Positions 1 through 64,000 of a DNA stretch of 64,000 nt are shown one piece after another. Position 1 is the first letter of the stretch; each line of letters begins with the position of its first letter. The DNA comes from Gaetbulibacter sp. S0825. Lineage in GTDB: Bacteria > Bacteroidota > Bacteroidia > Flavobacteriales > Flavobacteriaceae. A program made the position numbers and the translations under genes. The stretch lies in assembly GCF_011777505.1 (NCBI RefSeq), contig NZ_JAATJT010000003.1, positions 62,001 to 126,000 on the forward strand, written 5' to 3'. The notes beneath the pieces are model-generated. The model was not told the origin of the DNA and ran no database searches. It was given only the letters and a program-made list of their open reading frames with translations.

Positions 1-1387
1 CACCATCTAAAACAAACTTAGGGTTCACATGCTCTTTGTGTGTGTAAAGCTGCCCAGAAGCCCACCAAGCGACATTTCCTTTAGCATCACCATACATGAC
101 ATTTAAACCTGGTGCATGAATCATTGAAGCTGCTTGTTTTACATCTTCCATCGTTTTAGAATGTGAAAGCTTATAACCAGCTTGTAAAATCTCAATTTTA
201 TGTTGTGTATATACCCAAGACATAGCAATAGGTCTGTCATGTGATATTTCATCTTGCACGCCATTCATTATTGGTCCATGTCTGGACGATTTAATCTCTA
301 AAACAACATCATCTTCATCTTTAACTTTTATGCTTTTTGTGCTTTTCTTATATGCCGCATAACCTGTTGGTGTTTTATATTCATCTTTATTTGATGGATT
401 ATTTGTCTCTTGATAAAAATCGATATCATCATTTTCAAACATCGTTAAGCCGTAGGCGTAGTCTCTATTATGTCCCAATAGGGGAAAAGAAATTCCTGCA
501 ATATGGTAACCATACATTTCATAATTTGGTGTTACAATGTGCGCTTCGTACCAAACGGATGGTTGCGCATATCCAATATGTGGGTCGTTAGCAAATAACA
601 CACTCCCAGTGCTTGTTTTATTAGCATTAACCACCCAACTATTACTACCTATAAAGGCAGGCATTGGCAGCCTTTTTGTTACTTGGGCTATTTGATTAGA
701 TAATTCATTTAATGCTTTAATATTTTCTGAATTGCTCTTAATTAATGTCCCTTTGGTGTTCGGTACTACATCTAAATCCTTCAAGTACTCTGCTCCTAAT
801 TTTTCTTGTATAGCAGTTAGCATTGGGTCGGTTTTTTGTGCCATGGCAAAGCTAAAAGCCATATAACCAAAAATGTTATACATATCTTTTAGTTCATATG
901 CTTCTTTTTCAATACCAATTAAAGTAAATTCTATTGGCGTTGCGCCTTCATCAATAAATTGATTGACACCGTTAATATATGCCATAGCGAACTTGTACGC
1001 ATTACTGCTTTTATCTATATTTTTTATGGCTTTCTCTGTCGCCTCTTCTATTCCTAAAGTTGCAAAAAATTTATCGGTTACTAACAAATCTTTCCCTAGT
1101 ATTTCTGATAAACGTCCTGGAGCAATACGTTTTAGAAGCTCCATTTGCCATAACCTGTCTTGAGCGTGCAAATATCCTAAAGTTGTATACGCATCTTCTT
1201 GATTTTTAGCATAAATATGTGGTATACCATAATCATCAAAATACGTTGAGACTTCTGATTGTAAATTTTGAAGCTCAAGATTTCCAGAATACTGAGGCTT
1301 TAGAGAGTTGATATATATAAAGCCAGAAATAGCAACAATTACGAGAAATATTAGAATTCCTAATAAGATTTTCTTAAAAATACGCAT
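1..1387 (-). CDS. Penicillin acylase family N-terminal-nucleophile hydrolase (3' end outside window)
   Basis: Translating the minus strand from the ATG at 1387 gives one open frame to the window edge, so the C-terminus is missing. Residues 4-22 form a hydrophobic segment, so the protein is exported or membrane-anchored. Residues around 50-75 (YLHAQDRLWQME) are the usual start of the alpha region. The motif GSNSWVVN, with the catalytic serine codon at 644-646 (about residue 248), marks the site where these precursors cleave themselves to free the nucleophilic Ser. The family hydrolyses amide bonds of N-acyl compounds such as acyl-homoserine lactones or beta-lactams; the substrate here cannot be read from sequence. 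It is divergent from the Nudix gene at 1492. Confidence 0.9.
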   Translation of the reverse strand, partial: MRIFKKILLGILIFLVIVAISGFIYINSLKPQYSGNLELQNLQSEVSTYFDDYGIPHIYAKNQEDAYTTLGYLHAQDRLWQMELLKRIAPGRLSEILGKDLLVTDKFFATLGIEEATEKAIKNIDKSSNAYKFAMAYINGVNQFIDEGATPIEFTLIGIEKEAYELKDMYNIFGYMAFSFAMAQKTDPMLTAIQEKLGAEYLKDLDVVPNTKGTLIKSNSENIKALNELSNQIAQVTKRLPMPAFIGSNSWVVNANKTSTGSVLFANDPHIGYAQPSVWYEAHIVTPNYEMYGYHIAGISFPLLGHNRDYAYGLTMFENDDIDFYQETNNPSNKDEYKTPTGYAAYKKSTKSIKVKDEDDVVLEIKSSRHGPIMNGVQDEISHDRPIAMSWVYTQHKIEILQAGYKLSHSKTMEDVKQAASMIHAPGLNVMYGDAKGNVAWWASGQLYTHKEHVNPKFVLDG

Positions 1388-1491
1388 GAAATGAAGTTTG
1401 ATCCTCAAAAATACTATTTACTATAATCAATTTAATTTTTTAAGCTACATATTTTCCATTTAAACTTATCTTTGATTGAAAATTTAAAGAA

Positions 1492-2040
1492 TTGCAAGAG
1501 TATATAGACATTTGGACAGAAAATGGTGTGCCTACTGGCAAAAGTAGTTTAAAAGAAGAAGCTCATTTAAAAGGTCTATTTCACCCAACTGTTCATATTT
1601 GGTTTTATACCAAAAGTGGTTGCATTTTGCTTCAACAAAGAAGTAAGCACAAAAACACTTTTCCAAGTTTCTGGGATGTTTCGGTCGCTGGACATGTTTT
1701 GTCTGGCGAATCTATTTCGGAAGCCGCTATAAGAGAGGTCAAAGAAGAAATTGGTTTAACCATTTTAAAAAAAGACCTATTACAAATTGATGTTAGAAAG
1801 AATGTAAACATACATGCAAATGGTATAAATGATTGTGAGTTCCAGCATGTATTTTTGTGTGAATTATTGGTTGATATTAACGATCTAAAAATTCAAGATG
1901 AAGAAGTTGATGATATTACCTTAATTTCTTTAGATAAATTGAAATTTTATATCGAAAACCACAACGAAACATTCAAATTAGTTCCTGCAGATTACACTTA
2001 TTATGCTTTTATCATAGAACAAGTAAACAAAGTAATTTAA
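1492..2040 (+). CDS. Nudix hydrolase of the isopentenyl-diphosphate-isomerase-like type
   Basis: The protein carries a complete Nudix box at residues 67-89 (G-x5-E-x7-REVKEEIGL) inside a domain with the HPTVHIWFYT and FWDVSVAGH signatures of the IDI-like Nudix hydrolases. It should hydrolyse a nucleoside-diphosphate-linked or related pyrophosphate; no substrate can be assigned. A TGA stop lies only 13 bases upstream and no ATG is available in between, so TTG at 1492 is the only plausible start, which is unusual but agrees with the normal N-terminus of this family (xxEYIDIWTENGVPTG). It is followed after 18 bases by the PrsW gene. Confidence 0.88.
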   Translation: MQEYIDIWTENGVPTGKSSLKEEAHLKGLFHPTVHIWFYTKSGCILLQQRSKHKNTFPSFWDVSVAGHVLSGESISEAAIREVKEEIGLTILKKDLLQIDVRKNVNIHANGINDCEFQHVFLCELLVDINDLKIQDEEVDDITLISLDKLKFYIENHNETFKLVPADYTYYAFIIEQVNKVI

Positions 2041-2058
2041 TTTTTATAATTTCCCTGC

Positions 2059-2742
2059 ATGAATCTTTTAGTTGCTACTGCTACTCCAATACTTATCGTT
2101 ATTATCTACATTTATATTAAGGATAAGTACGAAAAGGAATCCAAACGTGTATTATTAGTTAGCTTCTTACTTGGAGCCATTTTAAGCATTGTCATCACAA
2201 CGCTTTTGTATGTGTTTTTTGATTTGTTTTTACCATTACCTGATAATTACAGTATTTTGCAACAATTTGTAAAAGCCTTTTTCGTTGTTGGGTTAATTGA
2301 GGAGTTTAGTAAGTATATCATGGTTCGCTATTACGCACAACCAAGAAAAGGTTTCAACGAGCCGTTTGATGGTATTGTATACGCAGTGATGGTTTCTATG
2401 GGGTTTGCAGCAGTCGAAAATCTATTTTATGTCTTACAGGGTGGTATTGAAGTTGCCTTAATAAGAGCTGTAACCGCAATTCCTGCTCATGCAACTTTTG
2501 CCGTATTAATGGGCTATTATATGGGAAAAGCAAAGTTCACTAACAACCGAGTAAAATGGAACCTTATTGGTTTATCACTAGCAGTTTTATTCCATGGAGC
2601 TTACGATTTCTTCCTCTTTATTGGCTTTATACCTGGCATATCCATTGGCGCATTTATCTCTCTCATTATAGGAATAATATTATCCAAACGAGCCATAAAG
2701 GCACATCAAAATATTTCCTATTTTAAAGATTCAAAAAAATAG
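2059..2742 (+). CDS. PrsW family intramembrane metalloprotease
   Basis: This is a polytopic membrane protein of 227 residues with about seven hydrophobic segments. The PrsW hallmarks are present: EE at residues 81-82, ENLFY beginning at E120, H144 in IPAHATF, and H179 in FHGAYDF; these are the predicted zinc ligands and catalytic glutamate. Known relatives (Bacillus PrsW) cleave anti-sigma factors in the membrane; whether this one does so is unknown because no anti-sigma gene is nearby. It sits 18 bases after the Nudix gene and is probably cotranscribed with it. Confidence 0.88.
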   Translation: MNLLVATATPILIVIIYIYIKDKYEKESKRVLLVSFLLGAILSIVITTLLYVFFDLFLPLPDNYSILQQFVKAFFVVGLIEEFSKYIMVRYYAQPRKGFNEPFDGIVYAVMVSMGFAAVENLFYVLQGGIEVALIRAVTAIPAHATFAVLMGYYMGKAKFTNNRVKWNLIGLSLAVLFHGAYDFFLFIGFIPGISIGAFISLIIGIILSKRAIKAHQNISYFKDSKK

Positions 2743-2786
2743 TTGAAAACATGACTTACTTCATGTTATTAAACAAAACTTACTAT

Positions 2787-2794
2787 TAATTTCG
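2787..2794 (+). promoter_or_regulatory. Possible -7 element for the acyl-CoA carboxylase operon
   Basis: TAATTTCG fits the Bacteroidota -7 consensus TAnnTTTG with one change (TTCG). It lies 36 bases before the first start of the carboxylase operon. No clear TTG element is visible 19-21 bases upstream, so the call is weak. Confidence 0.35.
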
Positions 2795-2829
2795 TAGCTT
2801 TAAAAGTTACCTAATCCACATATAAAGTA

Positions 2830-3315
2830 ATGAGCAAAACATATACATTAAAAGTTAATTCTGATTATGAATTTAAACTAAATGATTTAGATATCTCCAA
2901 AGCAGATATAATAAGATTATCAAAATCAAAACACCATGTACTTCACAATAATAAATCAATAATTACTGAGACTATCGACTCAAATTTCAAGGCGAAATCA
3001 TATAAAGTAAAAGTTAATAACAATAATTACAACATAAACATAAACAATGATTTAGATAGGCTAATTAAAGAAATGGGATTTGAGGTTGGTGTATCGAAAT
3101 TAGTAAATGAGATTAAAGCACCGATGCCTGGGTTAATCCTTGATATTAGTGTTGAAGTTGGTCAAGAAGTAAAAGAGAATGACGCCTTATTAATTCTTGA
3201 AGCCATGAAAATGGAGAATATTATTACTTCACCACGTGATGGAATAATAAAAAACATCTCAGTTACAAAAGGAAACGCAGTTGATAAAAATGAACTGTTA
3301 ATCGAATTCGAATAA
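2830..3315 (+). CDS. Biotin carboxyl carrier subunit of an acyl-CoA carboxylase
   Basis: The C-terminal 70 residues are a biotinyl/lipoyl domain with the sequence EAMKMEN; K127 is the biotinylated lysine. The N-terminal half is the poorly conserved linker region typical of stand-alone carriers. It hands carboxybiotin from the biotin carboxylase encoded next (1-base gap) to the carboxyltransferase encoded third. The three-gene order carrier, carboxylase, transferase is the normal Flavobacteriia layout for a propionyl-CoA-type carboxylase separate from the fatty-acid acc genes. Confidence 0.92.
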   Translation: MSKTYTLKVNSDYEFKLNDLDISKADIIRLSKSKHHVLHNNKSIITETIDSNFKAKSYKVKVNNNNYNININNDLDRLIKEMGFEVGVSKLVNEIKAPMPGLILDISVEVGQEVKENDALLILEAMKMENIITSPRDGIIKNISVTKGNAVDKNELLIEFE

Positions 3316-3316
3316 T

Positions 3317-4756
3317 ATGAAAAAGATATTAGTAGCAAATAGAGGAGAAATTGCTATTCGTGTAATGCGAACTGCAAAAAAAATGGGAATAAAAACGGTT
3401 GCGGTATTCTCTGAGGCTGATAGAAATGCACCACACGTACGTTATGCAGACGAAGCAGTTTACATTGGTAAAGCACCTTCTAATCAATCATACTTATTAG
3501 GAGAAAAAATAATTGAAGTAGCAAAAAGGCTACACGTCGATGGTATCCATCCAGGTTATGGCTTCTTAAGTGAAAATGCACATTTCGCTGAATTATGCGA
3601 AAATAATAACATCACATTTATTGGCCCAAAGTCTAAAGCCATTAAAATTATGGGTAGTAAACTGGCAGCCAAAGAGGCTGTAAAAGCATACAATATCCCT
3701 ATGGTTCCTGGAATTGACGAAGCCATTACAGATGTTAAGAAGGCTAAAGATATTGCCAAGGATATTGGCTTTCCAATTCTAATAAAAGCATCTGCTGGTG
3801 GTGGTGGAAAAGGCATGCGTATTGTTGAAAAAGAAAGTGAATTAGAGTCACAAATGAATCGCGCCATTAGTGAAGCAACTTCTGCTTTTGGTGACGGCTC
3901 TGTATTTATCGAAAAGTATGTTACTTCTCCTCGCCATATCGAAATTCAGGTTATGGCAGATAGCCATGGGAACGTATTGCACTTTTTTGAACGAGAATGC
4001 AGTATTCAACGTAGACATCAAAAAGTAGTTGAAGAAGCACCTTCATCTGTTTTGACACCTGAATTACGCAAAAAAATGGGAGAAGCTGCTATTAATGTAG
4101 CACGCTCTTGCGATTATCTAGGAGCTGGAACTGTTGAGTTTTTAATGGATGCTGACCTTAACTTCTATTTTCTAGAAATGAATACACGTTTACAGGTAGA
4201 ACACCCTGTTTCGGAATTGATTTCGGGTGTAGATTTAGTAGAACTTCAAATTAGAGTAGCTCGTGGCGAAGCCCTCGATATAAAACAAGAAGATTTAAAA
4301 ATCAATGGTCATGCCTTAGAACTTCGAGTATATGCTGAAGATCCATTGAACGATTTTTTACCTAGTGTTGGAACGCTTGAAACTTACAAATTACCCATTG
4401 GAAAGGGTATTCGTGTAGATAATGGCTTTGAAGAAGGTATGGAGATTCCTATTTATTACGATCCTATGCTTTCCAAACTAGTAACCTATGGTAAAACACG
4501 TAATGAAGCCATACAATTAATGCTACATGCTATTGAAAACTACCATGTTGAAGGTGTTCAAACCACGTTGCCATTTGGAAAATTTGTTTGCGAACATGAA
4601 GCTTTTGTTTCTGGGAATTTTGATACGCACTTTGTAAAAAACTATTATTCTCCAGAAAAACTATTAGAACAGCATAATGAAGAAGCTGAAATTGCAGCAC
4701 TCATTGCCTTAAAGCATTATCTGGAAGACCAACAACTTTTACAATTACCAAATTAG
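3317..4756 (+). CDS. accC: Biotin carboxylase subunit of an acyl-CoA carboxylase
   Basis: A 479-residue protein with the full biotin carboxylase layout: N-terminal preATP-grasp domain (KKILVANRGEIAIRV), ATP-grasp with the glycine-rich loop KASAGGGGKGMRIV near residue 155-168, the catalytic stretch EMNTRLQVEHPV near residue 293-304 and the C-terminal domain. It carboxylates biotin on the preceding carrier protein with ATP and bicarbonate. It could serve propionyl-CoA, acetyl-CoA or another acyl-CoA; the partner transferase decides. The gene lies in the middle of the operon, 6 bases before the transferase. Confidence 0.93.
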   Translation: MKKILVANRGEIAIRVMRTAKKMGIKTVAVFSEADRNAPHVRYADEAVYIGKAPSNQSYLLGEKIIEVAKRLHVDGIHPGYGFLSENAHFAELCENNNITFIGPKSKAIKIMGSKLAAKEAVKAYNIPMVPGIDEAITDVKKAKDIAKDIGFPILIKASAGGGGKGMRIVEKESELESQMNRAISEATSAFGDGSVFIEKYVTSPRHIEIQVMADSHGNVLHFFERECSIQRRHQKVVEEAPSSVLTPELRKKMGEAAINVARSCDYLGAGTVEFLMDADLNFYFLEMNTRLQVEHPVSELISGVDLVELQIRVARGEALDIKQEDLKINGHALELRVYAEDPLNDFLPSVGTLETYKLPIGKGIRVDNGFEEGMEIPIYYDPMLSKLVTYGKTRNEAIQLMLHAIENYHVEGVQTTLPFGKFVCEHEAFVSGNFDTHFVKNYYSPEKLLEQHNEEAEIAALIALKHYLEDQQLLQLPN

Positions 4757-4762
4757 ACACTT

Positions 4763-6304
4763 ATGGACTCAAAAATAAAAGCACTTAACGAAAAACTTCA
4801 GCAAGCCTATTTAGGTGGTGGTGAATCACGTATTGAAAAACAGCACGCTAAAAAGAAGCTTACTGCACGCGAACGTATCAATTATCTTATGGATGAAGGT
4901 TCGTTCGAAGAGATAGGTGCCTTAGTGACGCATCGTACCAAGGATTTTGGGATGGAAAAACAGAAATTTTATGGAGATGGTGTCATTACTGGTTATGGTA
5001 CTGTTGATGGACGATTAGTATATGTATTTGCTCAAGATTTTACTGTTTTTGGTGGTTCTTTATCTGAGACACATGCTGAAAAAATTTGTAAAATTATGGA
5101 TATGGCTGTAAATGTTGGCGCACCATTAATTGGTCTTAATGATTCTGGTGGTGCACGTATTCAAGAAGGTGTTCGCTCCCTTGGTGGTTATGCAGACATA
5201 TTTTACAGAAATGTTCAGGCTTCTGGGGTAATACCACAAATTTCGGCAATCATGGGGCCTTGTGCAGGAGGTGCAGTTTACTCTCCAGCTATGACAGATT
5301 TTACCATCATGGTTCAAGACACAAGCTATATGTTTGTAACTGGACCTAACGTTGTTAAAACTGTTACTAACGAAGAAGTTACTAGCGAAGAACTTGGTGG
5401 TGCTTCAACACATTCTACAAAATCTGGAGTAGCTCATAAAACCTCGGCTAATGATATTGAGTGCTTAGAGGATGTTAAAGAATTATTGAGCTATTTCCCA
5501 CAAAGTAATCGAGAAAAACCAACGAGTCTTGCTTATGAGCTAAAAGATGAAATTAGAGATAGCCTCTCGGCTATTGTTCCAGACAATCCAAACAAACCTT
5601 ATGACATGCATGAGGTTATAAAAGGTATTATTGATACCGATTCATTTTATGAAATCCACAAAGATTACGCTGAAAACATCATAGTTGGATTTGCGCGTTT
5701 AGGCGGAAAAAGCATTGGTATCATTGCTAATCAGCCTATGTTCTTAGCAGGTGTTTTGGATGTGGACAGCTCAAAGAAAGCAGCACGTTTTGTTCGTTTT
5801 TGCGATTGTTTTAATATACCAATGTTGGTTTTAGAAGATGTGCCTGGATTTTTACCAGGAACAGACCAAGAGTGGAATGGTATTATAGTACATGGCGCCA
5901 AATTGCTTTACGCGTTTAGTGAAGCGACTGTCCCGCGAGTTACAGTTATTACCAGAAAAGCATATGGAGGCGCCTATGACGTCATGAACTCAAAACACAT
6001 TGGTGCTGATATGAATTTTGCATGGCCTAATGCTGAAATTGCCGTAATGGGAGCTAAAGGAGCTGCCGAAATTATTTTTAAACGTGAAATTCAATCAGCA
6101 GAAAACCCTGAGGGCAAATGGAAAGAAAAAGAAGCTGAGTATGCTGAGTTGTTTGCTAATCCTTACAGTGCTGCCGAACGTGGTTTTATAGATGAAGTTA
6201 TTTTGCCAAAAGACACGCGACGTAAGTTATTAAAAGCGTTTTCAATGTTGGAAGACAAACAGGTTAATAGACCTAAGCGTAAACATGGGAATATTCCATT
6301 ATAG
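4763..6304 (+). CDS. Acyl-CoA carboxylase beta (carboxyltransferase) subunit, probably propionyl-CoA
   Basis: At 513 residues this matches PccB/MmdA-type carboxyltransferases, with two crotonase-like halves. GGARIQEGV and [12 protein letters not shown] form the N-terminal oxyanion region and [24 protein letters not shown] plus [12 protein letters not shown] the C-terminal one. It transfers carboxyl from biotin to an acyl-CoA, most likely propionyl-CoA to methylmalonyl-CoA, as part of odd-chain fatty acid and branched amino acid use. Methylmalonyl-CoA mutase is not in the window, so substrate is an inference from length and resemblance. It ends the operon; the next gene is convergent. Confidence 0.85.
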
Positions 6305-6316
6305 AAAATAATTTTT

Positions 6317-6787
6317 CTAGTTTCTTTTTATGAAGTCGAAAACATAAGTAACAAGGCTATCGCTTTCAAAGCCTTTTATAGTTCTACGGTAATTATTATC
6401 ATCTATGAATTCATAAACGACTTGATAAGGATTTTTATAATCCATATTTTCAAAAACCATTTTGCTCTCATTGTGTTCTTTGGATTGAAATATTTTAGGT
6501 GTAGAATTCTTTATTACACTAAATAAAATGATTTCATTATTAACTTTTTCAATACGAGTTCTTGCACTATAACTAGTATCCGAAGATTCAATATAATACC
6601 CTTCTTGAAGCATCCATCCATCACTATCAAGTTTCCAAGTTTCGTGTAGTTCTCCATCAAAGGCTTTTGCTATCCACTTCCCAGATAATTTATGTTCTAG
6701 ACTCAATTTGTCTTCAACTTTAAACTCTTCATTACAAGAAAAAAACAATAACATTAAAACTAGAATTACAGAAAATCTCACAACCAA
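6317..6787 (-). CDS. Lipoprotein, DUF6265-like
   Basis: The N-terminus is a lipoprotein signal peptide ending in LLFFSC (Cys18), so the 156-residue product is predicted to be lipid-anchored. The mature part (LSGKWIAKAFDGELHETWKL) resembles the small beta-barrel DUF6265 group, which starts with a short W-containing strand; the match is by eye only. It starts 6 bases after the end of the amidohydrolase gene on the same strand and is probably cotranscribed with it. No function is known to me. Confidence 0.7.
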   Translation of the reverse strand: MVVRFSVILVLMLLFFSCNEEFKVEDKLSLEHKLSGKWIAKAFDGELHETWKLDSDGWMLQEGYYIESSDTSYSARTRIEKVNNEIILFSVIKNSTPKIFQSKEHNESKMVFENMDYKNPYQVVYEFIDDNNYRRTIKGFESDSLVTYVFDFIKRN

Positions 6788-6792
6788 AGTTA

Positions 6793-7881
6793 TTATTTAG
6801 GAAACAAACTCTTATCCAATCCTGGAACTATACGTAGTGCATTTTTATAATACACTTTTTTTAATACCTCATCATCAAGATCTAATCCGTACATTGCCCA
6901 ATACGCATGGTATTTTTTATGATATGGAAAATATTCATCGGCACTTTCTAGTACTCTGAAATAGGTTGGAAACTCTTCTGGTTTCCAGCTATCTTTACCA
7001 AATAACACTCTGTCTTGGTATTTGGTGATAAATGCTTTTGCAAATCGTGGTTGCCTCCCTAATTCAGCAATTATAGCACCTATACCAACATTCATATTTG
7101 GCATCTCATCAAACAACTCACCTAACCTCCCTAAATCATTAGCCAACCAACTCATATGAGCACTAATAAAAGTCGTGTTTGGGTGTTTCTTAATAATACT
7201 ATATTGTTCATTCATGATTTGCTGAAATGGCGCAGGGTTTGTATCATCACGCTTACGTCTTGGATGTGTTTTCAACTCTAGCCAACGTTCATTATCACCA
7301 TCAAACTCATCCCAAAAGGATGCAGGATCTGCTGAGTGAATTAATACTGGTATTCCTAATTCACCACATTTAGCCCAAATTGGATCTAAGCGCTCATCAT
7401 TAATAGCCAAACGATTTCCTTGAGCATCTTTATTACTTAATCCTAAACTTTTATACACTTTCAAGCCTCGAGCACCATTTTTCACATCTTGCTCTAATTG
7501 AGCTACCATTTTTTCAGTCCATCCTTCACTTCCTGCATCTTGAAAATTGATATTCGCAAATACCACAAAGCGACCTGGAAAATTATCAGCTATATTCTTA
7601 ACAGATTGCACAAGTTGATCACCAGTACGACCACTTAAGTTAACCATAATTCCCATATTTAACTTATCCATGTCAGCAACAACAGAAGTTAAATCTTGTG
7701 TTGGCATTCTATATTGATGTCCATGAACATCTATAAATGGGAATTTAGCTTTAAAAATACTATCACCTGGAACAACGAGAGTCGATTTTGGATTATAGTC
7801 TTCAAAAGACATTTCTTGCGCTAGTGTTATTGTGGTAATACAAAAGGCTAAACTAAGTATGAAGTAGTGTTTAATATTCAT
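6793..7881 (-). CDS. Secreted amidohydrolase-2 family metal-dependent hydrolase
   Basis: A signal peptide (residues 1-21, ending TLAQ) is followed by a TIM-barrel amidohydrolase-2 domain. The metal-binding HxH is at H53 and H55 (DVHGHQ), a further His lies in VLIHSADP near residue 180, another in FISAHMSW near residue 240, and a late Asp in FGKDSW. These enzymes hydrolyse or decarboxylate aromatic or lactone-type substrates; the substrate is unknown. Export to the periplasm is unusual for the wider family but common in Bacteroidota. Length (362) is normal. Confidence 0.85.
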   Translation of the reverse strand: MNIKHYFILSLAFCITTITLAQEMSFEDYNPKSTLVVPGDSIFKAKFPFIDVHGHQYRMPTQDLTSVVADMDKLNMGIMVNLSGRTGDQLVQSVKNIADNFPGRFVVFANINFQDAGSEGWTEKMVAQLEQDVKNGARGLKVYKSLGLSNKDAQGNRLAINDERLDPIWAKCGELGIPVLIHSADPASFWDEFDGDNERWLELKTHPRRKRDDTNPAPFQQIMNEQYSIIKKHPNTTFISAHMSWLANDLGRLGELFDEMPNMNVGIGAIIAELGRQPRFAKAFITKYQDRVLFGKDSWKPEEFPTYFRVLESADEYFPYHKKYHAYWAMYGLDLDDEVLKKVYYKNALRIVPGLDKSLFPK

Positions 7882-7954
7882 AATATGATTTTTAAGAAAC
7901 TAAAGGTAAAAAATTGTTTTATTTATAATCTCACTTTATGAAGGCTTTAACGAA

Positions 7955-8431
7955 TTAACTCTCTAATTCTTCAATCATCAAGTTAAAATCATATTGTAAA
8001 TCTTCATGAATTTTTGCAATGGCTTTTTGAGCCAACTCCAACTGTTTGTTGTATGTGTTCGTTAATACTGTATTTCGCTTATAAGACGGTTTCATTTCGC
8101 CTAGTTCTTTACAGAAATAGATGAGCAACTCAGCTTCGGTTTCTTTTTTCTTAGAATAACGTATAAAACGTTTTACCTGTCTTAAAATCTTGCGTACAGA
8201 TTTTTTTATATAATGATAACTCAAGGTGTTAATCTCTTGAAAGCTGCTTGTAATATAACCTTTTACACTCTCAATATATGTAGCTTCATTTTCAGACTCA
8301 AACACTAAATACGTCAATAACTCTTTAGATTCCAATTTGAAGCGAGCCATAGCTAAACAATAGTCAACTAGTTGCTCTTGCGAACGATACTTTAATTCTT
8401 TTTTGAGTTCGGTAATTGTGGCTGGTTTCAT
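7955..8431 (-). CDS. DUF6155-like hypothetical protein
   Basis: A 158-residue, Lys/Glu-rich, mostly helical protein without signal peptide or membrane segment. Its N-terminal part (ITELKKELKYRSQEQLVDYCLAMARFK) resembles the Bacteroidota DUF6155 family, for which no function is known to me. It ends a minus-strand run of four small genes; the preceding gene stops only one base before its start, suggesting translational coupling. Confidence 0.72.
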   Translation of the reverse strand: MKPATITELKKELKYRSQEQLVDYCLAMARFKLESKELLTYLVFESENEATYIESVKGYITSSFQEINTLSYHYIKKSVRKILRQVKRFIRYSKKKETEAELLIYFCKELGEMKPSYKRNTVLTNTYNKQLELAQKAIAKIHEDLQYDFNLMIEELES

Positions 8432-8432
8432 A

Positions 8433-8846
8433 TTATGTAAAGGGCAATAAATTAGGTTCTAAAAATGATGATTTAGCAATATCTGAATTAAAAATATCAA
8501 TACTATAATGCTTATCTAACAGTTCTTTAAAGTTTGTTTTTAATCTTGGGTGTTCTAAAATAAAATCCTTGAAATTATTAGAGTTCGATTTTTGCATAAA
8601 ATGATACACTGCTTTAACTGCAGCTATGGTCACCGTCTTATTATATTTATCTTCTGCACCAAGTGAGCAAACATAGCTATATAATTGACTATCTAAATTA
8701 ATTAAAGCCTGCTCTATTCCATATTTATTAATATGAATCCAAGCCAAACGAATATGTGCTTCATGATTAAATATAGACGAATCTAACGTACAATTTAAAA
8801 ATTGCGATTCAAACTCTTCATCTGTAAATTGATAGTGATCTTTCAT
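8433..8846 (-). CDS. Hypothetical protein, unrecognised helical family
   Basis: A 137-residue soluble protein. The segment FNHEAHIRLAWIHINKYGIEQAL followed by KYNKTVT resembles a widespread uncharacterised family whose members carry an F-x-H-xx-H-x-RxAW motif and a later HxTxT; here the second motif is degenerate (NKTVT). I cannot assign a function. It lies between the DinB-like and DUF6155-like genes with gaps of 12 and 1 bases, so it is part of the same operon. Confidence 0.65.
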   Translation of the reverse strand: MKDHYQFTDEEFESQFLNCTLDSSIFNHEAHIRLAWIHINKYGIEQALINLDSQLYSYVCSLGAEDKYNKTVTIAAVKAVYHFMQKSNSNNFKDFILEHPRLKTNFKELLDKHYSIDIFNSDIAKSSFLEPNLLPFT

Positions 8847-8858
8847 AATTAGAATTAT

Positions 8859-9305
8859 TTACGAATCTAATAAACGTCTGTGATAATTTATTTGTCCCAA
8901 ATGGTATGCTAAATGCGTAGAAAGATGCACTAAAAAATAACCTGTAGTCATGTAATCTTCAAAAACCCTTCGTCTATACTCCTTTTCTAAATCTTCTGGT
9001 GTTAATTTATTTAAGGTTCTTTCCACAATAGTCATAGTCTCATCAACTTGTCTCAATAACTCATCTCTTGACACATCCTTCAAAGAAAACTCTAAGTCAC
9101 GCTTTCTAACATAACCAGTACCTCCTAACTCAGCACCAATAAAATGATTTAGATTCCCAATTAAGTGCAAACATAAGTTTCCAGAACAATTAGTAACCTC
9201 CTTGTCAATAATCCATAAGTTAGATTCTACTTTATAGGCTTTTATTTCTTCTTTTAATTTATTGAGGTCTCTATTAAAAATTTTTAGTAATGTTTCTAGT
9301 AACAT
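8859..9305 (-). CDS. DinB-like (DUF1572) four-helix protein
   Basis: The 148-residue product has the DinB superfamily pattern: a His in the second helix (LCLHLIGNLNHFIGAELGG) and the late HLAYHLGQINYHRRLL segment whose histidines usually bind a metal. Relatives include thiol-dependent transferases and damage-inducible proteins; this subgroup has no established reaction. It lies 19 bases downstream of the half-helicase gene on the same strand. Confidence 0.82.
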   Translation of the reverse strand: MLLETLLKIFNRDLNKLKEEIKAYKVESNLWIIDKEVTNCSGNLCLHLIGNLNHFIGAELGGTGYVRKRDLEFSLKDVSRDELLRQVDETMTIVERTLNKLTPEDLEKEYRRRVFEDYMTTGYFLVHLSTHLAYHLGQINYHRRLLDS

Positions 9306-9324
9306 AGGTTCTTAATTAAATTGA

Positions 9325-9939
9325 TTATTTAATTTCTACAACTTGAGAATTGTACATAAACGACTCTCGAAAACGCTTAATTTTAGTATCAAATTTATTA
9401 GCAAAAATTACATACTGACATTTATTTATGCTCTCTGAAATTCGGTTAATATCCTGGAAATTATTGCTAATTGTTGTAAACTCAGCATCTTCAACAATAA
9501 ACATTTTTAACAAACTAAAACTAATACTATTTAGAAGAAACAATTTGTTTAAACGTTTTGGTGTTGCAATTATCACATCAACACCTACATAAATTTCATC
9601 ACGCTGAGCTTCTATATTTTGTTCTTCATAGGCACAATACACTCGTAAATCTGTGTGTCTCGTAAACACATTAAACTTATCTCGTAAAGCCAAGGCTTCT
9701 TGCTTGTTTTTAACCACAATAATAGCTCGTGGCACATCTTCAAACGCTTTTCCATTAAGCTTTTGAATTACACTTAATACCAAAGTCGTTGTTTTTCCTG
9801 AACCTTCTGGACCAATACCAAATACATTAACACCACTTTTTATTTTTGGTAAACCTACTTTTTGAAAATCTAAGGGTGTTTCAAATTCTAAATGCTCTAA
9901 AGTATTTTTTAAAGGCTCAATTAATTTTTTAAATGCCAA
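9325..9939 (-). CDS. Single-domain DEAD-box-like ATPase, lacking the C-terminal helicase domain
   Basis: Only the first RecA-like domain of a DEAD-box RNA helicase is present (204 residues instead of 400 or more). A Q-motif-like segment (TPLDFQKVGLPKI), Walker A GPEGSGKTT, motif Ia (PRAIIVVKNK) and motif Ib (ATPKRLNKL) are recognisable, but motif II reads VEDAE rather than DEAD and motif III is not obvious. There is no sign of a frameshift: the frame ends cleanly and the next gene follows. It may bind ATP or RNA without unwinding; this is inference. Confidence 0.8.
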   Translation of the reverse strand: MAFKKLIEPLKNTLEHLEFETPLDFQKVGLPKIKSGVNVFGIGPEGSGKTTTLVLSVIQKLNGKAFEDVPRAIIVVKNKQEALALRDKFNVFTRHTDLRVYCAYEEQNIEAQRDEIYVGVDVIIATPKRLNKLFLLNSISFSLLKMFIVEDAEFTTISNNFQDINRISESINKCQYVIFANKFDTKIKRFRESFMYNSQVVEIK

Positions 9940-10026
9940 ATCACTGTTTTAAATATGTATTACAAATGTAACAATATAAATAGAGCATATTAACCATAAG
10001 TTTTAATGTACTCTGCAGAATTAAAT

Positions 10027-10034
10027 TACATTTG
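10027..10034 (+). promoter_or_regulatory. -7 promoter element of the MFS gene, giving a leaderless start
   Basis: TACATTTG matches the Bacteroidota consensus TAnnTTTG exactly. The chosen ATG at 10039 begins four bases after it, about where transcription should start, so the mRNA would have no leader. No good TTG element is visible at the usual distance. Confidence 0.6.
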
Positions 10035-10038
10035 CACA

Positions 10039-11232
10039 ATGCAAAATAAGCAAACTTTTGAATTTGAATTTGTAGCATTAATGGCGTCATTAATGTCTAT
10101 TGTAGCACTTTCTATTGACGCTTTATTACCAGCACTTCCTGAAATTGGCACAGCATTAAGTGTCGAAAATCCCAATGACAACCAATTATTGGTGACCATG
10201 ATATTTTTAGGTTTAGGTTTTGGTCAGCTTATTTTTGGACCTTTATCTGATAGTTTTGGGAGAAAGCCCATTGTATATATTGGTTTTACACTATTTATTA
10301 TTGCCACTTTTATTTGTGTGTCAACTAATAGTTTTGAAATGATGATTTTTGGTCGTGTCCTACAAGGAGTTGGACTCGCATCACCAAGAACATTAAGCAT
10401 TGCCATGATTAGAGATTCGTATAGTGGTAATTATATGGCAAAAGTACTATCCATTGTTGTGATGTTCTTCATTTTGGTTCCTGTTATTGCTCCTACGCTT
10501 GGGCAGTTTTTATTAAATTACTACAACTGGGAATCTATTTTTTATGTAAATCTAGCATTTGGACTTATTATCATGCTATGGTTTTGGAAGCGGCAAGATG
10601 AAACTTTAAGTAAAGATAAACGTATAAAATTTACGCCTATGCTTTTTGTAAATGGCAGCAAGGAGTTTATGAAACATAAAAATGCTGTCGCTTTCACGTT
10701 GGTGTCTGGTTTTATAACTGGGTCATTTATGGTGTATTTAAGCACTGCTCAACAAATATTTGAGCAACAATATAATTTGGGAGATAAGTTTCCTATTATC
10801 TTCGCAAGTTTAGCCATAGCTGTAGGTTTAGCCACTTTTTTAAACAGTCGCTATGTTGTTAAGTTTGGGATGTGGCGAATTGCATTTGCAGGTACGATTG
10901 CGTATTGCATAATTTCAATTTTGTACGTCATTTTGTTTTGGTCTGGAACAAACCCAAGTATTGAAGTCCTTATTGGTTTCTTTGCCTTACAATTTTTTGC
11001 TATTGGGTTTCTCTTCGGAAATTTACGTTCGTTGGCAATGCAACCTTTAGGTCATATTGCAGGTATTGGCGCTGCAATTAACGGATTTGTATCGACTGTA
11101 ATGGCTGTGCCTATAGCTAATTATATTGGTAGCTTTGTATCAAATTCTGTATTACCTCTTTTTATAGGTTTTTCAATATTCGGAATTCTTTCGCTTTTGG
11201 TGTTTCTACGCTTAAAAGTATTACACAAATAA
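10039..11232 (+). CDS. MFS drug-efflux type transporter (Bcr/CflA-like)
   Basis: Twelve hydrophobic segments and the MFS motif A between helices 2 and 3 (GPLSDSFGRKP) are visible, with the LSIDALLPALPEIG start typical of the Bcr/CflA drug:proton antiporters. The frame is open from an ATG at 10006, but the family N-terminus begins at MQNKQTFEFEF, and a -7 promoter element overlaps the upstream part, so 10039 is preferred. It probably exports a toxic compound using the proton gradient. It is divergent from the half-helicase gene and followed by a shared terminator. Confidence 0.88.
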   Translation: MQNKQTFEFEFVALMASLMSIVALSIDALLPALPEIGTALSVENPNDNQLLVTMIFLGLGFGQLIFGPLSDSFGRKPIVYIGFTLFIIATFICVSTNSFEMMIFGRVLQGVGLASPRTLSIAMIRDSYSGNYMAKVLSIVVMFFILVPVIAPTLGQFLLNYYNWESIFYVNLAFGLIIMLWFWKRQDETLSKDKRIKFTPMLFVNGSKEFMKHKNAVAFTLVSGFITGSFMVYLSTAQQIFEQQYNLGDKFPIIFASLAIAVGLATFLNSRYVVKFGMWRIAFAGTIAYCIISILYVILFWSGTNPSIEVLIGFFALQFFAIGFLFGNLRSLAMQPLGHIAGIGAAINGFVSTVMAVPIANYIGSFVSNSVLPLFIGFSIFGILSLLVFLRLKVLHK

Positions 11233-11256
11233 AAAGCACCTCGTTAAAGGCGCTTT
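11233..11256. terminator. Bidirectional terminator between MFS and M28 peptidase genes
   Basis: A stem of AAAGC, one A.C mismatch and CCT pairs with AGG and GCTTT across a six-base loop. A-rich bases precede and T-rich bases follow the stem, so it could end both convergent transcripts. Confidence 0.6.
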
Positions 11257-11280
11257 CATAATGAATATATTTCTTAAGTA

Positions 11281-13497
11281 TTATTTCATGAGTTTTATAG
11301 CCTCATCAATATTTGCACTAAAAGCATTTAAGACTTCACTTAAAATAGTAATCTGCTCTGTTACTTCATCAAAGTTTTTCTGTTCAATCGCTTCTCTCAC
11401 GCCTGGTAAGGTTTTAACACCATAACCTGTGTAAAATCCAGGCGCGTAAATATGATGCTTATACCAAGAACGACGCGGCAAACCATGGTCTCGAATCAAC
11501 TTGCTTTCCATACTTTTTAAAACTTTATTCAGTTTATTAGTATTAGCCGAATTACTGACACCTTTCTTTGATGCCATGGCAAACTCAGAGGCTTTCTCTT
11601 TTAAGTTTTTTAAGGCATTCTCTATTGGTGCAAAGTTGAAATAAGGCACTGGTGTTTTTGGTCCAGGAATTTTAAAATTATCTTTTGGGTTGGAAACTAA
11701 ATCATAGGCACCACTTTTAATTAATTTGTTATGGCTATCAGCTTCTTTACGCAACTTATCAGCCAACTTGGTCACCTCATCAACATAACCAGATACAATT
11801 TTTGTGAAATGCTTAAACTCAAATGGCAATACTTCAGCATTTGCTAAACGTAAACTTGTACGTCCAGCAACCTTAGCCAAGGTCACGCCATATTGAAACG
11901 TTGGATCTTTAAAACGCTTATACAACTTATAAGAATCGTACATGGTATGATATTCTCCTCCTGAGCTTTCACCACCAAATCCCATATTAAAAGACGAAAT
12001 TCCTAAATGCTGAAAAAACGGTGAATAATCAGACCCAGACCCTAAAGCCGATAACTTATAATGCGACCAACTTGGTTGCCCATTAACAATATTTCTAGCG
12101 TTACGTCTATCGAACACAGACACGCCTTTTTGTGGGTCGTCTACCACATGTGTAATTTGGTCAAAGAATTTCTCTAAGGTATGTGAACCACCAGCACCAA
12201 GAAATCCAGCACCAGTTCCATCAGTATTAATATATGCTACTACTTTTTCGCTCAACTCTTTGGCATGTGTTTCCACCCATTCTGTCGAGCCAATTAAACC
12301 TGGTTCTTCTGCTCCCCAAGCACAATACATAAGCGTACGTTTTGGTGTATGACCTTGTTTAGCTAAAATGCTCACTGCTCTAGCTTCTTCCATCATTGCT
12401 ACCAAACCGCTAATAGGGTCGGCAGCACCATGAACCCAAGCATCATGATGGTTTCCTCTAATCACCCATTCGTCTGGTAATTCGCTTCCTTTTAAAGTAG
12501 CTATCACATTATAAGCTGGTTGCAAATCCCAATTAAACTCTAATTTCAACCGTACTTTTGCTGGTCCAGGGCCTATATGATAGGTTATTGGTAACGCACC
12601 TCTCCAATTGGCAGGAACCACAGGACCACCAATCGCTTTTAATAATGGTAAGGCATCGTTATACGATATTGGCAATACTGGTATTTTGGTTAAAGACGTG
12701 GCTTCACTAATTTTTAAACGCTTAGCACCATCAGTCGAACCATAACCAGGTGTTAATGGGTCTCCAGGAGCATAAGGTAAATCCATTACGGCTCCACGTT
12801 GTACGCCATATTCATTTTTAAATGGACCCTTAGGATAAACGTCGCCTTGATAGTAACCATCATCTTTAGGATCGGAATAAATAATACATCCAATAGCACC
12901 TTTTTCAGCTGCAAGTTTTGGTTTAATCCCTCTCCATGAGCCTGCATATTTTGCTATGACAATTTTTCCTTCTACCGAAATGCCTCTCTTCTCTAATTCT
13001 TCATAATCGGCAGGAATACCATAGTTTACAAACACTAATTCCGAAGTCACATCACCATCAATAGAAAATGCATTATACCCTGGAAGCGCTTCTTTTATTT
13101 GCTTAGACGATTCGTCGCCTTCTATAGCTGGCTCTATGAGTTTAGCTTTATACTTCGTTGGCGCAGTCATCTCCAATAGCCTTAATTTTGGCGTTGGAAA
13201 TAAGACATCAAACTTTTCAATACGCACCTCATAACCCCATTCTTTAAACTTAGCAGCCACAAAATCGACAACTTTTTTGTCGTAAGGTGACCCTACATGA
13301 TGCGGACGCGCCGTCATATACTTCATCCATTCATCAAGATTCGTCGCCGTAAGCAATTTATCGTAATCTTCTTCTAATTGTATTTGTGATTTTGAAGCTT
13401 CATCACTAAAGCCCATAATTGGCGATTGAGCCATCATTGCAGGCATTGACAAACAAAGAGCGATTGCCAATAAAGCAAGAGATTGTAAACGTTTCAT
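11281..13497 (-). CDS. Secreted M28B peptidase related to glutamate carboxypeptidase II
   Basis: Starting at the ATG at 13497 gives a clean signal peptide (MKRLQSLALLAIALCLSMPAMMAQ); an upstream ATG at 13524 would only add a charged tail. The order is protease domain, PA insert, protease domain, then a helical transferrin-receptor-like dimerisation domain. Zinc ligands and catalytic residues line up with GCPII: GNHHDAWVHGAADP, WGAEEPGLIGSTEW, YINTDGTGAG and GGEYHTMYDSY. It should remove C-terminal or dipeptide residues from peptides in the periplasm or outside. Length is normal (about 738). Confidence 0.9.
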   Translation of the reverse strand: MKRLQSLALLAIALCLSMPAMMAQSPIMGFSDEASKSQIQLEEDYDKLLTATNLDEWMKYMTARPHHVGSPYDKKVVDFVAAKFKEWGYEVRIEKFDVLFPTPKLRLLEMTAPTKYKAKLIEPAIEGDESSKQIKEALPGYNAFSIDGDVTSELVFVNYGIPADYEELEKRGISVEGKIVIAKYAGSWRGIKPKLAAEKGAIGCIIYSDPKDDGYYQGDVYPKGPFKNEYGVQRGAVMDLPYAPGDPLTPGYGSTDGAKRLKISEATSLTKIPVLPISYNDALPLLKAIGGPVVPANWRGALPITYHIGPGPAKVRLKLEFNWDLQPAYNVIATLKGSELPDEWVIRGNHHDAWVHGAADPISGLVAMMEEARAVSILAKQGHTPKRTLMYCAWGAEEPGLIGSTEWVETHAKELSEKVVAYINTDGTGAGFLGAGGSHTLEKFFDQITHVVDDPQKGVSVFDRRNARNIVNGQPSWSHYKLSALGSGSDYSPFFQHLGISSFNMGFGGESSGGEYHTMYDSYKLYKRFKDPTFQYGVTLAKVAGRTSLRLANAEVLPFEFKHFTKIVSGYVDEVTKLADKLRKEADSHNKLIKSGAYDLVSNPKDNFKIPGPKTPVPYFNFAPIENALKNLKEKASEFAMASKKGVSNSANTNKLNKVLKSMESKLIRDHGLPRRSWYKHHIYAPGFYTGYGVKTLPGVREAIEQKNFDEVTEQITILSEVLNAFSANIDEAIKLMK

Positions 13498-13617
13498 AAA
13501 ATAAAATTGGTTGATTATTCTCAAATATAGCGAATAATAACGCTAGAGAATACCGAAACTTATTAACAACTTGCTCTTAAAAAAAGTAGATTGTAATTGT
13601 ATGTAAAAAAGTGACTA

Positions 13618-14385
13618 TTATTTTTTTGCGCGAGAACGTCTTGCTGGCTTTGGTTTATTTTTTACATACACCAATTTTGAACGCCCTCTATAGTCTTCAC
13701 GTCTTTCAATTTCAAATTTACCAATAGATTTAATAAGTGGTGTCAGTTTTTCAAAACCAAAGTTTCTAGAGTCAAAATTAGGTTGCTTTTTTTGCAACAA
13801 ACTCCCAACATCACCTAAAAATGCCCAACCATCATCGTCTGCCAAATCAGAAATGGTGGACGATATGATGTGAATGTCTTTAGCTGTTATTTTATCATAA
13901 TCATCTTTAGAGTCTTCAGAAGCGTCACCAGATGATGACTCACCTTCAGATTTTTGATGTTTTAAAATTTCTATATAGATAAACTTATCACAAGCAACAA
14001 TAAACGGATTAGGTGTTTTCTTTTCGCCTATACCATACACTTTCATGCCTGCTTCACGCAATCGCGTTGCAAGTCTCGTAAAATCACTGTCACTGGAGAC
14101 TAAACAAAATCCGTTAACTTTCTCAGAATACAGAATATCCATCGCATCAATAATCATTGCAGAGTCTGTGGCGTTTTTTCCTGTGGTATAACCGTATTGT
14201 TGTATAGGTGTAATGGCATTTTCCAAGAGCATATTCTTCCATTTAGACAAATGTGGCTTAGTGAAATCGCCATAAATACGCTTAATGGTAGGATTACCAT
14301 ATTTAGCAATTTCTTCCATCATTTCTTTCACATAAGCCGATGGAATGTTATCACCATCAATAAGTACTGCTAATTTAATATCCAT
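13618..14385 (-). CDS. NYN-domain protein with LOTUS/OST-HTH domain (LabA-like)
   Basis: Residues 1-140 form a NYN (PIN-like) nuclease domain: acidic residues D10, D12, D74, D99 and D101 (VLIDGDN, NATDSAM, SSDSDF) make up the metal site expected for an RNase. After an acidic Ser-rich linker (about 148-165), residues 168-238 look like an OST-HTH/LOTUS RNA-binding domain, and the tail is very basic. Predicted role: RNA cleavage or processing in the cytoplasm. Its targets are unknown. Confidence 0.85.
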   Translation of the reverse strand: MDIKLAVLIDGDNIPSAYVKEMMEEIAKYGNPTIKRIYGDFTKPHLSKWKNMLLENAITPIQQYGYTTGKNATDSAMIIDAMDILYSEKVNGFCLVSSDSDFTRLATRLREAGMKVYGIGEKKTPNPFIVACDKFIYIEILKHQKSEGESSSGDASEDSKDDYDKITAKDIHIISSTISDLADDDGWAFLGDVGSLLQKKQPNFDSRNFGFEKLTPLIKSIGKFEIERREDYRGRSKLVYVKNKPKPARRSRAKK

Positions 14386-14426
14386 ATATACTTTGTAGTT
14401 TCTTACTTTAATTTTTTGTCTTACTA

Positions 14427-14531
14427 TTATCCTCTAGAAGCTTTCTTAGCGCGTTTTGCTGCCTTTTTTTCTTTTGCTGTTAAAAGGGGTTCTTTTTTAA
14501 CATTTCGCTTTGCATCTTGTGTTTTTGCCAT
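14427..14531 (-). CDS. 34-residue lysine/alanine-rich basic protein
   Basis: Reading the minus strand from the ATG at 14531 gives a 34-residue frame beginning MAKTQDAKRNVKKEP and ending KRAKKASRG, then TAA. Nearly half of the residues are Lys or Arg. Such tiny basic proteins are common in Flavobacteriia; nucleic acid binding is likely from charge alone. It lies between the ABC exporter and the NYN gene on the same strand. The start has no competing ATG nearby. Confidence 0.6.
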   Translation of the reverse strand: MAKTQDAKRNVKKEPLLTAKEKKAAKRAKKASRG

Positions 14532-14605
14532 CGTTTTAAATTTTATTTAAAGGTACGAAAACTGCAAGCAGTAATCCGTTGAAAATGAAAAATTTAAACT
14601 TTGCT

Positions 14606-16384
14606 TTAAATTTTAGATTGATAGGTGTATAAATCATAATACCTGCCTTCTAAAGCTATAAGTTCATCATGCGTACCACGTTCGGCAATATTTCCAGATT
14701 CAATCACCAAAATTTGGTCTGCACGCTTAATGGTACTTAATCTGTGAGCGATAACTATCGTAGTTCTATTCTTTGTTAGTTCCGATAAACTTTTTTGAAT
14801 TAAGCCTTCACTTTCGGTATCGAGATTAGACGTGGCCTCATCTAAAATAATCACTTTTGGGTCTGCCAAAATAGCTCTTGCAATAGCTATACGTTGTCGC
14901 TGACCTCCAGATAGCTTCACGCCTCTTTCGCCAATTAAAGTCTCTAAGCCATCATCAAAACGATCTGTAAACTCGTTTACATAAGCTGCATTAACCGCAT
15001 TTTGTAGTTCGGCTTCGGTGGCATTTGGCTTAGGGAACATTATGTTCTCTTTAATAGTCCCTTCAAATAAAAATTCATCTTGCAGGACCACGCCTAAATA
15101 CTGTCGGTAGCTGTTTAATTTTACTTTAGATAAATCTTGACTATCGATAGTAATGGTGCCTGAATCTGGATTTAAAAACGTTGCCGATAAACCAGCAATA
15201 GTCGATTTCCCTGAACCTGAACTTCCTACCAATGCGGTGACTGAGCCTGATGGTGCTTTAAAATTAATGTTATGCAGTACTTCTTTGTCTTCTTCATACG
15301 AAAATGACACATCGTTAAACACAATATCGCCATCTAGTTGTTCTAATTCAATCGTTCTATTGTCATCTTCTTCTTCCGAAGCCATATTCATTAACTCTTC
15401 GGTTCTATCTAATCCTGCCAATGCTTCGGTTAATTGACTCCCAATATTGCTCATTTGTACAATGGGTGCAATCATAAACCCTAATAGCAATGTAAAAAAT
15501 AAGAAATCACCTGTAGTCATGGTGCCTTCAATCATGTAATAACCACCCATTCCCATAATACCAGTAGTAGCCACACCAATTAAAAAGGTAGATGAACTCG
15601 TCATTAAAGCTGTGGCTGTTAAACTCTTTTTTACATTTTGATACAATCTATCCACGCCTTTTTCAAACACCTCATTTTCTTGTGCTTCGGCATTAAAGGC
15701 TTTAATTACGCGTACACCAGCAAGGGTTTCAGTTAAACGCCCTGTAACTTCTGAATTGATCTTACCTCTATTTCTAAAAATTGGTCGAATGTATTTAAAC
15801 GCCTTTAAAGCTATAAACCCAAATATGGACAATGGCACAAATACAAACAGCGTCATCCATGGGTTTATTTTAATTAATAAGATTAACGAAATAATGGCAG
15901 TAAACAAACCTCCAACCAATTGCACCAATCCAGTACCAATTAAATTTCTAACGCCTTCTACATCAGTCATAATACGTGAGACTAAAGCGCCAGACTTCGT
16001 GTTGTCGAAAAAACTAATGGGTAACGACAGTACTTTCTTTTGCACTTGTGCACGTAATTCGCTAATTAAATACTGTGCTTGTACGCTTAAAATTCGTGTT
16101 AATAAAAACGAGGTCACTGCTTGAATTAAAATGGCAGATAATACAATAATAATTAACGTCGTTAACTGACTCGTGTCTTTACTAGGTACCACCTCATCTA
16201 GTAATACTTTACTTTGCCATGGCAAAACCAAACCAGATAAACTTTTTATTACGATAAGTATCAATCCAATAAACACCAAGTTACGTCTAGGCCAAATAAT
16301 GGTCTTAAACGCTTGTGTCATGGTGACTTTTGGTTGCTTTTTGGTTGGGTTTTTGGGTTGGGTTTTTAAATTTTGCATGCTCAA
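14606..16384 (-). CDS. ABC exporter, fused membrane and ATPase domains
   Basis: A half-transporter of 592 residues. Residues 35-320 hold six membrane helices of an ABC type-1 exporter domain; the ATPase domain has Walker A GSSGSGKST (387-395), signature LSGGQ (491-495) and Walker B VIILDEA (511-517). It works as a homodimer or heterodimer exporting lipids, peptides or drugs (MsbA-like). No partner or substrate gene is adjacent. It reads away from the Hachiman island, whose left border lies just upstream of its start. Confidence 0.9.
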   Translation of the reverse strand: MSMQNLKTQPKNPTKKQPKVTMTQAFKTIIWPRRNLVFIGLILIVIKSLSGLVLPWQSKVLLDEVVPSKDTSQLTTLIIIVLSAILIQAVTSFLLTRILSVQAQYLISELRAQVQKKVLSLPISFFDNTKSGALVSRIMTDVEGVRNLIGTGLVQLVGGLFTAIISLILLIKINPWMTLFVFVPLSIFGFIALKAFKYIRPIFRNRGKINSEVTGRLTETLAGVRVIKAFNAEAQENEVFEKGVDRLYQNVKKSLTATALMTSSSTFLIGVATTGIMGMGGYYMIEGTMTTGDFLFFTLLLGFMIAPIVQMSNIGSQLTEALAGLDRTEELMNMASEEEDDNRTIELEQLDGDIVFNDVSFSYEEDKEVLHNINFKAPSGSVTALVGSSGSGKSTIAGLSATFLNPDSGTITIDSQDLSKVKLNSYRQYLGVVLQDEFLFEGTIKENIMFPKPNATEAELQNAVNAAYVNEFTDRFDDGLETLIGERGVKLSGGQRQRIAIARAILADPKVIILDEATSNLDTESEGLIQKSLSELTKNRTTIVIAHRLSTIKRADQILVIESGNIAERGTHDELIALEGRYYDLYTYQSKI

Positions 16385-16443
16385 AAATAGACAATTAATA
16401 TGTCATAGCTAAGATGCATGACATATTAACAATGTTAATAATA

Positions 16444-16490
16444 TACGTATAACTACGTATTGTTTTGCACTTGCAAAACTATTACCTTCG
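16444..16490 (+). promoter_or_regulatory. Promoter of the Hachiman operon with twin TACGTA palindromes
   Basis: TACGTA at 16444-16449 and again at 16454-16459 (10 bp apart, one helical turn) run into TTG (16460-16462), then 20 bases, then TACCTTCG (16483-16490), a TAnnTTTG variant. The 20-base spacer is the standard for Bacteroidota and itself contains the palindrome TTTTGCACTTGCAAAA. The same module precedes the gene at 31711. Confidence 0.7.
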
Positions 16491-16566
16491 TTTAACATCG
16501 TATGTAAAAAGTTAAAAGGCTGGTGCTTTACATGAATGGCTACGAATATGAACAACAGAATACAGA

Positions 16567-17466
16567 ATGAGACAATCGTTACTTGACCTTATAGAAAAAA
16601 CTATTGTATTTCAATATGAATTACCCAATACAACTTTTGGAATTGATAAAACAATTGTTTCTGTTGACAATGACCAATGTTTTAAGTCACTAAACAAAGC
16701 CGATTTTTGTGAAATTATATATAATTCAATTTTAGAATATTCTTTTAACGAATTCGAAATTGAAAATAAAGACTATGATAAATTACATTACATAGCATTA
16801 CAAAAAAGAATAAAATATAATCCTACGATTGGTCTAGACCAAAAAATAAAGTATGGCTTTTTAGGAGAGGTCATATTATTTAGCGTTCTGTACGTTATGT
16901 TTAAAGCTCAACCTTTAATTGCTCGAGGATATTTTTATAATCCTCTTGAGAATTCTGAAACTAAAGGCTATGATTCTTACCACTTAATAGAGAATAATCA
17001 TCAACCAGAACTTTGGTTCGGAGAAGTCAAGTTTCATAAAAACTTTAAAACTGGAATTGACAGTATTTTTAAAAATATTGACAAAGCCATTTCTGATGAC
17101 TATTTAAAAACAAACGTTTTTGCAATTTCAAACCAAATTAATAATCTTCATTATAAAGGTTCTAAAATAGAAACTGTTATGAAAGATTGGGAGAAAAACC
17201 CTTATTTATCGATTATTGATGAAATAAAACAACACAATATGAAATTGGTATATCCAGTTATGCTGTTGTATGAAGAAGATGATTTAGGTTTTGATGAGAG
17301 CATAAAAAACATACCGAAATATATTCAAAAAAAATATACCGCAAGTACTTTTAGTATAACTGTAGATTATTCCATTTTCTTTATTTTGGTTCCAATGAAA
17401 GATGTTAAAAAAATAAAAGAAGAAGTTATTAAATGGATAGAATTGAGGAAACCACTTATGTCTTAA
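16567..17466 (+). CDS. hamA: HamA-like DUF1837 nuclease of a Hachiman defence system
   Basis: The 299-residue protein has the layout of HamA (DUF1837): an N-terminal region and a PD-(D/E)xK-type nuclease core whose likely catalytic residues are E101 (GFLGEVILF), D136 (KGYDSYH) and E153/K155 (FGEVKFH). In Hachiman systems HamA is held by the helicase HamB and degrades DNA when the pair senses damaged or phage DNA. The downstream gene is a helicase that overlaps this one by 34 bases, the expected partner. The gene is visibly more AT-rich than its neighbours, fitting recent transfer. Assignment is by family resemblance, not by a search. Confidence 0.78.
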   Translation: MRQSLLDLIEKTIVFQYELPNTTFGIDKTIVSVDNDQCFKSLNKADFCEIIYNSILEYSFNEFEIENKDYDKLHYIALQKRIKYNPTIGLDQKIKYGFLGEVILFSVLYVMFKAQPLIARGYFYNPLENSETKGYDSYHLIENNHQPELWFGEVKFHKNFKTGIDSIFKNIDKAISDDYLKTNVFAISNQINNLHYKGSKIETVMKDWEKNPYLSIIDEIKQHNMKLVYPVMLLYEEDDLGFDESIKNIPKYIQKKYTASTFSITVDYSIFFILVPMKDVKKIKEEVIKWIELRKPLMS

Positions 17467-19739
17467 AACAAATCAACAGATTCAATTCAAAAGAAATATC
17501 AGACGATATTCTTATTAAAAAAGTATGCGATTACTTTAATGAAATTAAGCATGATTCTTTAAATCAATCTGATTTAAAATTTCTAAAATATATTTCTAAT
17601 ATTGCTGGAATTCCTCACTATTTTGATTTACTTAATAATTTTGACCAAAATACTGAAATAGAAGAGTATAATTTAAATACTTTTTCGTCATTACTATACG
17701 AAAGTACTTTACATACTAGCGAAAATTTAAAAGTCCATAAATATCAAATGGAAATTATGGACTTATTCCAAATTGGAAAGCAAAATAGGTTCTTCTTATC
17801 AGCAAGCACTTCATTTGGTAAAACTCATATAGTTTTCGAAATAATAAAAAAAATGAATTATGGAAATGTAGTTCTAGTTTTTCCAACTATTGCTTTGCTT
17901 TCAGAAAACTTAGAAAAACTAATATCTGATGATAACTATATTTATTTCAGAGATAAATATAAAATTCACACATTAAGTGAGGTAACTGAATTTGGGACAA
18001 ACAATTTATTTATATACACACCTGAAAGATTTTTATCCTTTAAAGAAAAAAATCCAACAACCATTAATTTTGATTTTGCGTTTATTGATGAAATATATAA
18101 AATTGATAACCAATATATACTCGACGAACAAGTAAGGGAGAATGAGAGAGATGTAGCTTATCGTTTATCTGTTTTTTATGCACTCGAAAACAATGTAGAT
18201 GTATTACTCGCTGGTCCTTATATTGAATTTTTCAATTCGCTAAATAGTGACTACAATAGCTCTTTCGACAATTTTCTAAAACAGAATAAAATTGAATTAA
18301 TCAATTATAACAAATATGAAATTGTAAATAAATCTTATGATGATATAAAATCTAGCAAACACGTTGATATTGATAATAATTTAGAGTTCGATTTTGAGTC
18401 AACAAGAAAAACAGATAGACTAGTAAATATTGTAAAAACTATAAATAAAATTAAAGAAAATACTATTGTTTATTGTTCAACAAGAAATTATACGGAAAAA
18501 TATGCTACAATACTGTTGGAATCTGATGTTATTAATAATCATTCTTATACAGATTATTCTGATTTTGTGAACCATATCGCTAAGAACTTCAGTAAGGATT
18601 GGACAATAATAAAAGCATTAAAAAAAGGTGTTGGTGTTCACCATGGTTTGATTCCAAAATATATCCAAAAAGAAATAGTTTCATTATTTAATTCAGGTCA
18701 TTTAAAAGTTCTATTATCAACTACAACAATTACTGAAGGCGTTAATACTTCTGCGAAAAATCTAATTGTACTACACAGTAAAAAAGGTGATAAAGAACTG
18801 AAAAAATTTGATGCTAAAAATATTGCAGGAAGAGCTGGAAGATTCTTACACCATTATTCAGGAAGAGTAATTGTTCTTCAAAATGATTTTATGAAAGCAA
18901 TTGAATCAGAACCAGAAGGTATTAAGCATAAGAATTATGATTTAGAAGCACCAAAAGACGAAATTGATTTATTCTACTCTAAAGATGAATTTCTTTCCCA
19001 ATCAGATAAAGACAAAAAAATAAACATAAAATTAGAACAAGAAAAAAGAGGAATTCCTGATGAAATATTTAATTTATATAAAGTTGTAAGTAGACTAGAT
19101 AAAATTATTATTTATGACGAAATAAAAAAGCTGTCAGACGTAGAAATTGAATCAATAAAGAGTTTAATTAGAATAATAACGTATAAAATGGATATTGACA
19201 ATGATGGCTTTCAAGCAATTTTAAAAGTAGTATATCCAATTATCAAAAATGAAAAACTTAAATTTTTGATAACCGAAAAAGATAGAAATCAACAATATTC
19301 AATACTTACTCATTTGTTACACTTTTATTTAGTTGGTGGATTTATGAGCTCTGTGAGATTTAAAATAACACAAGGTAAAACAATAGATAAATCCATTTCT
19401 GAAACAGCTCAATTTGTTTACAACACTTTAAAATATCAAGTAGTTAAATACCTTGGTGTTTTTAATATTATGTATCGTTTCATTCAGTCTCAAGAAGAGA
19501 ACAAGCTCTTTGAAGAAATTATTGGAATTGATAGACTTTTAGTTAAACTAGAATATAATGCCTTAACAGATTTTGGTCGAATCGCAAGTGATTATGGAGT
19601 TCCTTCAAGTATAGTTGAATATTATGAAGAAGAAAATAAATCTAGTGAAATTAAAGCGAATTTTGATAACTACGAATTGAAAATATTTGATAGGATTGAA
19701 AGAATAATAAACGGAACAGATAAAAGCACTAACGCCTAA
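17433..19739 (+). CDS. hamB: HamB-like SF2 helicase of a Hachiman defence system
   Basis: A 768-residue superfamily 2 helicase: Q-like region near 103, Walker A SASTSFGKT (123-131), motif II DEIY (219-222, an uncommon variant), motif III LAGPY near 260, motif V LLSTTTITEGVN (427-438) and motif VI NIAGRAGR (463-470). The C-terminal 290 residues are helical and unlike common helicases. Overlap with the upstream DUF1837 gene makes this the HamB subunit, which senses DNA ends or gaps and releases HamA. The stop lies inside GCCTAAC at 19734. Very AT-rich. Confidence 0.78.
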   Translation: MDRIEETTYVLKQINRFNSKEISDDILIKKVCDYFNEIKHDSLNQSDLKFLKYISNIAGIPHYFDLLNNFDQNTEIEEYNLNTFSSLLYESTLHTSENLKVHKYQMEIMDLFQIGKQNRFFLSASTSFGKTHIVFEIIKKMNYGNVVLVFPTIALLSENLEKLISDDNYIYFRDKYKIHTLSEVTEFGTNNLFIYTPERFLSFKEKNPTTINFDFAFIDEIYKIDNQYILDEQVRENERDVAYRLSVFYALENNVDVLLAGPYIEFFNSLNSDYNSSFDNFLKQNKIELINYNKYEIVNKSYDDIKSSKHVDIDNNLEFDFESTRKTDRLVNIVKTINKIKENTIVYCSTRNYTEKYATILLESDVINNHSYTDYSDFVNHIAKNFSKDWTIIKALKKGVGVHHGLIPKYIQKEIVSLFNSGHLKVLLSTTTITEGVNTSAKNLIVLHSKKGDKELKKFDAKNIAGRAGRFLHHYSGRVIVLQNDFMKAIESEPEGIKHKNYDLEAPKDEIDLFYSKDEFLSQSDKDKKINIKLEQEKRGIPDEIFNLYKVVSRLDKIIIYDEIKKLSDVEIESIKSLIRIITYKMDIDNDGFQAILKVVYPIIKNEKLKFLITEKDRNQQYSILTHLLHFYLVGGFMSSVRFKITQGKTIDKSISETAQFVYNTLKYQVVKYLGVFNIMYRFIQSQEENKLFEEIIGIDRLLVKLEYNALTDFGRIASDYGVPSSIVEYYEEENKSSEIKANFDNYELKIFDRIERIINGTDKSTNA

Positions 19740-19783
19740 CAATGTGTATAATTAATTTCTACTCGTCCTTCTTTCAAGAAACC

Positions 19784-20068
19784 CTAGTCAAAACTAATCC
19801 TATCACGTATCGTACCATCCGCACGATGTATAATGACATCGGCTTTGTGTTTTTTGGCAAGTGTCTTAGCTTTGCGTATGGCTGTGCTTTGTTTCCGGTG
19901 TTTAGAGGTAATACGCTTGTTGCCTTCACGTCGTACAGCCCAATCGTCTTCATAAGGCACAACATGTTGGTGCCAAGTTCTTGGTCTGCTATTTGAGCTT
20001 TTAAAAAAAGCCTCGAGAAGTTCGATGAGTATATTTATCCAATTTTTTGAGTTGCTGCTTTTTAGCAT
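19784..20068 (-). CDS. DUF2188 domain protein
   Basis: Residues 33-94 (WHQHVVPYEDDWAVRREGN...ADVIIHRADGTIRDRISFD) form the short DUF2188 domain, seen in small proteins of many bacteria and without known function to me. The first 30 residues are specific to this protein and the true start may be a later one, though no other ATG lies before the domain. It converges on the Hachiman island, whose 3' border is 45-50 bases from its stop. Confidence 0.78.
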   Translation of the reverse strand: MLKSSNSKNWINILIELLEAFFKSSNSRPRTWHQHVVPYEDDWAVRREGNKRITSKHRKQSTAIRKAKTLAKKHKADVIIHRADGTIRDRISFD

Positions 20069-20113
20069 TTTGTAATGATTGTTTAGCGAAGATAGTATTT
20101 TTTGATATTATGC

Positions 20114-20336
20114 TTCTCGATACAATTCACTCGAATCTCGTGAATCACTCGAAGTGACAGGTATGTTTCTTTGTCACATCGAGTGAAACCGAACTTGAGA
20201 GGTTTTGTATCGAGATGTAGTTTAATAAGGTTCTCGATACTAAATTGCTACGCAATTTCACTCGAACTGACATTAATATATAATTTTACTCTCTCGATAC
20301 TATTTGCTCATACTTCGCAAATTACTCGAAGTGACA
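20114..20336. repeat. Four intergenic repeat units with variable stems, downstream of acs
   Basis: Units at 20114-20159 (+), 20172-20215 (-), 20231-20272 (+) and 20291-20336 (+) share fixed ends, TTCTCGATAC at one side and ACTCGAAGTGACA at the other. The middle differs but stays self-complementary: TTCAC/GTGAA, AACC/GGTT, AAATTGC/GCAATTT, ATTTGC/GCAAAT. The fill of the 280-base gap between two convergent-to-tandem genes is almost entirely these repeats. Confidence 0.85.
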
Positions 20337-20348
20337 GTTCGGTTAATG

Positions 20349-22277
20349 TTACCAATTGGTGTTTTTATAATCTTTAGCGCCTTCAATAATACTTTCTACC
20401 ACTTCAGGATTTAACAAGGTACTTGTATCACCTAAATTACTAGTATCGTTATCTGCTATTTTACGTAATATACGACGCATAATTTTCCCAGAACGTGTTT
20501 TTGGTAAACCTTCGGTAAACTGGATTTTATCCAACTTCGCAATAGGTCCAACATGTTCTGTAATAATCTGGTTAATCTCTTTACGTACATTATCATGGTT
20601 TCTAGATTCGCCAGTATCTTTTAATATCACATACCCATATAAGGCATTTCCTTTTACATCATGCGGAAAGCCCACAATAGCAGATTCTGCCACAGCTGGA
20701 TGTTCGTTGATTGCATCTTCAATGGGAGCTGTCCCCAAATTATGTCCAGACACGATAATCACATCATCCACACGACCTGTAATTCGATAATAGCCTACTT
20801 CGTCACGTAAAGCACCATCACCTGTAAAATACATATCTGCAAAAGCAGAGAAATAGGTGTCTTTATAACGTTGGTGATTTCCCCAAATGGTTCTTGCCAT
20901 ACTTGGCCAAGGGAATTTAATACACAAACGACCACTTACTTGATTACCGCTTAGCTCCTCGCCTTCTTCATCCATTAAACAGGGTTGAATCCCTGGAAAT
21001 GGTAAGGTGGCATAGGTTGGTTTTGTTGGCGTTACATACGGGATTGGACTAATCATGATACCTCCAGTTTCGGTTTGCCACCAAGAATCTATAATTGGTG
21101 ATTTCTTTTTACCAACATTGTCGTTATACCAATGCCATGCTTCCTCATTAATAGGTTCGCCTACCGAACCTAATACTTTTAAGGATGATAAATCGTATTT
21201 TTCTACTAGCTCGACACCTTGTTTTGCCAAGGCACGAATAGCAGTTGGTGCGGTATAAAATTGGTTGATTTTATGTTTTTCTACTATTTGCCAAAAGCGT
21301 CCAAAATCTGGATAACTGGGTATGCCTTCAAACATCACCGTAGTTGCGCCATTGGCTAGTGGACCATACACAATATAACTGTGTCCTGTAATCCAACCAA
21401 TATCTGCGGTGCACCAATACACATCTTTTTCTTTATACTGAAAAGCGTTTTTAAACGAAAACGCCGCATATACCATATAACCTGCGGTTGTATGCACCAT
21501 CCCTTTTGGCATGCCTGTAGAACCTGAGGTATAGAGAATAAATAAAGGGTCTTCGGCATTCATCACTTCAGCTTTGCCTTCAGGAGAGGCTTCGTCTAAT
21601 AAGGGTTGTAACCATTTGTCACGTCCTTCTTTCATAGTAATATCTGAATTGATACGCTTTGCTACCAATACTGTTTCTACGCATGAGCAATTCTCTAAAG
21701 CGTCATCTACTATGCCTTTTAAGTCAATTGTTTTTGCACCACGATAAGAACCATCGCTAGTAATGACCATTTTACAATCGGAATCGTTTATTCTAGTCGC
21801 TAAAGCTTTTGCCGAAAATCCAGCAAACACCACAGAGTGAATAGCGCCTATTCTTGCACAAGCTAATACAGAGATAGCCAATTCAGGAATCATAGGTACA
21901 TAAATGCAAACTCTATCGCCTTTTTTAATGCCTTGTGCTTTTAAAACATTGGCGAACTTATTAACGCGAGCGTATAATTGCTTGTAGGTAATATGTTCAG
22001 CTGGTTCGTCTGGATTATTTGGCTCAAATAAAATAGCTGTTTTGTCTCCACGAGTCGCTAAATGTCTATCGATACAATTCTCTGTGATATTAAGCTGTGC
22101 GCCTTCAAACCATTTTACTTCTGGTTTTGTAAAATCCCATGACAAGACCTTATCCCATTTTTTTCGCCAGATGAAATGTTCTTCGGCTATTTCCTCCCAA
22201 AATACTTCGGGATTTTGTACAGACTTTCTATAAACTTGATAATATTCTTCGAGGTGTTTTATGTGGTAATTGCTCAT
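20349..22277 (-). CDS. acs: Acetyl-CoA synthetase (acetate-CoA ligase)
   Basis: At 642 residues this has the normal length and all hallmarks of AMP-forming acetyl-CoA synthetase: the P-loop YTSGSTGMPKG near 255-265, the acetate pocket WWQTETGG near 404-411 and the C-terminal TRSGKIMRRILR whose lysine is the usual acetylation site. It activates acetate via acetyl-AMP to acetyl-CoA. Upstream on the same strand lies an acetate-type symporter operon, separated by repeats, so uptake and activation are encoded together. Confidence 0.96.
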   Translation of the reverse strand: MSNYHIKHLEEYYQVYRKSVQNPEVFWEEIAEEHFIWRKKWDKVLSWDFTKPEVKWFEGAQLNITENCIDRHLATRGDKTAILFEPNNPDEPAEHITYKQLYARVNKFANVLKAQGIKKGDRVCIYVPMIPELAISVLACARIGAIHSVVFAGFSAKALATRINDSDCKMVITSDGSYRGAKTIDLKGIVDDALENCSCVETVLVAKRINSDITMKEGRDKWLQPLLDEASPEGKAEVMNAEDPLFILYTSGSTGMPKGMVHTTAGYMVYAAFSFKNAFQYKEKDVYWCTADIGWITGHSYIVYGPLANGATTVMFEGIPSYPDFGRFWQIVEKHKINQFYTAPTAIRALAKQGVELVEKYDLSSLKVLGSVGEPINEEAWHWYNDNVGKKKSPIIDSWWQTETGGIMISPIPYVTPTKPTYATLPFPGIQPCLMDEEGEELSGNQVSGRLCIKFPWPSMARTIWGNHQRYKDTYFSAFADMYFTGDGALRDEVGYYRITGRVDDVIIVSGHNLGTAPIEDAINEHPAVAESAIVGFPHDVKGNALYGYVILKDTGESRNHDNVRKEINQIITEHVGPIAKLDKIQFTEGLPKTRSGKIMRRILRKIADNDTSNLGDTSTLLNPEVVESIIEGAKDYKNTNW

Positions 22278-22319
22278 AGATTTATGCTTGACTTTAGAAA
22301 TCTAAAATTAAAAATTTAA

Positions 22320-22529
22320 TGTCACTTCGAGTGGTTTTTCATAGAAAAATTGTATCGAGAAGCATACTAACAAGGTTCTCGATACTTCGTCTAAAGCCTC
22401 AACTCAAACAAACAAGACATTGATTATTATATGTCACATCGAGTGTCCTGAGCCTTACAAAGGATGTATCGAGATGTATCTTAATATGGTTCTCGATACA
22501 TTTCGCTTCGCGAAACACTCGAACAGACA
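22320..22529. repeat. Four intergenic repeat units with variable stems, upstream of acs
   Basis: Units at 22320-22361 (-), 22376-22419 (+, degenerate), 22432-22474 (-) and 22490-22529 (+) belong to the same family as those downstream of acs. Stems include TTTTTC/GAAAAA and TTTCGC/GCGAAA. The 282-base gap between acs and the PD40 gene contains little else; no promoter was recognised in it. Confidence 0.82.
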
Positions 22530-22559
22530 AGACGTTGATTAATTAATGATTTGAAGCCT

Positions 22560-23489
22560 TTAGTCTTTGAAAGCGTTAACATCAAAACTTGTTTTGTATA
22601 TTCTATTAAAACCGTTTTGATATCCATTAAATACATTCAATAGGTTTTTTGCAGATGTGATGCTTTTGTTAGCATCAATATTACTGCGTCTGCTCGTGAA
22701 GTATAGCTGTGTACCTGAATTTGTTACAAAAGGACAAAAGTCCATATACTTAGAATTGATTTTGTCTCCCATGTTTTTGGCTTGCGTCCAAGTATTATCA
22801 TCGTTTTTAAAGCTGATATATAAATCGCCACTTCCTAAACCATCTTTTCTTGCATAGCCTCCAAATATCAAATAATCGTCGTTTGGTGAAATAAATGAAT
22901 TGTACTCGTAACTTTTGGTATTAACACCGCCTTTAAGTGCTACAGGTTTTGAATATGTTCCGTCTTTAAATTCACTTACGAAAATATCGTCTTCACCCAT
23001 GGCGTTATGACCAACAGATGTAAAATATAGGTTGCCATTTTTTGCAACGCTAGGGTAAAACTCATCTGCTTCCGTATTAATTGGAGCTCCTATGTTTTTG
23101 GGCTTAGACCACTCACTAGATGTTGTAGCTCTTTCTACATACCAAATATCGACATCTTTTAATTTACCTCCTTTGGTTAGAGGTCTGTTAGACACGAAAA
23201 AGAGTTTTAAATTATCTGGACTTAAGAAAGGTTCTAAGTCTTTATAGGTTCCAGAAAAAGAAGCAATATCTACTTTATTCCATGTTCCATTCTCTTTTGT
23301 GATTCTTATAATAACCGATTTCTCTTCTAGATAGCTTTGTGCAGAGACGTAAGCTTCGGTTTCATTATTATTCATCGTAAAGTCACGAACCTTAACGTAA
23401 TCTCTTAAAATATCTAAAGCTGGTTCTACTTGAAAGGCGTTTATATTTAAAACAAAGCCAATACAAAGTATACTTAAAATGAGTTTCAT
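22560..23489 (-). CDS. Periplasmic PD40 beta-propeller protein
   Basis: A signal peptide (MKLILSILCIGFVLNINAF) is followed by repeated PD40/WD40-like blades with the pattern S-P-D-x-x-x-x-F-x-S and Y-x-S (PFLSPDNLKLFFVSN, PSVAKNGNLYFTS, NSFISPNDDYLIFGG, PFVTNSGTQLYFTS). Such TolB-like propellers mediate protein contacts in the periplasm; the role here is unknown. It lies 11 bases after the acetate symporter gene and is the last gene of that operon before the repeats. Confidence 0.82.
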   Translation of the reverse strand: MKLILSILCIGFVLNINAFQVEPALDILRDYVKVRDFTMNNNETEAYVSAQSYLEEKSVIIRITKENGTWNKVDIASFSGTYKDLEPFLSPDNLKLFFVSNRPLTKGGKLKDVDIWYVERATTSSEWSKPKNIGAPINTEADEFYPSVAKNGNLYFTSVGHNAMGEDDIFVSEFKDGTYSKPVALKGGVNTKSYEYNSFISPNDDYLIFGGYARKDGLGSGDLYISFKNDDNTWTQAKNMGDKINSKYMDFCPFVTNSGTQLYFTSRRSNIDANKSITSAKNLLNVFNGYQNGFNRIYKTSFDVNAFKD

Positions 23490-23500
23490 AATTAAATTTA

Positions 23501-25249
23501 TTAATGATTAGAAGCCTCTCCCGCTCCACTCGGAATTCTAATATTCTCCACAATCTCTTGAACGTCTTCAGGTGGTGCTTTCGTAAATTTCATGACAGTA
23601 ATGGAAACTATAAAATTAATAACCATCGCCACTGCTCCAAAACCTTCAGGAGAAATACCAAACCACCATTCGCTTTTATTTGGAATAGTGTCATCTAGCC
23701 ACCCAAATTTATATTTAACAATATAGTATAACATAATCCCTATACCAACCACCATACCAGCCACAGCGCCTTCTTTATTCATGCGCTTGTAGAAAATTCC
23801 CAACACGATTGCTGGAAAAAATGAGGCTGCCGCTAAGCCAAATGCCAAGGCGACGACCGCTGCTACAAAATCTGGTGGATTAATTCCAAAATATCCTGCC
23901 ACACAAACTGCTCCTACTGCTGAGATACGAGCAGCGATTAATTCCCCTTTTTCAGAGATGTTTGGGTTATATACTTTCTTAATCACATCATGCGATACAG
24001 ATGATGAAATGACTAATAACAATCCTGCTGCTGTAGATAATGCTGCGGCTAAACCACCAGCGGCTACCAGTGCAATAACCCAATTAGGTAAATTGGCAAT
24101 TTCTGGATTTGCTAATACCATAATGTCCCTATCTACTACTAACTCATTTTGTGCTTCATCAGCGACATATTGAATCAGTCCATCGTTATTTTTATCTGTA
24201 AAGGTGATTAAACCTGTAGTTTCCCATTTTTTAAACCATTGTGGTACGTCACTATAAGGTTGATTAGAAACCGTTTCAATCATATTCGTTCTTGCAAACA
24301 CTGCTACTGCTGGTGCTGTTGTGTATAGAACTGCAATTAAAAGCAATGCAATTCCTGCAGATTTACGAGCATCTCTAACTCGCTTAACCGTAAAAAACCT
24401 CACAATAACATGAGGTAATCCAGCGGTTCCTACCATTAATGCCAAAGTGATTGCAAAGACATCTATTAAAGATTTTGAGCCTTCGGTATACTCGGCAAAA
24501 CCTAGTTCTGTACTTAGTCCATCTAACTTATCTAACAAATAGGTTCCTGAGCCATCAGCTAATTCTCCTCCAAAACCTAATTGAGGAACTGGATTTCCTG
24601 TCATTTGAATAGAAATAAAAATAGCAGGTACCATAAAAGCAAATATGAGCACGCAGTACTGAGCTACTTGAGTATAGGTGATCCCTTTCATTCCTCCTAA
24701 AACAGCATAAAAGAGTACGATTAACATTCCGATGATAACACCTGTATTAATGTCTACTTCAAGAAAACGAGAGAACACAATACCAACACCTCGCATTTGA
24801 CCTGCAACATATGTAAACGACACTAAAAGCGCACAAATAACAGCCACAATTCTAGCAGTATCAGAATAATAGCGGTCTCCAATAAAATCAGGGACTGTAA
24901 ACTTTCCGAACTTACGTAAATAAGGTGCTAACAATAAAGCTAATAATACGTAACCTCCTGTCCATCCCATTAAATACACAGCGCCATCGTAGCCTGCAAA
25001 CGAGATAATTCCTGCCATACCAATAAATGATGCAGCACTCATCCAATCGGCTGCTGTAGCCATACCATTTGCCCAAGGAGACACACCTCCGCCAGCAACA
25101 TAAAACTCTTTTGTAGAACTCGCTCTAGACCAGATAGCAATACCAATATAAATTGCGAACGTCACACCAACTAAAATGTACGTCCAGTTTTGAACACTTA
25201 CGGCTTCGATTAATAATGTTTTATTCATCATAGCCATATTTTTTATCAA
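23501..25249 (-). CDS. actP: Sodium:solute (acetate-type) symporter, ActP/VC_2705-like
   Basis: A 582-residue SSS family protein with about 13 helices. The N-terminal FYVAGGGVSPWANGMATAADWMSAASF and the paired DUF4212 gene upstream identify the VC_2705-like branch, which imports acetate or similar short acids with sodium. A roughly 60-residue insert between helices (WFKKWETTGLITFTDKNNDGL) is normal for the branch. The frame overlaps the DUF4212 gene by 29 bases if started at 25249; starts at 25237, 25231 or 25228 are equally possible. Acetyl-CoA synthetase downstream supports acetate as substrate. Confidence 0.88.
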   Translation of the reverse strand: MIKNMAMMNKTLLIEAVSVQNWTYILVGVTFAIYIGIAIWSRASSTKEFYVAGGGVSPWANGMATAADWMSAASFIGMAGIISFAGYDGAVYLMGWTGGYVLLALLLAPYLRKFGKFTVPDFIGDRYYSDTARIVAVICALLVSFTYVAGQMRGVGIVFSRFLEVDINTGVIIGMLIVLFYAVLGGMKGITYTQVAQYCVLIFAFMVPAIFISIQMTGNPVPQLGFGGELADGSGTYLLDKLDGLSTELGFAEYTEGSKSLIDVFAITLALMVGTAGLPHVIVRFFTVKRVRDARKSAGIALLLIAVLYTTAPAVAVFARTNMIETVSNQPYSDVPQWFKKWETTGLITFTDKNNDGLIQYVADEAQNELVVDRDIMVLANPEIANLPNWVIALVAAGGLAAALSTAAGLLLVISSSVSHDVIKKVYNPNISEKGELIAARISAVGAVCVAGYFGINPPDFVAAVVALAFGLAAASFFPAIVLGIFYKRMNKEGAVAGMVVGIGIMLYYIVKYKFGWLDDTIPNKSEWWFGISPEGFGAVAMVINFIVSITVMKFTKAPPEDVQEIVENIRIPSGAGEASNH

Positions 25250-25478
25250 GCTTGTTCATTAAGCGAACATAAACGAATATGAGAATAACAAACACATAAA
25301 TAGATCCCTGTTGAGCAAACCAAAATCCTAATTTAAAACCACCAACTCTAATACTATTAAGCGCATCTTTAAAAATGATTCCAGCACCATAAGACGCTAG
25401 AAACCATATCGTTAGTAAGATTAAAACATACCTAATGTTTTCTTTCCAGTAGGCTTTTGCTTTTTCCTGTGGTGTCAT
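25221..25478 (-). CDS. DUF4212 small subunit of the sodium:solute symporter
   Basis: An 85-residue protein with two membrane helices (YVLILLTIWFLASYGAGIIF and YVFVILIFVYVRLM). DUF4212 proteins are regularly encoded just before VC_2705-type symporters, as here, and are thought to be their small subunit. It overlaps the upstream AGCS transporter stop by four bases (ATGA type), so the three genes are translationally linked. Confidence 0.9.
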   Translation of the reverse strand: MTPQEKAKAYWKENIRYVLILLTIWFLASYGAGIIFKDALNSIRVGGFKLGFWFAQQGSIYVFVILIFVYVRLMNKLDKKYGYDE

Positions 25479-26857
25479 GCTTTGTTTTCTTTTAAACGTT
25501 GCCTATAAGCTCCTAGCTCTTTGACGACTTTTGGAGCTAATATGATAGTAGATAACATTGTTGGGATTGCCATAAGTGCAAATACACCATCAATTAAGTT
25601 TATCATAGCACTTAAAGACGTTGTGGCTCCCAGTATAATACTGACAATGTATATGTAATTGTAATAATGTTTTTTATCTGCGCCTATTAAAAAGGACATA
25701 CATTTTGTGCCATAATAGGAATAGGAGAATAGTGATGAAATACTAAACACAGCGATACATATTAACAATAAATATTCACCAAACACAGGCATTGCCTCTC
25801 CAAAGGCCGAAGCTGTTAAACTCACGCCATTATTTGAGGTTGTTTCCCAAACACCAGTCACCAAAATAGCCAAAGCAGTAAGCGTACAAACTACCAACGT
25901 ATCAATAGCTGGACCTAACATAGCCACTAATCCTTCACGAACAGGTTCGTCTGTTTTTGCCGCTCCGTGAGCCAATGGTGCTGTACCTAAACCAGCTTCA
26001 TTTGAGAATGCTCCACGCTTTATTCCGTGCAAAATTAAAGCTCCCACGACACCTCCTAAAAACGTATCCTCTTTAGGGAAGTAATCTGCTGCAAAAGCAT
26101 CCGTAAAAATCAAGCTTAAATACTGTGGTACTACATCAATGTTAACAGCTAAAATGATTAGTACAGACACAAAATATAATAAGACCATTGAAGGCACCAT
26201 TTTGGCTGCCGTTTTACTAATGCGTCCTAAACCTCCAAGAATGACTATAGATGTAATACCAACTAATACTAATCCTATAATTAAATTGGAAGTGAAACCT
26301 ACTTCAACACCATTAGGTGCTAATAAAATATCGTTGATGGCTTGTGTTAACTGATTGACATTAAACACTGGCAATGCGCCAATCATACAACAAAAAGCAA
26401 ACATAATGGCTAATGGTTTCCAAGATTTACCCAAGCCTTCCATAATGAAGTACATTGGTCCACCTTGCAATTCTCCAGCACTATCCTTTCCTCTAAACAT
26501 AATGGCTAGCGTCGATGTGAAAAACTTAGTAGACATCCCAACAACTGCGCTTATCCACATCCAAAATACTGCTCCTGGACCACCAATAGAAATAGCGACT
26601 GCAACACCAGCAACATTTCCCATACCAATGGTCGAGGATAAGGCTGTAGTCAATGCTTGAAAATGACTTATTTGTCCTGGGTCGTTAGGGTCGTCGTACT
26701 TACCTCGTAGTACCTGAATAGCATGTCCTAGCATTAAAAAAGGTGCAAATTTTGAACGTATAAGTAAGTATAAACCACCTCCAATAAGTAGTATTAACAA
26801 AGGTAATCCCCAAACTGCGCCAGAAAAAGCTTCAGTTATTTGGTTTAGTTTTTCCAT
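25475..26857 (-). CDS. Sodium:alanine/glycine symporter (AGCS family)
   Basis: A 460-residue membrane protein with the AGCS signature GNVAGVAVAISIGGPGAVFWMW and the later AFSNEAGLGTAPLAHGAAKTDEPVREG. It imports alanine or glycine with sodium. It is the first gene of a minus-strand operon with the DUF4212/ActP pair and the PD40 protein. A 16-base sequence upstream of the start (26909-26924) recurs in front of the ABC exporter. Confidence 0.92.
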   Translation of the reverse strand: MEKLNQITEAFSGAVWGLPLLILLIGGGLYLLIRSKFAPFLMLGHAIQVLRGKYDDPNDPGQISHFQALTTALSSTIGMGNVAGVAVAISIGGPGAVFWMWISAVVGMSTKFFTSTLAIMFRGKDSAGELQGGPMYFIMEGLGKSWKPLAIMFAFCCMIGALPVFNVNQLTQAINDILLAPNGVEVGFTSNLIIGLVLVGITSIVILGGLGRISKTAAKMVPSMVLLYFVSVLIILAVNIDVVPQYLSLIFTDAFAADYFPKEDTFLGGVVGALILHGIKRGAFSNEAGLGTAPLAHGAAKTDEPVREGLVAMLGPAIDTLVVCTLTALAILVTGVWETTSNNGVSLTASAFGEAMPVFGEYLLLICIAVFSISSLFSYSYYGTKCMSFLIGADKKHYYNYIYIVSIILGATTSLSAMINLIDGVFALMAIPTMLSTIILAPKVVKELGAYRQRLKENKA

Positions 26858-27024
26858 GAAAATTTAGTTAGTTGAAGTTATAAATGTAAGAAAGATGATT
26901 GAAACAACTAACAATGTTAATAATTTCTTCTTTCAAGATTATATATAGCATTGACCAATACACTATTAAACCATAACTTAGCTTTGAATAATAATTGAAA
27001 TACAATCCAATAATACCAGCCAAT

Positions 27025-28323
27025 ATGAAAACTATTCTTTATTCTCTTATTTTCCTTTTTAGCATTAATACATTTAGTCAAGAATCTCACCGTAGATGGC
27101 GAAAAATGAACCAAGTAAGAAACGACAAATTCGATTTGGTTTTGCCTGAAGCCATGAGAGAAAATAATATAGATATGTGGATTGTGACCAATAGAGAAGG
27201 AAATTTTGACCCTTTATATGTCGATATGGGAGAAGGTTATGTTGGTTCTACAGGCTATTACATATTTACAGATAAAGGCGGTGACAGAATAGAAAGAGCT
27301 GTTCTTGGAATTAGCGGCTACCTTCTGGAAGGAAGTGGTGCTTTTGATTATTTTGGTTCTCAAACGGAGCTTAAAGCATTTGTTGAAGCTCGTAATCCGA
27401 AAAGAATTGGACTTAATATTTCTAAAAACTATGGAGGCGCTGATGGACTTAGCCACTCAAGTTATCTAGAGCTTTCTGAAATTCTTGGAAAAAAATATCA
27501 AAACCGATTTGTATCGGCTGAAAAATTAGTTTCTGATTTTAGGTCTCGTCGTGTAGCTAGTGAAATAGCTATTTATGGTGAAGCTGGAGAACTGTCTTAC
27601 ACTATTGCCGAACGTGCATTTTCTAATGAAGTAATCACGCCTGGAGTCACAACCCTCGAAGATGTGGCTTGGTGGATGAAAGAGCAACAATTTAAAAATA
27701 ATTTGGGCTCGTCTTTTGGGATGCCTTCAGTTTATATTACTGGTCCTGATGGTGTAGAAGCAACGTCTTCTGATAGAATTATTCAACGAGGCGATGTACT
27801 TATGATTGATTGGGGAGTCGGTCTTATGAACATGTACACAGATATGAAACGTATAGCATATGTGCTTAAAGAAGGTGAAACTCGTGTTCCAGAAGGTATT
27901 CAAAACGCTTTTGATCAAGGTGTGAAAGTGAGAGATATCATAAAGAAAACTATAAAAGCTGGAGTCACTGCCAAAGAAGCAGAAAACAATGTATATGAAG
28001 CCTTAACAAACGCTGGTTTTAACAAAATGGAAGCCTTTAATAAATTTACTAATCTTGATAAAACCGATGTTATTATTGGTTGTCACTCTGTTGGAAATTG
28101 GGGACATGGCATTGGCCCATCAATTGCATTTTTCAATCCTGTTAGGTTAGGATATGAACTTAAACCAAGTAATCTAATTTCTATTGAATTATTTGCTTAC
28201 ACGAAAATCCCAGAATGGGGAGGTAAAAAGTTAAGAGTTCCTCTAGAAGATGATGCTGTGATAACTGAAAGAGGCATAGAATGGTTATACCCTGTTAACC
28301 CACGAATACTAGTTATCAAATAA
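27025..28323 (+). CDS. Secreted M24 family metallopeptidase (Xaa-Pro aminopeptidase-like)
   Basis: The ATG at 27025 gives a proper signal peptide (MKTILYSLIFLFSINTFSQ); an in-frame ATG at 26995 would add ten residues before it. The C-terminal half is a pita-bread M24 fold with metal ligands in MIDWGVGLMNMYTDMKR, the His region CHSVGNWGHGIGP, IELFAY and the final Glu in EDDAVITERG. The N-terminal half is a creatinase-like domain. It likely cleaves Xaa-Pro or related peptides outside the cytoplasm. A -7-like TAGCTTTG lies at 26979-26986. Confidence 0.88.
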   Translation: MKTILYSLIFLFSINTFSQESHRRWRKMNQVRNDKFDLVLPEAMRENNIDMWIVTNREGNFDPLYVDMGEGYVGSTGYYIFTDKGGDRIERAVLGISGYLLEGSGAFDYFGSQTELKAFVEARNPKRIGLNISKNYGGADGLSHSSYLELSEILGKKYQNRFVSAEKLVSDFRSRRVASEIAIYGEAGELSYTIAERAFSNEVITPGVTTLEDVAWWMKEQQFKNNLGSSFGMPSVYITGPDGVEATSSDRIIQRGDVLMIDWGVGLMNMYTDMKRIAYVLKEGETRVPEGIQNAFDQGVKVRDIIKKTIKAGVTAKEAENNVYEALTNAGFNKMEAFNKFTNLDKTDVIIGCHSVGNWGHGIGPSIAFFNPVRLGYELKPSNLISIELFAYTKIPEWGGKKLRVPLEDDAVITERGIEWLYPVNPRILVIK

Positions 28324-28363
28324 AGATATTTAAATACTTATAAGTAGAGCTAACTTTATAGAT

Positions 28364-29155
28364 ATGAAAGTAGGTAAAACAGCAAAGACAATAATTATAA
28401 TTATCATTTGCTTCTCAATGTATCTTTACTTTCGTGACTATTTTAAAGCAATTAAAACTTGGCTAGACCCAATCACTAACTTTGGCTTATTGAGCTATTT
28501 TTTAACCTATGTAATTCTAGGAATTCCACTTTTTATTGGAACCTATCTTATTAACTTTAATAAAAACATTTGGAAAGATTTAGGGTTAAGTCTTAACATA
28601 ATCAAACCTTTTGTTTACGCCTTGTTATTCGCAATACCTATGTTACTAGGAGGTATTATTTTCTTTGATTTTAACGCTGATATTAATACTCAAAATATTT
28701 TAGCAGGAAGTATTGTCATTGGATTTATAGAAGAATTGTTTTTTAGAGGCTTCCTTTTTGGTCAACTCTTTAAAAACACAAAGCTTGGTTTTATTCCAGC
28801 CATATTTTTTGGAGCTTTGGTTTTTGCCATGGGGCACCTTTACCAAAGTCAAGATATTTTTGAGTTGTTTGGCATATTTACAGTAACTTTTATGGGAGCT
28901 GTCTTGTTTGCTTGGTTATATGTAGAATGGAATTATAATTTATGGATTCCAATATTTCTACACGCATTAATGAATTTATCATGGAATCTATTTGCCATGG
29001 ACGAAACTGCTCTTGGAGGCTTACTACCAAATATTCTTAGAGGATTAACCATTACTTTAGCGATAGGTTTTACTATCATTTATAAGCGGAAACGTAATAT
29101 GGACATGGCTATTACTAAAAACACACTATTCACTTCTTTGAGTATATCAAAATGA
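28364..29155 (+). CDS. CPBP family intramembrane metalloprotease
   Basis: A 263-residue membrane protein with the CPBP (CAAX protease/bacteriocin-processing) motifs: EE-xxx-R at E123, E124 and R128 (GFIEELFFRGFLFG), H158 (FAMGHLY) and H200 (FLHALMN). Members either process peptides or protect against bacteriocins. No peptide gene is adjacent. A sequence TAACTTTA ends five bases before the ATG, a possible weak promoter. It is followed after 13 bases by the ammonia-lyase gene. Confidence 0.86.
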   Translation: MKVGKTAKTIIIIIICFSMYLYFRDYFKAIKTWLDPITNFGLLSYFLTYVILGIPLFIGTYLINFNKNIWKDLGLSLNIIKPFVYALLFAIPMLLGGIIFFDFNADINTQNILAGSIVIGFIEELFFRGFLFGQLFKNTKLGFIPAIFFGALVFAMGHLYQSQDIFELFGIFTVTFMGAVLFAWLYVEWNYNLWIPIFLHALMNLSWNLFAMDETALGGLLPNILRGLTITLAIGFTIIYKRKRNMDMAITKNTLFTSLSISK

Positions 29156-29168
29156 TATTTTAACTAAC

Positions 29169-30287
29169 ATGAGTAAAATTTATTACCAAAACATACCAAA
29201 CAATAGTATTAGCAATAGTTTTACCAATAACATATTGAAAGCTCACAACGCAACTAAATTTCATGAATCTTTAAAAGGCTATAAGGCAACACCACTAATT
29301 CACTTGCCTAACTTATCTAAAAAACACAATGTTGGAACTATTTATGTTAAAGACGAATCATACAGATTTGGTCTTAACGCATTTAAAGTTTTAGGAGCTT
29401 CGTATGCCATTAAACAATGTTTAGAAAAAAATCCATCCATCGAAACGGTTTGTACAGCTACCGATGGAAATCATGGACGTGCTGTCGCTTGGGCTGCAAA
29501 AAAGTTTAAAAAAAATGCTGTGGTTTTTGTTCCAAGGGACACAACTCTTAAGCGTATAAATGTCATAGAACAGGAAGGTGCTAAAGTCATTCAGGTTGAT
29601 GGTAATTATGATGACGCTTGCCTAGAAGCAGAAAATGCAAGCAATACCAATAATTGGACATTAATTCAAGATACTGCTTGGGAAGGTTACGAAGAAATTC
29701 CTGCAATGATAATGGCAGGATATTTAACCTTATTTAAGGAACTTGAAAATAGTATTCACACGGCTTCAAAACCAAAAATAGATATCGTGTTTTTACAAGC
29801 AGGTGTAGGAAGTATGGCTGCTTCAGGCATTTATTATTACCTAAACAAATATGGTGCTAACAAACCAAAAATAGTGATTGTAGAACCTCAAGAAGCCGAT
29901 GGTATTTTACTATCGTTTTTTAACAACAAAATTTCCACATCAAAAGGGAATAGCAGTACCATCATGGCAGGATTAAATTGTGGAACACCTTCTTTAGGAG
30001 CGTGGAGTTTATTAAAAAATGGTGCAGACGTTTCCATAAAAATCAGTGATGATTATACTAAAAAAGCTATGCGAGAACTATATTATCCTACCGCAGATGA
30101 TAAAAGAATTATTTCGGGTGAATCTGGTGCTAGTGGCTTCGCTGGATTTCTAGCCATTATGAATGATGCTAATTTTAAAACAGTCAAAAAATCCCTTGGT
30201 ATTAATACCAATAGTAATATTTTATTTATAAGTACCGAAGGAGATACCGATAAACAAGTATTTGTAGACATAATAAGCAACAACTAA
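29169..30287 (+). CDS. dpaL: Diaminopropionate ammonia-lyase
   Basis: This 372-residue PLP enzyme has the fold-type II signature with the PLP lysine in RFGLNAFKVLGASYA, the family-specific CTATDGNHGRAVAWAAKK, the glycine-rich phosphate loop QAGVGSMAASG and GLNCGTPS. It converts 2,3-diaminopropionate to pyruvate and ammonia. The last codons (AGCAACAAC) and following bases recur upstream of the tfoX-like gene at 31185, evidence that the two genes were once adjacent. Confidence 0.9.
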   Translation: MSKIYYQNIPNNSISNSFTNNILKAHNATKFHESLKGYKATPLIHLPNLSKKHNVGTIYVKDESYRFGLNAFKVLGASYAIKQCLEKNPSIETVCTATDGNHGRAVAWAAKKFKKNAVVFVPRDTTLKRINVIEQEGAKVIQVDGNYDDACLEAENASNTNNWTLIQDTAWEGYEEIPAMIMAGYLTLFKELENSIHTASKPKIDIVFLQAGVGSMAASGIYYYLNKYGANKPKIVIVEPQEADGILLSFFNNKISTSKGNSSTIMAGLNCGTPSLGAWSLLKNGADVSIKISDDYTKKAMRELYYPTADDKRIISGESGASGFAGFLAIMNDANFKTVKKSLGINTNSNILFISTEGDTDKQVFVDIISNN

Positions 30288-30303
30288 ATAGAGACAAAAG
30301 CTT

Positions 30304-31149
30304 ATGGCATACGACGAATATTCAACAGACAGTATAAGAAGTCTATTTAAAACAAAAAAAACTAGCATTCTTTATTTCTTGACCGCTTTAATTGTATTAT
30401 ACGCATGTGTTGAGAAAGAGACAGCCTCTAATATTTTACAAAAGACCATTCATTCAATAGATACAATTGAAACGATTTACTATAAGCAAGACATGTCGAG
30501 GTCAAATCCTCAAAATATTAATGATACAATCTTTCGGTTTCGAGAAATGTATTTTAAAAGATTGATAAAAGATTCCATTGTAGGTGTAAAAGGTCACTGG
30601 TACATGTATGTAAACGATAAGGAAAATGTAATTTATGAAGATATCTACGATGGTAATAAATTAATAAGAAAAAACAACCGAGATAGCATTGCAAGAGTTT
30701 ACGATTTAGTCAAATTTCCTGATTTCAAAAAAAGCCATTTCTGGAGCCATAATACACTTTATGGGATGCAATATGAGTTCAAGTATATTCTAGATAATAT
30801 GGATTCATACTCAATTAAGCGATTAAATGATACTATTATTGACGGTAAGGACAACTATCAAATTATCGTGAGTTTAGAAAACAAAATGACAATGCCTGGA
30901 TTCGCAACTAAACTTGAAAATGACGAAGGTAGTATTTCGGAAACTCTATATGTCATTGCTAAGAAGACCTACTATCCCAAAAGAATAAAAGGGTTAAGCT
31001 ATTGTATAAACAATCCTGAACAAAAAATATTTATTGACCAAAAATATTACGATATTGAATTCAATCTTACAATTGATGATCGCGTTCAGTTTAATACAAC
31101 AAACCAATCAATAAAAGAGTTTAAAAAAATTGAAATGAAACCTGACTAG
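30304..31149 (+). CDS. Unknown lipoprotein whose N-terminus is borrowed from the tfoX-like gene
   Basis: Residues 1-20 (MAYDEYSTDSIRSLFKTKKT) are a diverged copy of the start of the TfoX-like protein 900 bases downstream (MAYDEYLADRIRQSLKEKRT); the first 19 bases of the two frames are identical. They are joined to a lipoprotein signal (ILYFLTALIVLYAC, lipobox LYAC). The remainder is a 240-residue beta-rich domain of the kind seen in Bacteroidota outer lipoproteins; I do not recognise it. No other start codon is available before the signal, so it appears to depend on the captured start. Confidence 0.7.
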   Translation: MAYDEYSTDSIRSLFKTKKTSILYFLTALIVLYACVEKETASNILQKTIHSIDTIETIYYKQDMSRSNPQNINDTIFRFREMYFKRLIKDSIVGVKGHWYMYVNDKENVIYEDIYDGNKLIRKNNRDSIARVYDLVKFPDFKKSHFWSHNTLYGMQYEFKYILDNMDSYSIKRLNDTIIDGKDNYQIIVSLENKMTMPGFATKLENDEGSISETLYVIAKKTYYPKRIKGLSYCINNPEQKIFIDQKYYDIEFNLTIDDRVQFNTTNQSIKEFKKIEMKPD

Positions 31150-31198
31150 TTTTAAAGCAAATAGAACTGATAACATAAGACGAAGCAACAACTTAGTA

Positions 31199-31567
31199 AT
31201 GGCATACGACGAATATTTAGCTGACAGAATAAGACAATCTCTAAAAGAAAAGCGAACTATCTTTACCGAACTTAAAATGATGGGAGGCTTATGCTTTAAA
31301 GTAGATAACAAAATGCTTTGTGGTATTCATATCGATAAAAAATATGGCGATAGCCTACTTATGGCTAGAATTGGTGAAGACGCTTATAAAACAGCTATTA
31401 AAAACGAGCATTGCTTACCAATGGACTTTACAGGTCGTCCAATGCGAGGTTATATTTTTGTGACTCCAGAAGGATTTGATAACGAAAACGATTTATCGCA
31501 CTACCTAGACTTATGCTTAGCATTTAACCCATTGGCTAAAGCAAGTAAGTCTAAAAAGAAAAAGTAA
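31199..31567 (+). CDS. TfoX N-terminal domain protein
   Basis: The 122-residue protein is essentially one TfoX_N domain (TELKMMGGLCFKVDNKMLCGIHIDKKYGDSLLMARIG...PMDFTGRPMRGYIFV) with a short Lys-rich tail. Stand-alone TfoX_N proteins are common in Bacteroidota and have no proven role in competence. Its 5' end, and the bases before it, are duplicated at 30285-30370. It ends 4 bases before the second TACGTA promoter module. Confidence 0.85.
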   Translation: MAYDEYLADRIRQSLKEKRTIFTELKMMGGLCFKVDNKMLCGIHIDKKYGDSLLMARIGEDAYKTAIKNEHCLPMDFTGRPMRGYIFVTPEGFDNENDLSHYLDLCLAFNPLAKASKSKKKK

Positions 31568-31573
31568 TGCGTA

Positions 31574-31620
31574 TACGTAATTATACGTATTGATTTTATC
31601 ATTTTAAAAGGCTAACTTCG
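31574..31620 (+). promoter_or_regulatory. Promoter of the DUF695 gene with twin TACGTA palindromes
   Basis: TACGTA at 31574-31579 and 31584-31589 (10 bp apart) lead into TTG (31590-31592), 20 bases, and TAACTTCG (31613-31620). Layout and spacing are the same as in front of hamA, although spacers differ in sequence. Confidence 0.7.
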
Positions 31621-31710
31621 TTTACTTGTGCTGAACTTGCTTCAGTAACAGTCGATAAACATCAATTAAAACTGAATTTATCTTAACATTGGCAACAAGC
31701 AAAAAAAACA

Positions 31711-32226
31711 ATGAAACATAAAGTTTTAATACTGACAATGGGAATTCTTACATCACTTTTTGGGCACGGACAAAATAAAAACTCTGAATCTGACAAAATC
31801 TTTCCCGAAGAGAAATTTTCGATTTTGGAAGCAACTCTGACAAATGGAAATCCAGTAGTTGGTTCATTTAATATGTCATATAAAGATTATGACAAGAAAT
31901 CGAAATTCCCTTGGTGTTTAAGTATTTCTATTGGACTCAAACTGGAAAATTGTAAAGAAAACGGACTTCCAGAATCGGAAGAAATATCAACAGCCAATCG
32001 ATTTGAAAATGAACTACTTGAAAAAATAAAAGGAATAACAACTGCTCATTACGTTGGACATTTATTTAATGACACTTTTCTGGATGTTTACATATATCTT
32101 GATGACCCTGAAAAAGTTCATCAATGGCTTCAAACTCAAATAAACAAAGAAGGATTAATTAGAGGTTTTGGATATGAAATTAATCAAGACCCTAAATGGG
32201 AAACAGTAAGAAATTATCTGAATTGA
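31711..32226 (+). CDS. DUF695-like exported protein
   Basis: A 171-residue protein beginning with a signal-like segment (MKHKVLILTMGILTSLFGHG). The region FPWCLSISIGLKLENCKENGLPESEE and the end YEINQDPKWETVRNYL resemble DUF695 proteins, a family related to RraB-like folds whose function I do not know. An unusually long leader of about 90 bases separates it from its promoter. Promoter module and a CAATGT-containing tail suggest it came as an imported unit. Confidence 0.7.
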   Translation: MKHKVLILTMGILTSLFGHGQNKNSESDKIFPEEKFSILEATLTNGNPVVGSFNMSYKDYDKKSKFPWCLSISIGLKLENCKENGLPESEEISTANRFENELLEKIKGITTAHYVGHLFNDTFLDVYIYLDDPEKVHQWLQTQINKEGLIRGFGYEINQDPKWETVRNYLN

Positions 32227-32322
32227 AAACTAAAATGATAAATCCAGTTTCCATCAATGTATAAAAATAATGCTTAAGTTCATTCATTAATCGTAAGTTC
32301 GTGCACTTTAAACCATCACTTT

Positions 32323-33561
32323 ATGAAAAATTCTATTCTTGTTCTTCTGCTCTTTGTATTATCAATTAATTTTTCAATCAATGCTCAAGATGATGTTAGT
32401 ATAGGAAAAATTGAAACTATTGAATCAAAAATTTTAGGCGAAAGTCGAAAAATAATGATTTATACACCAAATGATATGTCTAATCCTGCAAATTTTAATA
32501 AAAAATATCCAGTAGTTTATTTATTAGATGGAGATGCGCATTTTACTTCGGTTGTAGGTATGATAGAACAATTCAGTCAAATAAATGGAAATACCATTAC
32601 ACCCGAAATGATTGTCGTTGCCATACCAAATACAAATAGAAATAGAGACCTTACTCCAACAAAATCGCAACCACAACCACCCATGGCACCAAAAGCCTTA
32701 ACAGATCAATCTGGAGGAGGGAAAAACTTTGTGAGTTTTATGGAAAAGGAGTTATTTCCATATATTGAAACCAACTATCCTACTGTGCCATATCGCATGT
32801 TTATTGGCCATTCTTTTGGTGGATTATTAGTTTTGGACACGCTTTTGGACAAACCTGAGCTTTTTAATAGTTATATTGCTATTGATCCTTCTATGTGGTG
32901 GGATAACACCTTACTTTTAAATACCATTAAAACTACAGATTTCAATGATGCCAAATACAATAAAAAAGCACTTTACTTAGGTATTGCAAATACTTTGCAA
33001 GAAGGTTTGGATATAGATACAACTCGTGACATAAAAGGACCTATGACTGCTCATATAAACTCCATATTAGATACTAGAGATGCATTTAATAAAATTAATA
33101 ATAATGGTTTTTTATTTGCATCTAAATTTTATGAGAATGATAATCATGGTTCTGCACCATTAATGACTACTTATGATGGTCTCAGGTTTATTTTTGACTT
33201 TTATCAATTTGAAGTCAGTTTTGCAGATGTTATGGCTGAAAATACAGACATTGTTGATAGAATGAAAGCTCATTACAGTAATGTTACTAAAACTCTAGGC
33301 TACGAAAACAAACCAGATGAAGCTATGATTAATGGCATGGGCTATCAACTCATGGAAATGGGGAAAATCGATTTAGCAGGTGAGTTTTTTAAAATGAATG
33401 TAGATTACTATCCAAAAAGTTCAAATGTATATGATTCCCTTGGAGATTATTATTTAGCCAACGAGGATAAAGCTAAAGCTAAAGCCAACTTTGAGAAAGC
33501 ATTATCTATAAATGAAAATCCTGAATCACGAAAAAAACTAGAGAAATTAAAATTGGATTAA
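32323..33561 (+). CDS. Secreted alpha/beta-hydrolase esterase with C-terminal TPR
   Basis: After a signal peptide (residues 1-21) comes an esterase domain of the enterochelin-esterase/COG2819 type: the strand [11 protein letters not shown], the nucleophile elbow GHSFGG near residue 165, an acidic residue in the IAIDPSMWW region and His in NDNHGSAP near 275. Residues 335-412 form at least one to two TPR helices ([25 protein letters not shown]). It probably hydrolyses a periplasmic ester. It converges on purC; the stop codons overlap by two or three bases. Confidence 0.87.
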
Positions 33562-34508
33562 CTATTTAAATATCCTAATACATTTTTCTCAATACGCTCT
33601 TGAATATTGCTCACATCAGCTTTTACAAAAGTGTCTCCAGTAATATTCTCGTAAAGCTCAATATAACGCTCCGAAACCGTTGTTATGTACTCGTCAGTCA
33701 TTTCAGGGACGGTTTGCCCTTCTAATCCTTGAAAATTGTTAGCGATTAACCACTGACGCACAAACTCTTTTGAGAGTTGTTTTTGAGCCTCTCCTCTATT
33801 TTGACGTTCTTGGTATCCTTCGGCATAAAAATAACGTGATGAATCTGGTGTGTGGATTTCGTCAATCAACACAATTTTTCCGTCTTTCGTCTTTCCAAAT
33901 TCGTATTTGGTATCAACTAAAATAAGTCCACGTGATGCTGCTATTTCCGAGCCTCTTTGGAATAGTTTTCTGGTATAATCTTCAAGAACTAAGTAGTCCG
34001 CCTCAGAGACAATGCCTTTAGCTAAAATATCTTCACGAGATATGTCTTCATCATGATCGCCTTGTTCTGCTTTGGTAGCAGGCGTAATAATTGGTTCAGG
34101 GAATTTATCATTTTCCTTCATGCCTTCTGGCATTGGCACACCACAAAGCATGCGTTTACCAGCTTTATATTCGCGAGCAGCATGCCCAGACATATAACCA
34201 CGTATCACCATTTCTACTTTAAAGGGCTCACACAAATGTCCCACTGCTACATTTGGGTCTGGCGTTGCCACCAACCAATTTGGTACTAAATCTTCAGTTG
34301 CTTTCATCATTTTGGTAGCAATCTGATTTAGTATTTGACCTTTATACGGAATACCTTTCGGCATTACGACATCAAAAGCCGATAATCTATCGGTTGCAAT
34401 CATTACCAACAAATCATCATTGATGTTATAAACTTCGCGAACTTTTCCTTTATAAACGCTTTTCTGGTTTGGGAAATTAAAATTGGTATCTGTGATGGTG
34501 TTGTTCAT
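33558..34508 (-). CDS. purC: Phosphoribosylaminoimidazole-succinocarboxamide synthase
   Basis: A 316-residue SAICAR synthetase with the diagnostic [45 protein letters not shown] and [11 protein letters not shown]...[13 protein letters not shown]. It joins aspartate to CAIR with ATP in purine synthesis. Length fits the Bacteroidota form, longer than the E. coli enzyme. A dispersed repeat lies just upstream. Confidence 0.96.
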
Positions 34509-34523
34509 TTTTACAATTTAAAA

Positions 34524-34590
34524 GACACTTCGACTACGCTCAGTGTGACAACTAATTTTATTGTTGACTGCTACTGCATACTGCCAACTG
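34524..34590. repeat. REP-like palindrome followed by ACTGC tandem motif
   Basis: Bases 34524-34550 hold an imperfect palindrome (GACACT...AGTGTgACA around TCGACTACGCTC), a type of dispersed intergenic repeat I recognise from flavobacterial genomes. At 34567-34590 three copies of ACTGC with small changes follow. Both sit between purC and phoH. Confidence 0.65.
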
Positions 34591-34593
34591 ATT

Positions 34594-35547
34594 CTATTCT
34601 CTATTTTCAATATTTTTATAAGCTGCAATGACCTTCTTAACTAATTTATGACGAATCACATCTTTATCATCTAAGAAAATAATACCTACACCTTCAACGT
34701 CTTTTAAAATTAATAGGGCTTCTTTTAAACCCGAAATAGTACGTCTTGGTAAATCTATTTGTCCAGGATCTCCAGTTAATAAAAACTTAGCGTTTTTCCC
34801 CATTCTGGTCAAGAACATTTTCATTTGTGCATGTGTGGTGTTTTGACCTTCGTCTAAAATCACAAAGGCATTATCTAGTGTACGACCACGCATAAATGCC
34901 AAAGGTGCTATTTGAATGATTCCTTTTTCTATATATCCATCCAATTTTTCATGCGGAATCATATCCCTTAAAGCATCATATAAGGGTTGCATATAAGGGT
35001 CCAGTTTTTCTTTTAAATCACCTGGAAGAAATCCTAAATTCTCACCTGCTTCAACAGCAGGACGTGTTAGTATAATACGCTTTACTTCTTTATTTTTTAA
35101 GGCTTTTACAGCTAAAGCAACGCCTGTATAAGTTTTTCCTGTTCCAGCAGGACCAATTGCAAAAACCATATCATTTTTACGCATGCTCTCCACCAGTTTA
35201 CGTTGATTTGCTGTTTGTGCTTTAATGAGCTTTCCACCTACACCATGCACCAATACTTCGCCACTAGCCTCAGAAGTTGCATAATCATCACTTGTCAAGC
35301 TAGTTAAAACACGCTCAATAACGTTTTCGTCAAGCTTATTATATTTCCCAAAATGGGTTATAAGCATGGTTAACCGTCTATCAAATTCTTCAAGTAATTC
35401 TTCATCACCAAAAGCTTTTAATTTATTTCCTCGTGCAACAATTTTTAATTTTGGGAAGTATTTTTTTAGAAGTTCTATATTGGCGTTTTGGGCACCAAAA
35501 AACTCTTTTGGGCTTATCTCTTCAAGCTCGATAATTAGTTCATTCAA
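34594..35547 (-). CDS. PhoH family ATPase
   Basis: A 317-residue PhoH protein: N-terminal KH-like region, Walker A GPAGTGKT near residue 136, motif RPAVEAGENLGFLPGDLKEK, Walker B FVILDEGQNTT and LTGDPGQIDLPR. Relatives are phosphate-starvation ATPases linked to RNA metabolism. Divergent from the SAM hydroxide adenosyltransferase gene. Confidence 0.93.
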   Translation of the reverse strand: MNELIIELEEISPKEFFGAQNANIELLKKYFPKLKIVARGNKLKAFGDEELLEEFDRRLTMLITHFGKYNKLDENVIERVLTSLTSDDYATSEASGEVLVHGVGGKLIKAQTANQRKLVESMRKNDMVFAIGPAGTGKTYTGVALAVKALKNKEVKRIILTRPAVEAGENLGFLPGDLKEKLDPYMQPLYDALRDMIPHEKLDGYIEKGIIQIAPLAFMRGRTLDNAFVILDEGQNTTHAQMKMFLTRMGKNAKFLLTGDPGQIDLPRRTISGLKEALLILKDVEGVGIIFLDDKDVIRHKLVKKVIAAYKNIENRE

Positions 35548-35651
35548 ATGCTGAAAATTTTATAAGATAAATCACTTTGGATTTATTAGTTTTGTAAGAC
35601 TCAAAAGTACAAAAATTACTAGCAAACTAGTTAAAAAAAATATCAACAAAT

Positions 35652-36494
35652 TTGCCAATGGCAATTATTACATTAACAACAGATTTTGGAGAGAAAGATC
35701 ACTTTGCTGGCGCAATTAAAGGCGCTATTTATAGTGAGCAACCTGAAGTAAAAATTGTTGATATCTCACACTCAATATCTCCGTTTAACATTTCAGAAGC
35801 TGCCTATGTCATACAAAATGCTTACAGTAGTTTTCCAAAGGGTACTATCCATATTATTGGAATAGACTCTGAGTTAAACCAAGAGAATAAGCATATTACC
35901 GTAAAATTGGATGGTCATTATTTTATATGTGCTAATAATGGTATTATGAGCATGATTTGCTCGGTTATTGCACCAGAAAAAATTGTAGAAATCAATATTC
36001 ACGATAAAATAGAAACCAGTTTTCCAGTGCTCGATGTATTTGTAAAAGTGGCTAGCCACATATCAAGGGGAGGAACATTGGAGGTGATAGGTAAAACTAT
36101 TGACAGCATTAAACCTATAAGAAATTTGATGCCGTTTGTAAATGATGAAAAAAATCAAATTATTGGAAATGTTATCTATATTGATAATTATGGGAATGTC
36201 GTAACCAATATTAGAAAAAAGTTTTTTGAGGGTATCCAAAAAGGAAGAGCTTTCGAAATTTCTGCGAGGAATTATAAATTCAGAACCATTTTTTCTAAAT
36301 ATAGTGAAGTCGTTAACTTTGATATAGAAGAAGACAAACGCAATGACGAAGGGAAATCTTTAGTCGTTTTTAACTCGTCAAACTATTTAGAGATTGCCAT
36401 TTATAAAAGTAATAGCACAACAGTTGGGAGTGCCTCTACACTTATGGGATTAACGATGATGGATACTGTAACTATAAACTTTTTAAAAGAATAA
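35652..36494 (+). CDS. SAM hydroxide adenosyltransferase (DUF62)
   Basis: The start TLTTDFGEKDHFAGAIKGAI and the C-terminal GNVVTNIRKKFF region are the two domains of the SAM-dependent chlorinase/fluorinase-like family; ordinary members hydrolyse S-adenosylmethionine to adenosine and methionine with hydroxide. Length 280 is normal. The ATG at 35658 gives MAIITLTTDFG and is as likely a start as the one at 35652. It is followed after two bases by the monooxygenase-like gene. Confidence 0.88.
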   Translation: MPMAIITLTTDFGEKDHFAGAIKGAIYSEQPEVKIVDISHSISPFNISEAAYVIQNAYSSFPKGTIHIIGIDSELNQENKHITVKLDGHYFICANNGIMSMICSVIAPEKIVEINIHDKIETSFPVLDVFVKVASHISRGGTLEVIGKTIDSIKPIRNLMPFVNDEKNQIIGNVIYIDNYGNVVTNIRKKFFEGIQKGRAFEISARNYKFRTIFSKYSEVVNFDIEEDKRNDEGKSLVVFNSSNYLEIAIYKSNSTTVGSASTLMGLTMMDTVTINFLKE

Positions 36495-36496
36495 TT

Positions 36497-36793
36497 ATGT
36501 TTGTACGAATAGTTAAGATGAGTTTTGATAAAGATTTGATTGATAGCTTTTTAAATGTTTTTCATTTACACAAAGAATCTATACGAAATTTTCCTGGTTG
36601 CCGCTTCTTAGAATTGTATCAAGACAAAGACAATCCATCAATATTTTTCACTTATAGTTACTGGAATGATGAAGCAGATTTAGAAAATTATAGAACCTCT
36701 GAGTTATTTAAAAACGTTTGGTCTAAAACCAAAACACTATTTAATGATAAACCACAAGCTTGGAGTGTGGATAAAATTGTGTCGTTAAAGTAA
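36497..36793 (+). CDS. Antibiotic-biosynthesis-monooxygenase domain protein
   Basis: A 98-residue ABM-fold protein (dimeric ferredoxin-like barrel): RFLELYQDKDNPSIFFTYSYWNDEADLENYRTSELF is the typical core. Relatives include quinol monooxygenases such as YgiN and haem-degrading enzymes; substrate unknown. It is tightly linked to the upstream adenosyltransferase gene and precedes gldFG by about 100 bases. Confidence 0.85.
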   Translation: MFVRIVKMSFDKDLIDSFLNVFHLHKESIRNFPGCRFLELYQDKDNPSIFFTYSYWNDEADLENYRTSELFKNVWSKTKTLFNDKPQAWSVDKIVSLK

Positions 36794-36892
36794 ACTATCG
36801 CAATATTTAGTAAGCAATAAATAAATTATATATTCGTCATAATAATTAGTTAACAAAAAAAACCATCAACAAATAAACAGATAAACTAGAGA

Positions 36893-39277
36893 ATGTTTGC
36901 AATCCTTAAAAAAGAAATTCAGTCGTTTTTTACCTCACCAATTGGTTATTTAGTTATTGCTATTTTTTTATTGACCAATGGGTTGTTTTTGTGGGTGTTT
37001 AAAAGTGAGTTCAATGTCTTAGACTATGGATTTGCCGATTTATCATCCTTTTTCTTTTTAGCTCCTTGGATATTGCTTTTTTTAATTCCTGCGGTGTGTA
37101 TGCGAAGTTTTAGCGATGAGAAAAAACAAGGCACTTTAGAACTTTTACTTACCAAACCTATATCGCATACCAATATAGTTTTAGGTAAATATTTAGGTGC
37201 ATTTGTACTTATTCTTATAGCCTTACTCCCAACGCTACTTTACGTTTACACAGTATATCAATTAGGAAATCCTATTGGGAATTTAGATACGGGAAGCACA
37301 ATTGGCTCATATTTTGGCTTACTGTTTCTAATTGCAGCTTATACGTCTATTGGGATATTTGCGTCAATCATAACTGATAACCAAATAGTAGCTTTTATTA
37401 CTGCTATTGCTATAAGTTTTTTCTTTTATTACGGATTTGATGCAATTGCCGATTTTGCTACAAGTACCTTTGTAGAACAATTAGGCATGAATTACCACTT
37501 TAAAAGTATTGGTCGTGGTGTTATTGACACAAGAGATGTCTTATATTTTGTAAGTGTGACTATATTTTTTCTTGCTCTCACCATTGTAAAAGTTGGTAAT
37601 AAAAATATCGTTAAAAAAGAGTGGATTACCTTATCTATATTGCTTTTTGGTCTTTTTGTGGTGAATATTTTTTCAAACTCAATGTATAAACGTTTCGATT
37701 TAACTTCAGACAAACGTTACACCTTAAGCGAAGCTTCAAAACAATTAGTTAGGGATGTAAATTCCCCAATTATTATCGATGTGTTTTTAGAAGGCGATGG
37801 TTTCCCTTCAGAATTTAGACGTTTAAAAACTGAAACGCAACAATTACTAGAAGAGTTCAGTAATACAAACAAGAACATCAACTTTGGTTTTATCAATCCC
37901 ATTGCAGATGAAGCGAATAGAAATATAAATATTCAGCAATTGTCTGAAAGAGGCTTAACACCAATGCAGTTGAATGTGCAAGAAAGCGGAAGAACAACTC
38001 AAGAAGTCATTTTCCCTTGGGCTTTGGCTAGTTATAACGACCAAACCGTAAAGATTTCGCTTTTAAAGAATAATATTGGTGCTTCAACCGAAGAAAAAGT
38101 AGCCAATTCTATTCAGCATTTAGAATATGCTTTTGCCGATGGTTTTAATAAATTAATAAACCCTAAGAGTAAAAAAGTTGCTGTTTTAAAAGGCAATGGA
38201 CAGCTTGACAATCGTTATATAGCGGACTTTGTCAAGACGATTGGTCAATACTATTTAACAGCACCTTTCACATTAGATAGCGTTGCGAGTAATCCGAAAA
38301 AAACACTCAACGATTTAAAAAATTACGATTTAATTGTATCTGCAAAACCAACAGAAGCATTTACAGAACAAGAAAAATATGTGCTTGACCAATATGCCAT
38401 GAATGGTGGTAAAAGTTTATGGTTAGTTGATAAAGTGACTATGGACAAGGACAGTCTTTATAACGAATCTGGTGTGAGTTTTGCCACAGTTAGGGATTTA
38501 AATTTAACCGATTTCTTCTTTAAATATGGCGTTCGTATAAATCCTGTTTTGGTAAACGACATGTACTCTGCTCCTATTGCGTTAGCTATTGGTGAAGGTA
38601 GTGAGGCACAATTTCAACCTGTACAATGGCAATATTCGCCTTTAGCTTCAGGAAATAGCAACCATCCCATTGGTAATAATTTAAATTTGGTGAAGTTTGA
38701 TTTTGCCAATCAGATTGATACATTAAAAAATTCAGTTTCAAAAACTGTACTCTTAAAAAGCTCACCATTGTCAAAATTGGTTGGTGTTCCAAAAGAAATT
38801 AGTTTAGAAAGTATTACCCAAGAACCAGATAGAAGCACTTACAATAATGGTAATCAGAATTTAGCAGTGCTTTTAGAAGGAGAATTCACCTCAGTTTATA
38901 ACAATCGTGTAAAACCTTTTGAGTTAACAGATGACAAATCCACAAGTGTCTCGACAAAAATGATTGTGATTGCAGATGGCGATGTAATAAAGAATGAAAT
39001 AAGACGAAGTGGTCCCTTAGAATTAGGTTTTGATGCTTGGACAGGACGCATGTATGGAAACAAAGAATTTTTACTAAATAGCATCAACTATTTATTGGAT
39101 GATGACGGACTTATAAACATTCGTTCTAAAGAAATTGCAGTTGCTTTTATGGATTCGGAAAAAATTTCAGCCGAAAAAAGCAAATGGCAAATTGTAAATA
39201 TCGCATTACCACTTATTTTACTTGCACTTTTTGGCTTTGCTTTCAACTTTATTAGAAAGAAAAAATATGCCGCTTAG
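36893..39277 (+). CDS. gldFG: GldF-GldG fusion: gliding motility ABC permease joined to its partner
   Basis: Residues 1-235 are GldF, an ABC-2 type permease with six helices (KKEIQSFFTSPIGYLVI, KKQGTLELLLTKPISHTNIVLGKY). Residues 245-794 are GldG: an N-terminal helix, the start RFDLTSDKRYTLSEASKQL, a GldG-type periplasmic domain and a C-terminal helix (WQIVNIALPLILLALFGFAFNFI). In the best-known gliding bacteria these are two genes; here one frame of 794 residues runs through the join (VKVGNKNIVKKEWITLSI) with no stop or start. The ATPase GldA is not in the window. The complex is tied to gliding or surface secretion. Confidence 0.88.
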   Translation: MFAILKKEIQSFFTSPIGYLVIAIFLLTNGLFLWVFKSEFNVLDYGFADLSSFFFLAPWILLFLIPAVCMRSFSDEKKQGTLELLLTKPISHTNIVLGKYLGAFVLILIALLPTLLYVYTVYQLGNPIGNLDTGSTIGSYFGLLFLIAAYTSIGIFASIITDNQIVAFITAIAISFFFYYGFDAIADFATSTFVEQLGMNYHFKSIGRGVIDTRDVLYFVSVTIFFLALTIVKVGNKNIVKKEWITLSILLFGLFVVNIFSNSMYKRFDLTSDKRYTLSEASKQLVRDVNSPIIIDVFLEGDGFPSEFRRLKTETQQLLEEFSNTNKNINFGFINPIADEANRNINIQQLSERGLTPMQLNVQESGRTTQEVIFPWALASYNDQTVKISLLKNNIGASTEEKVANSIQHLEYAFADGFNKLINPKSKKVAVLKGNGQLDNRYIADFVKTIGQYYLTAPFTLDSVASNPKKTLNDLKNYDLIVSAKPTEAFTEQEKYVLDQYAMNGGKSLWLVDKVTMDKDSLYNESGVSFATVRDLNLTDFFFKYGVRINPVLVNDMYSAPIALAIGEGSEAQFQPVQWQYSPLASGNSNHPIGNNLNLVKFDFANQIDTLKNSVSKTVLLKSSPLSKLVGVPKEISLESITQEPDRSTYNNGNQNLAVLLEGEFTSVYNNRVKPFELTDDKSTSVSTKMIVIADGDVIKNEIRRSGPLELGFDAWTGRMYGNKEFLLNSINYLLDDDGLINIRSKEIAVAFMDSEKISAEKSKWQIVNIALPLILLALFGFAFNFIRKKKYAA

Positions 39278-39316
39278 TTGTTAATAAGTTTGTTTCCAAT
39301 TTAAGCAGCGATAAGA

Positions 39317-39324
39317 TATATTTG
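39317..39324 (+). promoter_or_regulatory. -7 element in front of dnaN
   Basis: TATATTTG matches TAnnTTTG exactly and ends 27 bases before the dnaN start. A TTTG at 39289-39292 lies 24 bases upstream, slightly farther than the usual 19-21. Confidence 0.55.
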
Positions 39325-39351
39325 TAATAACTAATTATACGAAAGATATAC

Positions 39352-40470
39352 ATGAAATTTATAGTATCAAGTACCTATTTACTTAAACAATTACAAGTTT
39401 TAGGAGGCGTTATTAATAGCTCGAATACCTTACCTATTTTAGATAATTTTTTGTTTGAACTTAACAACTCTAAGTTAACAGTTTCAGCTAGTGACCTTGA
39501 GACAACAATGTCCTCAACCATAAATGTTGAAAGCGATAGTGAAGGGAGTGTTGCAATACCTGCAAAATTATTACTAGATACTTTAAAAACATTTCCTGAG
39601 CAACCATTAACTTTTGTTGTAGAAGAAAACAACACAGTAGAAATAAGCTCTAACCATGGTAAATATGCTTTGGCTTATGCTAATGGTGAGGAATTTCCAA
39701 AAGCAGTAGCTCTTGAAAACCCAAGTTCTACGACACTTTCTGGCGATGTACTAGCTAATGCTATTTCAAAAACCATTTTTGCTGCTGGAAATGACGATTT
39801 AAGACCTGTGATGAGTGGTGTATTCTTTCAATTTTCAACAGAAAGTTTGACTTTTGTTGCAACTGATGCTCATAAATTAGTAAAATACACACGTAGTGAT
39901 GTGTCTGCCAATGAAACAGCGGAATTCATTATGCCTAAAAAACCTTTAAATCTTTTAAAAGGAATTCTAGCAGGAAGCGATGAAGATGTGCTAATTGAAT
40001 ACAACGATTCTAACGCTAAATTCACGTTTGACAGTTCTGTGTTAATTTGTCGTTTAATTGATGGCAAATATCCAAATTACGAGGCTGTAATACCAAAAGA
40101 GAATCCAAACAAATTAACGATAGCTAGAACACAATTTTTAAACTCTGTAAAACGTGTGTCTATTTTCTCAAATAAAACAACACACCAAATTAGATTAAAA
40201 ATTGCAGGAGCAGAATTAAACATATCTGCTGAAGATATTGATTACAGCAACAAAGCCGAAGAGCGTCTAACTTGTGATTACCAAGGTGACGATATGCAAA
40301 TAGGCTTTAACTCGCGTTTTTTAAGCGAAATGTTAGGTAACCTTAGTGCAAGCGAAGTACAACTAGAAATGAGTTTGCCAAATAGAGCTGGAATTTTAAC
40401 GCCAATTGATGGCTTAGATGAAGGTGAAAATGTAACCATGCTTGTAATGCCTGTAATGTTGAATAATTAA
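39352..40470 (+). CDS. dnaN: DNA polymerase III beta sliding clamp
   Basis: A 372-residue clamp with three repeated domains; MKFIVSSTYLLKQLQVLGGVI, NTLPILDNFLFEL, LRPVMSGVFFQF, FVATDAHKL and the C-terminal MLVMPVML are characteristic. It encircles DNA and holds the replicase. The gene is not next to dnaA here, the common situation in Flavobacteriia. A strong terminator follows. Confidence 0.97.
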   Translation: MKFIVSSTYLLKQLQVLGGVINSSNTLPILDNFLFELNNSKLTVSASDLETTMSSTINVESDSEGSVAIPAKLLLDTLKTFPEQPLTFVVEENNTVEISSNHGKYALAYANGEEFPKAVALENPSSTTLSGDVLANAISKTIFAAGNDDLRPVMSGVFFQFSTESLTFVATDAHKLVKYTRSDVSANETAEFIMPKKPLNLLKGILAGSDEDVLIEYNDSNAKFTFDSSVLICRLIDGKYPNYEAVIPKENPNKLTIARTQFLNSVKRVSIFSNKTTHQIRLKIAGAELNISAEDIDYSNKAEERLTCDYQGDDMQIGFNSRFLSEMLGNLSASEVQLEMSLPNRAGILTPIDGLDEGENVTMLVMPVMLNN

Positions 40471-40500
40471 TATTCAACAATACCAACCTTATATAAAACA

Positions 40501-40533
40501 AAAAGCTCACTTCCTAAAAAGTGAGCTTTTTTT
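40501..40533 (+). terminator. Rho-independent terminator of dnaN
   Basis: A perfect 12-bp stem, AAAAGCTCACTT with AAGTGAGCTTTT, around the loop CCTAAA, runs into TTT. Confidence 0.9.
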
Positions 40534-40585
40534 ATCTCTAATAAACTAACTAACTAATAAAACTAAGAGATAATACGTCTTTATA

Positions 40586-40948
40586 TTATTTAATAAATTG
40601 AATTGACATTGGATAACTTGGTTTTTCACCGTTACTAGCCTTTATGGCATTAACAATTGGAAAAACAAATGATATAATCCCTAATACAATTAAACCTAAT
40701 ATTCCTAAACCTAATAACAGTATCAACGGAATACAAATAAGGGAGTAAATTAAAATACTCAATTGAAAATTTACGATACTTTTGCCATGATCATCCATTT
40801 CATAAACACGCTCTTTATTCGTTGCCCATAAAATTAATGGTAGTATTAAACTTCCAAAACCAATAACTAAGGTGATTAACTGACTTAAATGCGTTAGCAC
40901 TATAAGTTGCCTATCTTCTCTCATTGCTATGTAATGTTCTTTTCTCAT
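40586..40948 (-). CDS. DUF4870 membrane protein
   Basis: A 120-residue protein with three membrane helices and the DUF4870/Tic20-like pattern (LTHLSQLITLVIGFGSLILPLILWATNKE, MDDHGKSIVNFQLSILIYSL). Function unknown. It lies 70 bases beyond the nor-linked lipoprotein on the same strand and may or may not belong to that transcript. Confidence 0.88.
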   Translation of the reverse strand: MRKEHYIAMREDRQLIVLTHLSQLITLVIGFGSLILPLILWATNKERVYEMDDHGKSIVNFQLSILIYSLICIPLILLLGLGILGLIVLGIISFVFPIVNAIKASNGEKPSYPMSIQFIK

Positions 40949-41018
40949 GATTTTTAGATTAATTTGATTGATGTACTTGTTTGACGCAAGTTTATAAGAA
41001 ATGTTACAAAAATTTCAG

Positions 41019-41522
41019 TTATTTCTTAGCGATTTTCACAAGAGTATTCTTTTCTACTAAGTATTTATCAACTCCATCAAAATTCCAAGATTTTTCTTGG
41101 CTATTATTCATTCCCATTATGTTATAATCTATGGAAAGTGTGTCACCTTCTTTTACCAAAATAATTTTATTAAACGTATTTTGAATTGCTGAGTTTGAAG
41201 CTATATTAGGGCATTTTTTGAGTTTATAAGGCGCTAACATATCTTTAGAAAACCATTGTAATAAATTATTTAAATGCTCAGAATCACATTCATCATCAAT
41301 GTTTAAGTCTTTTAGTATTTGGCATTTATATTTTGTAGAATTTTCTTCACATGCATTACCGTAAGCATATAAATACCAAGATAGTAGTGCTCTTTCAGAA
41401 TTGCTCAAAGATTTAATAACCTCGGTGTTAATCTGTTCATTTTCAAGAATAACACTAGTTATATTTTCTTGCTTTACACAAGAACAACAAACTAACAATA
41501 CAACAAACACTAATTGCTTCAT
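41019..41522 (-). CDS. Unknown lipoprotein coupled to norD
   Basis: The 167-residue product starts with a lipoprotein signal (MKQLVFVVLLVCCSC) and has four more cysteines (ACEEN, YKCQ, DECDS, KKCPN) that could form disulfides. I recognise no family. Its ATG overlaps the norD stop (ATGA), so it is translated with the NO-reductase operon and may serve it. Confidence 0.72.
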   Translation of the reverse strand: MKQLVFVVLLVCCSCVKQENITSVILENEQINTEVIKSLSNSERALLSWYLYAYGNACEENSTKYKCQILKDLNIDDECDSEHLNNLLQWFSKDMLAPYKLKKCPNIASNSAIQNTFNKIILVKEGDTLSIDYNIMGMNNSQEKSWNFDGVDKYLVEKNTLVKIAKK

Positions 41523-43291
41523 GATTGATGTTTAATTTTTTCATACAACTTTACAAGCGATTGCAACAACTCAACTGGTGTGGTTAGAATTTGATAATGA
41601 TTTTGCCCAAACATTTGCGGTAAATAATACTTTGCCTGAGCTTCTATTGCTAATGCATACGAATTTATTTGTCGCTCATTTAACTCGCGCAAAGCTTGTT
41701 TAACATCATTAACGCCATATTTTCCTTCGTACTTATCGTAGTCATTTGGTTTACCATCAGAAATCAAAATAACCCATTTATTTTTGGTGTCTCTTGTATC
41801 TAATAATGCTCCAGAATGTCTCAATGCCGAACCAATACGTGTATAACCACTAGGCTCAACAGCTCCAACTTTAAATTTTGCTTTGTTCCAATCTTCGTCA
41901 AAACCTTTTAAAGTAATATAATTTGAGTAGTTTCTGGTTTTTGAATAAAAGCAGTTGATAGAAAAATCGATATTAAATTCATCTAAAATTTCTCCAAAAA
42001 GTATGGACACTTGTTTTTCTACATCTATGACTCTATTTCCTGCTGCATAACCATCACTAGACAAACTAACATCCAGCAAGAGCAAAATAGAAAGGTCTTT
42101 TTCTTTCTTCCTATTTGATAAATAAATCTTCTCAGATGGTGTGTGCCCTGTATGCACATCTACAAACAAATCGGTAATAGCATCAATATCAAACTCGTCG
42201 CCTTGATGTTGTCGTCGTTGCTGTTGAAATCTGTTATTAACATTAGACAATAACTTACGTAAACCCAACAACGTTGAGCTATTTTTTGAAATAGTCTCTT
42301 TGTAATATTCTGGATTGGTTTTTAGAATCGATTTTGGATAGACCTTACAGAAATCTGGTTTATAGGTTCGAGTTTTAAAATCCCATTCGTCGTATTTTAA
42401 ATGAAACCCTTGAGCATCAGTTTCAGCACTTTCTGAAATAGTTGTGTTCTCAATAAAATCGGCTTGATAGACAGAGTGTGCTGTATCATCTACCCTAACT
42501 GTATATTTCATATTGAGGTCTTCTAGGGCATTTGAGTGATCATCCAAATCATCATCACCATCCATATCTCGCCAATTGCCTCCAAATTCTTCGGCCGTTT
42601 CAACTTTTTCAAATTGATGCTGCAATACTGCATCTTCAAGTTGTTTTTCATCTACTTCAACCGACACAATTTCTTCTACTGCATTTGCTTTAAGAATTGT
42701 TTTAATGTCTTCTTCTTTTGTTTTTACCTTTTCTGAAAAATTCTCGAGCGTATTCTCTGAATCTGCTTCTGGGTTATTTTTCATCCATTTGCCATAAACA
42801 TATGTAAGGTCTAGCTTAGAAATATCTTTAACCTGATTTTTATAATGCTCAACAAGTACATTATGAATGTTTTTTGAAGATGGAAACTCATCAAAGAGTT
42901 GCTCTAAAACTTTTGTAGAACTCTCCATTGCTTTCTGTCTTGAAAGTTCTAAGTTATCTGGACTTTTTTCAATCCAATTTAAGTCAAATTGTTTCTGAAC
43001 AGAGAGATATAATACACGAAAAAGATAAAAGGATATATTTAAATCTACCTCTTTAAATTCTGAAAAGCTACTAGGAAGGAAGAAATTATTGTTTTTATAC
43101 CCTCCTTCCCTTTCAGCTTCATATATTTCAATTGGTTTACCTGTAATTGCTCGAGCTACTAGAGTTAATCTTGGTTTAATATCATACAAATTAACAGTAT
43201 GGGAAATCTGTTCTAGCTTCTCTTTCTTCTTACGCTTAAAATAGTACGCAAGTTTTGTAAATATATATTCATCTGGCTCAAACTCAAACAT
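41519..43291 (-). CDS. norD: NorD-like VWA protein for nitric oxide reductase activation
   Basis: At 590 residues this has the NorD layout: a long acidic N-terminal region and a C-terminal von Willebrand A domain with the MIDAS motif DVSLSSDG near residue 405 and later T and D positions (SGYTRIG, LISDGKPNDYDKYEGKYG). With NorQ it forms an AAA/VWA pair that activates NorCB, probably by inserting non-haem iron. It follows norQ by three bases. Confidence 0.88.
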   Translation of the reverse strand: MFEFEPDEYIFTKLAYYFKRKKKEKLEQISHTVNLYDIKPRLTLVARAITGKPIEIYEAEREGGYKNNNFFLPSSFSEFKEVDLNISFYLFRVLYLSVQKQFDLNWIEKSPDNLELSRQKAMESSTKVLEQLFDEFPSSKNIHNVLVEHYKNQVKDISKLDLTYVYGKWMKNNPEADSENTLENFSEKVKTKEEDIKTILKANAVEEIVSVEVDEKQLEDAVLQHQFEKVETAEEFGGNWRDMDGDDDLDDHSNALEDLNMKYTVRVDDTAHSVYQADFIENTTISESAETDAQGFHLKYDEWDFKTRTYKPDFCKVYPKSILKTNPEYYKETISKNSSTLLGLRKLLSNVNNRFQQQRRQHQGDEFDIDAITDLFVDVHTGHTPSEKIYLSNRKKEKDLSILLLLDVSLSSDGYAAGNRVIDVEKQVSILFGEILDEFNIDFSINCFYSKTRNYSNYITLKGFDEDWNKAKFKVGAVEPSGYTRIGSALRHSGALLDTRDTKNKWVILISDGKPNDYDKYEGKYGVNDVKQALRELNERQINSYALAIEAQAKYYLPQMFGQNHYQILTTPVELLQSLVKLYEKIKHQS

Positions 43292-43294
43292 ACA

Positions 43295-44074
43295 TTATAT
43301 CATTAAATCTGATAAGTCTTTTAACGCAGTTATCACTTCAAAATCATCACTTAATGGCTCTACTATTGCCACGTGAACAGATAAACGTTTAGGCAACCCA
43401 CTATGGATTAATTTAGCTGCATCCACTAATAAACGCGTAGATACCGTTTCGGTTAATCCAAGTTCAGTTAGATTTCTAATTTTAGTAGCAATATTTACTA
43501 ATTTCTTAGCTGTTGGTGCGTCAATTCCAGTTTCTGAAACCAAAATTTCTGCTTCAGTTTTTGCATCAGGATAATCAAACGACACAGCTACAAAACGCTG
43601 TCTCGTTGATGGCTTTAACTCTTTAAAACCTCTTTGATAACCAGGGTTAAACGACGCAACCAAGCAAAAATCTTCGTGTGCTTTTACAGTTTCACCTAGC
43701 TTATCTATAAACAATTCACGTCTATGGTCTGTTAATGAGTGTATCGCCACAATTACATCAGGACGTGCTTCTGCAACCTCATCTAAATACAAAATAGCTC
43801 CTTTTTTTACAGCTGAAGTTAATGGACCATCTAACCAAACTGTTTCTGCTCCTTTTATAATGAAGCGTCCAATTAAATCGGTTGAGGAGGTTTCTTCATG
43901 ACAAGACACTGTAATAAGCTCCTTATTTAACTGATGAGCCATATACTCTATAAATCGTGACTTTCCTGTCCCTGTTGGACCTTTTAACAAAAATGGCAAT
44001 TTGTTTAAATAGGTTTTTTCAAAAACTTCTACTTCTTTTCCTATTGGAAGGTAATATGGTGCTATAGTATTCAA
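43295..44074 (-). CDS. norQ: NorQ/CbbQ-type MoxR AAA ATPase
   Basis: A 259-residue AAA ATPase of the NirQ/NorQ/CbbQ group: Walker A GPTGTGKSR near residue 34-42, VSCHEETSSTDLIGR, Walker B AILYLDEVAEA, sensor ASFNPGYQRG. It drives activation of NO reductase together with NorD encoded directly after. Gene order porin, norQ, norD is compact (11 and 3 bases). Confidence 0.92.
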   Translation of the reverse strand: MNTIAPYYLPIGKEVEVFEKTYLNKLPFLLKGPTGTGKSRFIEYMAHQLNKELITVSCHEETSSTDLIGRFIIKGAETVWLDGPLTSAVKKGAILYLDEVAEARPDVIVAIHSLTDHRRELFIDKLGETVKAHEDFCLVASFNPGYQRGFKELKPSTRQRFVAVSFDYPDAKTEAEILVSETGIDAPTAKKLVNIATKIRNLTELGLTETVSTRLLVDAAKLIHSGLPKRLSVHVAIVEPLSDDFEVITALKDLSDLMI

Positions 44075-44085
44075 TTGCTTTTGTT

Positions 44086-45345
44086 TTATTGTTGTTGAGT
44101 TGAAAATAATTTTGGCTTAAAAGTAAACATTAACCAAGCCCAAGAGTTATTTTCGTCGCTATCTCCTCCTTTTAATATTTCCATAGAATCGGTCGCTAAC
44201 ATTTTAGAATAGCCAGCATTTAATGTAATGTCTTTAGATAGCTTATATCCAAATGTAAGGTCTATTTCGGTTCCTAAATTATTATCCATTTTCGTAGAGC
44301 CATCATAAATATCTGCTGCCGATGAGAATAAATGTGGTACTAATTTAGCCGAAAATTTATCTTTTTGATAAGAAAATGTGAAGCTAATATCATTAAGTCC
44401 TACTGATCCACCATGATTACCTACATAAAAATAATCCATCAAGCCATTAAATTTATGGTTAGTTCCAAATAAAGGCATAAATGATTTTATATCTGAATCG
44501 ACATCATCTTGATCTTTCCCTGAAAGATATTCATACCCTATACCTAACGAAATATCGCTAGATACTTTATATGCTAAGTTTCCTGTAAAATTAGATGCAC
44601 TCACATCATTATCGATTGCTTTTCCTGCTTGCAAATATGCAGCTCCATCAACATTAAACTTATCAAACTTATAAGTTAATCGCGAACCTATGGTTTGCAT
44701 ATAATCTATAGTTTGGTCGGTACTACTATCTAAATATTCTATTCCTGTATTTAAAAGTAATACGCTTAAACCTAAATTGTCAAAATTACCATGATACCAC
44801 GCATACTGGAAGGTTTTGTAACCAGCAGCATTACTATACAAATTATCTAAATTACTTTGAGAATCAGAGTTTAAAGCCAAACCAATGTCCAATCTGTTAT
44901 TGGCATTTGGTGCATATTTAAACAAAAATGCATCATGGCTTCTAGCTTGTTGCGCCCAACCTACACTACCAAAAATTCTTTGGTCATCGTAAGAGATTTC
45001 TTGACGACCAAGTTTTAAAGATATTCCATCACCAAATAATGCTTCACCCCAAGCTTCGTGTAAAGCCGTCGCATTATCATCGCTAGCCAATGTACTAACA
45101 TCCCCCCAAACCCTTACGTTTTGCATGGAGAGTTTAAATATTAAGTTGTCTTGTTTAAAATCGAAATTAAGCCTAGTTCTTTGTGATATAAAATTAGAAC
45201 CATCTGCGTCAGTTTCAAGAAGTGTACCAAAACCATGTTTGTTTTCATAGCGTGGCCTTAACTCTGCTGAAATATCTAATTGTTGAGCCAATACTGTTGG
45301 CAAACAAAGTATTATTGTTGCTACTGCTAAAATTATTTTTTTCAT
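44086..45345 (-). CDS. Alginate-export-type outer membrane porin
   Basis: A signal peptide (ends VLAQ) precedes about 400 residues of alternating amphipathic strands with the AlgE-like start LDISAELRPRYENKHGFGTL and ISQRTRLNFDFK...LQNVRVWGD. Many members of this family are general anion porins, not alginate exporters. Its place between ric and norQ, two bases after ric, suggests a role in passing nitrite or another anion during respiration; that is inference. Confidence 0.82.
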   Translation of the reverse strand: MKKIILAVATIILCLPTVLAQQLDISAELRPRYENKHGFGTLLETDADGSNFISQRTRLNFDFKQDNLIFKLSMQNVRVWGDVSTLASDDNATALHEAWGEALFGDGISLKLGRQEISYDDQRIFGSVGWAQQARSHDAFLFKYAPNANNRLDIGLALNSDSQSNLDNLYSNAAGYKTFQYAWYHGNFDNLGLSVLLLNTGIEYLDSSTDQTIDYMQTIGSRLTYKFDKFNVDGAAYLQAGKAIDNDVSASNFTGNLAYKVSSDISLGIGYEYLSGKDQDDVDSDIKSFMPLFGTNHKFNGLMDYFYVGNHGGSVGLNDISFTFSYQKDKFSAKLVPHLFSSAADIYDGSTKMDNNLGTEIDLTFGYKLSKDITLNAGYSKMLATDSMEILKGGDSDENNSWAWLMFTFKPKLFSTQQQ

Positions 45346-45347
45346 GA

Positions 45348-46076
45348 CTATAACGATTTTGAAATTTGTTTTTTTAATGTAATTGCTTTAGGAAATAATA
45401 TGTTATTCTCTAAATGTATGTGTTGATGTAGGTCTTGCTCAAATTCTTCTAACTTAGAATACAAAGCCTTAAAAGTGTTACAAGCACCCTCTGGAGTATT
45501 ATAATTATTAGTTAAAACTGCTATTCTTTTAAATACGCTTCCAGCATGGTCATGCTCTTCATACATCATTTGAACTGGATTCTCTATGGAGCCAAAATGT
45601 GGTCTTTCTAATTCGGTACCATCCTTAAAAGCCTTTACGAGTTTTTTAATGTATGGAAACAAGATTAACTCCTCTTTCTTTAAATGAGCAGACAACTCCT
45701 TTACAACATCGCTAACTAGATTGTTAATTTCAATTAATTCGGTATAATGATGATCATGTACTTTTGCTACTTTATTTGTATACTGCACTAATAATGGAAT
45801 ATTCTCTTCAACATAAGTATGATGTATATTGATAATATGGTCAATTAGAAAATCTAACTCCCATTTATCGTAATTATAAGACCTATCTAAGTTGCTGTCT
45901 AAAGCCTCAAATTCAGCTTTTAACTCATCAAAATTAGCCTTATTTTTTGCACACGCCTTTTCTATTGTAATGCCTCCTCCACAGCAAAAATCTATACCAT
46001 GTTTTTTAAATATATGAGCAGCTTTTATGTTTTTTACTACAATTTCGGCTACTGTGTTATCTTCTTTTATATTCAT
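45348..46076 (-). CDS. ric: Iron-sulfur cluster repair di-iron protein (RIC)
   Basis: The 242-residue protein has the N-terminal ScdA domain with the CCGGG motif (C31, C32) and a C-terminal hemerythrin-like four-helix bundle with the His/Glu set (HHTYVEENIPLL, HDHHYTELIE, LKKEELILFPYI, EEHDHAGSVFKRI, HQHIHLENNILFPKAI). Relatives (ScdA/YtfE) repair clusters after nitric oxide damage, which suits the surrounding nitrite and NO reductase genes. Confidence 0.94.
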   Translation of the reverse strand: MNIKEDNTVAEIVVKNIKAAHIFKKHGIDFCCGGGITIEKACAKNKANFDELKAEFEALDSNLDRSYNYDKWELDFLIDHIINIHHTYVEENIPLLVQYTNKVAKVHDHHYTELIEINNLVSDVVKELSAHLKKEELILFPYIKKLVKAFKDGTELERPHFGSIENPVQMMYEEHDHAGSVFKRIAVLTNNYNTPEGACNTFKALYSKLEEFEQDLHQHIHLENNILFPKAITLKKQISKSL

Positions 46077-46087
46077 TGCTATTATTA

Positions 46088-48097
46088 TTAAAAATTAAAT
46101 CTTGTTTGTAAGTAATATGTTGCTCCCCAAAACTGTATGTTACGTTCGTGAGCAGAACCTATTTGATTAAACGTATCAATATCTTTTACGTCTAATAAAT
46201 TTTTTCCTCCTAAGGAAATCGACAGCTTATTTTGAAGAAATGTTTTTGTTAACGATACATCTAAGTTGTTGAAATCTTCTCTTGTAGACTCTTTTAAGAC
46301 ATCTTCGCCATTTTCTTCTTCAATATAATGCCCTTTGCGCTTTCCTGAATATTTATAGAATGCATTAAGGCTTAAATCAAAAGGCTTGTAATTATATGAA
46401 ACCGATGAGTTTACATAAGGTGTGTATAGAAATGAATCAGAATTAAATGTATCTGTATATTCCAAATATCTGCCTAAATATGAGAATCCTAAACTCAACT
46501 TTAAATCGTCAGATGCTTTGTACTTAATATCTATCGAAGTATTTAAAGATTTTGTTTTATTAAGGTTGACGTAATGCCTTTCAAAACCATCTAACTCACT
46601 TAACCCTATCAGGTTTTTTATTTCATTATATATAAAAGAAGGTTCAATTTGTAATGAGCTACTATTACTAATTTGTTTTGTGAATGTGTAGTATAAATTA
46701 AAATTATGTGACGATTCTACTTTTAAGTTTTCGTTTCCTGAAAAGGTATAGGTTACTGGTCCAAATGTTGGCATCCAATCTAAATACAGTTCTTTTAAAC
46801 TTGGTGCTCTATAGCCATTTCCATAGGCAAAACGTAATATATTTTGATTGTTGAATTTATATTTTAAGTTTAGTGCTGGAGATAAAAGACTATTAAATGT
46901 ACTATTGTAAGTATATCTTAGTGCTGGTTGAATTTCAAATGCATCAGTTATTTTATAATTAATACTACTAAAAATTGAGGTATTACTAACATTTTTTTTA
47001 CCATCTAAAATTCTATTTCCTTTAGCATAATCTAATTCAAACTCGACCCCAATAACGTAGTTTAATTTATTATCTAAATTACTATTAGCATATTGTGCTT
47101 TAGAGAAAAACGTGTCGAAATAATTTGCGTTTTCGTTTGGGTTATTTTCAATTAATTCTGAAGAATTAGTTGCTGGGTCGTACGTATAAGAGGTGTCAAA
47201 TCTGTCATAATTTAAATATGATAAAGTAACATCGATATAATTTTGATTTTTTAATTTACCTTGAAAGTTAAGCGAATTATCCCAACGCTTTGTTGTATAA
47301 TCAACATCTGTTGCTGTGCCGCTTCTAGAGCTAATTTCACCTAAAGTGTTAACTTCCTCTTCGGAGAAATTACTGGAAAAAAGCAATTTAAAGTCCCCTA
47401 GCTCTCTAATGTACTTTGCATTAGTATGGTACTGATGTTTGTTTGGCCAATTCTGGGTTCTATCAAACTCATCATCGGTGTTAACACCATTAAAGTAATA
47501 ATAACCTCCTTCTGCTCGAATTAGGTTTTTTCCAAATTTATATCCTAAAGATGCATCGATGTTTTTTGCTTCAACGCTTTCATAATATGCATTTAAACTT
47601 CCTATTATTGGTTTAGATTGCTCTTTTTTTGTGATAAAATTAATAGTGCCTCCCATAGCATCTGTTCCATAAAAAACCGAAACAGGACCTTCGACAACCT
47701 CAATACGTTCTATATTATCAATATTAATTTGATTTAGGTTTAAAACACCATTTACACGTCCAATTAGTGGTACACCATCAACTAAAATTTTTATGTTTTC
47801 TTTGGAAATTCCATTTAACTCAATACCAGCTCCAAACACAGAATTAAATGATAAATCTACATTTAATTCGTTTCTTAAAACGTCAGTAAGATTAGTAGCT
47901 GCTTTCGCTTGAATAGTTTTTAAATCGATAACCTTTACTCTATAAATCGCGTTTTTTTCAGTAGTTGGTGCAAATTGTGCTGTAATAACAATTTCATCAA
48001 GTTTCTCAACTTTTGTCGAATCTATAGGTTTAGTTTGTGCAAAAAGCGGGTTACATAAAAGCAATAACAAGCCTAAAGAATATAAATAATTCTTCAT
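46088..48097 (-). CDS. TonB-dependent outer membrane receptor
   Basis: After a signal peptide, a plug domain (KVEKLDEIVITAQF, IKILVDGVPLIG, IERIEVVEGPVSVFYGTDAMGGTINFITKK) and a 22-strand barrel ending in a C-terminal aromatic residue (YYLQTRFNF) are recognisable. Substrate is not evident; there is no CxxxM copper motif as in the receptor at 58560. Placement inside the nor/nir operon suggests uptake of a cofactor such as a metal or haem needed for NirS and NorB. Confidence 0.88.
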   Translation of the reverse strand: MKNYLYSLGLLLLLCNPLFAQTKPIDSTKVEKLDEIVITAQFAPTTEKNAIYRVKVIDLKTIQAKAATNLTDVLRNELNVDLSFNSVFGAGIELNGISKENIKILVDGVPLIGRVNGVLNLNQINIDNIERIEVVEGPVSVFYGTDAMGGTINFITKKEQSKPIIGSLNAYYESVEAKNIDASLGYKFGKNLIRAEGGYYYFNGVNTDDEFDRTQNWPNKHQYHTNAKYIRELGDFKLLFSSNFSEEEVNTLGEISSRSGTATDVDYTTKRWDNSLNFQGKLKNQNYIDVTLSYLNYDRFDTSYTYDPATNSSELIENNPNENANYFDTFFSKAQYANSNLDNKLNYVIGVEFELDYAKGNRILDGKKNVSNTSIFSSINYKITDAFEIQPALRYTYNSTFNSLLSPALNLKYKFNNQNILRFAYGNGYRAPSLKELYLDWMPTFGPVTYTFSGNENLKVESSHNFNLYYTFTKQISNSSSLQIEPSFIYNEIKNLIGLSELDGFERHYVNLNKTKSLNTSIDIKYKASDDLKLSLGFSYLGRYLEYTDTFNSDSFLYTPYVNSSVSYNYKPFDLSLNAFYKYSGKRKGHYIEEENGEDVLKESTREDFNNLDVSLTKTFLQNKLSISLGGKNLLDVKDIDTFNQIGSAHERNIQFWGATYYLQTRFNF

Positions 48098-48113
48098 AAT
48101 TTAGTGTTTTAAA

Positions 48114-48147
48114 ATCATTCGGTAGTCGTTAACGACTACCGAATGAT
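48114..48147 (-). terminator. 34-bp perfect palindrome after nirS, probable terminator
   Basis: Each arm is ATCATTCGGTAGTCGTT and its exact complement, with no spacer. On the minus strand it follows the nirS stop by 13 bases and is followed by TTTTAAAA, so it can end or attenuate transcription before the TonB receptor gene. No other inverted repeat in the operon is like it. Confidence 0.65.
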
Positions 48148-48160
48148 TTAGACTTTGTTT

Positions 48161-49819
48161 TTAATAAATATCGTTTGTGGTATTGTAAACGTTGAATTTT
48201 CCTGTTGGGTTTTCTACCCAGTCTCCTTGGATAATTTTTTTAACTTTTAAGGTTTTATCGTTATAAATAACAATAGCACTATTCTCACCCATAAAGTAAG
48301 ACACCCAAACTTCATCCCCTGCTTTATTGTATTCCATGTGAACAGCTCTACCATCAACACCTTCTGGTGCTGGGAGTGTAGCTTTCAACTCTAAAGTATT
48401 TGTATCAAATACATCTACTACAGAATTTAATTCAGCATTAGGATTTAAAGTTCTATCTACCCAAAGGTGCTTGGATTTTGGATGTGATTTTACAAATAAA
48501 GCTCCACCACCATTTCCAGTAGCTTGAACTTCTTTTACAACTGTCCATTGACCTTCGCCAGGATTTGTTTTGATAAAAGATAGTTTGTTTTCACCTAAAT
48601 GAGATGTTACCCAAAGATTACCCAAATCGTTTTTAATATTTGTTCCACGACCAGGATGTGGCTTGATACCAGTTTCAATAATTTTAACTAATTTTTTATT
48701 TGGCACGTCAATAACTACAATTTTATTACTTGCATTGGCAGCCACTAAGAAATAATGTCCTGTAGAATCCCAACCACCATCATGCAAGAATCTAGCTGAA
48801 GGAATTTGAGTAATACCAGGGTTTCTTGGGTCTGTGTAATCTACAATCCAAACCATACCAGTTTCTTTTACATTACAAATCCAAACAGGGTCTGTATGAG
48901 ACGCAACAATTGAAGCAACACGAGCTTCTTCTAAATACTCTTTATCACCATCACAAGCATTTCCAGCAGTAGGAGTCACACTTAATGGCTCTAGTGTTTG
49001 CGCATCTAAAATGGCAATATGACTTGGGCTATATCCACCAAATACTAAGTATTTATCTTCATAACCTCTAAATTTTGAAACCTCAACTGAACGAGCATCA
49101 AAACCTCCTTTAACCTCAGCAACAATAGATGGCGATTTTGTGTAGGTATCAATCATAGTAATTCTACCATCTCTACCAACTGAATAAATATATCTACCAG
49201 AAGCCGATGTTCTTAAAATGTGTACTGCAAATCCTGTTTTTAAAACAGCTAATTGCTCTTTAGTATCACCATCAATAATGGCTACTTTGCCAGCATCTCT
49301 CATAATTACACCAAAGTAATTATCTATATTTCTATTATGTTCTGGCTTGGTTGGTCTATCTGCTACTGGAACAATTAAATTCCAGCTATTGGTGATTTCA
49401 CCAATTCCATAAGGTGGAATTACAGGCGGATCAACTTGAAGGAAACGAGTCATCAACTCTATTTCTTCATCAGTCATAATTCCTTTCCACTCTGGCATTC
49501 CTCCAGGAGTACCATTTTCAATAAATGCTTTAAGACCATCTGTTCCAAACTCTAAGGTACCAGGTTTATCACTTCCTTCAGGTCTAACTGGCAATAAATG
49601 CGTACCAGTTGCCCCTAGTCTACTTGAGCCATGGCAACCTGCACATCTATCAAAGTAGATTTCACTACCTCTTTTCATTTCTTCATCAGAAACTCTAACT
49701 GCCGCTATATCTTCGGAGTCACTTTTAGTTACTGAATAATCCGACCCTCCTTTTTTATCACTTTTGCAACTAAATGTTAAAGCAATAAGAACTATTACTA
49801 AAAATTTTAAGTTTTTCAT
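48161..49819 (-). CDS. nirS: Cytochrome cd1 nitrite reductase, predicted lipoprotein
   Basis: Residues 40-130 form a class I cytochrome c domain with CAGCH (C59, C62, H63); residues 140-552 are the eight-bladed d1-haem propeller. The d1 ligand H200 (GFAVHILR) and the two active-site histidines H346 (FLHDGGWD) and H388 (KPHPGRG) are present, and the end PTGKFNVYNT is as in proteobacterial NirS. It reduces nitrite to nitric oxide in the periplasm. The signal ends in LTFSC18, so it is probably lipid-anchored. No d1-haem synthesis gene (nirE, nirF, nirJ, nirN) is in the window. Confidence 0.95.
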   Translation of the reverse strand: MKNLKFLVIVLIALTFSCKSDKKGGSDYSVTKSDSEDIAAVRVSDEEMKRGSEIYFDRCAGCHGSSRLGATGTHLLPVRPEGSDKPGTLEFGTDGLKAFIENGTPGGMPEWKGIMTDEEIELMTRFLQVDPPVIPPYGIGEITNSWNLIVPVADRPTKPEHNRNIDNYFGVIMRDAGKVAIIDGDTKEQLAVLKTGFAVHILRTSASGRYIYSVGRDGRITMIDTYTKSPSIVAEVKGGFDARSVEVSKFRGYEDKYLVFGGYSPSHIAILDAQTLEPLSVTPTAGNACDGDKEYLEEARVASIVASHTDPVWICNVKETGMVWIVDYTDPRNPGITQIPSARFLHDGGWDSTGHYFLVAANASNKIVVIDVPNKKLVKIIETGIKPHPGRGTNIKNDLGNLWVTSHLGENKLSFIKTNPGEGQWTVVKEVQATGNGGGALFVKSHPKSKHLWVDRTLNPNAELNSVVDVFDTNTLELKATLPAPEGVDGRAVHMEYNKAGDEVWVSYFMGENSAIVIYNDKTLKVKKIIQGDWVENPTGKFNVYNTTNDIY

Positions 49820-49837
49820 TTTATTATTTGATTTTAT

Positions 49838-51178
49838 TTAATCTATTGTTTGCTCTAATGCTTCATCATTAGGTTTTCCATGCTTATAAAAATCTATTAC
49901 ATACAGCACTATGCCTGTTGTAAAAATTGTAGCACATAGAATTAATACGACAAAATGTACACTTATTTCTCCTTGCACTTGCATAAAGTCCATACCGAAT
50001 TTTCTTTCTAAATAGACTTGAGCCACACCAGCGACTCCAAAAGCCACTGTCATACCAATCATACCAATATTAGATAGCCAATAAGCTGCTCGCCCTCTTG
50101 TACTTTGATATAATTTTCGTCCTGTTAAATTTGGTAAAGCATAACTTATTATTGCCAATACTATCATACCGTAAGCTCCCCAGAATGCTAAGTGACCATG
50201 CATTGCAGTAACTAGTGTTCCGTGAGTATATAAGTTTGTTTGTGGTAATGTATGTGCAAAACCTAATAATCCAGCCCCAACAAAGGATACAATAGCAGCT
50301 CCTAAAGTCCAGTATAATGCTAATTTATTAGGATGTTTTTTCTCTCCTTTTCTATACATATTAACTGCAAATAATGCCATTGCTAAGAATGCCAAAGGCT
50401 CAAGTGCTGAGAATATACCACCAACTATTAACCAAATTTTATTTACACCAATGTAATAGTAGTGATGTCCTGTACCTAATACTCCAGATAAGAATGTTAA
50501 TCCAACGATTACATACAGCCATTTTTCTATAACTTCTCTATCTACTCCAGTAAGTTTAATTAATAAGAAAGATAAAATACCTCCCATAATTAACTCCCAA
50601 ACACCTTCTACCCATAAGTGTACAACCCACCATCTAAAAAATGAATCGGTTACTTGACTATCAAATGGCAGCATACCTGGTAAGTATAACAAAGCAGCAA
50701 ACAATAATCCCATAGATAGAACTAATGCTGTTGTTGTTCTTCGTTTTCCTTTAAAAAGTGTGACGAGAATGAGTCCTAAAAATAATAGAACATTTGCTAC
50801 AACCAAGAAATCTAATGGCCTTGGTATTTCTAAAAATTTTCTTCCTTCCCAATAGTTAAAATGGTAACCTACTATAGCAACCACACCAACAACTGCTAAA
50901 CTTATTAATTGAACATAAGCTAATTTTACGCTCACTAATTCGCGTTGAGCTTCTTCAGGAATAATATAATATGCAGCTCCCATAAAACCAGATAATAACC
51001 ATACAACTAACAAATTAGTATGCACAGCTCTAGCTGTGTTAAAAGGAATGAAGTCGTGTAAATTGTCGAGGCCTATTCTAGCAAAACCCATTACAAAGCC
51101 ATATACTATTTGTAATACTAGTAATAGCATTGAAAGGGCAAAAAACCAATAGGCAACTTTTTGTGATTTATATTTCAT
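49838..51178 (-). CDS. norB: Nitric oxide reductase subunit B
   Basis: A 446-residue, 12-helix haem-copper oxidase-like protein of the cNOR type. Ligand regions are intact: HTNLLVVWLLSGFMGAAYY (haem b), HLWVEGVWELIMGGIL (Fe-B His and Glu), TGHHYYYIG (Fe-B His pair) and HGTLVTAMHGHLAFWGAYG. It reduces two NO to nitrous oxide with electrons from NorC, encoded 11 bases upstream. It lacks the quinol-oxidase N-terminal extension of qNOR. Confidence 0.95.
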   Translation of the reverse strand: MKYKSQKVAYWFFALSMLLLVLQIVYGFVMGFARIGLDNLHDFIPFNTARAVHTNLLVVWLLSGFMGAAYYIIPEEAQRELVSVKLAYVQLISLAVVGVVAIVGYHFNYWEGRKFLEIPRPLDFLVVANVLLFLGLILVTLFKGKRRTTTALVLSMGLLFAALLYLPGMLPFDSQVTDSFFRWWVVHLWVEGVWELIMGGILSFLLIKLTGVDREVIEKWLYVIVGLTFLSGVLGTGHHYYYIGVNKIWLIVGGIFSALEPLAFLAMALFAVNMYRKGEKKHPNKLALYWTLGAAIVSFVGAGLLGFAHTLPQTNLYTHGTLVTAMHGHLAFWGAYGMIVLAIISYALPNLTGRKLYQSTRGRAAYWLSNIGMIGMTVAFGVAGVAQVYLERKFGMDFMQVQGEISVHFVVLILCATIFTTGIVLYVIDFYKHGKPNDEALEQTID

Positions 51179-51189
51179 GATTAGTTAGT

Positions 51190-51651
51190 TTAGTTATTGA
51201 TTTTATCTTTTGCTAGTGGAGATACAATTCTATCGAAGCCATTAAGGTCAATTTCGCCTATCCATTCAAAAAAGGCAATCATATCTTCTGCTTCTTGTTC
51301 AGTCATACTATAGGCCACCATTTTTCTTCCGTTTGGCTGCCATGGAACTTCTGACATTAAAATACTTTTAATGACTTCTTCTCCCTGTCCATCATACTTT
51401 TGGTTAAGCCTGTCTATAACCTTAGTTAATTCTGGAGCGTAGTATGCTCCTTCTCCTAATATTGTATGGCAGCCCATACAATTGTTCTCTTCCCAGATTA
51501 TTTTTCCTCGAACAACAGATTCAGTAATATTTTCATGGTTAGATTGATCCTGTGACAACGATAAAGAATACACAGTCAAACCGATGAATACTAAAAATGT
51601 TACCAAGGTACCGCCTAGAAAGAAAGCTCTTGCTTGTTTTTTAGATAACAT
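51190..51651 (-). CDS. norC: Nitric oxide reductase cytochrome c subunit
   Basis: A 153-residue protein with one N-terminal membrane anchor (FFLGGTLVTFLVFIGLTVYSL) and a cytochrome c domain with CMGCH (C58, C61, H62) and a Met ligand in KMVAYSM. It feeds electrons to NorB. It is the first gene of the respiration operon; its promoter carries a TGAC-N4-GTCA box. Confidence 0.95.
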   Translation of the reverse strand: MLSKKQARAFFLGGTLVTFLVFIGLTVYSLSLSQDQSNHENITESVVRGKIIWEENNCMGCHTILGEGAYYAPELTKVIDRLNQKYDGQGEEVIKSILMSEVPWQPNGRKMVAYSMTEQEAEDMIAFFEWIGEIDLNGFDRIVSPLAKDKINN

Positions 51652-51701
51652 GTTAATTGGTTTTTTAGTTTGATTTATAAAAAAGACCTTTTTGTCTTTT
51701 T

Positions 51702-51744
51702 CAAAAGTAACTCACGAAAAAAGTAAAAAACATGACAAAAGTCA
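51702..51744 (-). promoter_or_regulatory. norC promoter with activator box
   Basis: On the minus strand TACTTTTG (51702-51709) is a perfect -7 element. The inverted repeat TGACAAAAGTCA (51733-51744) is centred 36.5 bases from its last base, near -41.5. The transcript would have a leader of about 45 bases. Confidence 0.75.
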
Positions 51745-51845
51745 GTTTAAGATAAAAATGTCTTAAATACTACTGAATTATGTCTTATAATACCTCAACA
51801 AAATTGATAGTTAATTATAAAACTATAATTGCTAAAGAATTGAGC

Positions 51846-51873
51846 ATAAAAAAAGCAGCTATAAAAGCTGCTT
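51846..51873 (-). terminator. Terminator of the RND efflux operon
   Basis: On the minus strand AAGCAGCT pairs with AGCTGCTT around a five-base loop and is followed by a run of seven T. It lies 24 bases after the TolC-family stop codon. The rest of the 245-base gap up to norC holds only the norC promoter. Confidence 0.9.
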
Positions 51874-51896
51874 CTTATGTTTTAACAGTAGCTAAT

Positions 51897-53237
51897 TTAA
51901 AATTCTACATTGAGTAATTCACCACTTAATTGTAAAAGTTCCAGTTCAATTAATTTGGCATCATACTTAGCGTTATTAAAAGCTGTTTGCGTACTTAATA
52001 AATTAATTTGTGCCTGTCGAAATTCTATAGAAGTTACTTGTCCTAATTTGTATCGTTCTTGAGTTCTGTCAAAATTGTTTTGGTTAGTAAGAACATTTTG
52101 TTTTTGTGCCTCAAGTACAAAAAGTGCGTTATTATAAGCTTCAAATGCATTTTTTAGAGTAGTTTCTATTGTTTCTACTTGTTGTTCTTTTAGTATTTTT
52201 TGATTCTCAAGTGCAATTTTAGCATTAGCAACACGTGTTTTAGTATTTCCTCCATCAAATAAATTCCAAGATAAATTGATTCCAGCATTTAAGCCAGTAG
52301 AATTTAATCCTGCTAAAAAAGAAGTTGGTGGGTTAATACTTTTGTTCCACCCATACGAACTTGTTAATGATGCAGTAGGCAAAAAGTTTGATTTGTTAAT
52401 CTTGATATTGAACTCATTTATTGCAATATTCTTTTCACTTTGTTTTAATAGTACATTGTTCTCCTTTGCTTTATCCAATAACTCTTCAAAAGAAATTAAC
52501 GTGGTAAAATTAACATCTGTTTCTACTTCATAATTAATATCATTTTGTATTCCTAACACAATATTTAAATTGCGTTTTGCATTAAAAAATAATTGTCTTG
52601 TTGAAATATAGTTTATACTATCGTTGTTTACATCAACCTCGGCATTTAATAGCTCCAACTTTGTAGATTGACCATACTCATACTGATATTTAGCACGTTC
52701 TAATCGTTGTTTAGAAATTTTTAAAGTTTCCTTTAAATTATTTGTATTCTCAGACAATCTTGCAATTTGAAAATACACACTAAACAATTGTAAATACATG
52801 TTTTCAATAGTTTCACGTGCTTGTAGTTCTGTGAGGTTATATGTTTCCTTTAACTGCTTATAATTATATTTTCTTCCTAAACCATCAAAAATTGTATAAT
52901 TTAAGTTTATAGAAGCATTGAAGCTCTTGGTTTCCGCTCCATTAATATTGGTAATACTTCCGTCTTGTCTTTCAATTTCTTGATTACTATTATTATAATT
53001 TGCACCAGCGCTGGTAGATACAATTGGTAAAAAACCAGAGTTATATACGCTGGAATTATTTTTAGCTATTTCAAGATTATTATTGGCAATTTTTACACCA
53101 TAATTATTCTGTAGAGCTATTTTTAATGCTTCATTCTTGGTCAATATCTCTTGTCCATGAGCTTGTAACAAAGTAAAAGCTAGAAAAGTATATATTAATC
53201 TTTTAGTGTAATTCATCGTTTTCATATTTTGATTCAA
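51897..53237 (-). CDS. TolC family outer membrane efflux protein
   Basis: A signal peptide (TKRLIYTFLAFTLLQAHGQ) and two OEP repeats with long amphipathic coiled helices (NEALKIALQNNYGVKIANNNLEIA; DGGNTKTRVANAKIALE) define a TolC-like channel of about 440 residues. It forms the exit duct for the RND pump encoded upstream. Starts at 53237, 53225 and 53216 are possible; the first two overlap the RND gene, which indicates translational coupling. Confidence 0.9.
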   Translation of the reverse strand: MNQNMKTMNYTKRLIYTFLAFTLLQAHGQEILTKNEALKIALQNNYGVKIANNNLEIAKNNSSVYNSGFLPIVSTSAGANYNNSNQEIERQDGSITNINGAETKSFNASINLNYTIFDGLGRKYNYKQLKETYNLTELQARETIENMYLQLFSVYFQIARLSENTNNLKETLKISKQRLERAKYQYEYGQSTKLELLNAEVDVNNDSINYISTRQLFFNAKRNLNIVLGIQNDINYEVETDVNFTTLISFEELLDKAKENNVLLKQSEKNIAINEFNIKINKSNFLPTASLTSSYGWNKSINPPTSFLAGLNSTGLNAGINLSWNLFDGGNTKTRVANAKIALENQKILKEQQVETIETTLKNAFEAYNNALFVLEAQKQNVLTNQNNFDRTQERYKLGQVTSIEFRQAQINLLSTQTAFNNAKYDAKLIELELLQLSGELLNVEF

Positions 53238-56200
53238 TAATTGCTCTTTCTACTTCTTCTTTTGTGATTTCCCTTCCAGTTATCATCCACTTAAAAAACA
53301 CTTTAACAGAATTAGAAATTGATAACAATAATGGTAACATTACTAAAGTCAATACTGTTGCAATGCCTATTCCGTAAGAGATGGAAACTGCCATTGGTTT
53401 TAAAAATTGTGCTTGCCTACTACCTTCTAACAATAAAGGTGCTAAACCAGCTATTGTTGTTAATGAGGTTAAAAAGATTGCTCTAAAACGTGATTTACCT
53501 GCTTGTACCAAGGCTTCATTATATGTCATACCTTCTTTTAAATAACCATTAAACTTTCCTATTAAGACCAGACCATCATTAACCATAATACCTATTAAAG
53601 CAATAATACCTAACCATGATAAGATATTAATCATAAAACCATGTACCCAATGTCCAAAGGCCACACCTATTAAACTAAATGGTATCATTATCATTAATAA
53701 AAATGGTTGGCTATAGGTTCTAAAGGTAAATGCAATAACCATATAGATTAATATCAATATAATTGGACCAACTAACGCTAGTGAATCTATGGTTTTTGAT
53801 GCTTCCCGATTTTGACCTTCATACAATGCAGAAACGGTTGGATATTTTGATGACAGCTCTGGCATAATTCTATTTCTAACATCATCTAAAACATCGGAAG
53901 CACTGTCATCTGGAGATCTTAAATCCGCTGTCAACTGAATTTCTCTTTTACCTTCTAAGTGGTTAATAGCAACATCACCTCTTTCAATTTTATAGGTTGC
54001 AATTTCTGAAAACGGTACTTTGCTACCAGATGGTGCAATAATCCACATATCATCTAAATCTTTAATAGATGAACGATCTTCTTTTTTATAACGAACCCAA
54101 ACTCTTATTTCGTCCTGTCCTCGTTGAAAACGTTGTGCTTGAAAACCAAAGAAACCTGAACGTACCTGAGCCATTACACTTTGTAGATTTAATCCTAATA
54201 TGTTGGCTTTGTCTTTTAATTCTATTTGTATTTCTTTAATTCCTTCAGGATCGTTATCTGCTACATCCTTCAAAACTGGATTGGCGACTAACTCTGCCTT
54301 AAGCTCTTCTTTTGCTGCTTTAAGTTCTTCAATATTATTTCCTAATAATGATACAGCCACAGGGCTACCTCCAAAATTACCTCCAGAGCCAAAGGTTAAA
54401 CTTTCAACACCATAAATTGTACCTGAAATATCTCGAATCTTGTTTGTTATTTCCTGTGAAGCTAAATCACCCCTCAACTCTCCTGGCAATAAATTAACCG
54501 TTAATGAGGCATTAGAAGTTCCTGGTCCTATTCGCTTTATAACATTTTGAACAACAGATTCATTATTAAATAGATTCTTATCATATTGCTCATTAACTAT
54601 CCATACCTTTTCTTCAATACTTGAAATAATAGAGTCTGTAATTTTTTCATTAGTTCCTTGTGGCATTTCAAGATTTATAGACACAGTATCACTGGCAATT
54701 CTCGGAAAGAACGATGTACCAACAATTCCACCTCCAATGGCACCAATACTAAAAATGAACAATGCTATTGGAATAGCAAACCCTAAAAATTTATTCTTTA
54801 AAAAGAAACGCAAATATGGTACATAAATAGTATCTCTAAGCTTGACCAATCCTTTATCTGCTCCTTCATTTAATCTCCTAAAAAATTTATCAATCCTATT
54901 ATATTTTCTTCCTTTACGTTGTAATGCTTTTGAATGTGCAACGTGAGCTGGAAGAATTATTAAAGCCTCAATCATTGAAACCAATAGAGTTAAAATCACT
55001 ACTGTAGAAACCTCACCGAAAAAATCACCTATTCTTCCATCTAAAAAGAAAAATGTTGAAAATGCTATCATGGTAGTTAATAAGGCTGATACAACTGGTG
55101 GCAATACTTCGATAGTTCCATCAATCGCTGCTCTAATTGGAGATTTTCCTTTTTCGTAGTGATGATAAATGTTTTCACCAATAACAATACCATCATCTAC
55201 TAGAATACCAATAACGATAATCATTCCGAAAAGTGATAACACGTTAATAGTAACTCCCATTTGAGCTGCAAAAATGAACATTCCGAAGAAAGAAATTGGA
55301 ATTCCTACTGCTACCCAAAGTGCTAATCGTGCATTTAAAAATATTGCTAGAAAAAGAAGTACTAATAGAATTCCCATAATAGCATTATTCACTAGCAAAT
55401 CTGTACGTTGTGTTAATGTAATAGAGGAATCACTGGAAATATCTAATTGAACATTATCGTACTGTTGATTAAATTTATGTATATACTTTTTTACCTCTTC
55501 TGCTGAGGCAATCAAATCTTCATTATTCGTGTTACTAATTCCAATACTAATTGCATTTTTACCATTAAAAAAGACTCTGTCTGGTGTTTCGGACCAAGTA
55601 TCCTGAACATCTGCAACATCCTTTAATCTAATAATGTTTCCATTTGGCTCAGCTCTTACAATTATGTTATAAAGTTCATTACCATAATACGATCGGTTTC
55701 TTGCTCTAATTAAATAATCCTCTTCACTTGTCTTTATATTACCACCTGTTATTAAAATATTTGTTCTGCTAACAGCATTGGCGACATCTTGAAAAGATAA
55801 ATTATAAGCTCTTAAATCATTTTCTCTTACAGAAATTGCAATTTCTTCAGCAGGAAACCCAGAAATAGATACTTGTGAAATACCCTCTATCCCTCTTAAA
55901 TCGTTTTCAACTTCTCTTGCATATTGTTTTAAAGTTGTAAGTGGAATATTATCACCACTCAAGGTAAAGCTTATGGTTGGTCTTACCGTTTCTACTTTTG
56001 CAATAACAGGTGGTTCCATACCACTTGGAAACGATGGTACTCTATCTACAGCATTTTTAACATCTGCCAAAACAACATCAATATTCTTTCCTTTTTCTGT
56101 CTCTACACTAATGGTAGCAGCATTTTCCCTAGAAACAGAAGTAACACGTTCTACTCCAACTATTCCCTTTAAATTATCTTCTATCTTTAAAACCACACCT

Positions 56201-56385
56201 TCTTCCATTTCTACTGGAGAAGCTCCTGGGTAAATAAGATTGATTTGTATTAATTTTGAATCGGTTAATGGAAAAAACGATGATTTTATTGACAAAGCTC
56301 CAATAGTTCCAAAAATTATGAATGCAAAAATCAATACATTAACTGCAACGGGAAACTTTATAAAATAACTAATTACCTTTTTCAT
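53203..56385 (-). CDS. RND efflux permease (AcrB/MMPL type)
   Basis: A 1060-residue, 12-helix RND transporter with two large periplasmic loops. The proton-relay region GMIIVIGILVDDGIVIGENIYHH in helix 4 and the second repeat GIMVNDGLVLIGKFN are visible. It exports toxic organic compounds (HAE-type rather than metal-type, as the two Asp in helix 4 suggest). It lies between its adaptor and channel genes in a MarR-regulated operon. Confidence 0.94.
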   Translation of the reverse strand: MKKVISYFIKFPVAVNVLIFAFIIFGTIGALSIKSSFFPLTDSKLIQINLIYPGASPVEMEEGVVLKIEDNLKGIVGVERVTSVSRENAATISVETEKGKNIDVVLADVKNAVDRVPSFPSGMEPPVIAKVETVRPTISFTLSGDNIPLTTLKQYAREVENDLRGIEGISQVSISGFPAEEIAISVRENDLRAYNLSFQDVANAVSRTNILITGGNIKTSEEDYLIRARNRSYYGNELYNIIVRAEPNGNIIRLKDVADVQDTWSETPDRVFFNGKNAISIGISNTNNEDLIASAEEVKKYIHKFNQQYDNVQLDISSDSSITLTQRTDLLVNNAIMGILLVLLFLAIFLNARLALWVAVGIPISFFGMFIFAAQMGVTINVLSLFGMIIVIGILVDDGIVIGENIYHHYEKGKSPIRAAIDGTIEVLPPVVSALLTTMIAFSTFFFLDGRIGDFFGEVSTVVILTLLVSMIEALIILPAHVAHSKALQRKGRKYNRIDKFFRRLNEGADKGLVKLRDTIYVPYLRFFLKNKFLGFAIPIALFIFSIGAIGGGIVGTSFFPRIASDTVSINLEMPQGTNEKITDSIISSIEEKVWIVNEQYDKNLFNNESVVQNVIKRIGPGTSNASLTVNLLPGELRGDLASQEITNKIRDISGTIYGVESLTFGSGGNFGGSPVAVSLLGNNIEELKAAKEELKAELVANPVLKDVADNDPEGIKEIQIELKDKANILGLNLQSVMAQVRSGFFGFQAQRFQRGQDEIRVWVRYKKEDRSSIKDLDDMWIIAPSGSKVPFSEIATYKIERGDVAINHLEGKREIQLTADLRSPDDSASDVLDDVRNRIMPELSSKYPTVSALYEGQNREASKTIDSLALVGPIILILIYMVIAFTFRTYSQPFLLMIMIPFSLIGVAFGHWVHGFMINILSWLGIIALIGIMVNDGLVLIGKFNGYLKEGMTYNEALVQAGKSRFRAIFLTSLTTIAGLAPLLLEGSRQAQFLKPMAVSISYGIGIATVLTLVMLPLLLSISNSVKVFFKWMITGREITKEEVERAIIESKYENDELH

Positions 56386-56388
56386 CTG

Positions 56389-57504
56389 TTATTGCTTGTC
56401 TTCAAATATTTTAACTTGCATACCGTTATATGCTCCTGGAGTGGGTTTAGAAAGCATAAGTGTGCCGTTCTTAACTCCTTTAATAACAGCGCTTTCTGCT
56501 GAAAAATACACAGGTTTAACATCTATAAGTTCTAAAATAGAATCTCTTACAACATATAATTGTTTATTATCTACCAATAACTTTCTAGAAACCTCTATGG
56601 CATCTTTTTCACTTCTGGCTGTTAAGTTTGCCTCCAAATAAGTACCTTCTCTTAAATCTTCATGCGCTACTTGAATAAAAGCCTTAATGGTTTGTGAGGT
56701 TGCATCAACCTTACCGTTTATTCTAATAACTTTTCCAATATATGTTTTAGTTTTATCTAGATTTTGAAGTGTTACCGCATTACCAACTTTTAATAAATCG
56801 GCAAATTCAGCATTAATTGACACCTCCATTTCAAAAATACTTGGGTCAATAAATTCTCCCAATTTTTGGCCAACTCTTACTAAGCTACCTGGAGTCACTA
56901 ATGCCTCAGTCAATACACCTTTATAAGGTGCTCTCAAATTATATTTACTAAGTTTTACCTCTAAATTCTTAACGTTGTAATATGCTGTATTAATCCCTCT
57001 CCCTGAAATAAAATATTTTTCTTTTTCAGAATTAATTTGTGGCAACTCTGGAGTTGATTTGTTTATATCGAAATTATTAAGATACGTTTGCCATTTCTGA
57101 TAGTCGTCTGGGTAATCTAAACGAATATCAGGCATAATTGAGGTAATACTGTTATAGAAATTACTCTTTTGTGACTGAAGATTGGCATAAAACTCATCAC
57201 TATTAATTTTAAGGATAGATTCTCCTCTATTATACATAGTTCCAGCTTTAAACTCTTTAGAGGAAGCTTTTAAAACACCTTGTACTTCTGCATAAAGGTC
57301 AATTTTATGTTTAGCAACTAAATTTCCACTTGTTGTAATTATTATAGGTATTTCTCTATTATTAACCTCTTCAACAAAAACTGTTTTTACAATTTTGTCG
57401 AATTTTGGCTTAGGTCTTTTTTTGTTATCAATTAAATATTTGGCAACAAAGAATGCACCTACTAATAATAAAACCCCTAAAGCGATAGATATAATTTTTC
57501 TCAT
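56389..57504 (-). CDS. RND periplasmic adaptor (HlyD/MFP family)
   Basis: One N-terminal membrane segment, a biotinyl-lipoyl hairpin (VQGVLKASSKEFKAGTMYNRGESILKINSDEF ... YNLRAPYKGVLTEALVTPGSLVRVGQKLGEF), an alpha-helical hairpin and beta-barrel domains identify the adaptor that bridges the RND pump and the TolC channel. It lies 3 bases before the pump gene. Confidence 0.92.
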   Translation of the reverse strand: MRKIISIALGVLLLVGAFFVAKYLIDNKKRPKPKFDKIVKTVFVEEVNNREIPIIITTSGNLVAKHKIDLYAEVQGVLKASSKEFKAGTMYNRGESILKINSDEFYANLQSQKSNFYNSITSIMPDIRLDYPDDYQKWQTYLNNFDINKSTPELPQINSEKEKYFISGRGINTAYYNVKNLEVKLSKYNLRAPYKGVLTEALVTPGSLVRVGQKLGEFIDPSIFEMEVSINAEFADLLKVGNAVTLQNLDKTKTYIGKVIRINGKVDATSQTIKAFIQVAHEDLREGTYLEANLTARSEKDAIEVSRKLLVDNKQLYVVRDSILELIDVKPVYFSAESAVIKGVKNGTLMLSKPTPGAYNGMQVKIFEDKQ

Positions 57505-57514
57505 TTTTAGTCAG

Positions 57515-57979
57515 TTATATAGATTCTATTTTTGAATCGAAATTGTTTTGAATTTTTTTTAAAATCGTTATGATTTGCTTTTTTTCAGAAGCTGCAATAT
57601 TCTTTTCCATTTTAGTAATCATTTTTTTTATCACTGGTTTCGTTAAATGGAAAACTTCTTTACCTTTTTGAGTTAAATAAACATTATTAATTCGCTTGTC
57701 CTCTTTGGATTGTTGTCTTGTTATATACTCTTTCTGTTCCATTTTAGTTAGCAAACGTGTTAAAGATGATTTATTTCTAAGCGTTAAAAATGCTAACTCG
57801 TTTTGACTCAAACCATCGTCATTATGCAGCCTCTTAAGAACAATCATTTGCTCTTTAGTTAAATCAAGCCCATGATCATTAAACAATTCTTGTAGATGAT
57901 ACTCAAGAATTTTTACAGTTTTCCCTAACCAAGGACCTATTGAGTTCTCAAAATCTATATTTACCTCTTCTCTTTTCAT
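57515..57979 (-). CDS. MarR family transcriptional regulator
   Basis: A 154-residue winged-helix protein (LTKEQMIVLKRLHNDDGLSQNELAFLT, LTRLLTKMEQKEYITRQQSKEDKRINNVYLT). It is the first gene of the efflux operon and its own promoter lies over a 46-bp palindrome, so it most likely represses the operon until a toxic ligand binds. The ATG begins four bases after a TACATTTG element, a probable leaderless start. Confidence 0.92.
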   Translation of the reverse strand: MKREEVNIDFENSIGPWLGKTVKILEYHLQELFNDHGLDLTKEQMIVLKRLHNDDGLSQNELAFLTLRNKSSLTRLLTKMEQKEYITRQQSKEDKRINNVYLTQKGKEVFHLTKPVIKKMITKMEKNIAASEKKQIITILKKIQNNFDSKIESI

Positions 57980-57982
57980 ACG

Positions 57983-58037
57983 ACAAATGTAAACAAATAA
58001 TTAAATAGTTGCATATGCAACTATTTAATTATTTGTT
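57983..58037 (-). promoter_or_regulatory. MarR operator: 46-bp perfect palindrome with overlapping promoter
   Basis: Bases 57992-58037 read the same on both strands; the core TAGTTGCATATGCAACTA is the type of site MarR dimers bind. On the minus strand TACATTTG (57983-57990) directly follows, then the ATG at 57979. Occupation of the palindrome would block the efflux operon promoter. Confidence 0.8.
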
Positions 58038-58062
58038 AATTTTTTTATTATATCTTCAAACA

Positions 58063-58105
58063 TGATAAAAGTCAGTTTAAGATATTTAAGTCATAAATAT
58101 CTTTG
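58063..58105 (+). promoter_or_regulatory. Promoter of the copper-receptor operon with activator box
   Basis: TGATAAAAGTCA (58063-58074) is centred 36.5 bases before the last base of TATCTTTG (58098-58105), the same geometry as at norC. The bases around the box (CATGAyAAAAGTCAGTTTAA) are nearly identical to those at 51731-51750. Confidence 0.75.
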
Positions 58106-58109
58106 CAAT

Positions 58110-58493
58110 GTGAAACTTAGCTCCGTAATATTATCATTAACTTTATCTGCATTAATACTATTTAATAGTATGCAAGTATCACTAACATTTGCATATTACG
58201 AAATTGATCCTATTGACTTTATTGAGAGGTTATGTGAGAATTTAGATAAGCCTGAATTAGAATGTAATGGTAAATGTCAGTTGAAAAAAGTAGCAGAAAC
58301 CAATTCTACAGATAATAAAAACGTGCCAAATGTTATTGATTTCAAAGAAATATTACTCTATAAAGAAAGTTCAAACAATTACTTTTTAGTAAAAAATGTA
58401 GAGAAGGTATTCCAAAATTATAGCTACCAAAACTTCTATAACTACCTAAAGTTTTCAGATTGCTTCCATCCACCTCAAAAATCATTCTCATAA
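58110..58493 (+). CDS. Small exported protein with CNGKC motif, partner of the copper-type receptor
   Basis: An ATG at 58062 is open but lies inside the activator box and upstream of the -7 element, so it cannot be transcribed from this promoter. The GTG at 58110, four bases after TATCTTTG, gives a normal signal-like start (KLSSVILSLTLSALILFNS) and about 127 residues. The mature part has CENLDKPELECNGKCQLKK, a Cys cluster found in small proteins encoded before metal TonB receptors in Bacteroidota; metal binding is inferred. It ends 66 bases before the receptor gene. Confidence 0.72.
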   Translation: MKLSSVILSLTLSALILFNSMQVSLTFAYYEIDPIDFIERLCENLDKPELECNGKCQLKKVAETNSTDNKNVPNVIDFKEILLYKESSNNYFLVKNVEKVFQNYSYQNFYNYLKFSDCFHPPQKSFS

Positions 58494-58559
58494 CCCATTT
58501 TTAAGGCTTTTTTAAGCCAAACCCAAAACAATTTCATTTAAAATTTAAAATTTTGAATC

Positions 58560-60656
58560 ATGAGAAAGATTTATGGTATGCTTTTGTGTATGCTAATTTC
58601 AACAATGTCTTTTGCTCAAAATAAGAAAGCAAAAGACACGACAACCCAAAAAACAGTAGAACTGAATAAAGTGATTATTATTGGAAATGTAAAGACAGAT
58701 CCAACACACTCTAAAGTATCAAATAAATATGACGAAAATATAATACAACCAAAAAATGTTGCCGACCTATTTAAGAACATCAATGGTTTTTCAACAATAA
58801 AAAGGGGGAATTATGCTATTGACCCTTCTTTTAGAGCCTCTCAATATGAACAATTAAACGTTCAGTATGATGGTGGGACAAAAGCAATGCATGCTTGCCC
58901 AAATAGAATGGATCCTATTACAACTCACATTATTCCTGAGGAAATTGCCAAAATTGAAATTATTAAAGGACCATACACTGTTAGATATGGAACTACTTTT
59001 GGCGGTATTATTAATATGGTGACTAAAACTCCAGGAATTGATGACTATGGCTTTCATGGTAATGCATCTTTTGGATATGAAGACAATGGAAATTCTATTT
59101 CTAATATGCTAGCTCTTAAGTATGCTTCAGAAAAATATGATTTTACAGTTAATGGAGGCTATAAAGATTTTGGTAACTATAAAGATGGTTCAGACTTAGA
59201 GATTCCTTCATCATTTAGAAGTACGGATTATGGGGTTAAGTTTGGCTATAACTTATCAGAAAGCGAACGTGTTCAAGCACATTGGCGACAATCTTTTGGT
59301 AGAGATGTTCTACATGCAGGTTTACCTATGGATACAGATTATGATAACAGTAGTATTCTTTCACTAGATTATAAAAAAGAATATACAAACAGTAAGGTTA
59401 AAAGCTTAAGTAGCAAACTATACTATAGTTATGTTGATCACTTAATGACCAACTTTAAAAGACCAAACTTTATGATGGTTGAAGCTGAATCTGGTGTAGA
59501 GGCTACAACTGCTGGAGGTAAAATAGAGCTAAAAATTGTACCAAACGAAAATTGGCAACTGTATAGTGGTCTTGATGCAACTTACATTGGACGAGAAGGT
59601 AATAGAAACCGTTTAGTGAAAATAATGAATGGAAATCCTTTACCTATGCCAATGTCTTTTACAGACAAGATTTGGCAGGATTCACAAATAACAGATATAG
59701 GAGTATTTACCGAAGCAAAGTGGTTTGCGAGCAATTCTACCATTTTTAATTTCGGATTGCGCTACAACGCTGTTATTAGCGATATAAAAGATCCTGCCGT
59801 TAATTTTGCAGCGATGTATGATTTAGAAAAACGGACAGAAGGTAATTTAAGTGGAACTGTAAGTCTTAAAAAGGTTATTTCACCAGATTTTACTTTAGAA
59901 ATAGCTTATGGTAGAGGTGTTCGTTCAGCAAGTATGGTTGAGCGCTTTATAAACCATTTTACAGTTGGTCAAGACCCTTATGAATATGTTGGTAACCCAA
60001 ACTTAAAGGCAGAAGTCAATAACCAATTTGAAATTGGATTTAAAGGCAAAAAGGATTTAACGAACGGTTTTAATAAACTTACTTATTCTTCATCATTTTA
60101 TTATTCATTTTTCGAGAACTATATTGTTGGTATTGTTGATGAATCTTTAAATAGATTGTATATGCCAATGTTAGAACCAAGACACCCTAAAGTATTTAGA
60201 AATTTAGATGAAGCATATAAAACAGGATTAGAAGCTTCGATGAAACTTGAGTTTATGGACAATTTCTTTTTAAAAGCAGATATCGCTTATGTTTATGCAA
60301 AAAACAAAGATTTAAAAGAATCGCTTCCACTTACTCCTCCTCTAACAACCAAACTAGGCTTTGGATTCGAGAAAAAGAAATTTTGGGCAAATGCAACTTT
60401 TAACTTAGTTTGCAAACAAGATAAAATTGCCGAAAGCTTTGGTGAAACTTATACAAAAGGCTATGAAACGTTAGATATTCGTGTTGGACTAAAACCAATA
60501 AAAAATATAACAGTAGGTTTGGCTGCTATTAATCTTTTTGATCAAACCTACAATGACCATTTAAGTTTTTCATTTAACAACCAATCGGGTTTAGGTAGAG
60601 TCCCTATTAATGAACCTGGAAGAAACTTAACTGCTTTCTTGCAATACAAGTTTTAA
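58560..60656 (+). CDS. TonB-dependent receptor of the OprC/NosA copper type
   Basis: Signal peptide, plug and 22-strand barrel ending QYKF. The plug has HACPNRMDP: C113 and M117 form the CxxxM pair that binds copper in Pseudomonas OprC, and IEIIKGPYTVRYGTTFGGIINMVTKTPG is the usual plug end. Met-rich segments (NFMMVEAESG, PLPMPMSF) fit copper use. NosA/OprC proteins supply copper to nitrous oxide reductase, but nosZ is not in the window. The promoter shares its box with norC, linking copper uptake to NO respiration. Confidence 0.82.
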   Translation: MRKIYGMLLCMLISTMSFAQNKKAKDTTTQKTVELNKVIIIGNVKTDPTHSKVSNKYDENIIQPKNVADLFKNINGFSTIKRGNYAIDPSFRASQYEQLNVQYDGGTKAMHACPNRMDPITTHIIPEEIAKIEIIKGPYTVRYGTTFGGIINMVTKTPGIDDYGFHGNASFGYEDNGNSISNMLALKYASEKYDFTVNGGYKDFGNYKDGSDLEIPSSFRSTDYGVKFGYNLSESERVQAHWRQSFGRDVLHAGLPMDTDYDNSSILSLDYKKEYTNSKVKSLSSKLYYSYVDHLMTNFKRPNFMMVEAESGVEATTAGGKIELKIVPNENWQLYSGLDATYIGREGNRNRLVKIMNGNPLPMPMSFTDKIWQDSQITDIGVFTEAKWFASNSTIFNFGLRYNAVISDIKDPAVNFAAMYDLEKRTEGNLSGTVSLKKVISPDFTLEIAYGRGVRSASMVERFINHFTVGQDPYEYVGNPNLKAEVNNQFEIGFKGKKDLTNGFNKLTYSSSFYYSFFENYIVGIVDESLNRLYMPMLEPRHPKVFRNLDEAYKTGLEASMKLEFMDNFFLKADIAYVYAKNKDLKESLPLTPPLTTKLGFGFEKKKFWANATFNLVCKQDKIAESFGETYTKGYETLDIRVGLKPIKNITVGLAAINLFDQTYNDHLSFSFNNQSGLGRVPINEPGRNLTAFLQYKF

Positions 60657-60663
60657 ACAACAA

Positions 60664-60694
60664 AAAAAAGAGGACAAATTTTGTCCTCTTTTTT
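60664..60694 (+). terminator. Terminator of the copper-receptor operon
   Basis: GAGGACAA pairs with TTGTCCTC around ATT, flanked by six A before and six T after. It lies just after the receptor stop. Confidence 0.9.
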
Positions 60695-60711
60695 GTTTTA
60701 AATAAATCAAT

Positions 60712-60852
60712 CTATTCCTGATTTTTATCTTTTTTCCCACTACTCATAAAAGAAATCAACACTATAATTAATATTAAACAGATTAGACCAAAAACTGCCA
60801 TCATAATTACGCCATTGCTCCAATCGTATAATGCAATACTACTACTTATCAT
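60712..60852 (-). CDS. 46-residue single-helix membrane protein
   Basis: Reading minus from the ATG at 60852: MISSSIALYDWSNGVIMMA, then a hydrophobic helix (VFGLICLILIIVLISFM) and a charged tail (SSGKKDKNQE) before TAG. It has its own promoter with a TGACAAAAGTCA box and a 20-base leader, so it is very likely real. The short outside stretch, one helix and basic tail recall small accessory subunits of respiratory complexes, but I know no family for it. It converges on the copper receptor gene. Confidence 0.75.
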   Translation of the reverse strand: MISSSIALYDWSNGVIMMAVFGLICLILIIVLISFMSSGKKDKNQE

Positions 60853-60878
60853 ATCTTAAATTGTTACTGTTATTTTTT

Positions 60879-60921
60879 CAAAAATATATGTAATGTGCTT
60901 AATATTTTATGACTTTTGTCA
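60879..60921 (-). promoter_or_regulatory. Promoter of the 46-residue protein with activator box
   Basis: On the minus strand TATTTTTG (60879-60886) is a perfect -7 element and TGACAAAAGTCA (60910-60921) is centred 36.5 bases from its last base, as at norC and 58063. Confidence 0.75.
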
Positions 60922-61020
60922 CAAAAAAGCCCAAGTTTCCTTGGGCTCAACTATTAATCAACTCTAAACGAAACTATGTCCTATTTAAATTGATTTGGTG
61001 CAAAAAAGTGAACTTTATGC
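60922..61020 (-). ncRNA. Candidate regulated small RNA of about 100 nt
   Basis: Between the promoter at 61025-61068 and the terminator at 60923-60946 there is no ATG-initiated frame on the minus strand and no longer GTG or TTG frame. The predicted RNA begins near AAGCATAAAG, can pair AATCAA with TTGATT around a loop of about 30 bases, and ends in a GCCCAAG/CTTGGGC hairpin plus U run. It could instead be the 3' tail of the oxidoreductase transcript, since no terminator separates them. Confidence 0.5.
60923..60946 (-). terminator. Terminator on the minus strand
   Basis: GCCCAAG pairs with CTTGGGC around TTTC, and on the minus strand it is followed by six T. It ends the candidate small RNA and any read-through from the oxidoreductase gene. 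It abuts the activator box of the next promoter. Confidence 0.9.
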
Positions 61021-61024
61021 TTGG

Positions 61025-61068
61025 TAAAATTACTTAAATAAGTAAACACCTTGAGTAACTCTTGTTAC
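61025..61068 (-). promoter_or_regulatory. Promoter with GTAAC-N4-GTTAC box, no gene downstream
   Basis: On the minus strand TAATTTTA (61025-61032) is preceded by the inverted repeat GTAACAAGAGTTAC (61055-61068), centre 36.5 bases from the last base of the -7 element. Geometry and -7 sequence are identical to the promoters at 62436 and 63920. Confidence 0.65.
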
Positions 61069-61081
61069 ACTAAAGTCAAAT

Positions 61082-62392
61082 TTAAACTTCAATCCCTTTC
61101 ATCATTTTGTTCCAATATAAATATGGCAATCCATATTTTTTAAGCATCCATAACCTCCAATGCTCTTTTGAAGAATCATTAAGCATCATTGGGAATTTTT
61201 TTAATTTAGGGTCTGGTTCAAAATTCTTATCATAGTCAAACTCAGCTAACACCATTTTACCATAACCTGTAACTAATGGACATGAGGTATAACCATTATA
61301 TTCCTTTGAGGATAACCCCTCTACTTCTATCAATTTTAAAATGTTTGCAACAGTTACTGGAACTTGCTTTCTAATAGCTGCTCCTGTTTTAGAGGTTGGT
61401 AGATTAGATACATCTCCAAGACTAAAAATATTAGGATATTTAGTATGCTGCGTGGTTTTAGGATCTACTGAAACCCAACCCGTTTCGGCTGCTAAAGGAG
61501 AGTTTCTAATAAAATCTGGTGCACATTGTGGTGGTGCCAAATGCATCATGTCGAAATGAATCCCAAAACGATCTACCTCTCTAGTTACTTTTACGTCTTT
61601 ATAGTTATACTGAATATCTCTGTCTAACGAAGCCACGTCACCATCGGCGATAGTTACACAACCACCAGCTGTTAAGTCTTTATCTATTTCGTACCATGCA
61701 ATTTTTTTATCTGCATCAACTTTAACCAACTTATGAAAGAAACGCACATTAATATCTTTTCTGTCTACTACATTCATAAGTGTATCAGCAATAATTTTTA
61801 CTCCAAAAATAGAACCACTTGGTAGTGCAAAGACTATATCTGATTTTTTTCTGACTCCAGTTTTTCTAAAATAATCATCTGCTAAATACATTATTTTTTG
61901 AGGTGCTCCTCCACATTTAATAGGTGTTGTAGGTTGGGTAAATAAAGCTGTACCTCCATTAAAGTTCTTTAAAGTTTCCCAAGTATGGTTTGGATCTGTA
62001 TAGTTACTGCATACAACGCCTTTTTCCATTGCTTCTGTAAGTCCTTCTACCAATTCTGGTGCAATTTTTAATCCCGGAACTACCACAAGATAGTCATAGG
62101 TGAGTTCAGTACCATTTTTAGTAATTAAACTATTTTGTTCTGGTTTAAAAACATCAGCATATTCTTTAATCCAATCGACACCTTTAGGAATTAATGATGC
62201 CATTGGCCTAACAGTATCTTTAAATTTATATGTATTGGCACCAACCAATGTCCAAGCTGGTTGGTAATAATGCTTGTCGGATGGCTCTATTAAACCAATT
62301 TCTAAACTTGCGTTTTTTCTTTTTAATTGTGAGGCAACCATAATTCCAGCTGTGCCTCCTCCAATTATTAATACTTGATAGTGAGTTCTCAT
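61082..62392 (-). CDS. Sulfide:quinone oxidoreductase-like flavoprotein
   Basis: A 436-residue FAD protein: dinucleotide motif GGGTAG (11-16), EPSDKHYYQPAWTLVGA, and the three cysteines C128 (GVVCSNY), C160 (TPIKCGGAP) and C371 (YTSCPLVTGYG) that carry the sulfur chain in SQR enzymes; FSLGDVSNLPTSKTGAAIRKQ is the second FAD contact. It should oxidise sulfide and pass electrons to quinone at the membrane. The resemblance is closest to the type II (SQRDL) branch by eye. Its promoter has a GTAAC-N4-GTTAC box. Confidence 0.85.
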   Translation of the reverse strand: MRTHYQVLIIGGGTAGIMVASQLKRKNASLEIGLIEPSDKHYYQPAWTLVGANTYKFKDTVRPMASLIPKGVDWIKEYADVFKPEQNSLITKNGTELTYDYLVVVPGLKIAPELVEGLTEAMEKGVVCSNYTDPNHTWETLKNFNGGTALFTQPTTPIKCGGAPQKIMYLADDYFRKTGVRKKSDIVFALPSGSIFGVKIIADTLMNVVDRKDINVRFFHKLVKVDADKKIAWYEIDKDLTAGGCVTIADGDVASLDRDIQYNYKDVKVTREVDRFGIHFDMMHLAPPQCAPDFIRNSPLAAETGWVSVDPKTTQHTKYPNIFSLGDVSNLPTSKTGAAIRKQVPVTVANILKLIEVEGLSSKEYNGYTSCPLVTGYGKMVLAEFDYDKNFEPDPKLKKFPMMLNDSSKEHWRLWMLKKYGLPYLYWNKMMKGIEV

Positions 62393-62435
62393 AAAACAAT
62401 AAAATTTAGTTAGAAGTATCTGATTATTAATTTAC

Positions 62436-62479
62436 TAAAATTAACGTCTATTTTTTAAAATATCTGTAACCTTAGTTAC
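62436..62479 (-). promoter_or_regulatory. Promoter of the SQR-like gene with GTAAC-N4-GTTAC box
   Basis: TAATTTTA (62436-62443, minus) and GTAACTAAGGTTAC (62466-62479, minus) have the fixed 36.5-base centre distance. The leader to the ATG at 62392 would be about 38 bases. Confidence 0.72.
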
Positions 62480-62507
62480 AAAAAAAGGCAGCTTAAAAAG
62501 CTGCCTT
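62480..62507 (-). terminator. Terminator of the cytochrome/thioredoxin operon
   Basis: A ten-base stem AAGGCAGCTT/AAGCTGCCTT around AAA is followed on the minus strand by a run of T. It lies 38 bases after the thioredoxin stop and touches the next activator box. Confidence 0.92.
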
Positions 62508-62544
62508 AGAAATCAATAAACACTATGAACATTAAAAATCGATA

Positions 62545-62844
62545 CTAACTAAATTTATTAATTATGTTTATTAACTCTTCTTTTTTAACAATACCCGATT
62601 GACGCCAAACTAATTGTCCTTTCTTAAAAATTAAAAATGTTGGTACACCTCTCACCTGATATTTCCCAGATAATTCTTGATTTTTATCTACATTAATTTT
62701 TACAATAGATACTATGTCATTTAATTGATCTTTAACTTCTTTTAATATTGGGCTCATTACTTGACAAGGTCCACACCATTCGGCATAAAAATCCACTAAA
62801 ACAGGGATTGGCTTATCAATTATTTCTGAAAACTTACTAATCAT
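62545..62844 (-). CDS. trxA: Thioredoxin
   Basis: A 99-residue thioredoxin without signal peptide: DFYAEWCGPCQVM with the redox pair C24 and C27, the cis-proline in VRGVPTFLIF, and KINVDKNQELSGKY. It is cytoplasmic. The ATG overlaps the stop of the cytochrome gene by four bases, so the two are translated together. Pairing with SQR-like and cytochrome genes under the same type of box suggests thiol or sulfur stress handling. Confidence 0.93.
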   Translation of the reverse strand: MISKFSEIIDKPIPVLVDFYAEWCGPCQVMSPILKEVKDQLNDIVSIVKINVDKNQELSGKYQVRGVPTFLIFKKGQLVWRQSGIVKKEELINIINKFS

Positions 62845-63869
62845 TTACTGTATTTTATACTCCATATTCCTCGCACTTCATTAACACCATATCCTGTTGC
62901 CATATCATTAGGATATAATTGTTTAATTGTTTTGTATGTATCGGATTGGACGTATTCATCCAACTTTCCATGACACTGTAAGCACATCATGTTTGTTGTT
63001 ATTGGATAATAGAAACTCACATCATTTTTCGATTCTTCAATAATTGGTTTTGGGCCAGTATTATTTAACAATTCTTTTTTAAAAGTTTTGATATGCTTTA
63101 ACTCAATTGCATTTGCAGTATTTAATGGGTTTCTAGGCTTATCTGAAACTCTTTTAATGTTTGCCGAAAAGACGTTAGCCATACTATCTGTTATTGATAA
63201 TGCTTGTTCATTACAAAACTCCAAAGCTCCAACTGTCCCTTTTTCTTGAATAGCACCCATCAAATTTTTTCCAAGTTCTTTTTTTGTTGCTAACGCATAA
63301 TGCATTCCTATTTCTTCAAAACTCTTATCTGTTTTATTAAAACTAGATTGTTGATGCTGCATCTTTCCCTTTCCTTTTCCACTTCCCATGCCTTTTCCTT
63401 TGCCATTGCCTTTTCCCATTTCTTGCTGATAATGTTCCTCAAACCATTCTGGTTGTTCTATATCATTATCATAGATATAATCAGCTATTTGTTCTACATC
63501 CTCTTCCTCATAAGGTGCATAAGGCATTATTCCAAAATTCCTAATAGCTCCAGGCATTTTTGATATTTCTTCTGAAGGAGCCTTAACCCATTTCTTAATA
63601 TCATCAATAAACTCTTTCTTAGTGGTATTCTCTTTTTTATAATGTTTCTTAACAGCAATCATTGGAGGTGCTAATCTATTATCATGTGAGGCCATTGGAT
63701 TATGACAAGCATAACAATAAGTTTCCATTAGTTTTTTTCCAGGATGCTCATTTTTTTGTATTATAGCAACGTCTTCATAATCAGGTCTTAGTTGTATGTA
63801 AGTAAAAAACAAGGTGGCAAGTAGTAATAAAATTATTGTAACGGTAAGGATTCTAATTGTACTTTTCAT
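62841..63869 (-). CDS. Membrane cytochrome c fused to a DUF3365 haem-sensor-like domain
   Basis: An N-terminal membrane anchor (residues 9-23) is followed by a cytochrome c domain with CYACH (C52, C55, H56) and a Met ligand in FGIMPYAPY. A flexible Gly/Lys run (151-170, GKG repeats) leads to a DUF3365 (Tll0287-like) domain from about 185, with FCNEQALSITDSMA and a second haem motif CLQCHG near the end. The product is periplasmic, di-haem, and could carry electrons or sense a ligand such as NO. Role inferred. Confidence 0.83.
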   Translation of the reverse strand: MKSTIRILTVTIILLLLATLFFTYIQLRPDYEDVAIIQKNEHPGKKLMETYCYACHNPMASHDNRLAPPMIAVKKHYKKENTTKKEFIDDIKKWVKAPSEEISKMPGAIRNFGIMPYAPYEEEDVEQIADYIYDNDIEQPEWFEEHYQQEMGKGNGKGKGMGSGKGKGKMQHQQSSFNKTDKSFEEIGMHYALATKKELGKNLMGAIQEKGTVGALEFCNEQALSITDSMANVFSANIKRVSDKPRNPLNTANAIELKHIKTFKKELLNNTGPKPIIEESKNDVSFYYPITTNMMCLQCHGKLDEYVQSDTYKTIKQLYPNDMATGYGVNEVRGIWSIKYSK

Positions 63870-63919
63870 GGCTGTTTTATCTAGAAAAACGCTTTATAAC
63901 AGTGCGCTTAATTTAATAT

Positions 63920-63963
63920 TAAAATTAAAGCATAATCTTATATTTTGAAGTAACATTAGTTAC
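63920..63963 (-). promoter_or_regulatory. Promoter of the cytochrome/thioredoxin operon with GTAAC-N4-GTTAC box
   Basis: TAATTTTA (63920-63927, minus) and GTAACTAATGTTAC (63950-63963, minus) again have centre distance 36.5. The leader to the ATG at 63869 would be about 45 bases. Confidence 0.72.
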
Positions 63964-63973
63964 ATACAGCACA

Positions 63974-64000
63974 TAAAAAAAGAGCAGCTTTTAGCTGCTC
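63974..64000 (-). terminator. Terminator of a minus-strand gene beyond the right edge
   Basis: GAGCAGCT pairs with AGCTGCTC around a three-base loop and is followed on the minus strand by seven T. The stem reaches the last base of the window, so it may be longer. Confidence 0.88.

Follow-up and report, generated by a model that had tools for sequence, protein, structure and literature searches.

The promoters of norC, of a copper-receptor operon and of a gene for a 46-residue protein in Gaetbulibacter sp. S0825 are, to judge from sequence comparison, probably class II targets of one FNR-like factor of the family Flavobacteriaceae, encoded near ccoI and ccoS-ccoNO. All three are located in the window, which is the whole stretch of 64,000 nucleotides analysed (positions 62,001 to 126,000 of contig NZ_JAATJT010000003.1). 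Direct support comes from the geometry of the promoters, its enrichment in the genome and in the family, its conservation, its co-occurrence with the regulator gene, and the presence of a box in the intergenic region of that gene. More broadly, many flavobacterial genes for respiration on nitrogen oxides and scarce oxygen form a large, conserved set, which one FNR-like protein, bound at a strictly constant distance from the transcription start, probably activates.

Promoters of the window and the genes they serve

The following promoter elements were located in the window:

51733..51744, minus strand (written 51744-51733): putative activator box of norC, TGACTTTTGTCA, centred at -41.5 from the predicted start 51697
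51702..51709, minus strand: -7 element of norC, TACTTTTG
58063..58074, plus strand: putative activator box of the copper-receptor operon, TGATAAAAGTCA, centred at -41.5 from the predicted start 58110
58098..58105, plus strand: -7 element of the copper-receptor operon, TATCTTTG
60910..60921, minus strand: putative activator box of the 46-residue gene, TGACAAAAGTCA, centred at -41.5 from the predicted start 60874
60879..60886, minus strand: -7 element of the 46-residue gene, TATTTTTG

The earlier note had placed all of these boxes and octamers correctly, and its distance of 36.5 nt from the box centre to the last base of the -7 element was confirmed for all three promoters, the gap between the palindrome and TAnnTTTG being exactly 23 nt in each. 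In the start-site map of Flavobacterium psychrophilum, TAnnTTTG occupies positions -12 to -5 (PMC9723704), and with a gap of 23 nt the window boxes are therefore centred at -41.5; the class II position of the dyad, with the -7 position taken from this map, is thus found in the three promoters, as well as in the genome matches with the same gap. Read along the norC transcript, the middle of the norC box is TTTT instead of AAAA, a trivial difference because the box is a palindrome.

The genes served by these promoters, and the features between the first two of them, are as follows:

48161..51651, minus strand: genes for norC, norB and cytochrome cd1 nitrite reductase, with which the norC operon begins (ORFs; Pfam Cytochrom_C, COX1, Cytochrom_D1)
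58110..58493, plus strand: first gene of the copper operon, with a putative start at GTG 58110
58560..60656, plus strand: TonB-dependent receptor for copper, similar to OprC (OprC match, E 2.4e-40), with the copper ligands CxxxM and HxM
60712..60852, minus strand: membrane protein of 46 residues with a single span, from a family that is conserved but has no name (ORF)
51728..51754, plus strand: 27-nt direct repeat, left copy, containing the norC box
58058..58084, plus strand: right copy of the repeat, containing the copper box (96% identity between copies)
51897..57979, minus strand: MarR, membrane-fusion, RND and TolC-like genes between the repeat copies (ORFs; names by reading the sequences)

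Gene spacing suggests that norC, norB and the cd1 gene form one operon under the norC promoter. For the first gene of the copper operon no Pfam family was matched; its GTG at 58110 coincides with the predicted +1, and the gene is probably leaderless. The mechanical ORF of this gene runs from 58062, overlapping the activator box. The receptor is a TonB-dependent barrel of the OprC/NosA type, in which the OprC ligands are matched in the alignment by CPNRM and DHLM, and a script search found the CxxxM/HxM pattern in 24 of 28 homologous receptor loci. Anaerobic expression or induction has been reported for OprC and NosA (PMC8610252); the homologous window gene differs from them in having a putative activator box, which in some relatives is a single box common to norC. 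The only Pfam entry returned for the 46-residue protein was DUF2929, below its cut-off.

The norC and copper boxes did not arise independently but are duplicates of a single site: each lies in a copy of the 27-nt repeat, which flanks an efflux cassette, and relatives without the cassette between the norC and copper promoters have one bidirectional box.

Genome-wide and family-wide spacing

The box alone was rejected as evidence, since TGAYN4RTCA occurs 4 times in the window against 4.6 expected, and 230 times in the genome against 195 for the reversed pattern; the signal is the spacing. The genome scan for the box at a fixed distance from TAnnTTTG, proposed in the earlier note, showed a peak at 23 nt: the pattern TGAYN4RTCA-N{5,35}-TAnnTTTG gave 30 matches (reversed control, 8), 16 of them at gap 23 and the other 14 scattered over ten gaps with at most three each. 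Within gaps 20-26, 16 of 18 matches fall at 23, and the reversed control gave 2 matches in this range. With a background of 14 in 30 gaps, the probability of finding 16 at a single gap is ~2e-19 by a Poisson estimate. The fixed-gap pattern was found 497 times in 40 genomes, compared with 18 for the reversed pattern, kinship being ignored. Accordingly, the earlier claim that the identical geometry exceeds chance holds by the spacing peak and the reversed controls, but not by three independent promoters, two of the boxes being copies of one site.

Two of the 16 matches at gap 23 (L006, L007) lie within coding sequences, are probably due to chance and were not counted as targets; L015, with gap 26, was also excluded. 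Target assignment is uncertain for L003, L008, L009, L013 and L014.

Conservation at predicted target genes in Flavobacteriaceae

Across Flavobacteriaceae, the genes preceded by this geometry of box and TAnnTTTG are norC, oprC, ccoI, ccoS and that of the 46-residue protein. Among 27 norC loci (30 matches minus the three weakest, of 29-36% identity), the box is present in 22, with TAnnTTTG at 23 in 11. The OprC-like operon has gap 23 in 15 of 28 loci and 22 or 24 in 3 more; the OprC search, in which no more than 7 candidates per genome were scored, gave at least 28 of 149. For the 46-residue gene the box was found in 11 of the 15 loci examined, which came from 15 of the 48 genomes with a match, the weakest of the 48 matches being possibly due to chance. 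NAnnTTTG stands at 23 in 73 of 75 box-bearing ccoI loci, and the corresponding count for ccoS is 53 of 54. Kinship was ignored in all these counts.

The comparison of norC and oprC-like upstream regions that the earlier note had suggested showed box and spacing to be kept in many other genera, as they are at the 46-residue gene, and these comparative data support its proposal that NO respiration, copper uptake and a small membrane protein are joined by a Crp/Fnr activator in class II position at -41.5. The regulon predicted here is wider than the note supposed and also takes in nos, norEF-like, cbb3 and ccoI genes. At the level of prediction, the targets nor, nos, cco, ccoI and norEF-like correspond to an anaerobic and microaerobic respiration regulon of the FNR kind.

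The candidate regulator and alternative readings

Two genes of the Crp/Fnr type are considered here:

G000 C4:144663-145337, outside the window: FNR-like regulator gene, divergent from ccoI and adjoining ccoS-ccoNO
C4:324111-325163: receiver-cNMP-HTH (receiver-Crp) hybrid

The genome contains 11 genes with a cNMP-binding domain, and the island of the hybrid has sites of the same spacing; therefore, the spacing does not identify the regulator. A second, island-clustered regulon thus shares the spacing, and the assignment of the three promoters to one regulator is an inference. In 75 of 80 named loci, the box lies in the intergenic region that separates the regulator gene from ccoI. The combination of TGAYAAAAGTCA and TAnnTTTG at gap 22-24 was found in 15 of 28 genomes with an ortholog versus none of 12 without one, kinship being ignored and the 12 being mostly distant and small; fixed-gap sites occur despite the absent ortholog in two of these 12, G012 (24) and G028 (11).

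The cluster cysteines of E. coli FNR are C20, C23 and C29 in the N-terminal part and C122 in the beta-roll. The proposed regulator aligns with solved FNR over residues 4-222 (E 9e-19), and four of its cysteines, C4, C7, C53 and C106, are invariant in 28/28 and 80/80 orthologs. Opposite C4, C7 and C106 the alignment has cysteines of FNR, while residue 13 (Asn) is opposite the third N-terminal cysteine of FNR; the protein departs from the FNR arrangement and has the invariant C53 instead. The structure model, based on 48 sequences, has a mean pLDDT of 80, but its confidence is low at the N terminus, with 57-63 over the first 20 residues.

According to the proposed mechanism, an FNR-like dimer would bind ATGAYN4RTCAT centred at -41.5 and recruit RNA polymerase to promoters with the TAnnTTTG -7 element. 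Falling oxygen would be sensed via an Fe-S cluster presumably held by C4, C7, C106 and the relocated C53, and the regulator would then turn on the respiration of nitric oxide and nitrous oxide, respiration with high affinity for oxygen, copper uptake of the OprC type, and small membrane proteins. In F. psychrophilum, the cbb3 oxidase is induced by oxygen limitation (PMC9723704). In the regulator's own promoter the box and TAnnTTTG are usually 8-11 nt apart, which places the box within the core promoter; therefore, the regulator may act there as a repressor of its own gene and, in the opposite direction, as an activator of ccoI.

It is unlikely, although worth considering, that the FNR-like protein is indeed the regulator but that its signal, instead of oxygen via Fe-S, is nitric oxide, the redox state of thiols, or zinc held by the four cysteines. 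Several predicted targets handle nitric oxide, the fourth cysteine is not at the FNR position, and for 2gau, which has the best E-value among solved relatives (8e-30), the alignment begins only at residue 35, with other residues opposite C53 and C106; however, three of the four cysteines align with those of FNR, and the cbb3 oxidase genes among the targets suit low oxygen.

Clearly less probable is the reading of the window boxes by another Crp/Fnr protein, foremost the hybrid, which would receive its signal via a histidine kinase, not an Fe-S cluster. The recognition helix of the hybrid is FNR-like (TETLIR), its gene is located among 16 class II-spaced sites in 64 kb, and G012 combines its fixed-gap sites with presence of the hybrid and absence of the proposed regulator. 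However, the island boxes are mostly TGATnTATATCA with TAnnTTTA, as against TGAYAAAAGTCA with TAnnTTTG in the window, no TGAYAAAAGTCA-TAnnTTTG match was found in G012, and both the cco genes and an intergenic box adjoin the proposed regulator, not the hybrid.

Chance combined with duplication, in which one site was duplicated along with the cassette and the remaining one is a coincidence, has almost no probability: the norC and copper boxes do share the repeat and the window shows no excess of the box by itself, but the peak at gap 23 and the 40-genome counts refute it as a full explanation, and the geometry is conserved at five unrelated genes.

Comparison with known systems

The proposed FNR-like regulon resembles those of FNR, ANR and FnrL of Proteobacteria in the Crp/Fnr protein, the dyad at -41.5, the TGAY..RTCA core, and the denitrification and cbb3 targets. 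It differs in the -7 element, TAnnTTTG, in the absence of the third N-terminal cysteine and the presence of C53, and in the serine of the FNR recognition helix, replaced by isoleucine. The collected flavobacterial sites have the box ATGAYN4RTCAT, the outer T..A of TTGAT..ATCAA being missing from 175/175, which suggests that TTGATN4ATCAA is not the site bound; L008 of the own genome, outside this set, is an exception with the classical outer bases TTGAT..ATCAA.

The nitric-oxide regulators DNR and NnrR also control nir, nor and nos from FNR-like boxes. The DNR consensus is given as CTTGATnnnnATCAAG (PMC1274295); the outer bases of the boxes differ from it, and DNR sites were rejected on sequence. 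The proposed regulator, with its four invariant cysteines, also matches FNR better than it matches the solved DNR (E 4.8e-8). HcpR2 of Bacteroides and others is likewise a Crp/Fnr protein, from the same phylum and with a nitrosative response; its motif is described as GTAACnnnnGTTAC, with hcp as the whole regulon in most Bacteroides (PMC1274295). HcpR2 sites were rejected on sequence, the boxes being TGAYN4RTCA and not GTAACN4GTTAC.

Significance

Denitrification genes are common in Flavobacteriaceae. Among the open-licence papers listed, none was found by title or abstract to deal with an FNR-type regulon in this family; a 2021 study, in its account of a Flavobacteriales genome, grouped the CRP/FNR homolog near MalR, a carbon-responsive group, and searched the genome with a Bacteroides MalR matrix (PMC8510549).

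A Flavobacteriia-specific branch of oxygen regulators is a possibility that we advance tentatively, at somewhat less than even weight. In such a branch the fourth cluster ligand would have left the N-terminal loop for the beta-roll, where it is C53, and the shifted box ATGAYN4RTCAT would be scored poorly by classical FNR matrices; one intergenic operator would activate ccoI at -41.5 and block the regulator's own promoter, and the paralogous receiver-Crp hybrid would control, in parallel, a physically clustered island of stress genes whose sites have the same spacing.

The fixed spacing to TAnnTTTG is a specific rule, applicable to any flavobacterial genome, which predicts start sites to the base and points to one candidate regulator gene. 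The proposed regulator itself represents a variant found in nature with which the possible ways of ligating an FNR cluster can be studied.

Spacing between the box and the −7 element

Three promoters of the window, which the earlier note had linked through one class II Crp/Fnr activator bound at −41.5, contain the palindrome TGAYN4RTCA (the box) upstream of the octamer TAnnTTTG (the −7 element):

51733–51744, minus strand, box of the norC operon, with the −7 element at 51702–51709
58063–58074, plus strand, box of the OprC-like copper-receptor operon, with the −7 element at 58098–58105
60910–60921, minus strand, box of the gene encoding a 46-residue protein, with the −7 element at 60879–60886

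The palindromes and octamers lie where the earlier note placed them, and the gap is exactly 23 nt in all three pairs. Taken alone, the box core occurs at close to the expected frequency (4 in the window, expectation 4.6; 230 genome-wide, compared with 195 occurrences of the reversed pattern), so that the case rests on the spacing. PMC9723704 places the −7 box TAnnTTTG of F. psychrophilum at −12 to −5, and the dyad would therefore lie at −41.5.

The spacing also held genome-wide. At gaps of 5–35 nt, the genome of strain S0825 (3.155 Mb) contains 30 matches to the pair, versus 8 with the reversed pattern, and 16 of the 30 are at gap 23, two of them (L006 and L007) within coding sequence. The remaining 14 gaps are 6 (2), 9, 12, 19, 24, 26, 27, 28 (2), 30 and 33 (3); the match at gap 9 is the promoter of the candidate regulator itself. 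A narrower scan gave gap 23 in 16 of 18 matches (reversed control, 2). A search of 40 genomes, drawn from the genus, family and order, found TGAYN4RTCA-N23-TAnnTTTR 497 times and its reversed form 18 times. The strict form TGAYAAAAGTCA-N{8,38}-TAnnTTTG gave 28 matches in 39 relatives, at gaps 23 (16), 24 (3), 22 (1) and elsewhere (8); with 4 matches from S0825 the total is 32, versus 2 in the reversed control. The spacing observation is real and well supported.

Genes downstream of the boxes

Names of downstream genes come from reading of the sequences, except where a family match is given; NorC, NorB and cytochrome cd1 of the window have Pfam support.

Genes preceded by the box in the genome of strain S0825
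norC operon
copper-receptor operon
gene of the 46-residue protein
norE/norF-like pair
ferredoxin-NADP reductase with ferredoxin
cytochrome c gene at the head of the nosZ region (gap 24 towards the divergent Rrf2 gene)
ccoS-ccoNO
ccoI
universal stress protein
PPK2-like pair, with a weaker −7 element

In relatives, the strict box was also found upstream of hemN-like, nirK-like, nitric-oxide-reductase-like, phosphotransacetylase-like and YceI-like genes. The gap of 24, not 23, on the side of the divergent Rrf2 gene recurs in all three genomes seen (loci L005, L055 and L056 of G000, which is S0825, and the relatives G003 and G002).

Conservation and descent of the window promoters

Comparison of upstream regions within Flavobacteriaceae likewise agreed with the earlier note. 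The norC gene was found in 26 of 149 family genomes, S0825 included, and the box in 22 of 27 norC loci, with TAnnTTTG at exactly 23 nt in 11 and at 22 nt in one; four further loci contain TAnnTTTA in the same register. In four of the five box-less loci, the upstream sequence appears on reading to be the tail of a different gene. The norC leader of the window (51651–51697) reads AAAAAGAC-AAAAAG-GTCTTTTT, a possible small hairpin, and a similar AAAGAY..RTCTTT pair within 60 nt of the start is present in 10 of the 27 loci.

The OprC-like receptor was found in at least 28 of the 149 genomes. TAnnTTTG is at gap 23 in 15 loci and at gap 22 or 24 in three, TAnnTTTA is at gap 23 in one, and nine have no such site. 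The window receptor is a homolog of OprC (E 2.4e-40), the copper ligands of which align with its CPNRM and DHLM stretches. The 46-residue protein, matched in 48 of 149 genomes, occurs in 21 of the 28 genomes in which the receptor was found versus 27 of the other 121, and its gene adjoins the receptor gene in several. Among 15 of its loci examined, 11 have the box, with TAnnTTTG in register in four and TAnnTTTA in six. The product of 60712–60852 belongs to a microprotein family without a name, with the pattern x-W-x-N-G-x-x-M-I-A-x-F and one membrane span.

In two relatives, G103 and G052, a single palindrome with TAnnTTTG 23 nt away on both sides faces norC and the copper operon. One palindrome of a third, G001, is likewise flanked at 23 nt on both sides; a receptor gene was looked for on its copper side and not found. 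In the window, the norC and copper boxes are held in a 27-nt direct repeat (51728–51754 and 58058–58084, 96%), the copies of which flank an efflux cassette of MarR, membrane-fusion, RND and TolC-like genes. Only the −7 element of norC survives in the left copy, and only that of the copper operon in the right. The two boxes share descent; in the simplest reading, the operator was duplicated on entry of the cassette. The predicted +1 of the copper operon coincides exactly with a GTG in the window (58110), G001 and G052, and G103 has an ATG at +2; the start codon at the predicted +1 suggests a leaderless message. A perfect 46-nt inverted repeat (57992–58037) separates the MarR gene from the copper promoter and is perhaps the MarR operator.

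A second group of sites at the same gap

A relaxed fixed-gap pattern gave 41 matches in the S0825 genome versus 5 reversed, and 18 of the 41 lie within about 54 kb (C4:306,949–361,181, loci L261–L263). A 64-kb stretch there contains 16 TAnnTTTR sites at gap 23; no other gap from 0 to 45 has more than one. The boxes of this island are mostly TGATnTATATCA, and its genes, by reading, encode universal stress proteins, chaperone-like, CBS and peroxiredoxin-like proteins, a sensor kinase and a receiver-cNMP-HTH hybrid. Around the hybrid regulator, 9 gap-23 sites were found in G001 (60 kb) and 7 in the relative G012 (80 kb). The island has the appearance of a second regulon, clustered physically. As its sites have the same gap, the spacing rule is not specific to a single Crp/Fnr protein, and this is the chief reservation about assigning the window sites.

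Candidate regulator

Among 11 genes of S0825 with a cNMP-binding domain, C4:144663–145337, encoding an FNR-like protein, is divergent from ccoI and adjoins ccoS-ccoNO. Of 40 genomes, 28 encode a clear ortholog (E below 1e-49). Fifteen of these 28, and none of the 12 others, contain the strict box followed by TAnnTTTG at a gap of 22–24 nt (Fisher P 0.001, by a test that ignores shared ancestry). Looser fixed-gap sites number 4–36 per genome in the 28. Ten of the 12 have 0–3; G012, with 24, and G028, with 11, depart from this.

Cysteines C4, C7, C53 and C106 are present in 28/28 orthologs and in all 80 named loci; C29 is conserved in 80/80 and C59 in 79/80 named loci, neither being so in the wider set. 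Aligned to solved FNR, C4, C7 and C106 stand opposite cysteines and C53 opposite alanine, while the remaining FNR cysteine faces residue 13. The recognition helix reads T-E-S-A-I-R, versus V-E-T-I-S-R in FNR. Outer bases of the box were counted in 175 sites of five genes, many from the same genomes, collected with these bases disregarded and, for norC, oprC and the 46-residue gene, with a −7-like octamer required near register 23. The base preceding TGA is A in 138, C in 25, G in 12 and T in 0; that following TCA is T in 159, C in 10, G in 6 and A in 0. Outside this set, locus L008 of S0825 has TTGAT..ATCAA. Judging from FNR biochemistry, the lost serine of the recognition helix may explain the lost outer T.

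Regions upstream of the regulator contain the TGAYN4RTCA box in 75 of 80 named loci, with NAnnTTTG at gap 23 on the divergent ccoI side in 73 of the 75; on the regulator side, TAnnTTTG is at gaps 8–11 in 36 cases, 26 of them at gap 9. In the wider set, 24 of 28 contain the box, and in 19 of these 24 NAnnTTTG lies 23 nt from it in the divergent direction. TAnnTTTG at gap 23 also faces the regulator gene, i.e., on both sides, in three relatives (G006, G016 and G023). The ccoS gene was found in 54 of 80 named loci, with the box in 53 and NAnnTTT at 23 in 53/53. As the box centre at gap 9 is near −27.5, within the core promoter of the regulator, autorepression there and activation of ccoI are proposed; one operator would then serve two promoters.

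By title and abstract, none of the matches listed from the open-licence literature concerns an FNR-type regulon of Flavobacteriaceae, which does not prove its absence. In the parts available, PMC8510549 places a CRP/FNR homolog of a Flavobacteriales near MalR, and PMC1274295 covers Bacteroides via HcpR2 only. The spacing is probably explained by a known mechanism, operating here in a lineage for which no description was found; the sensor and the box would both be variants.
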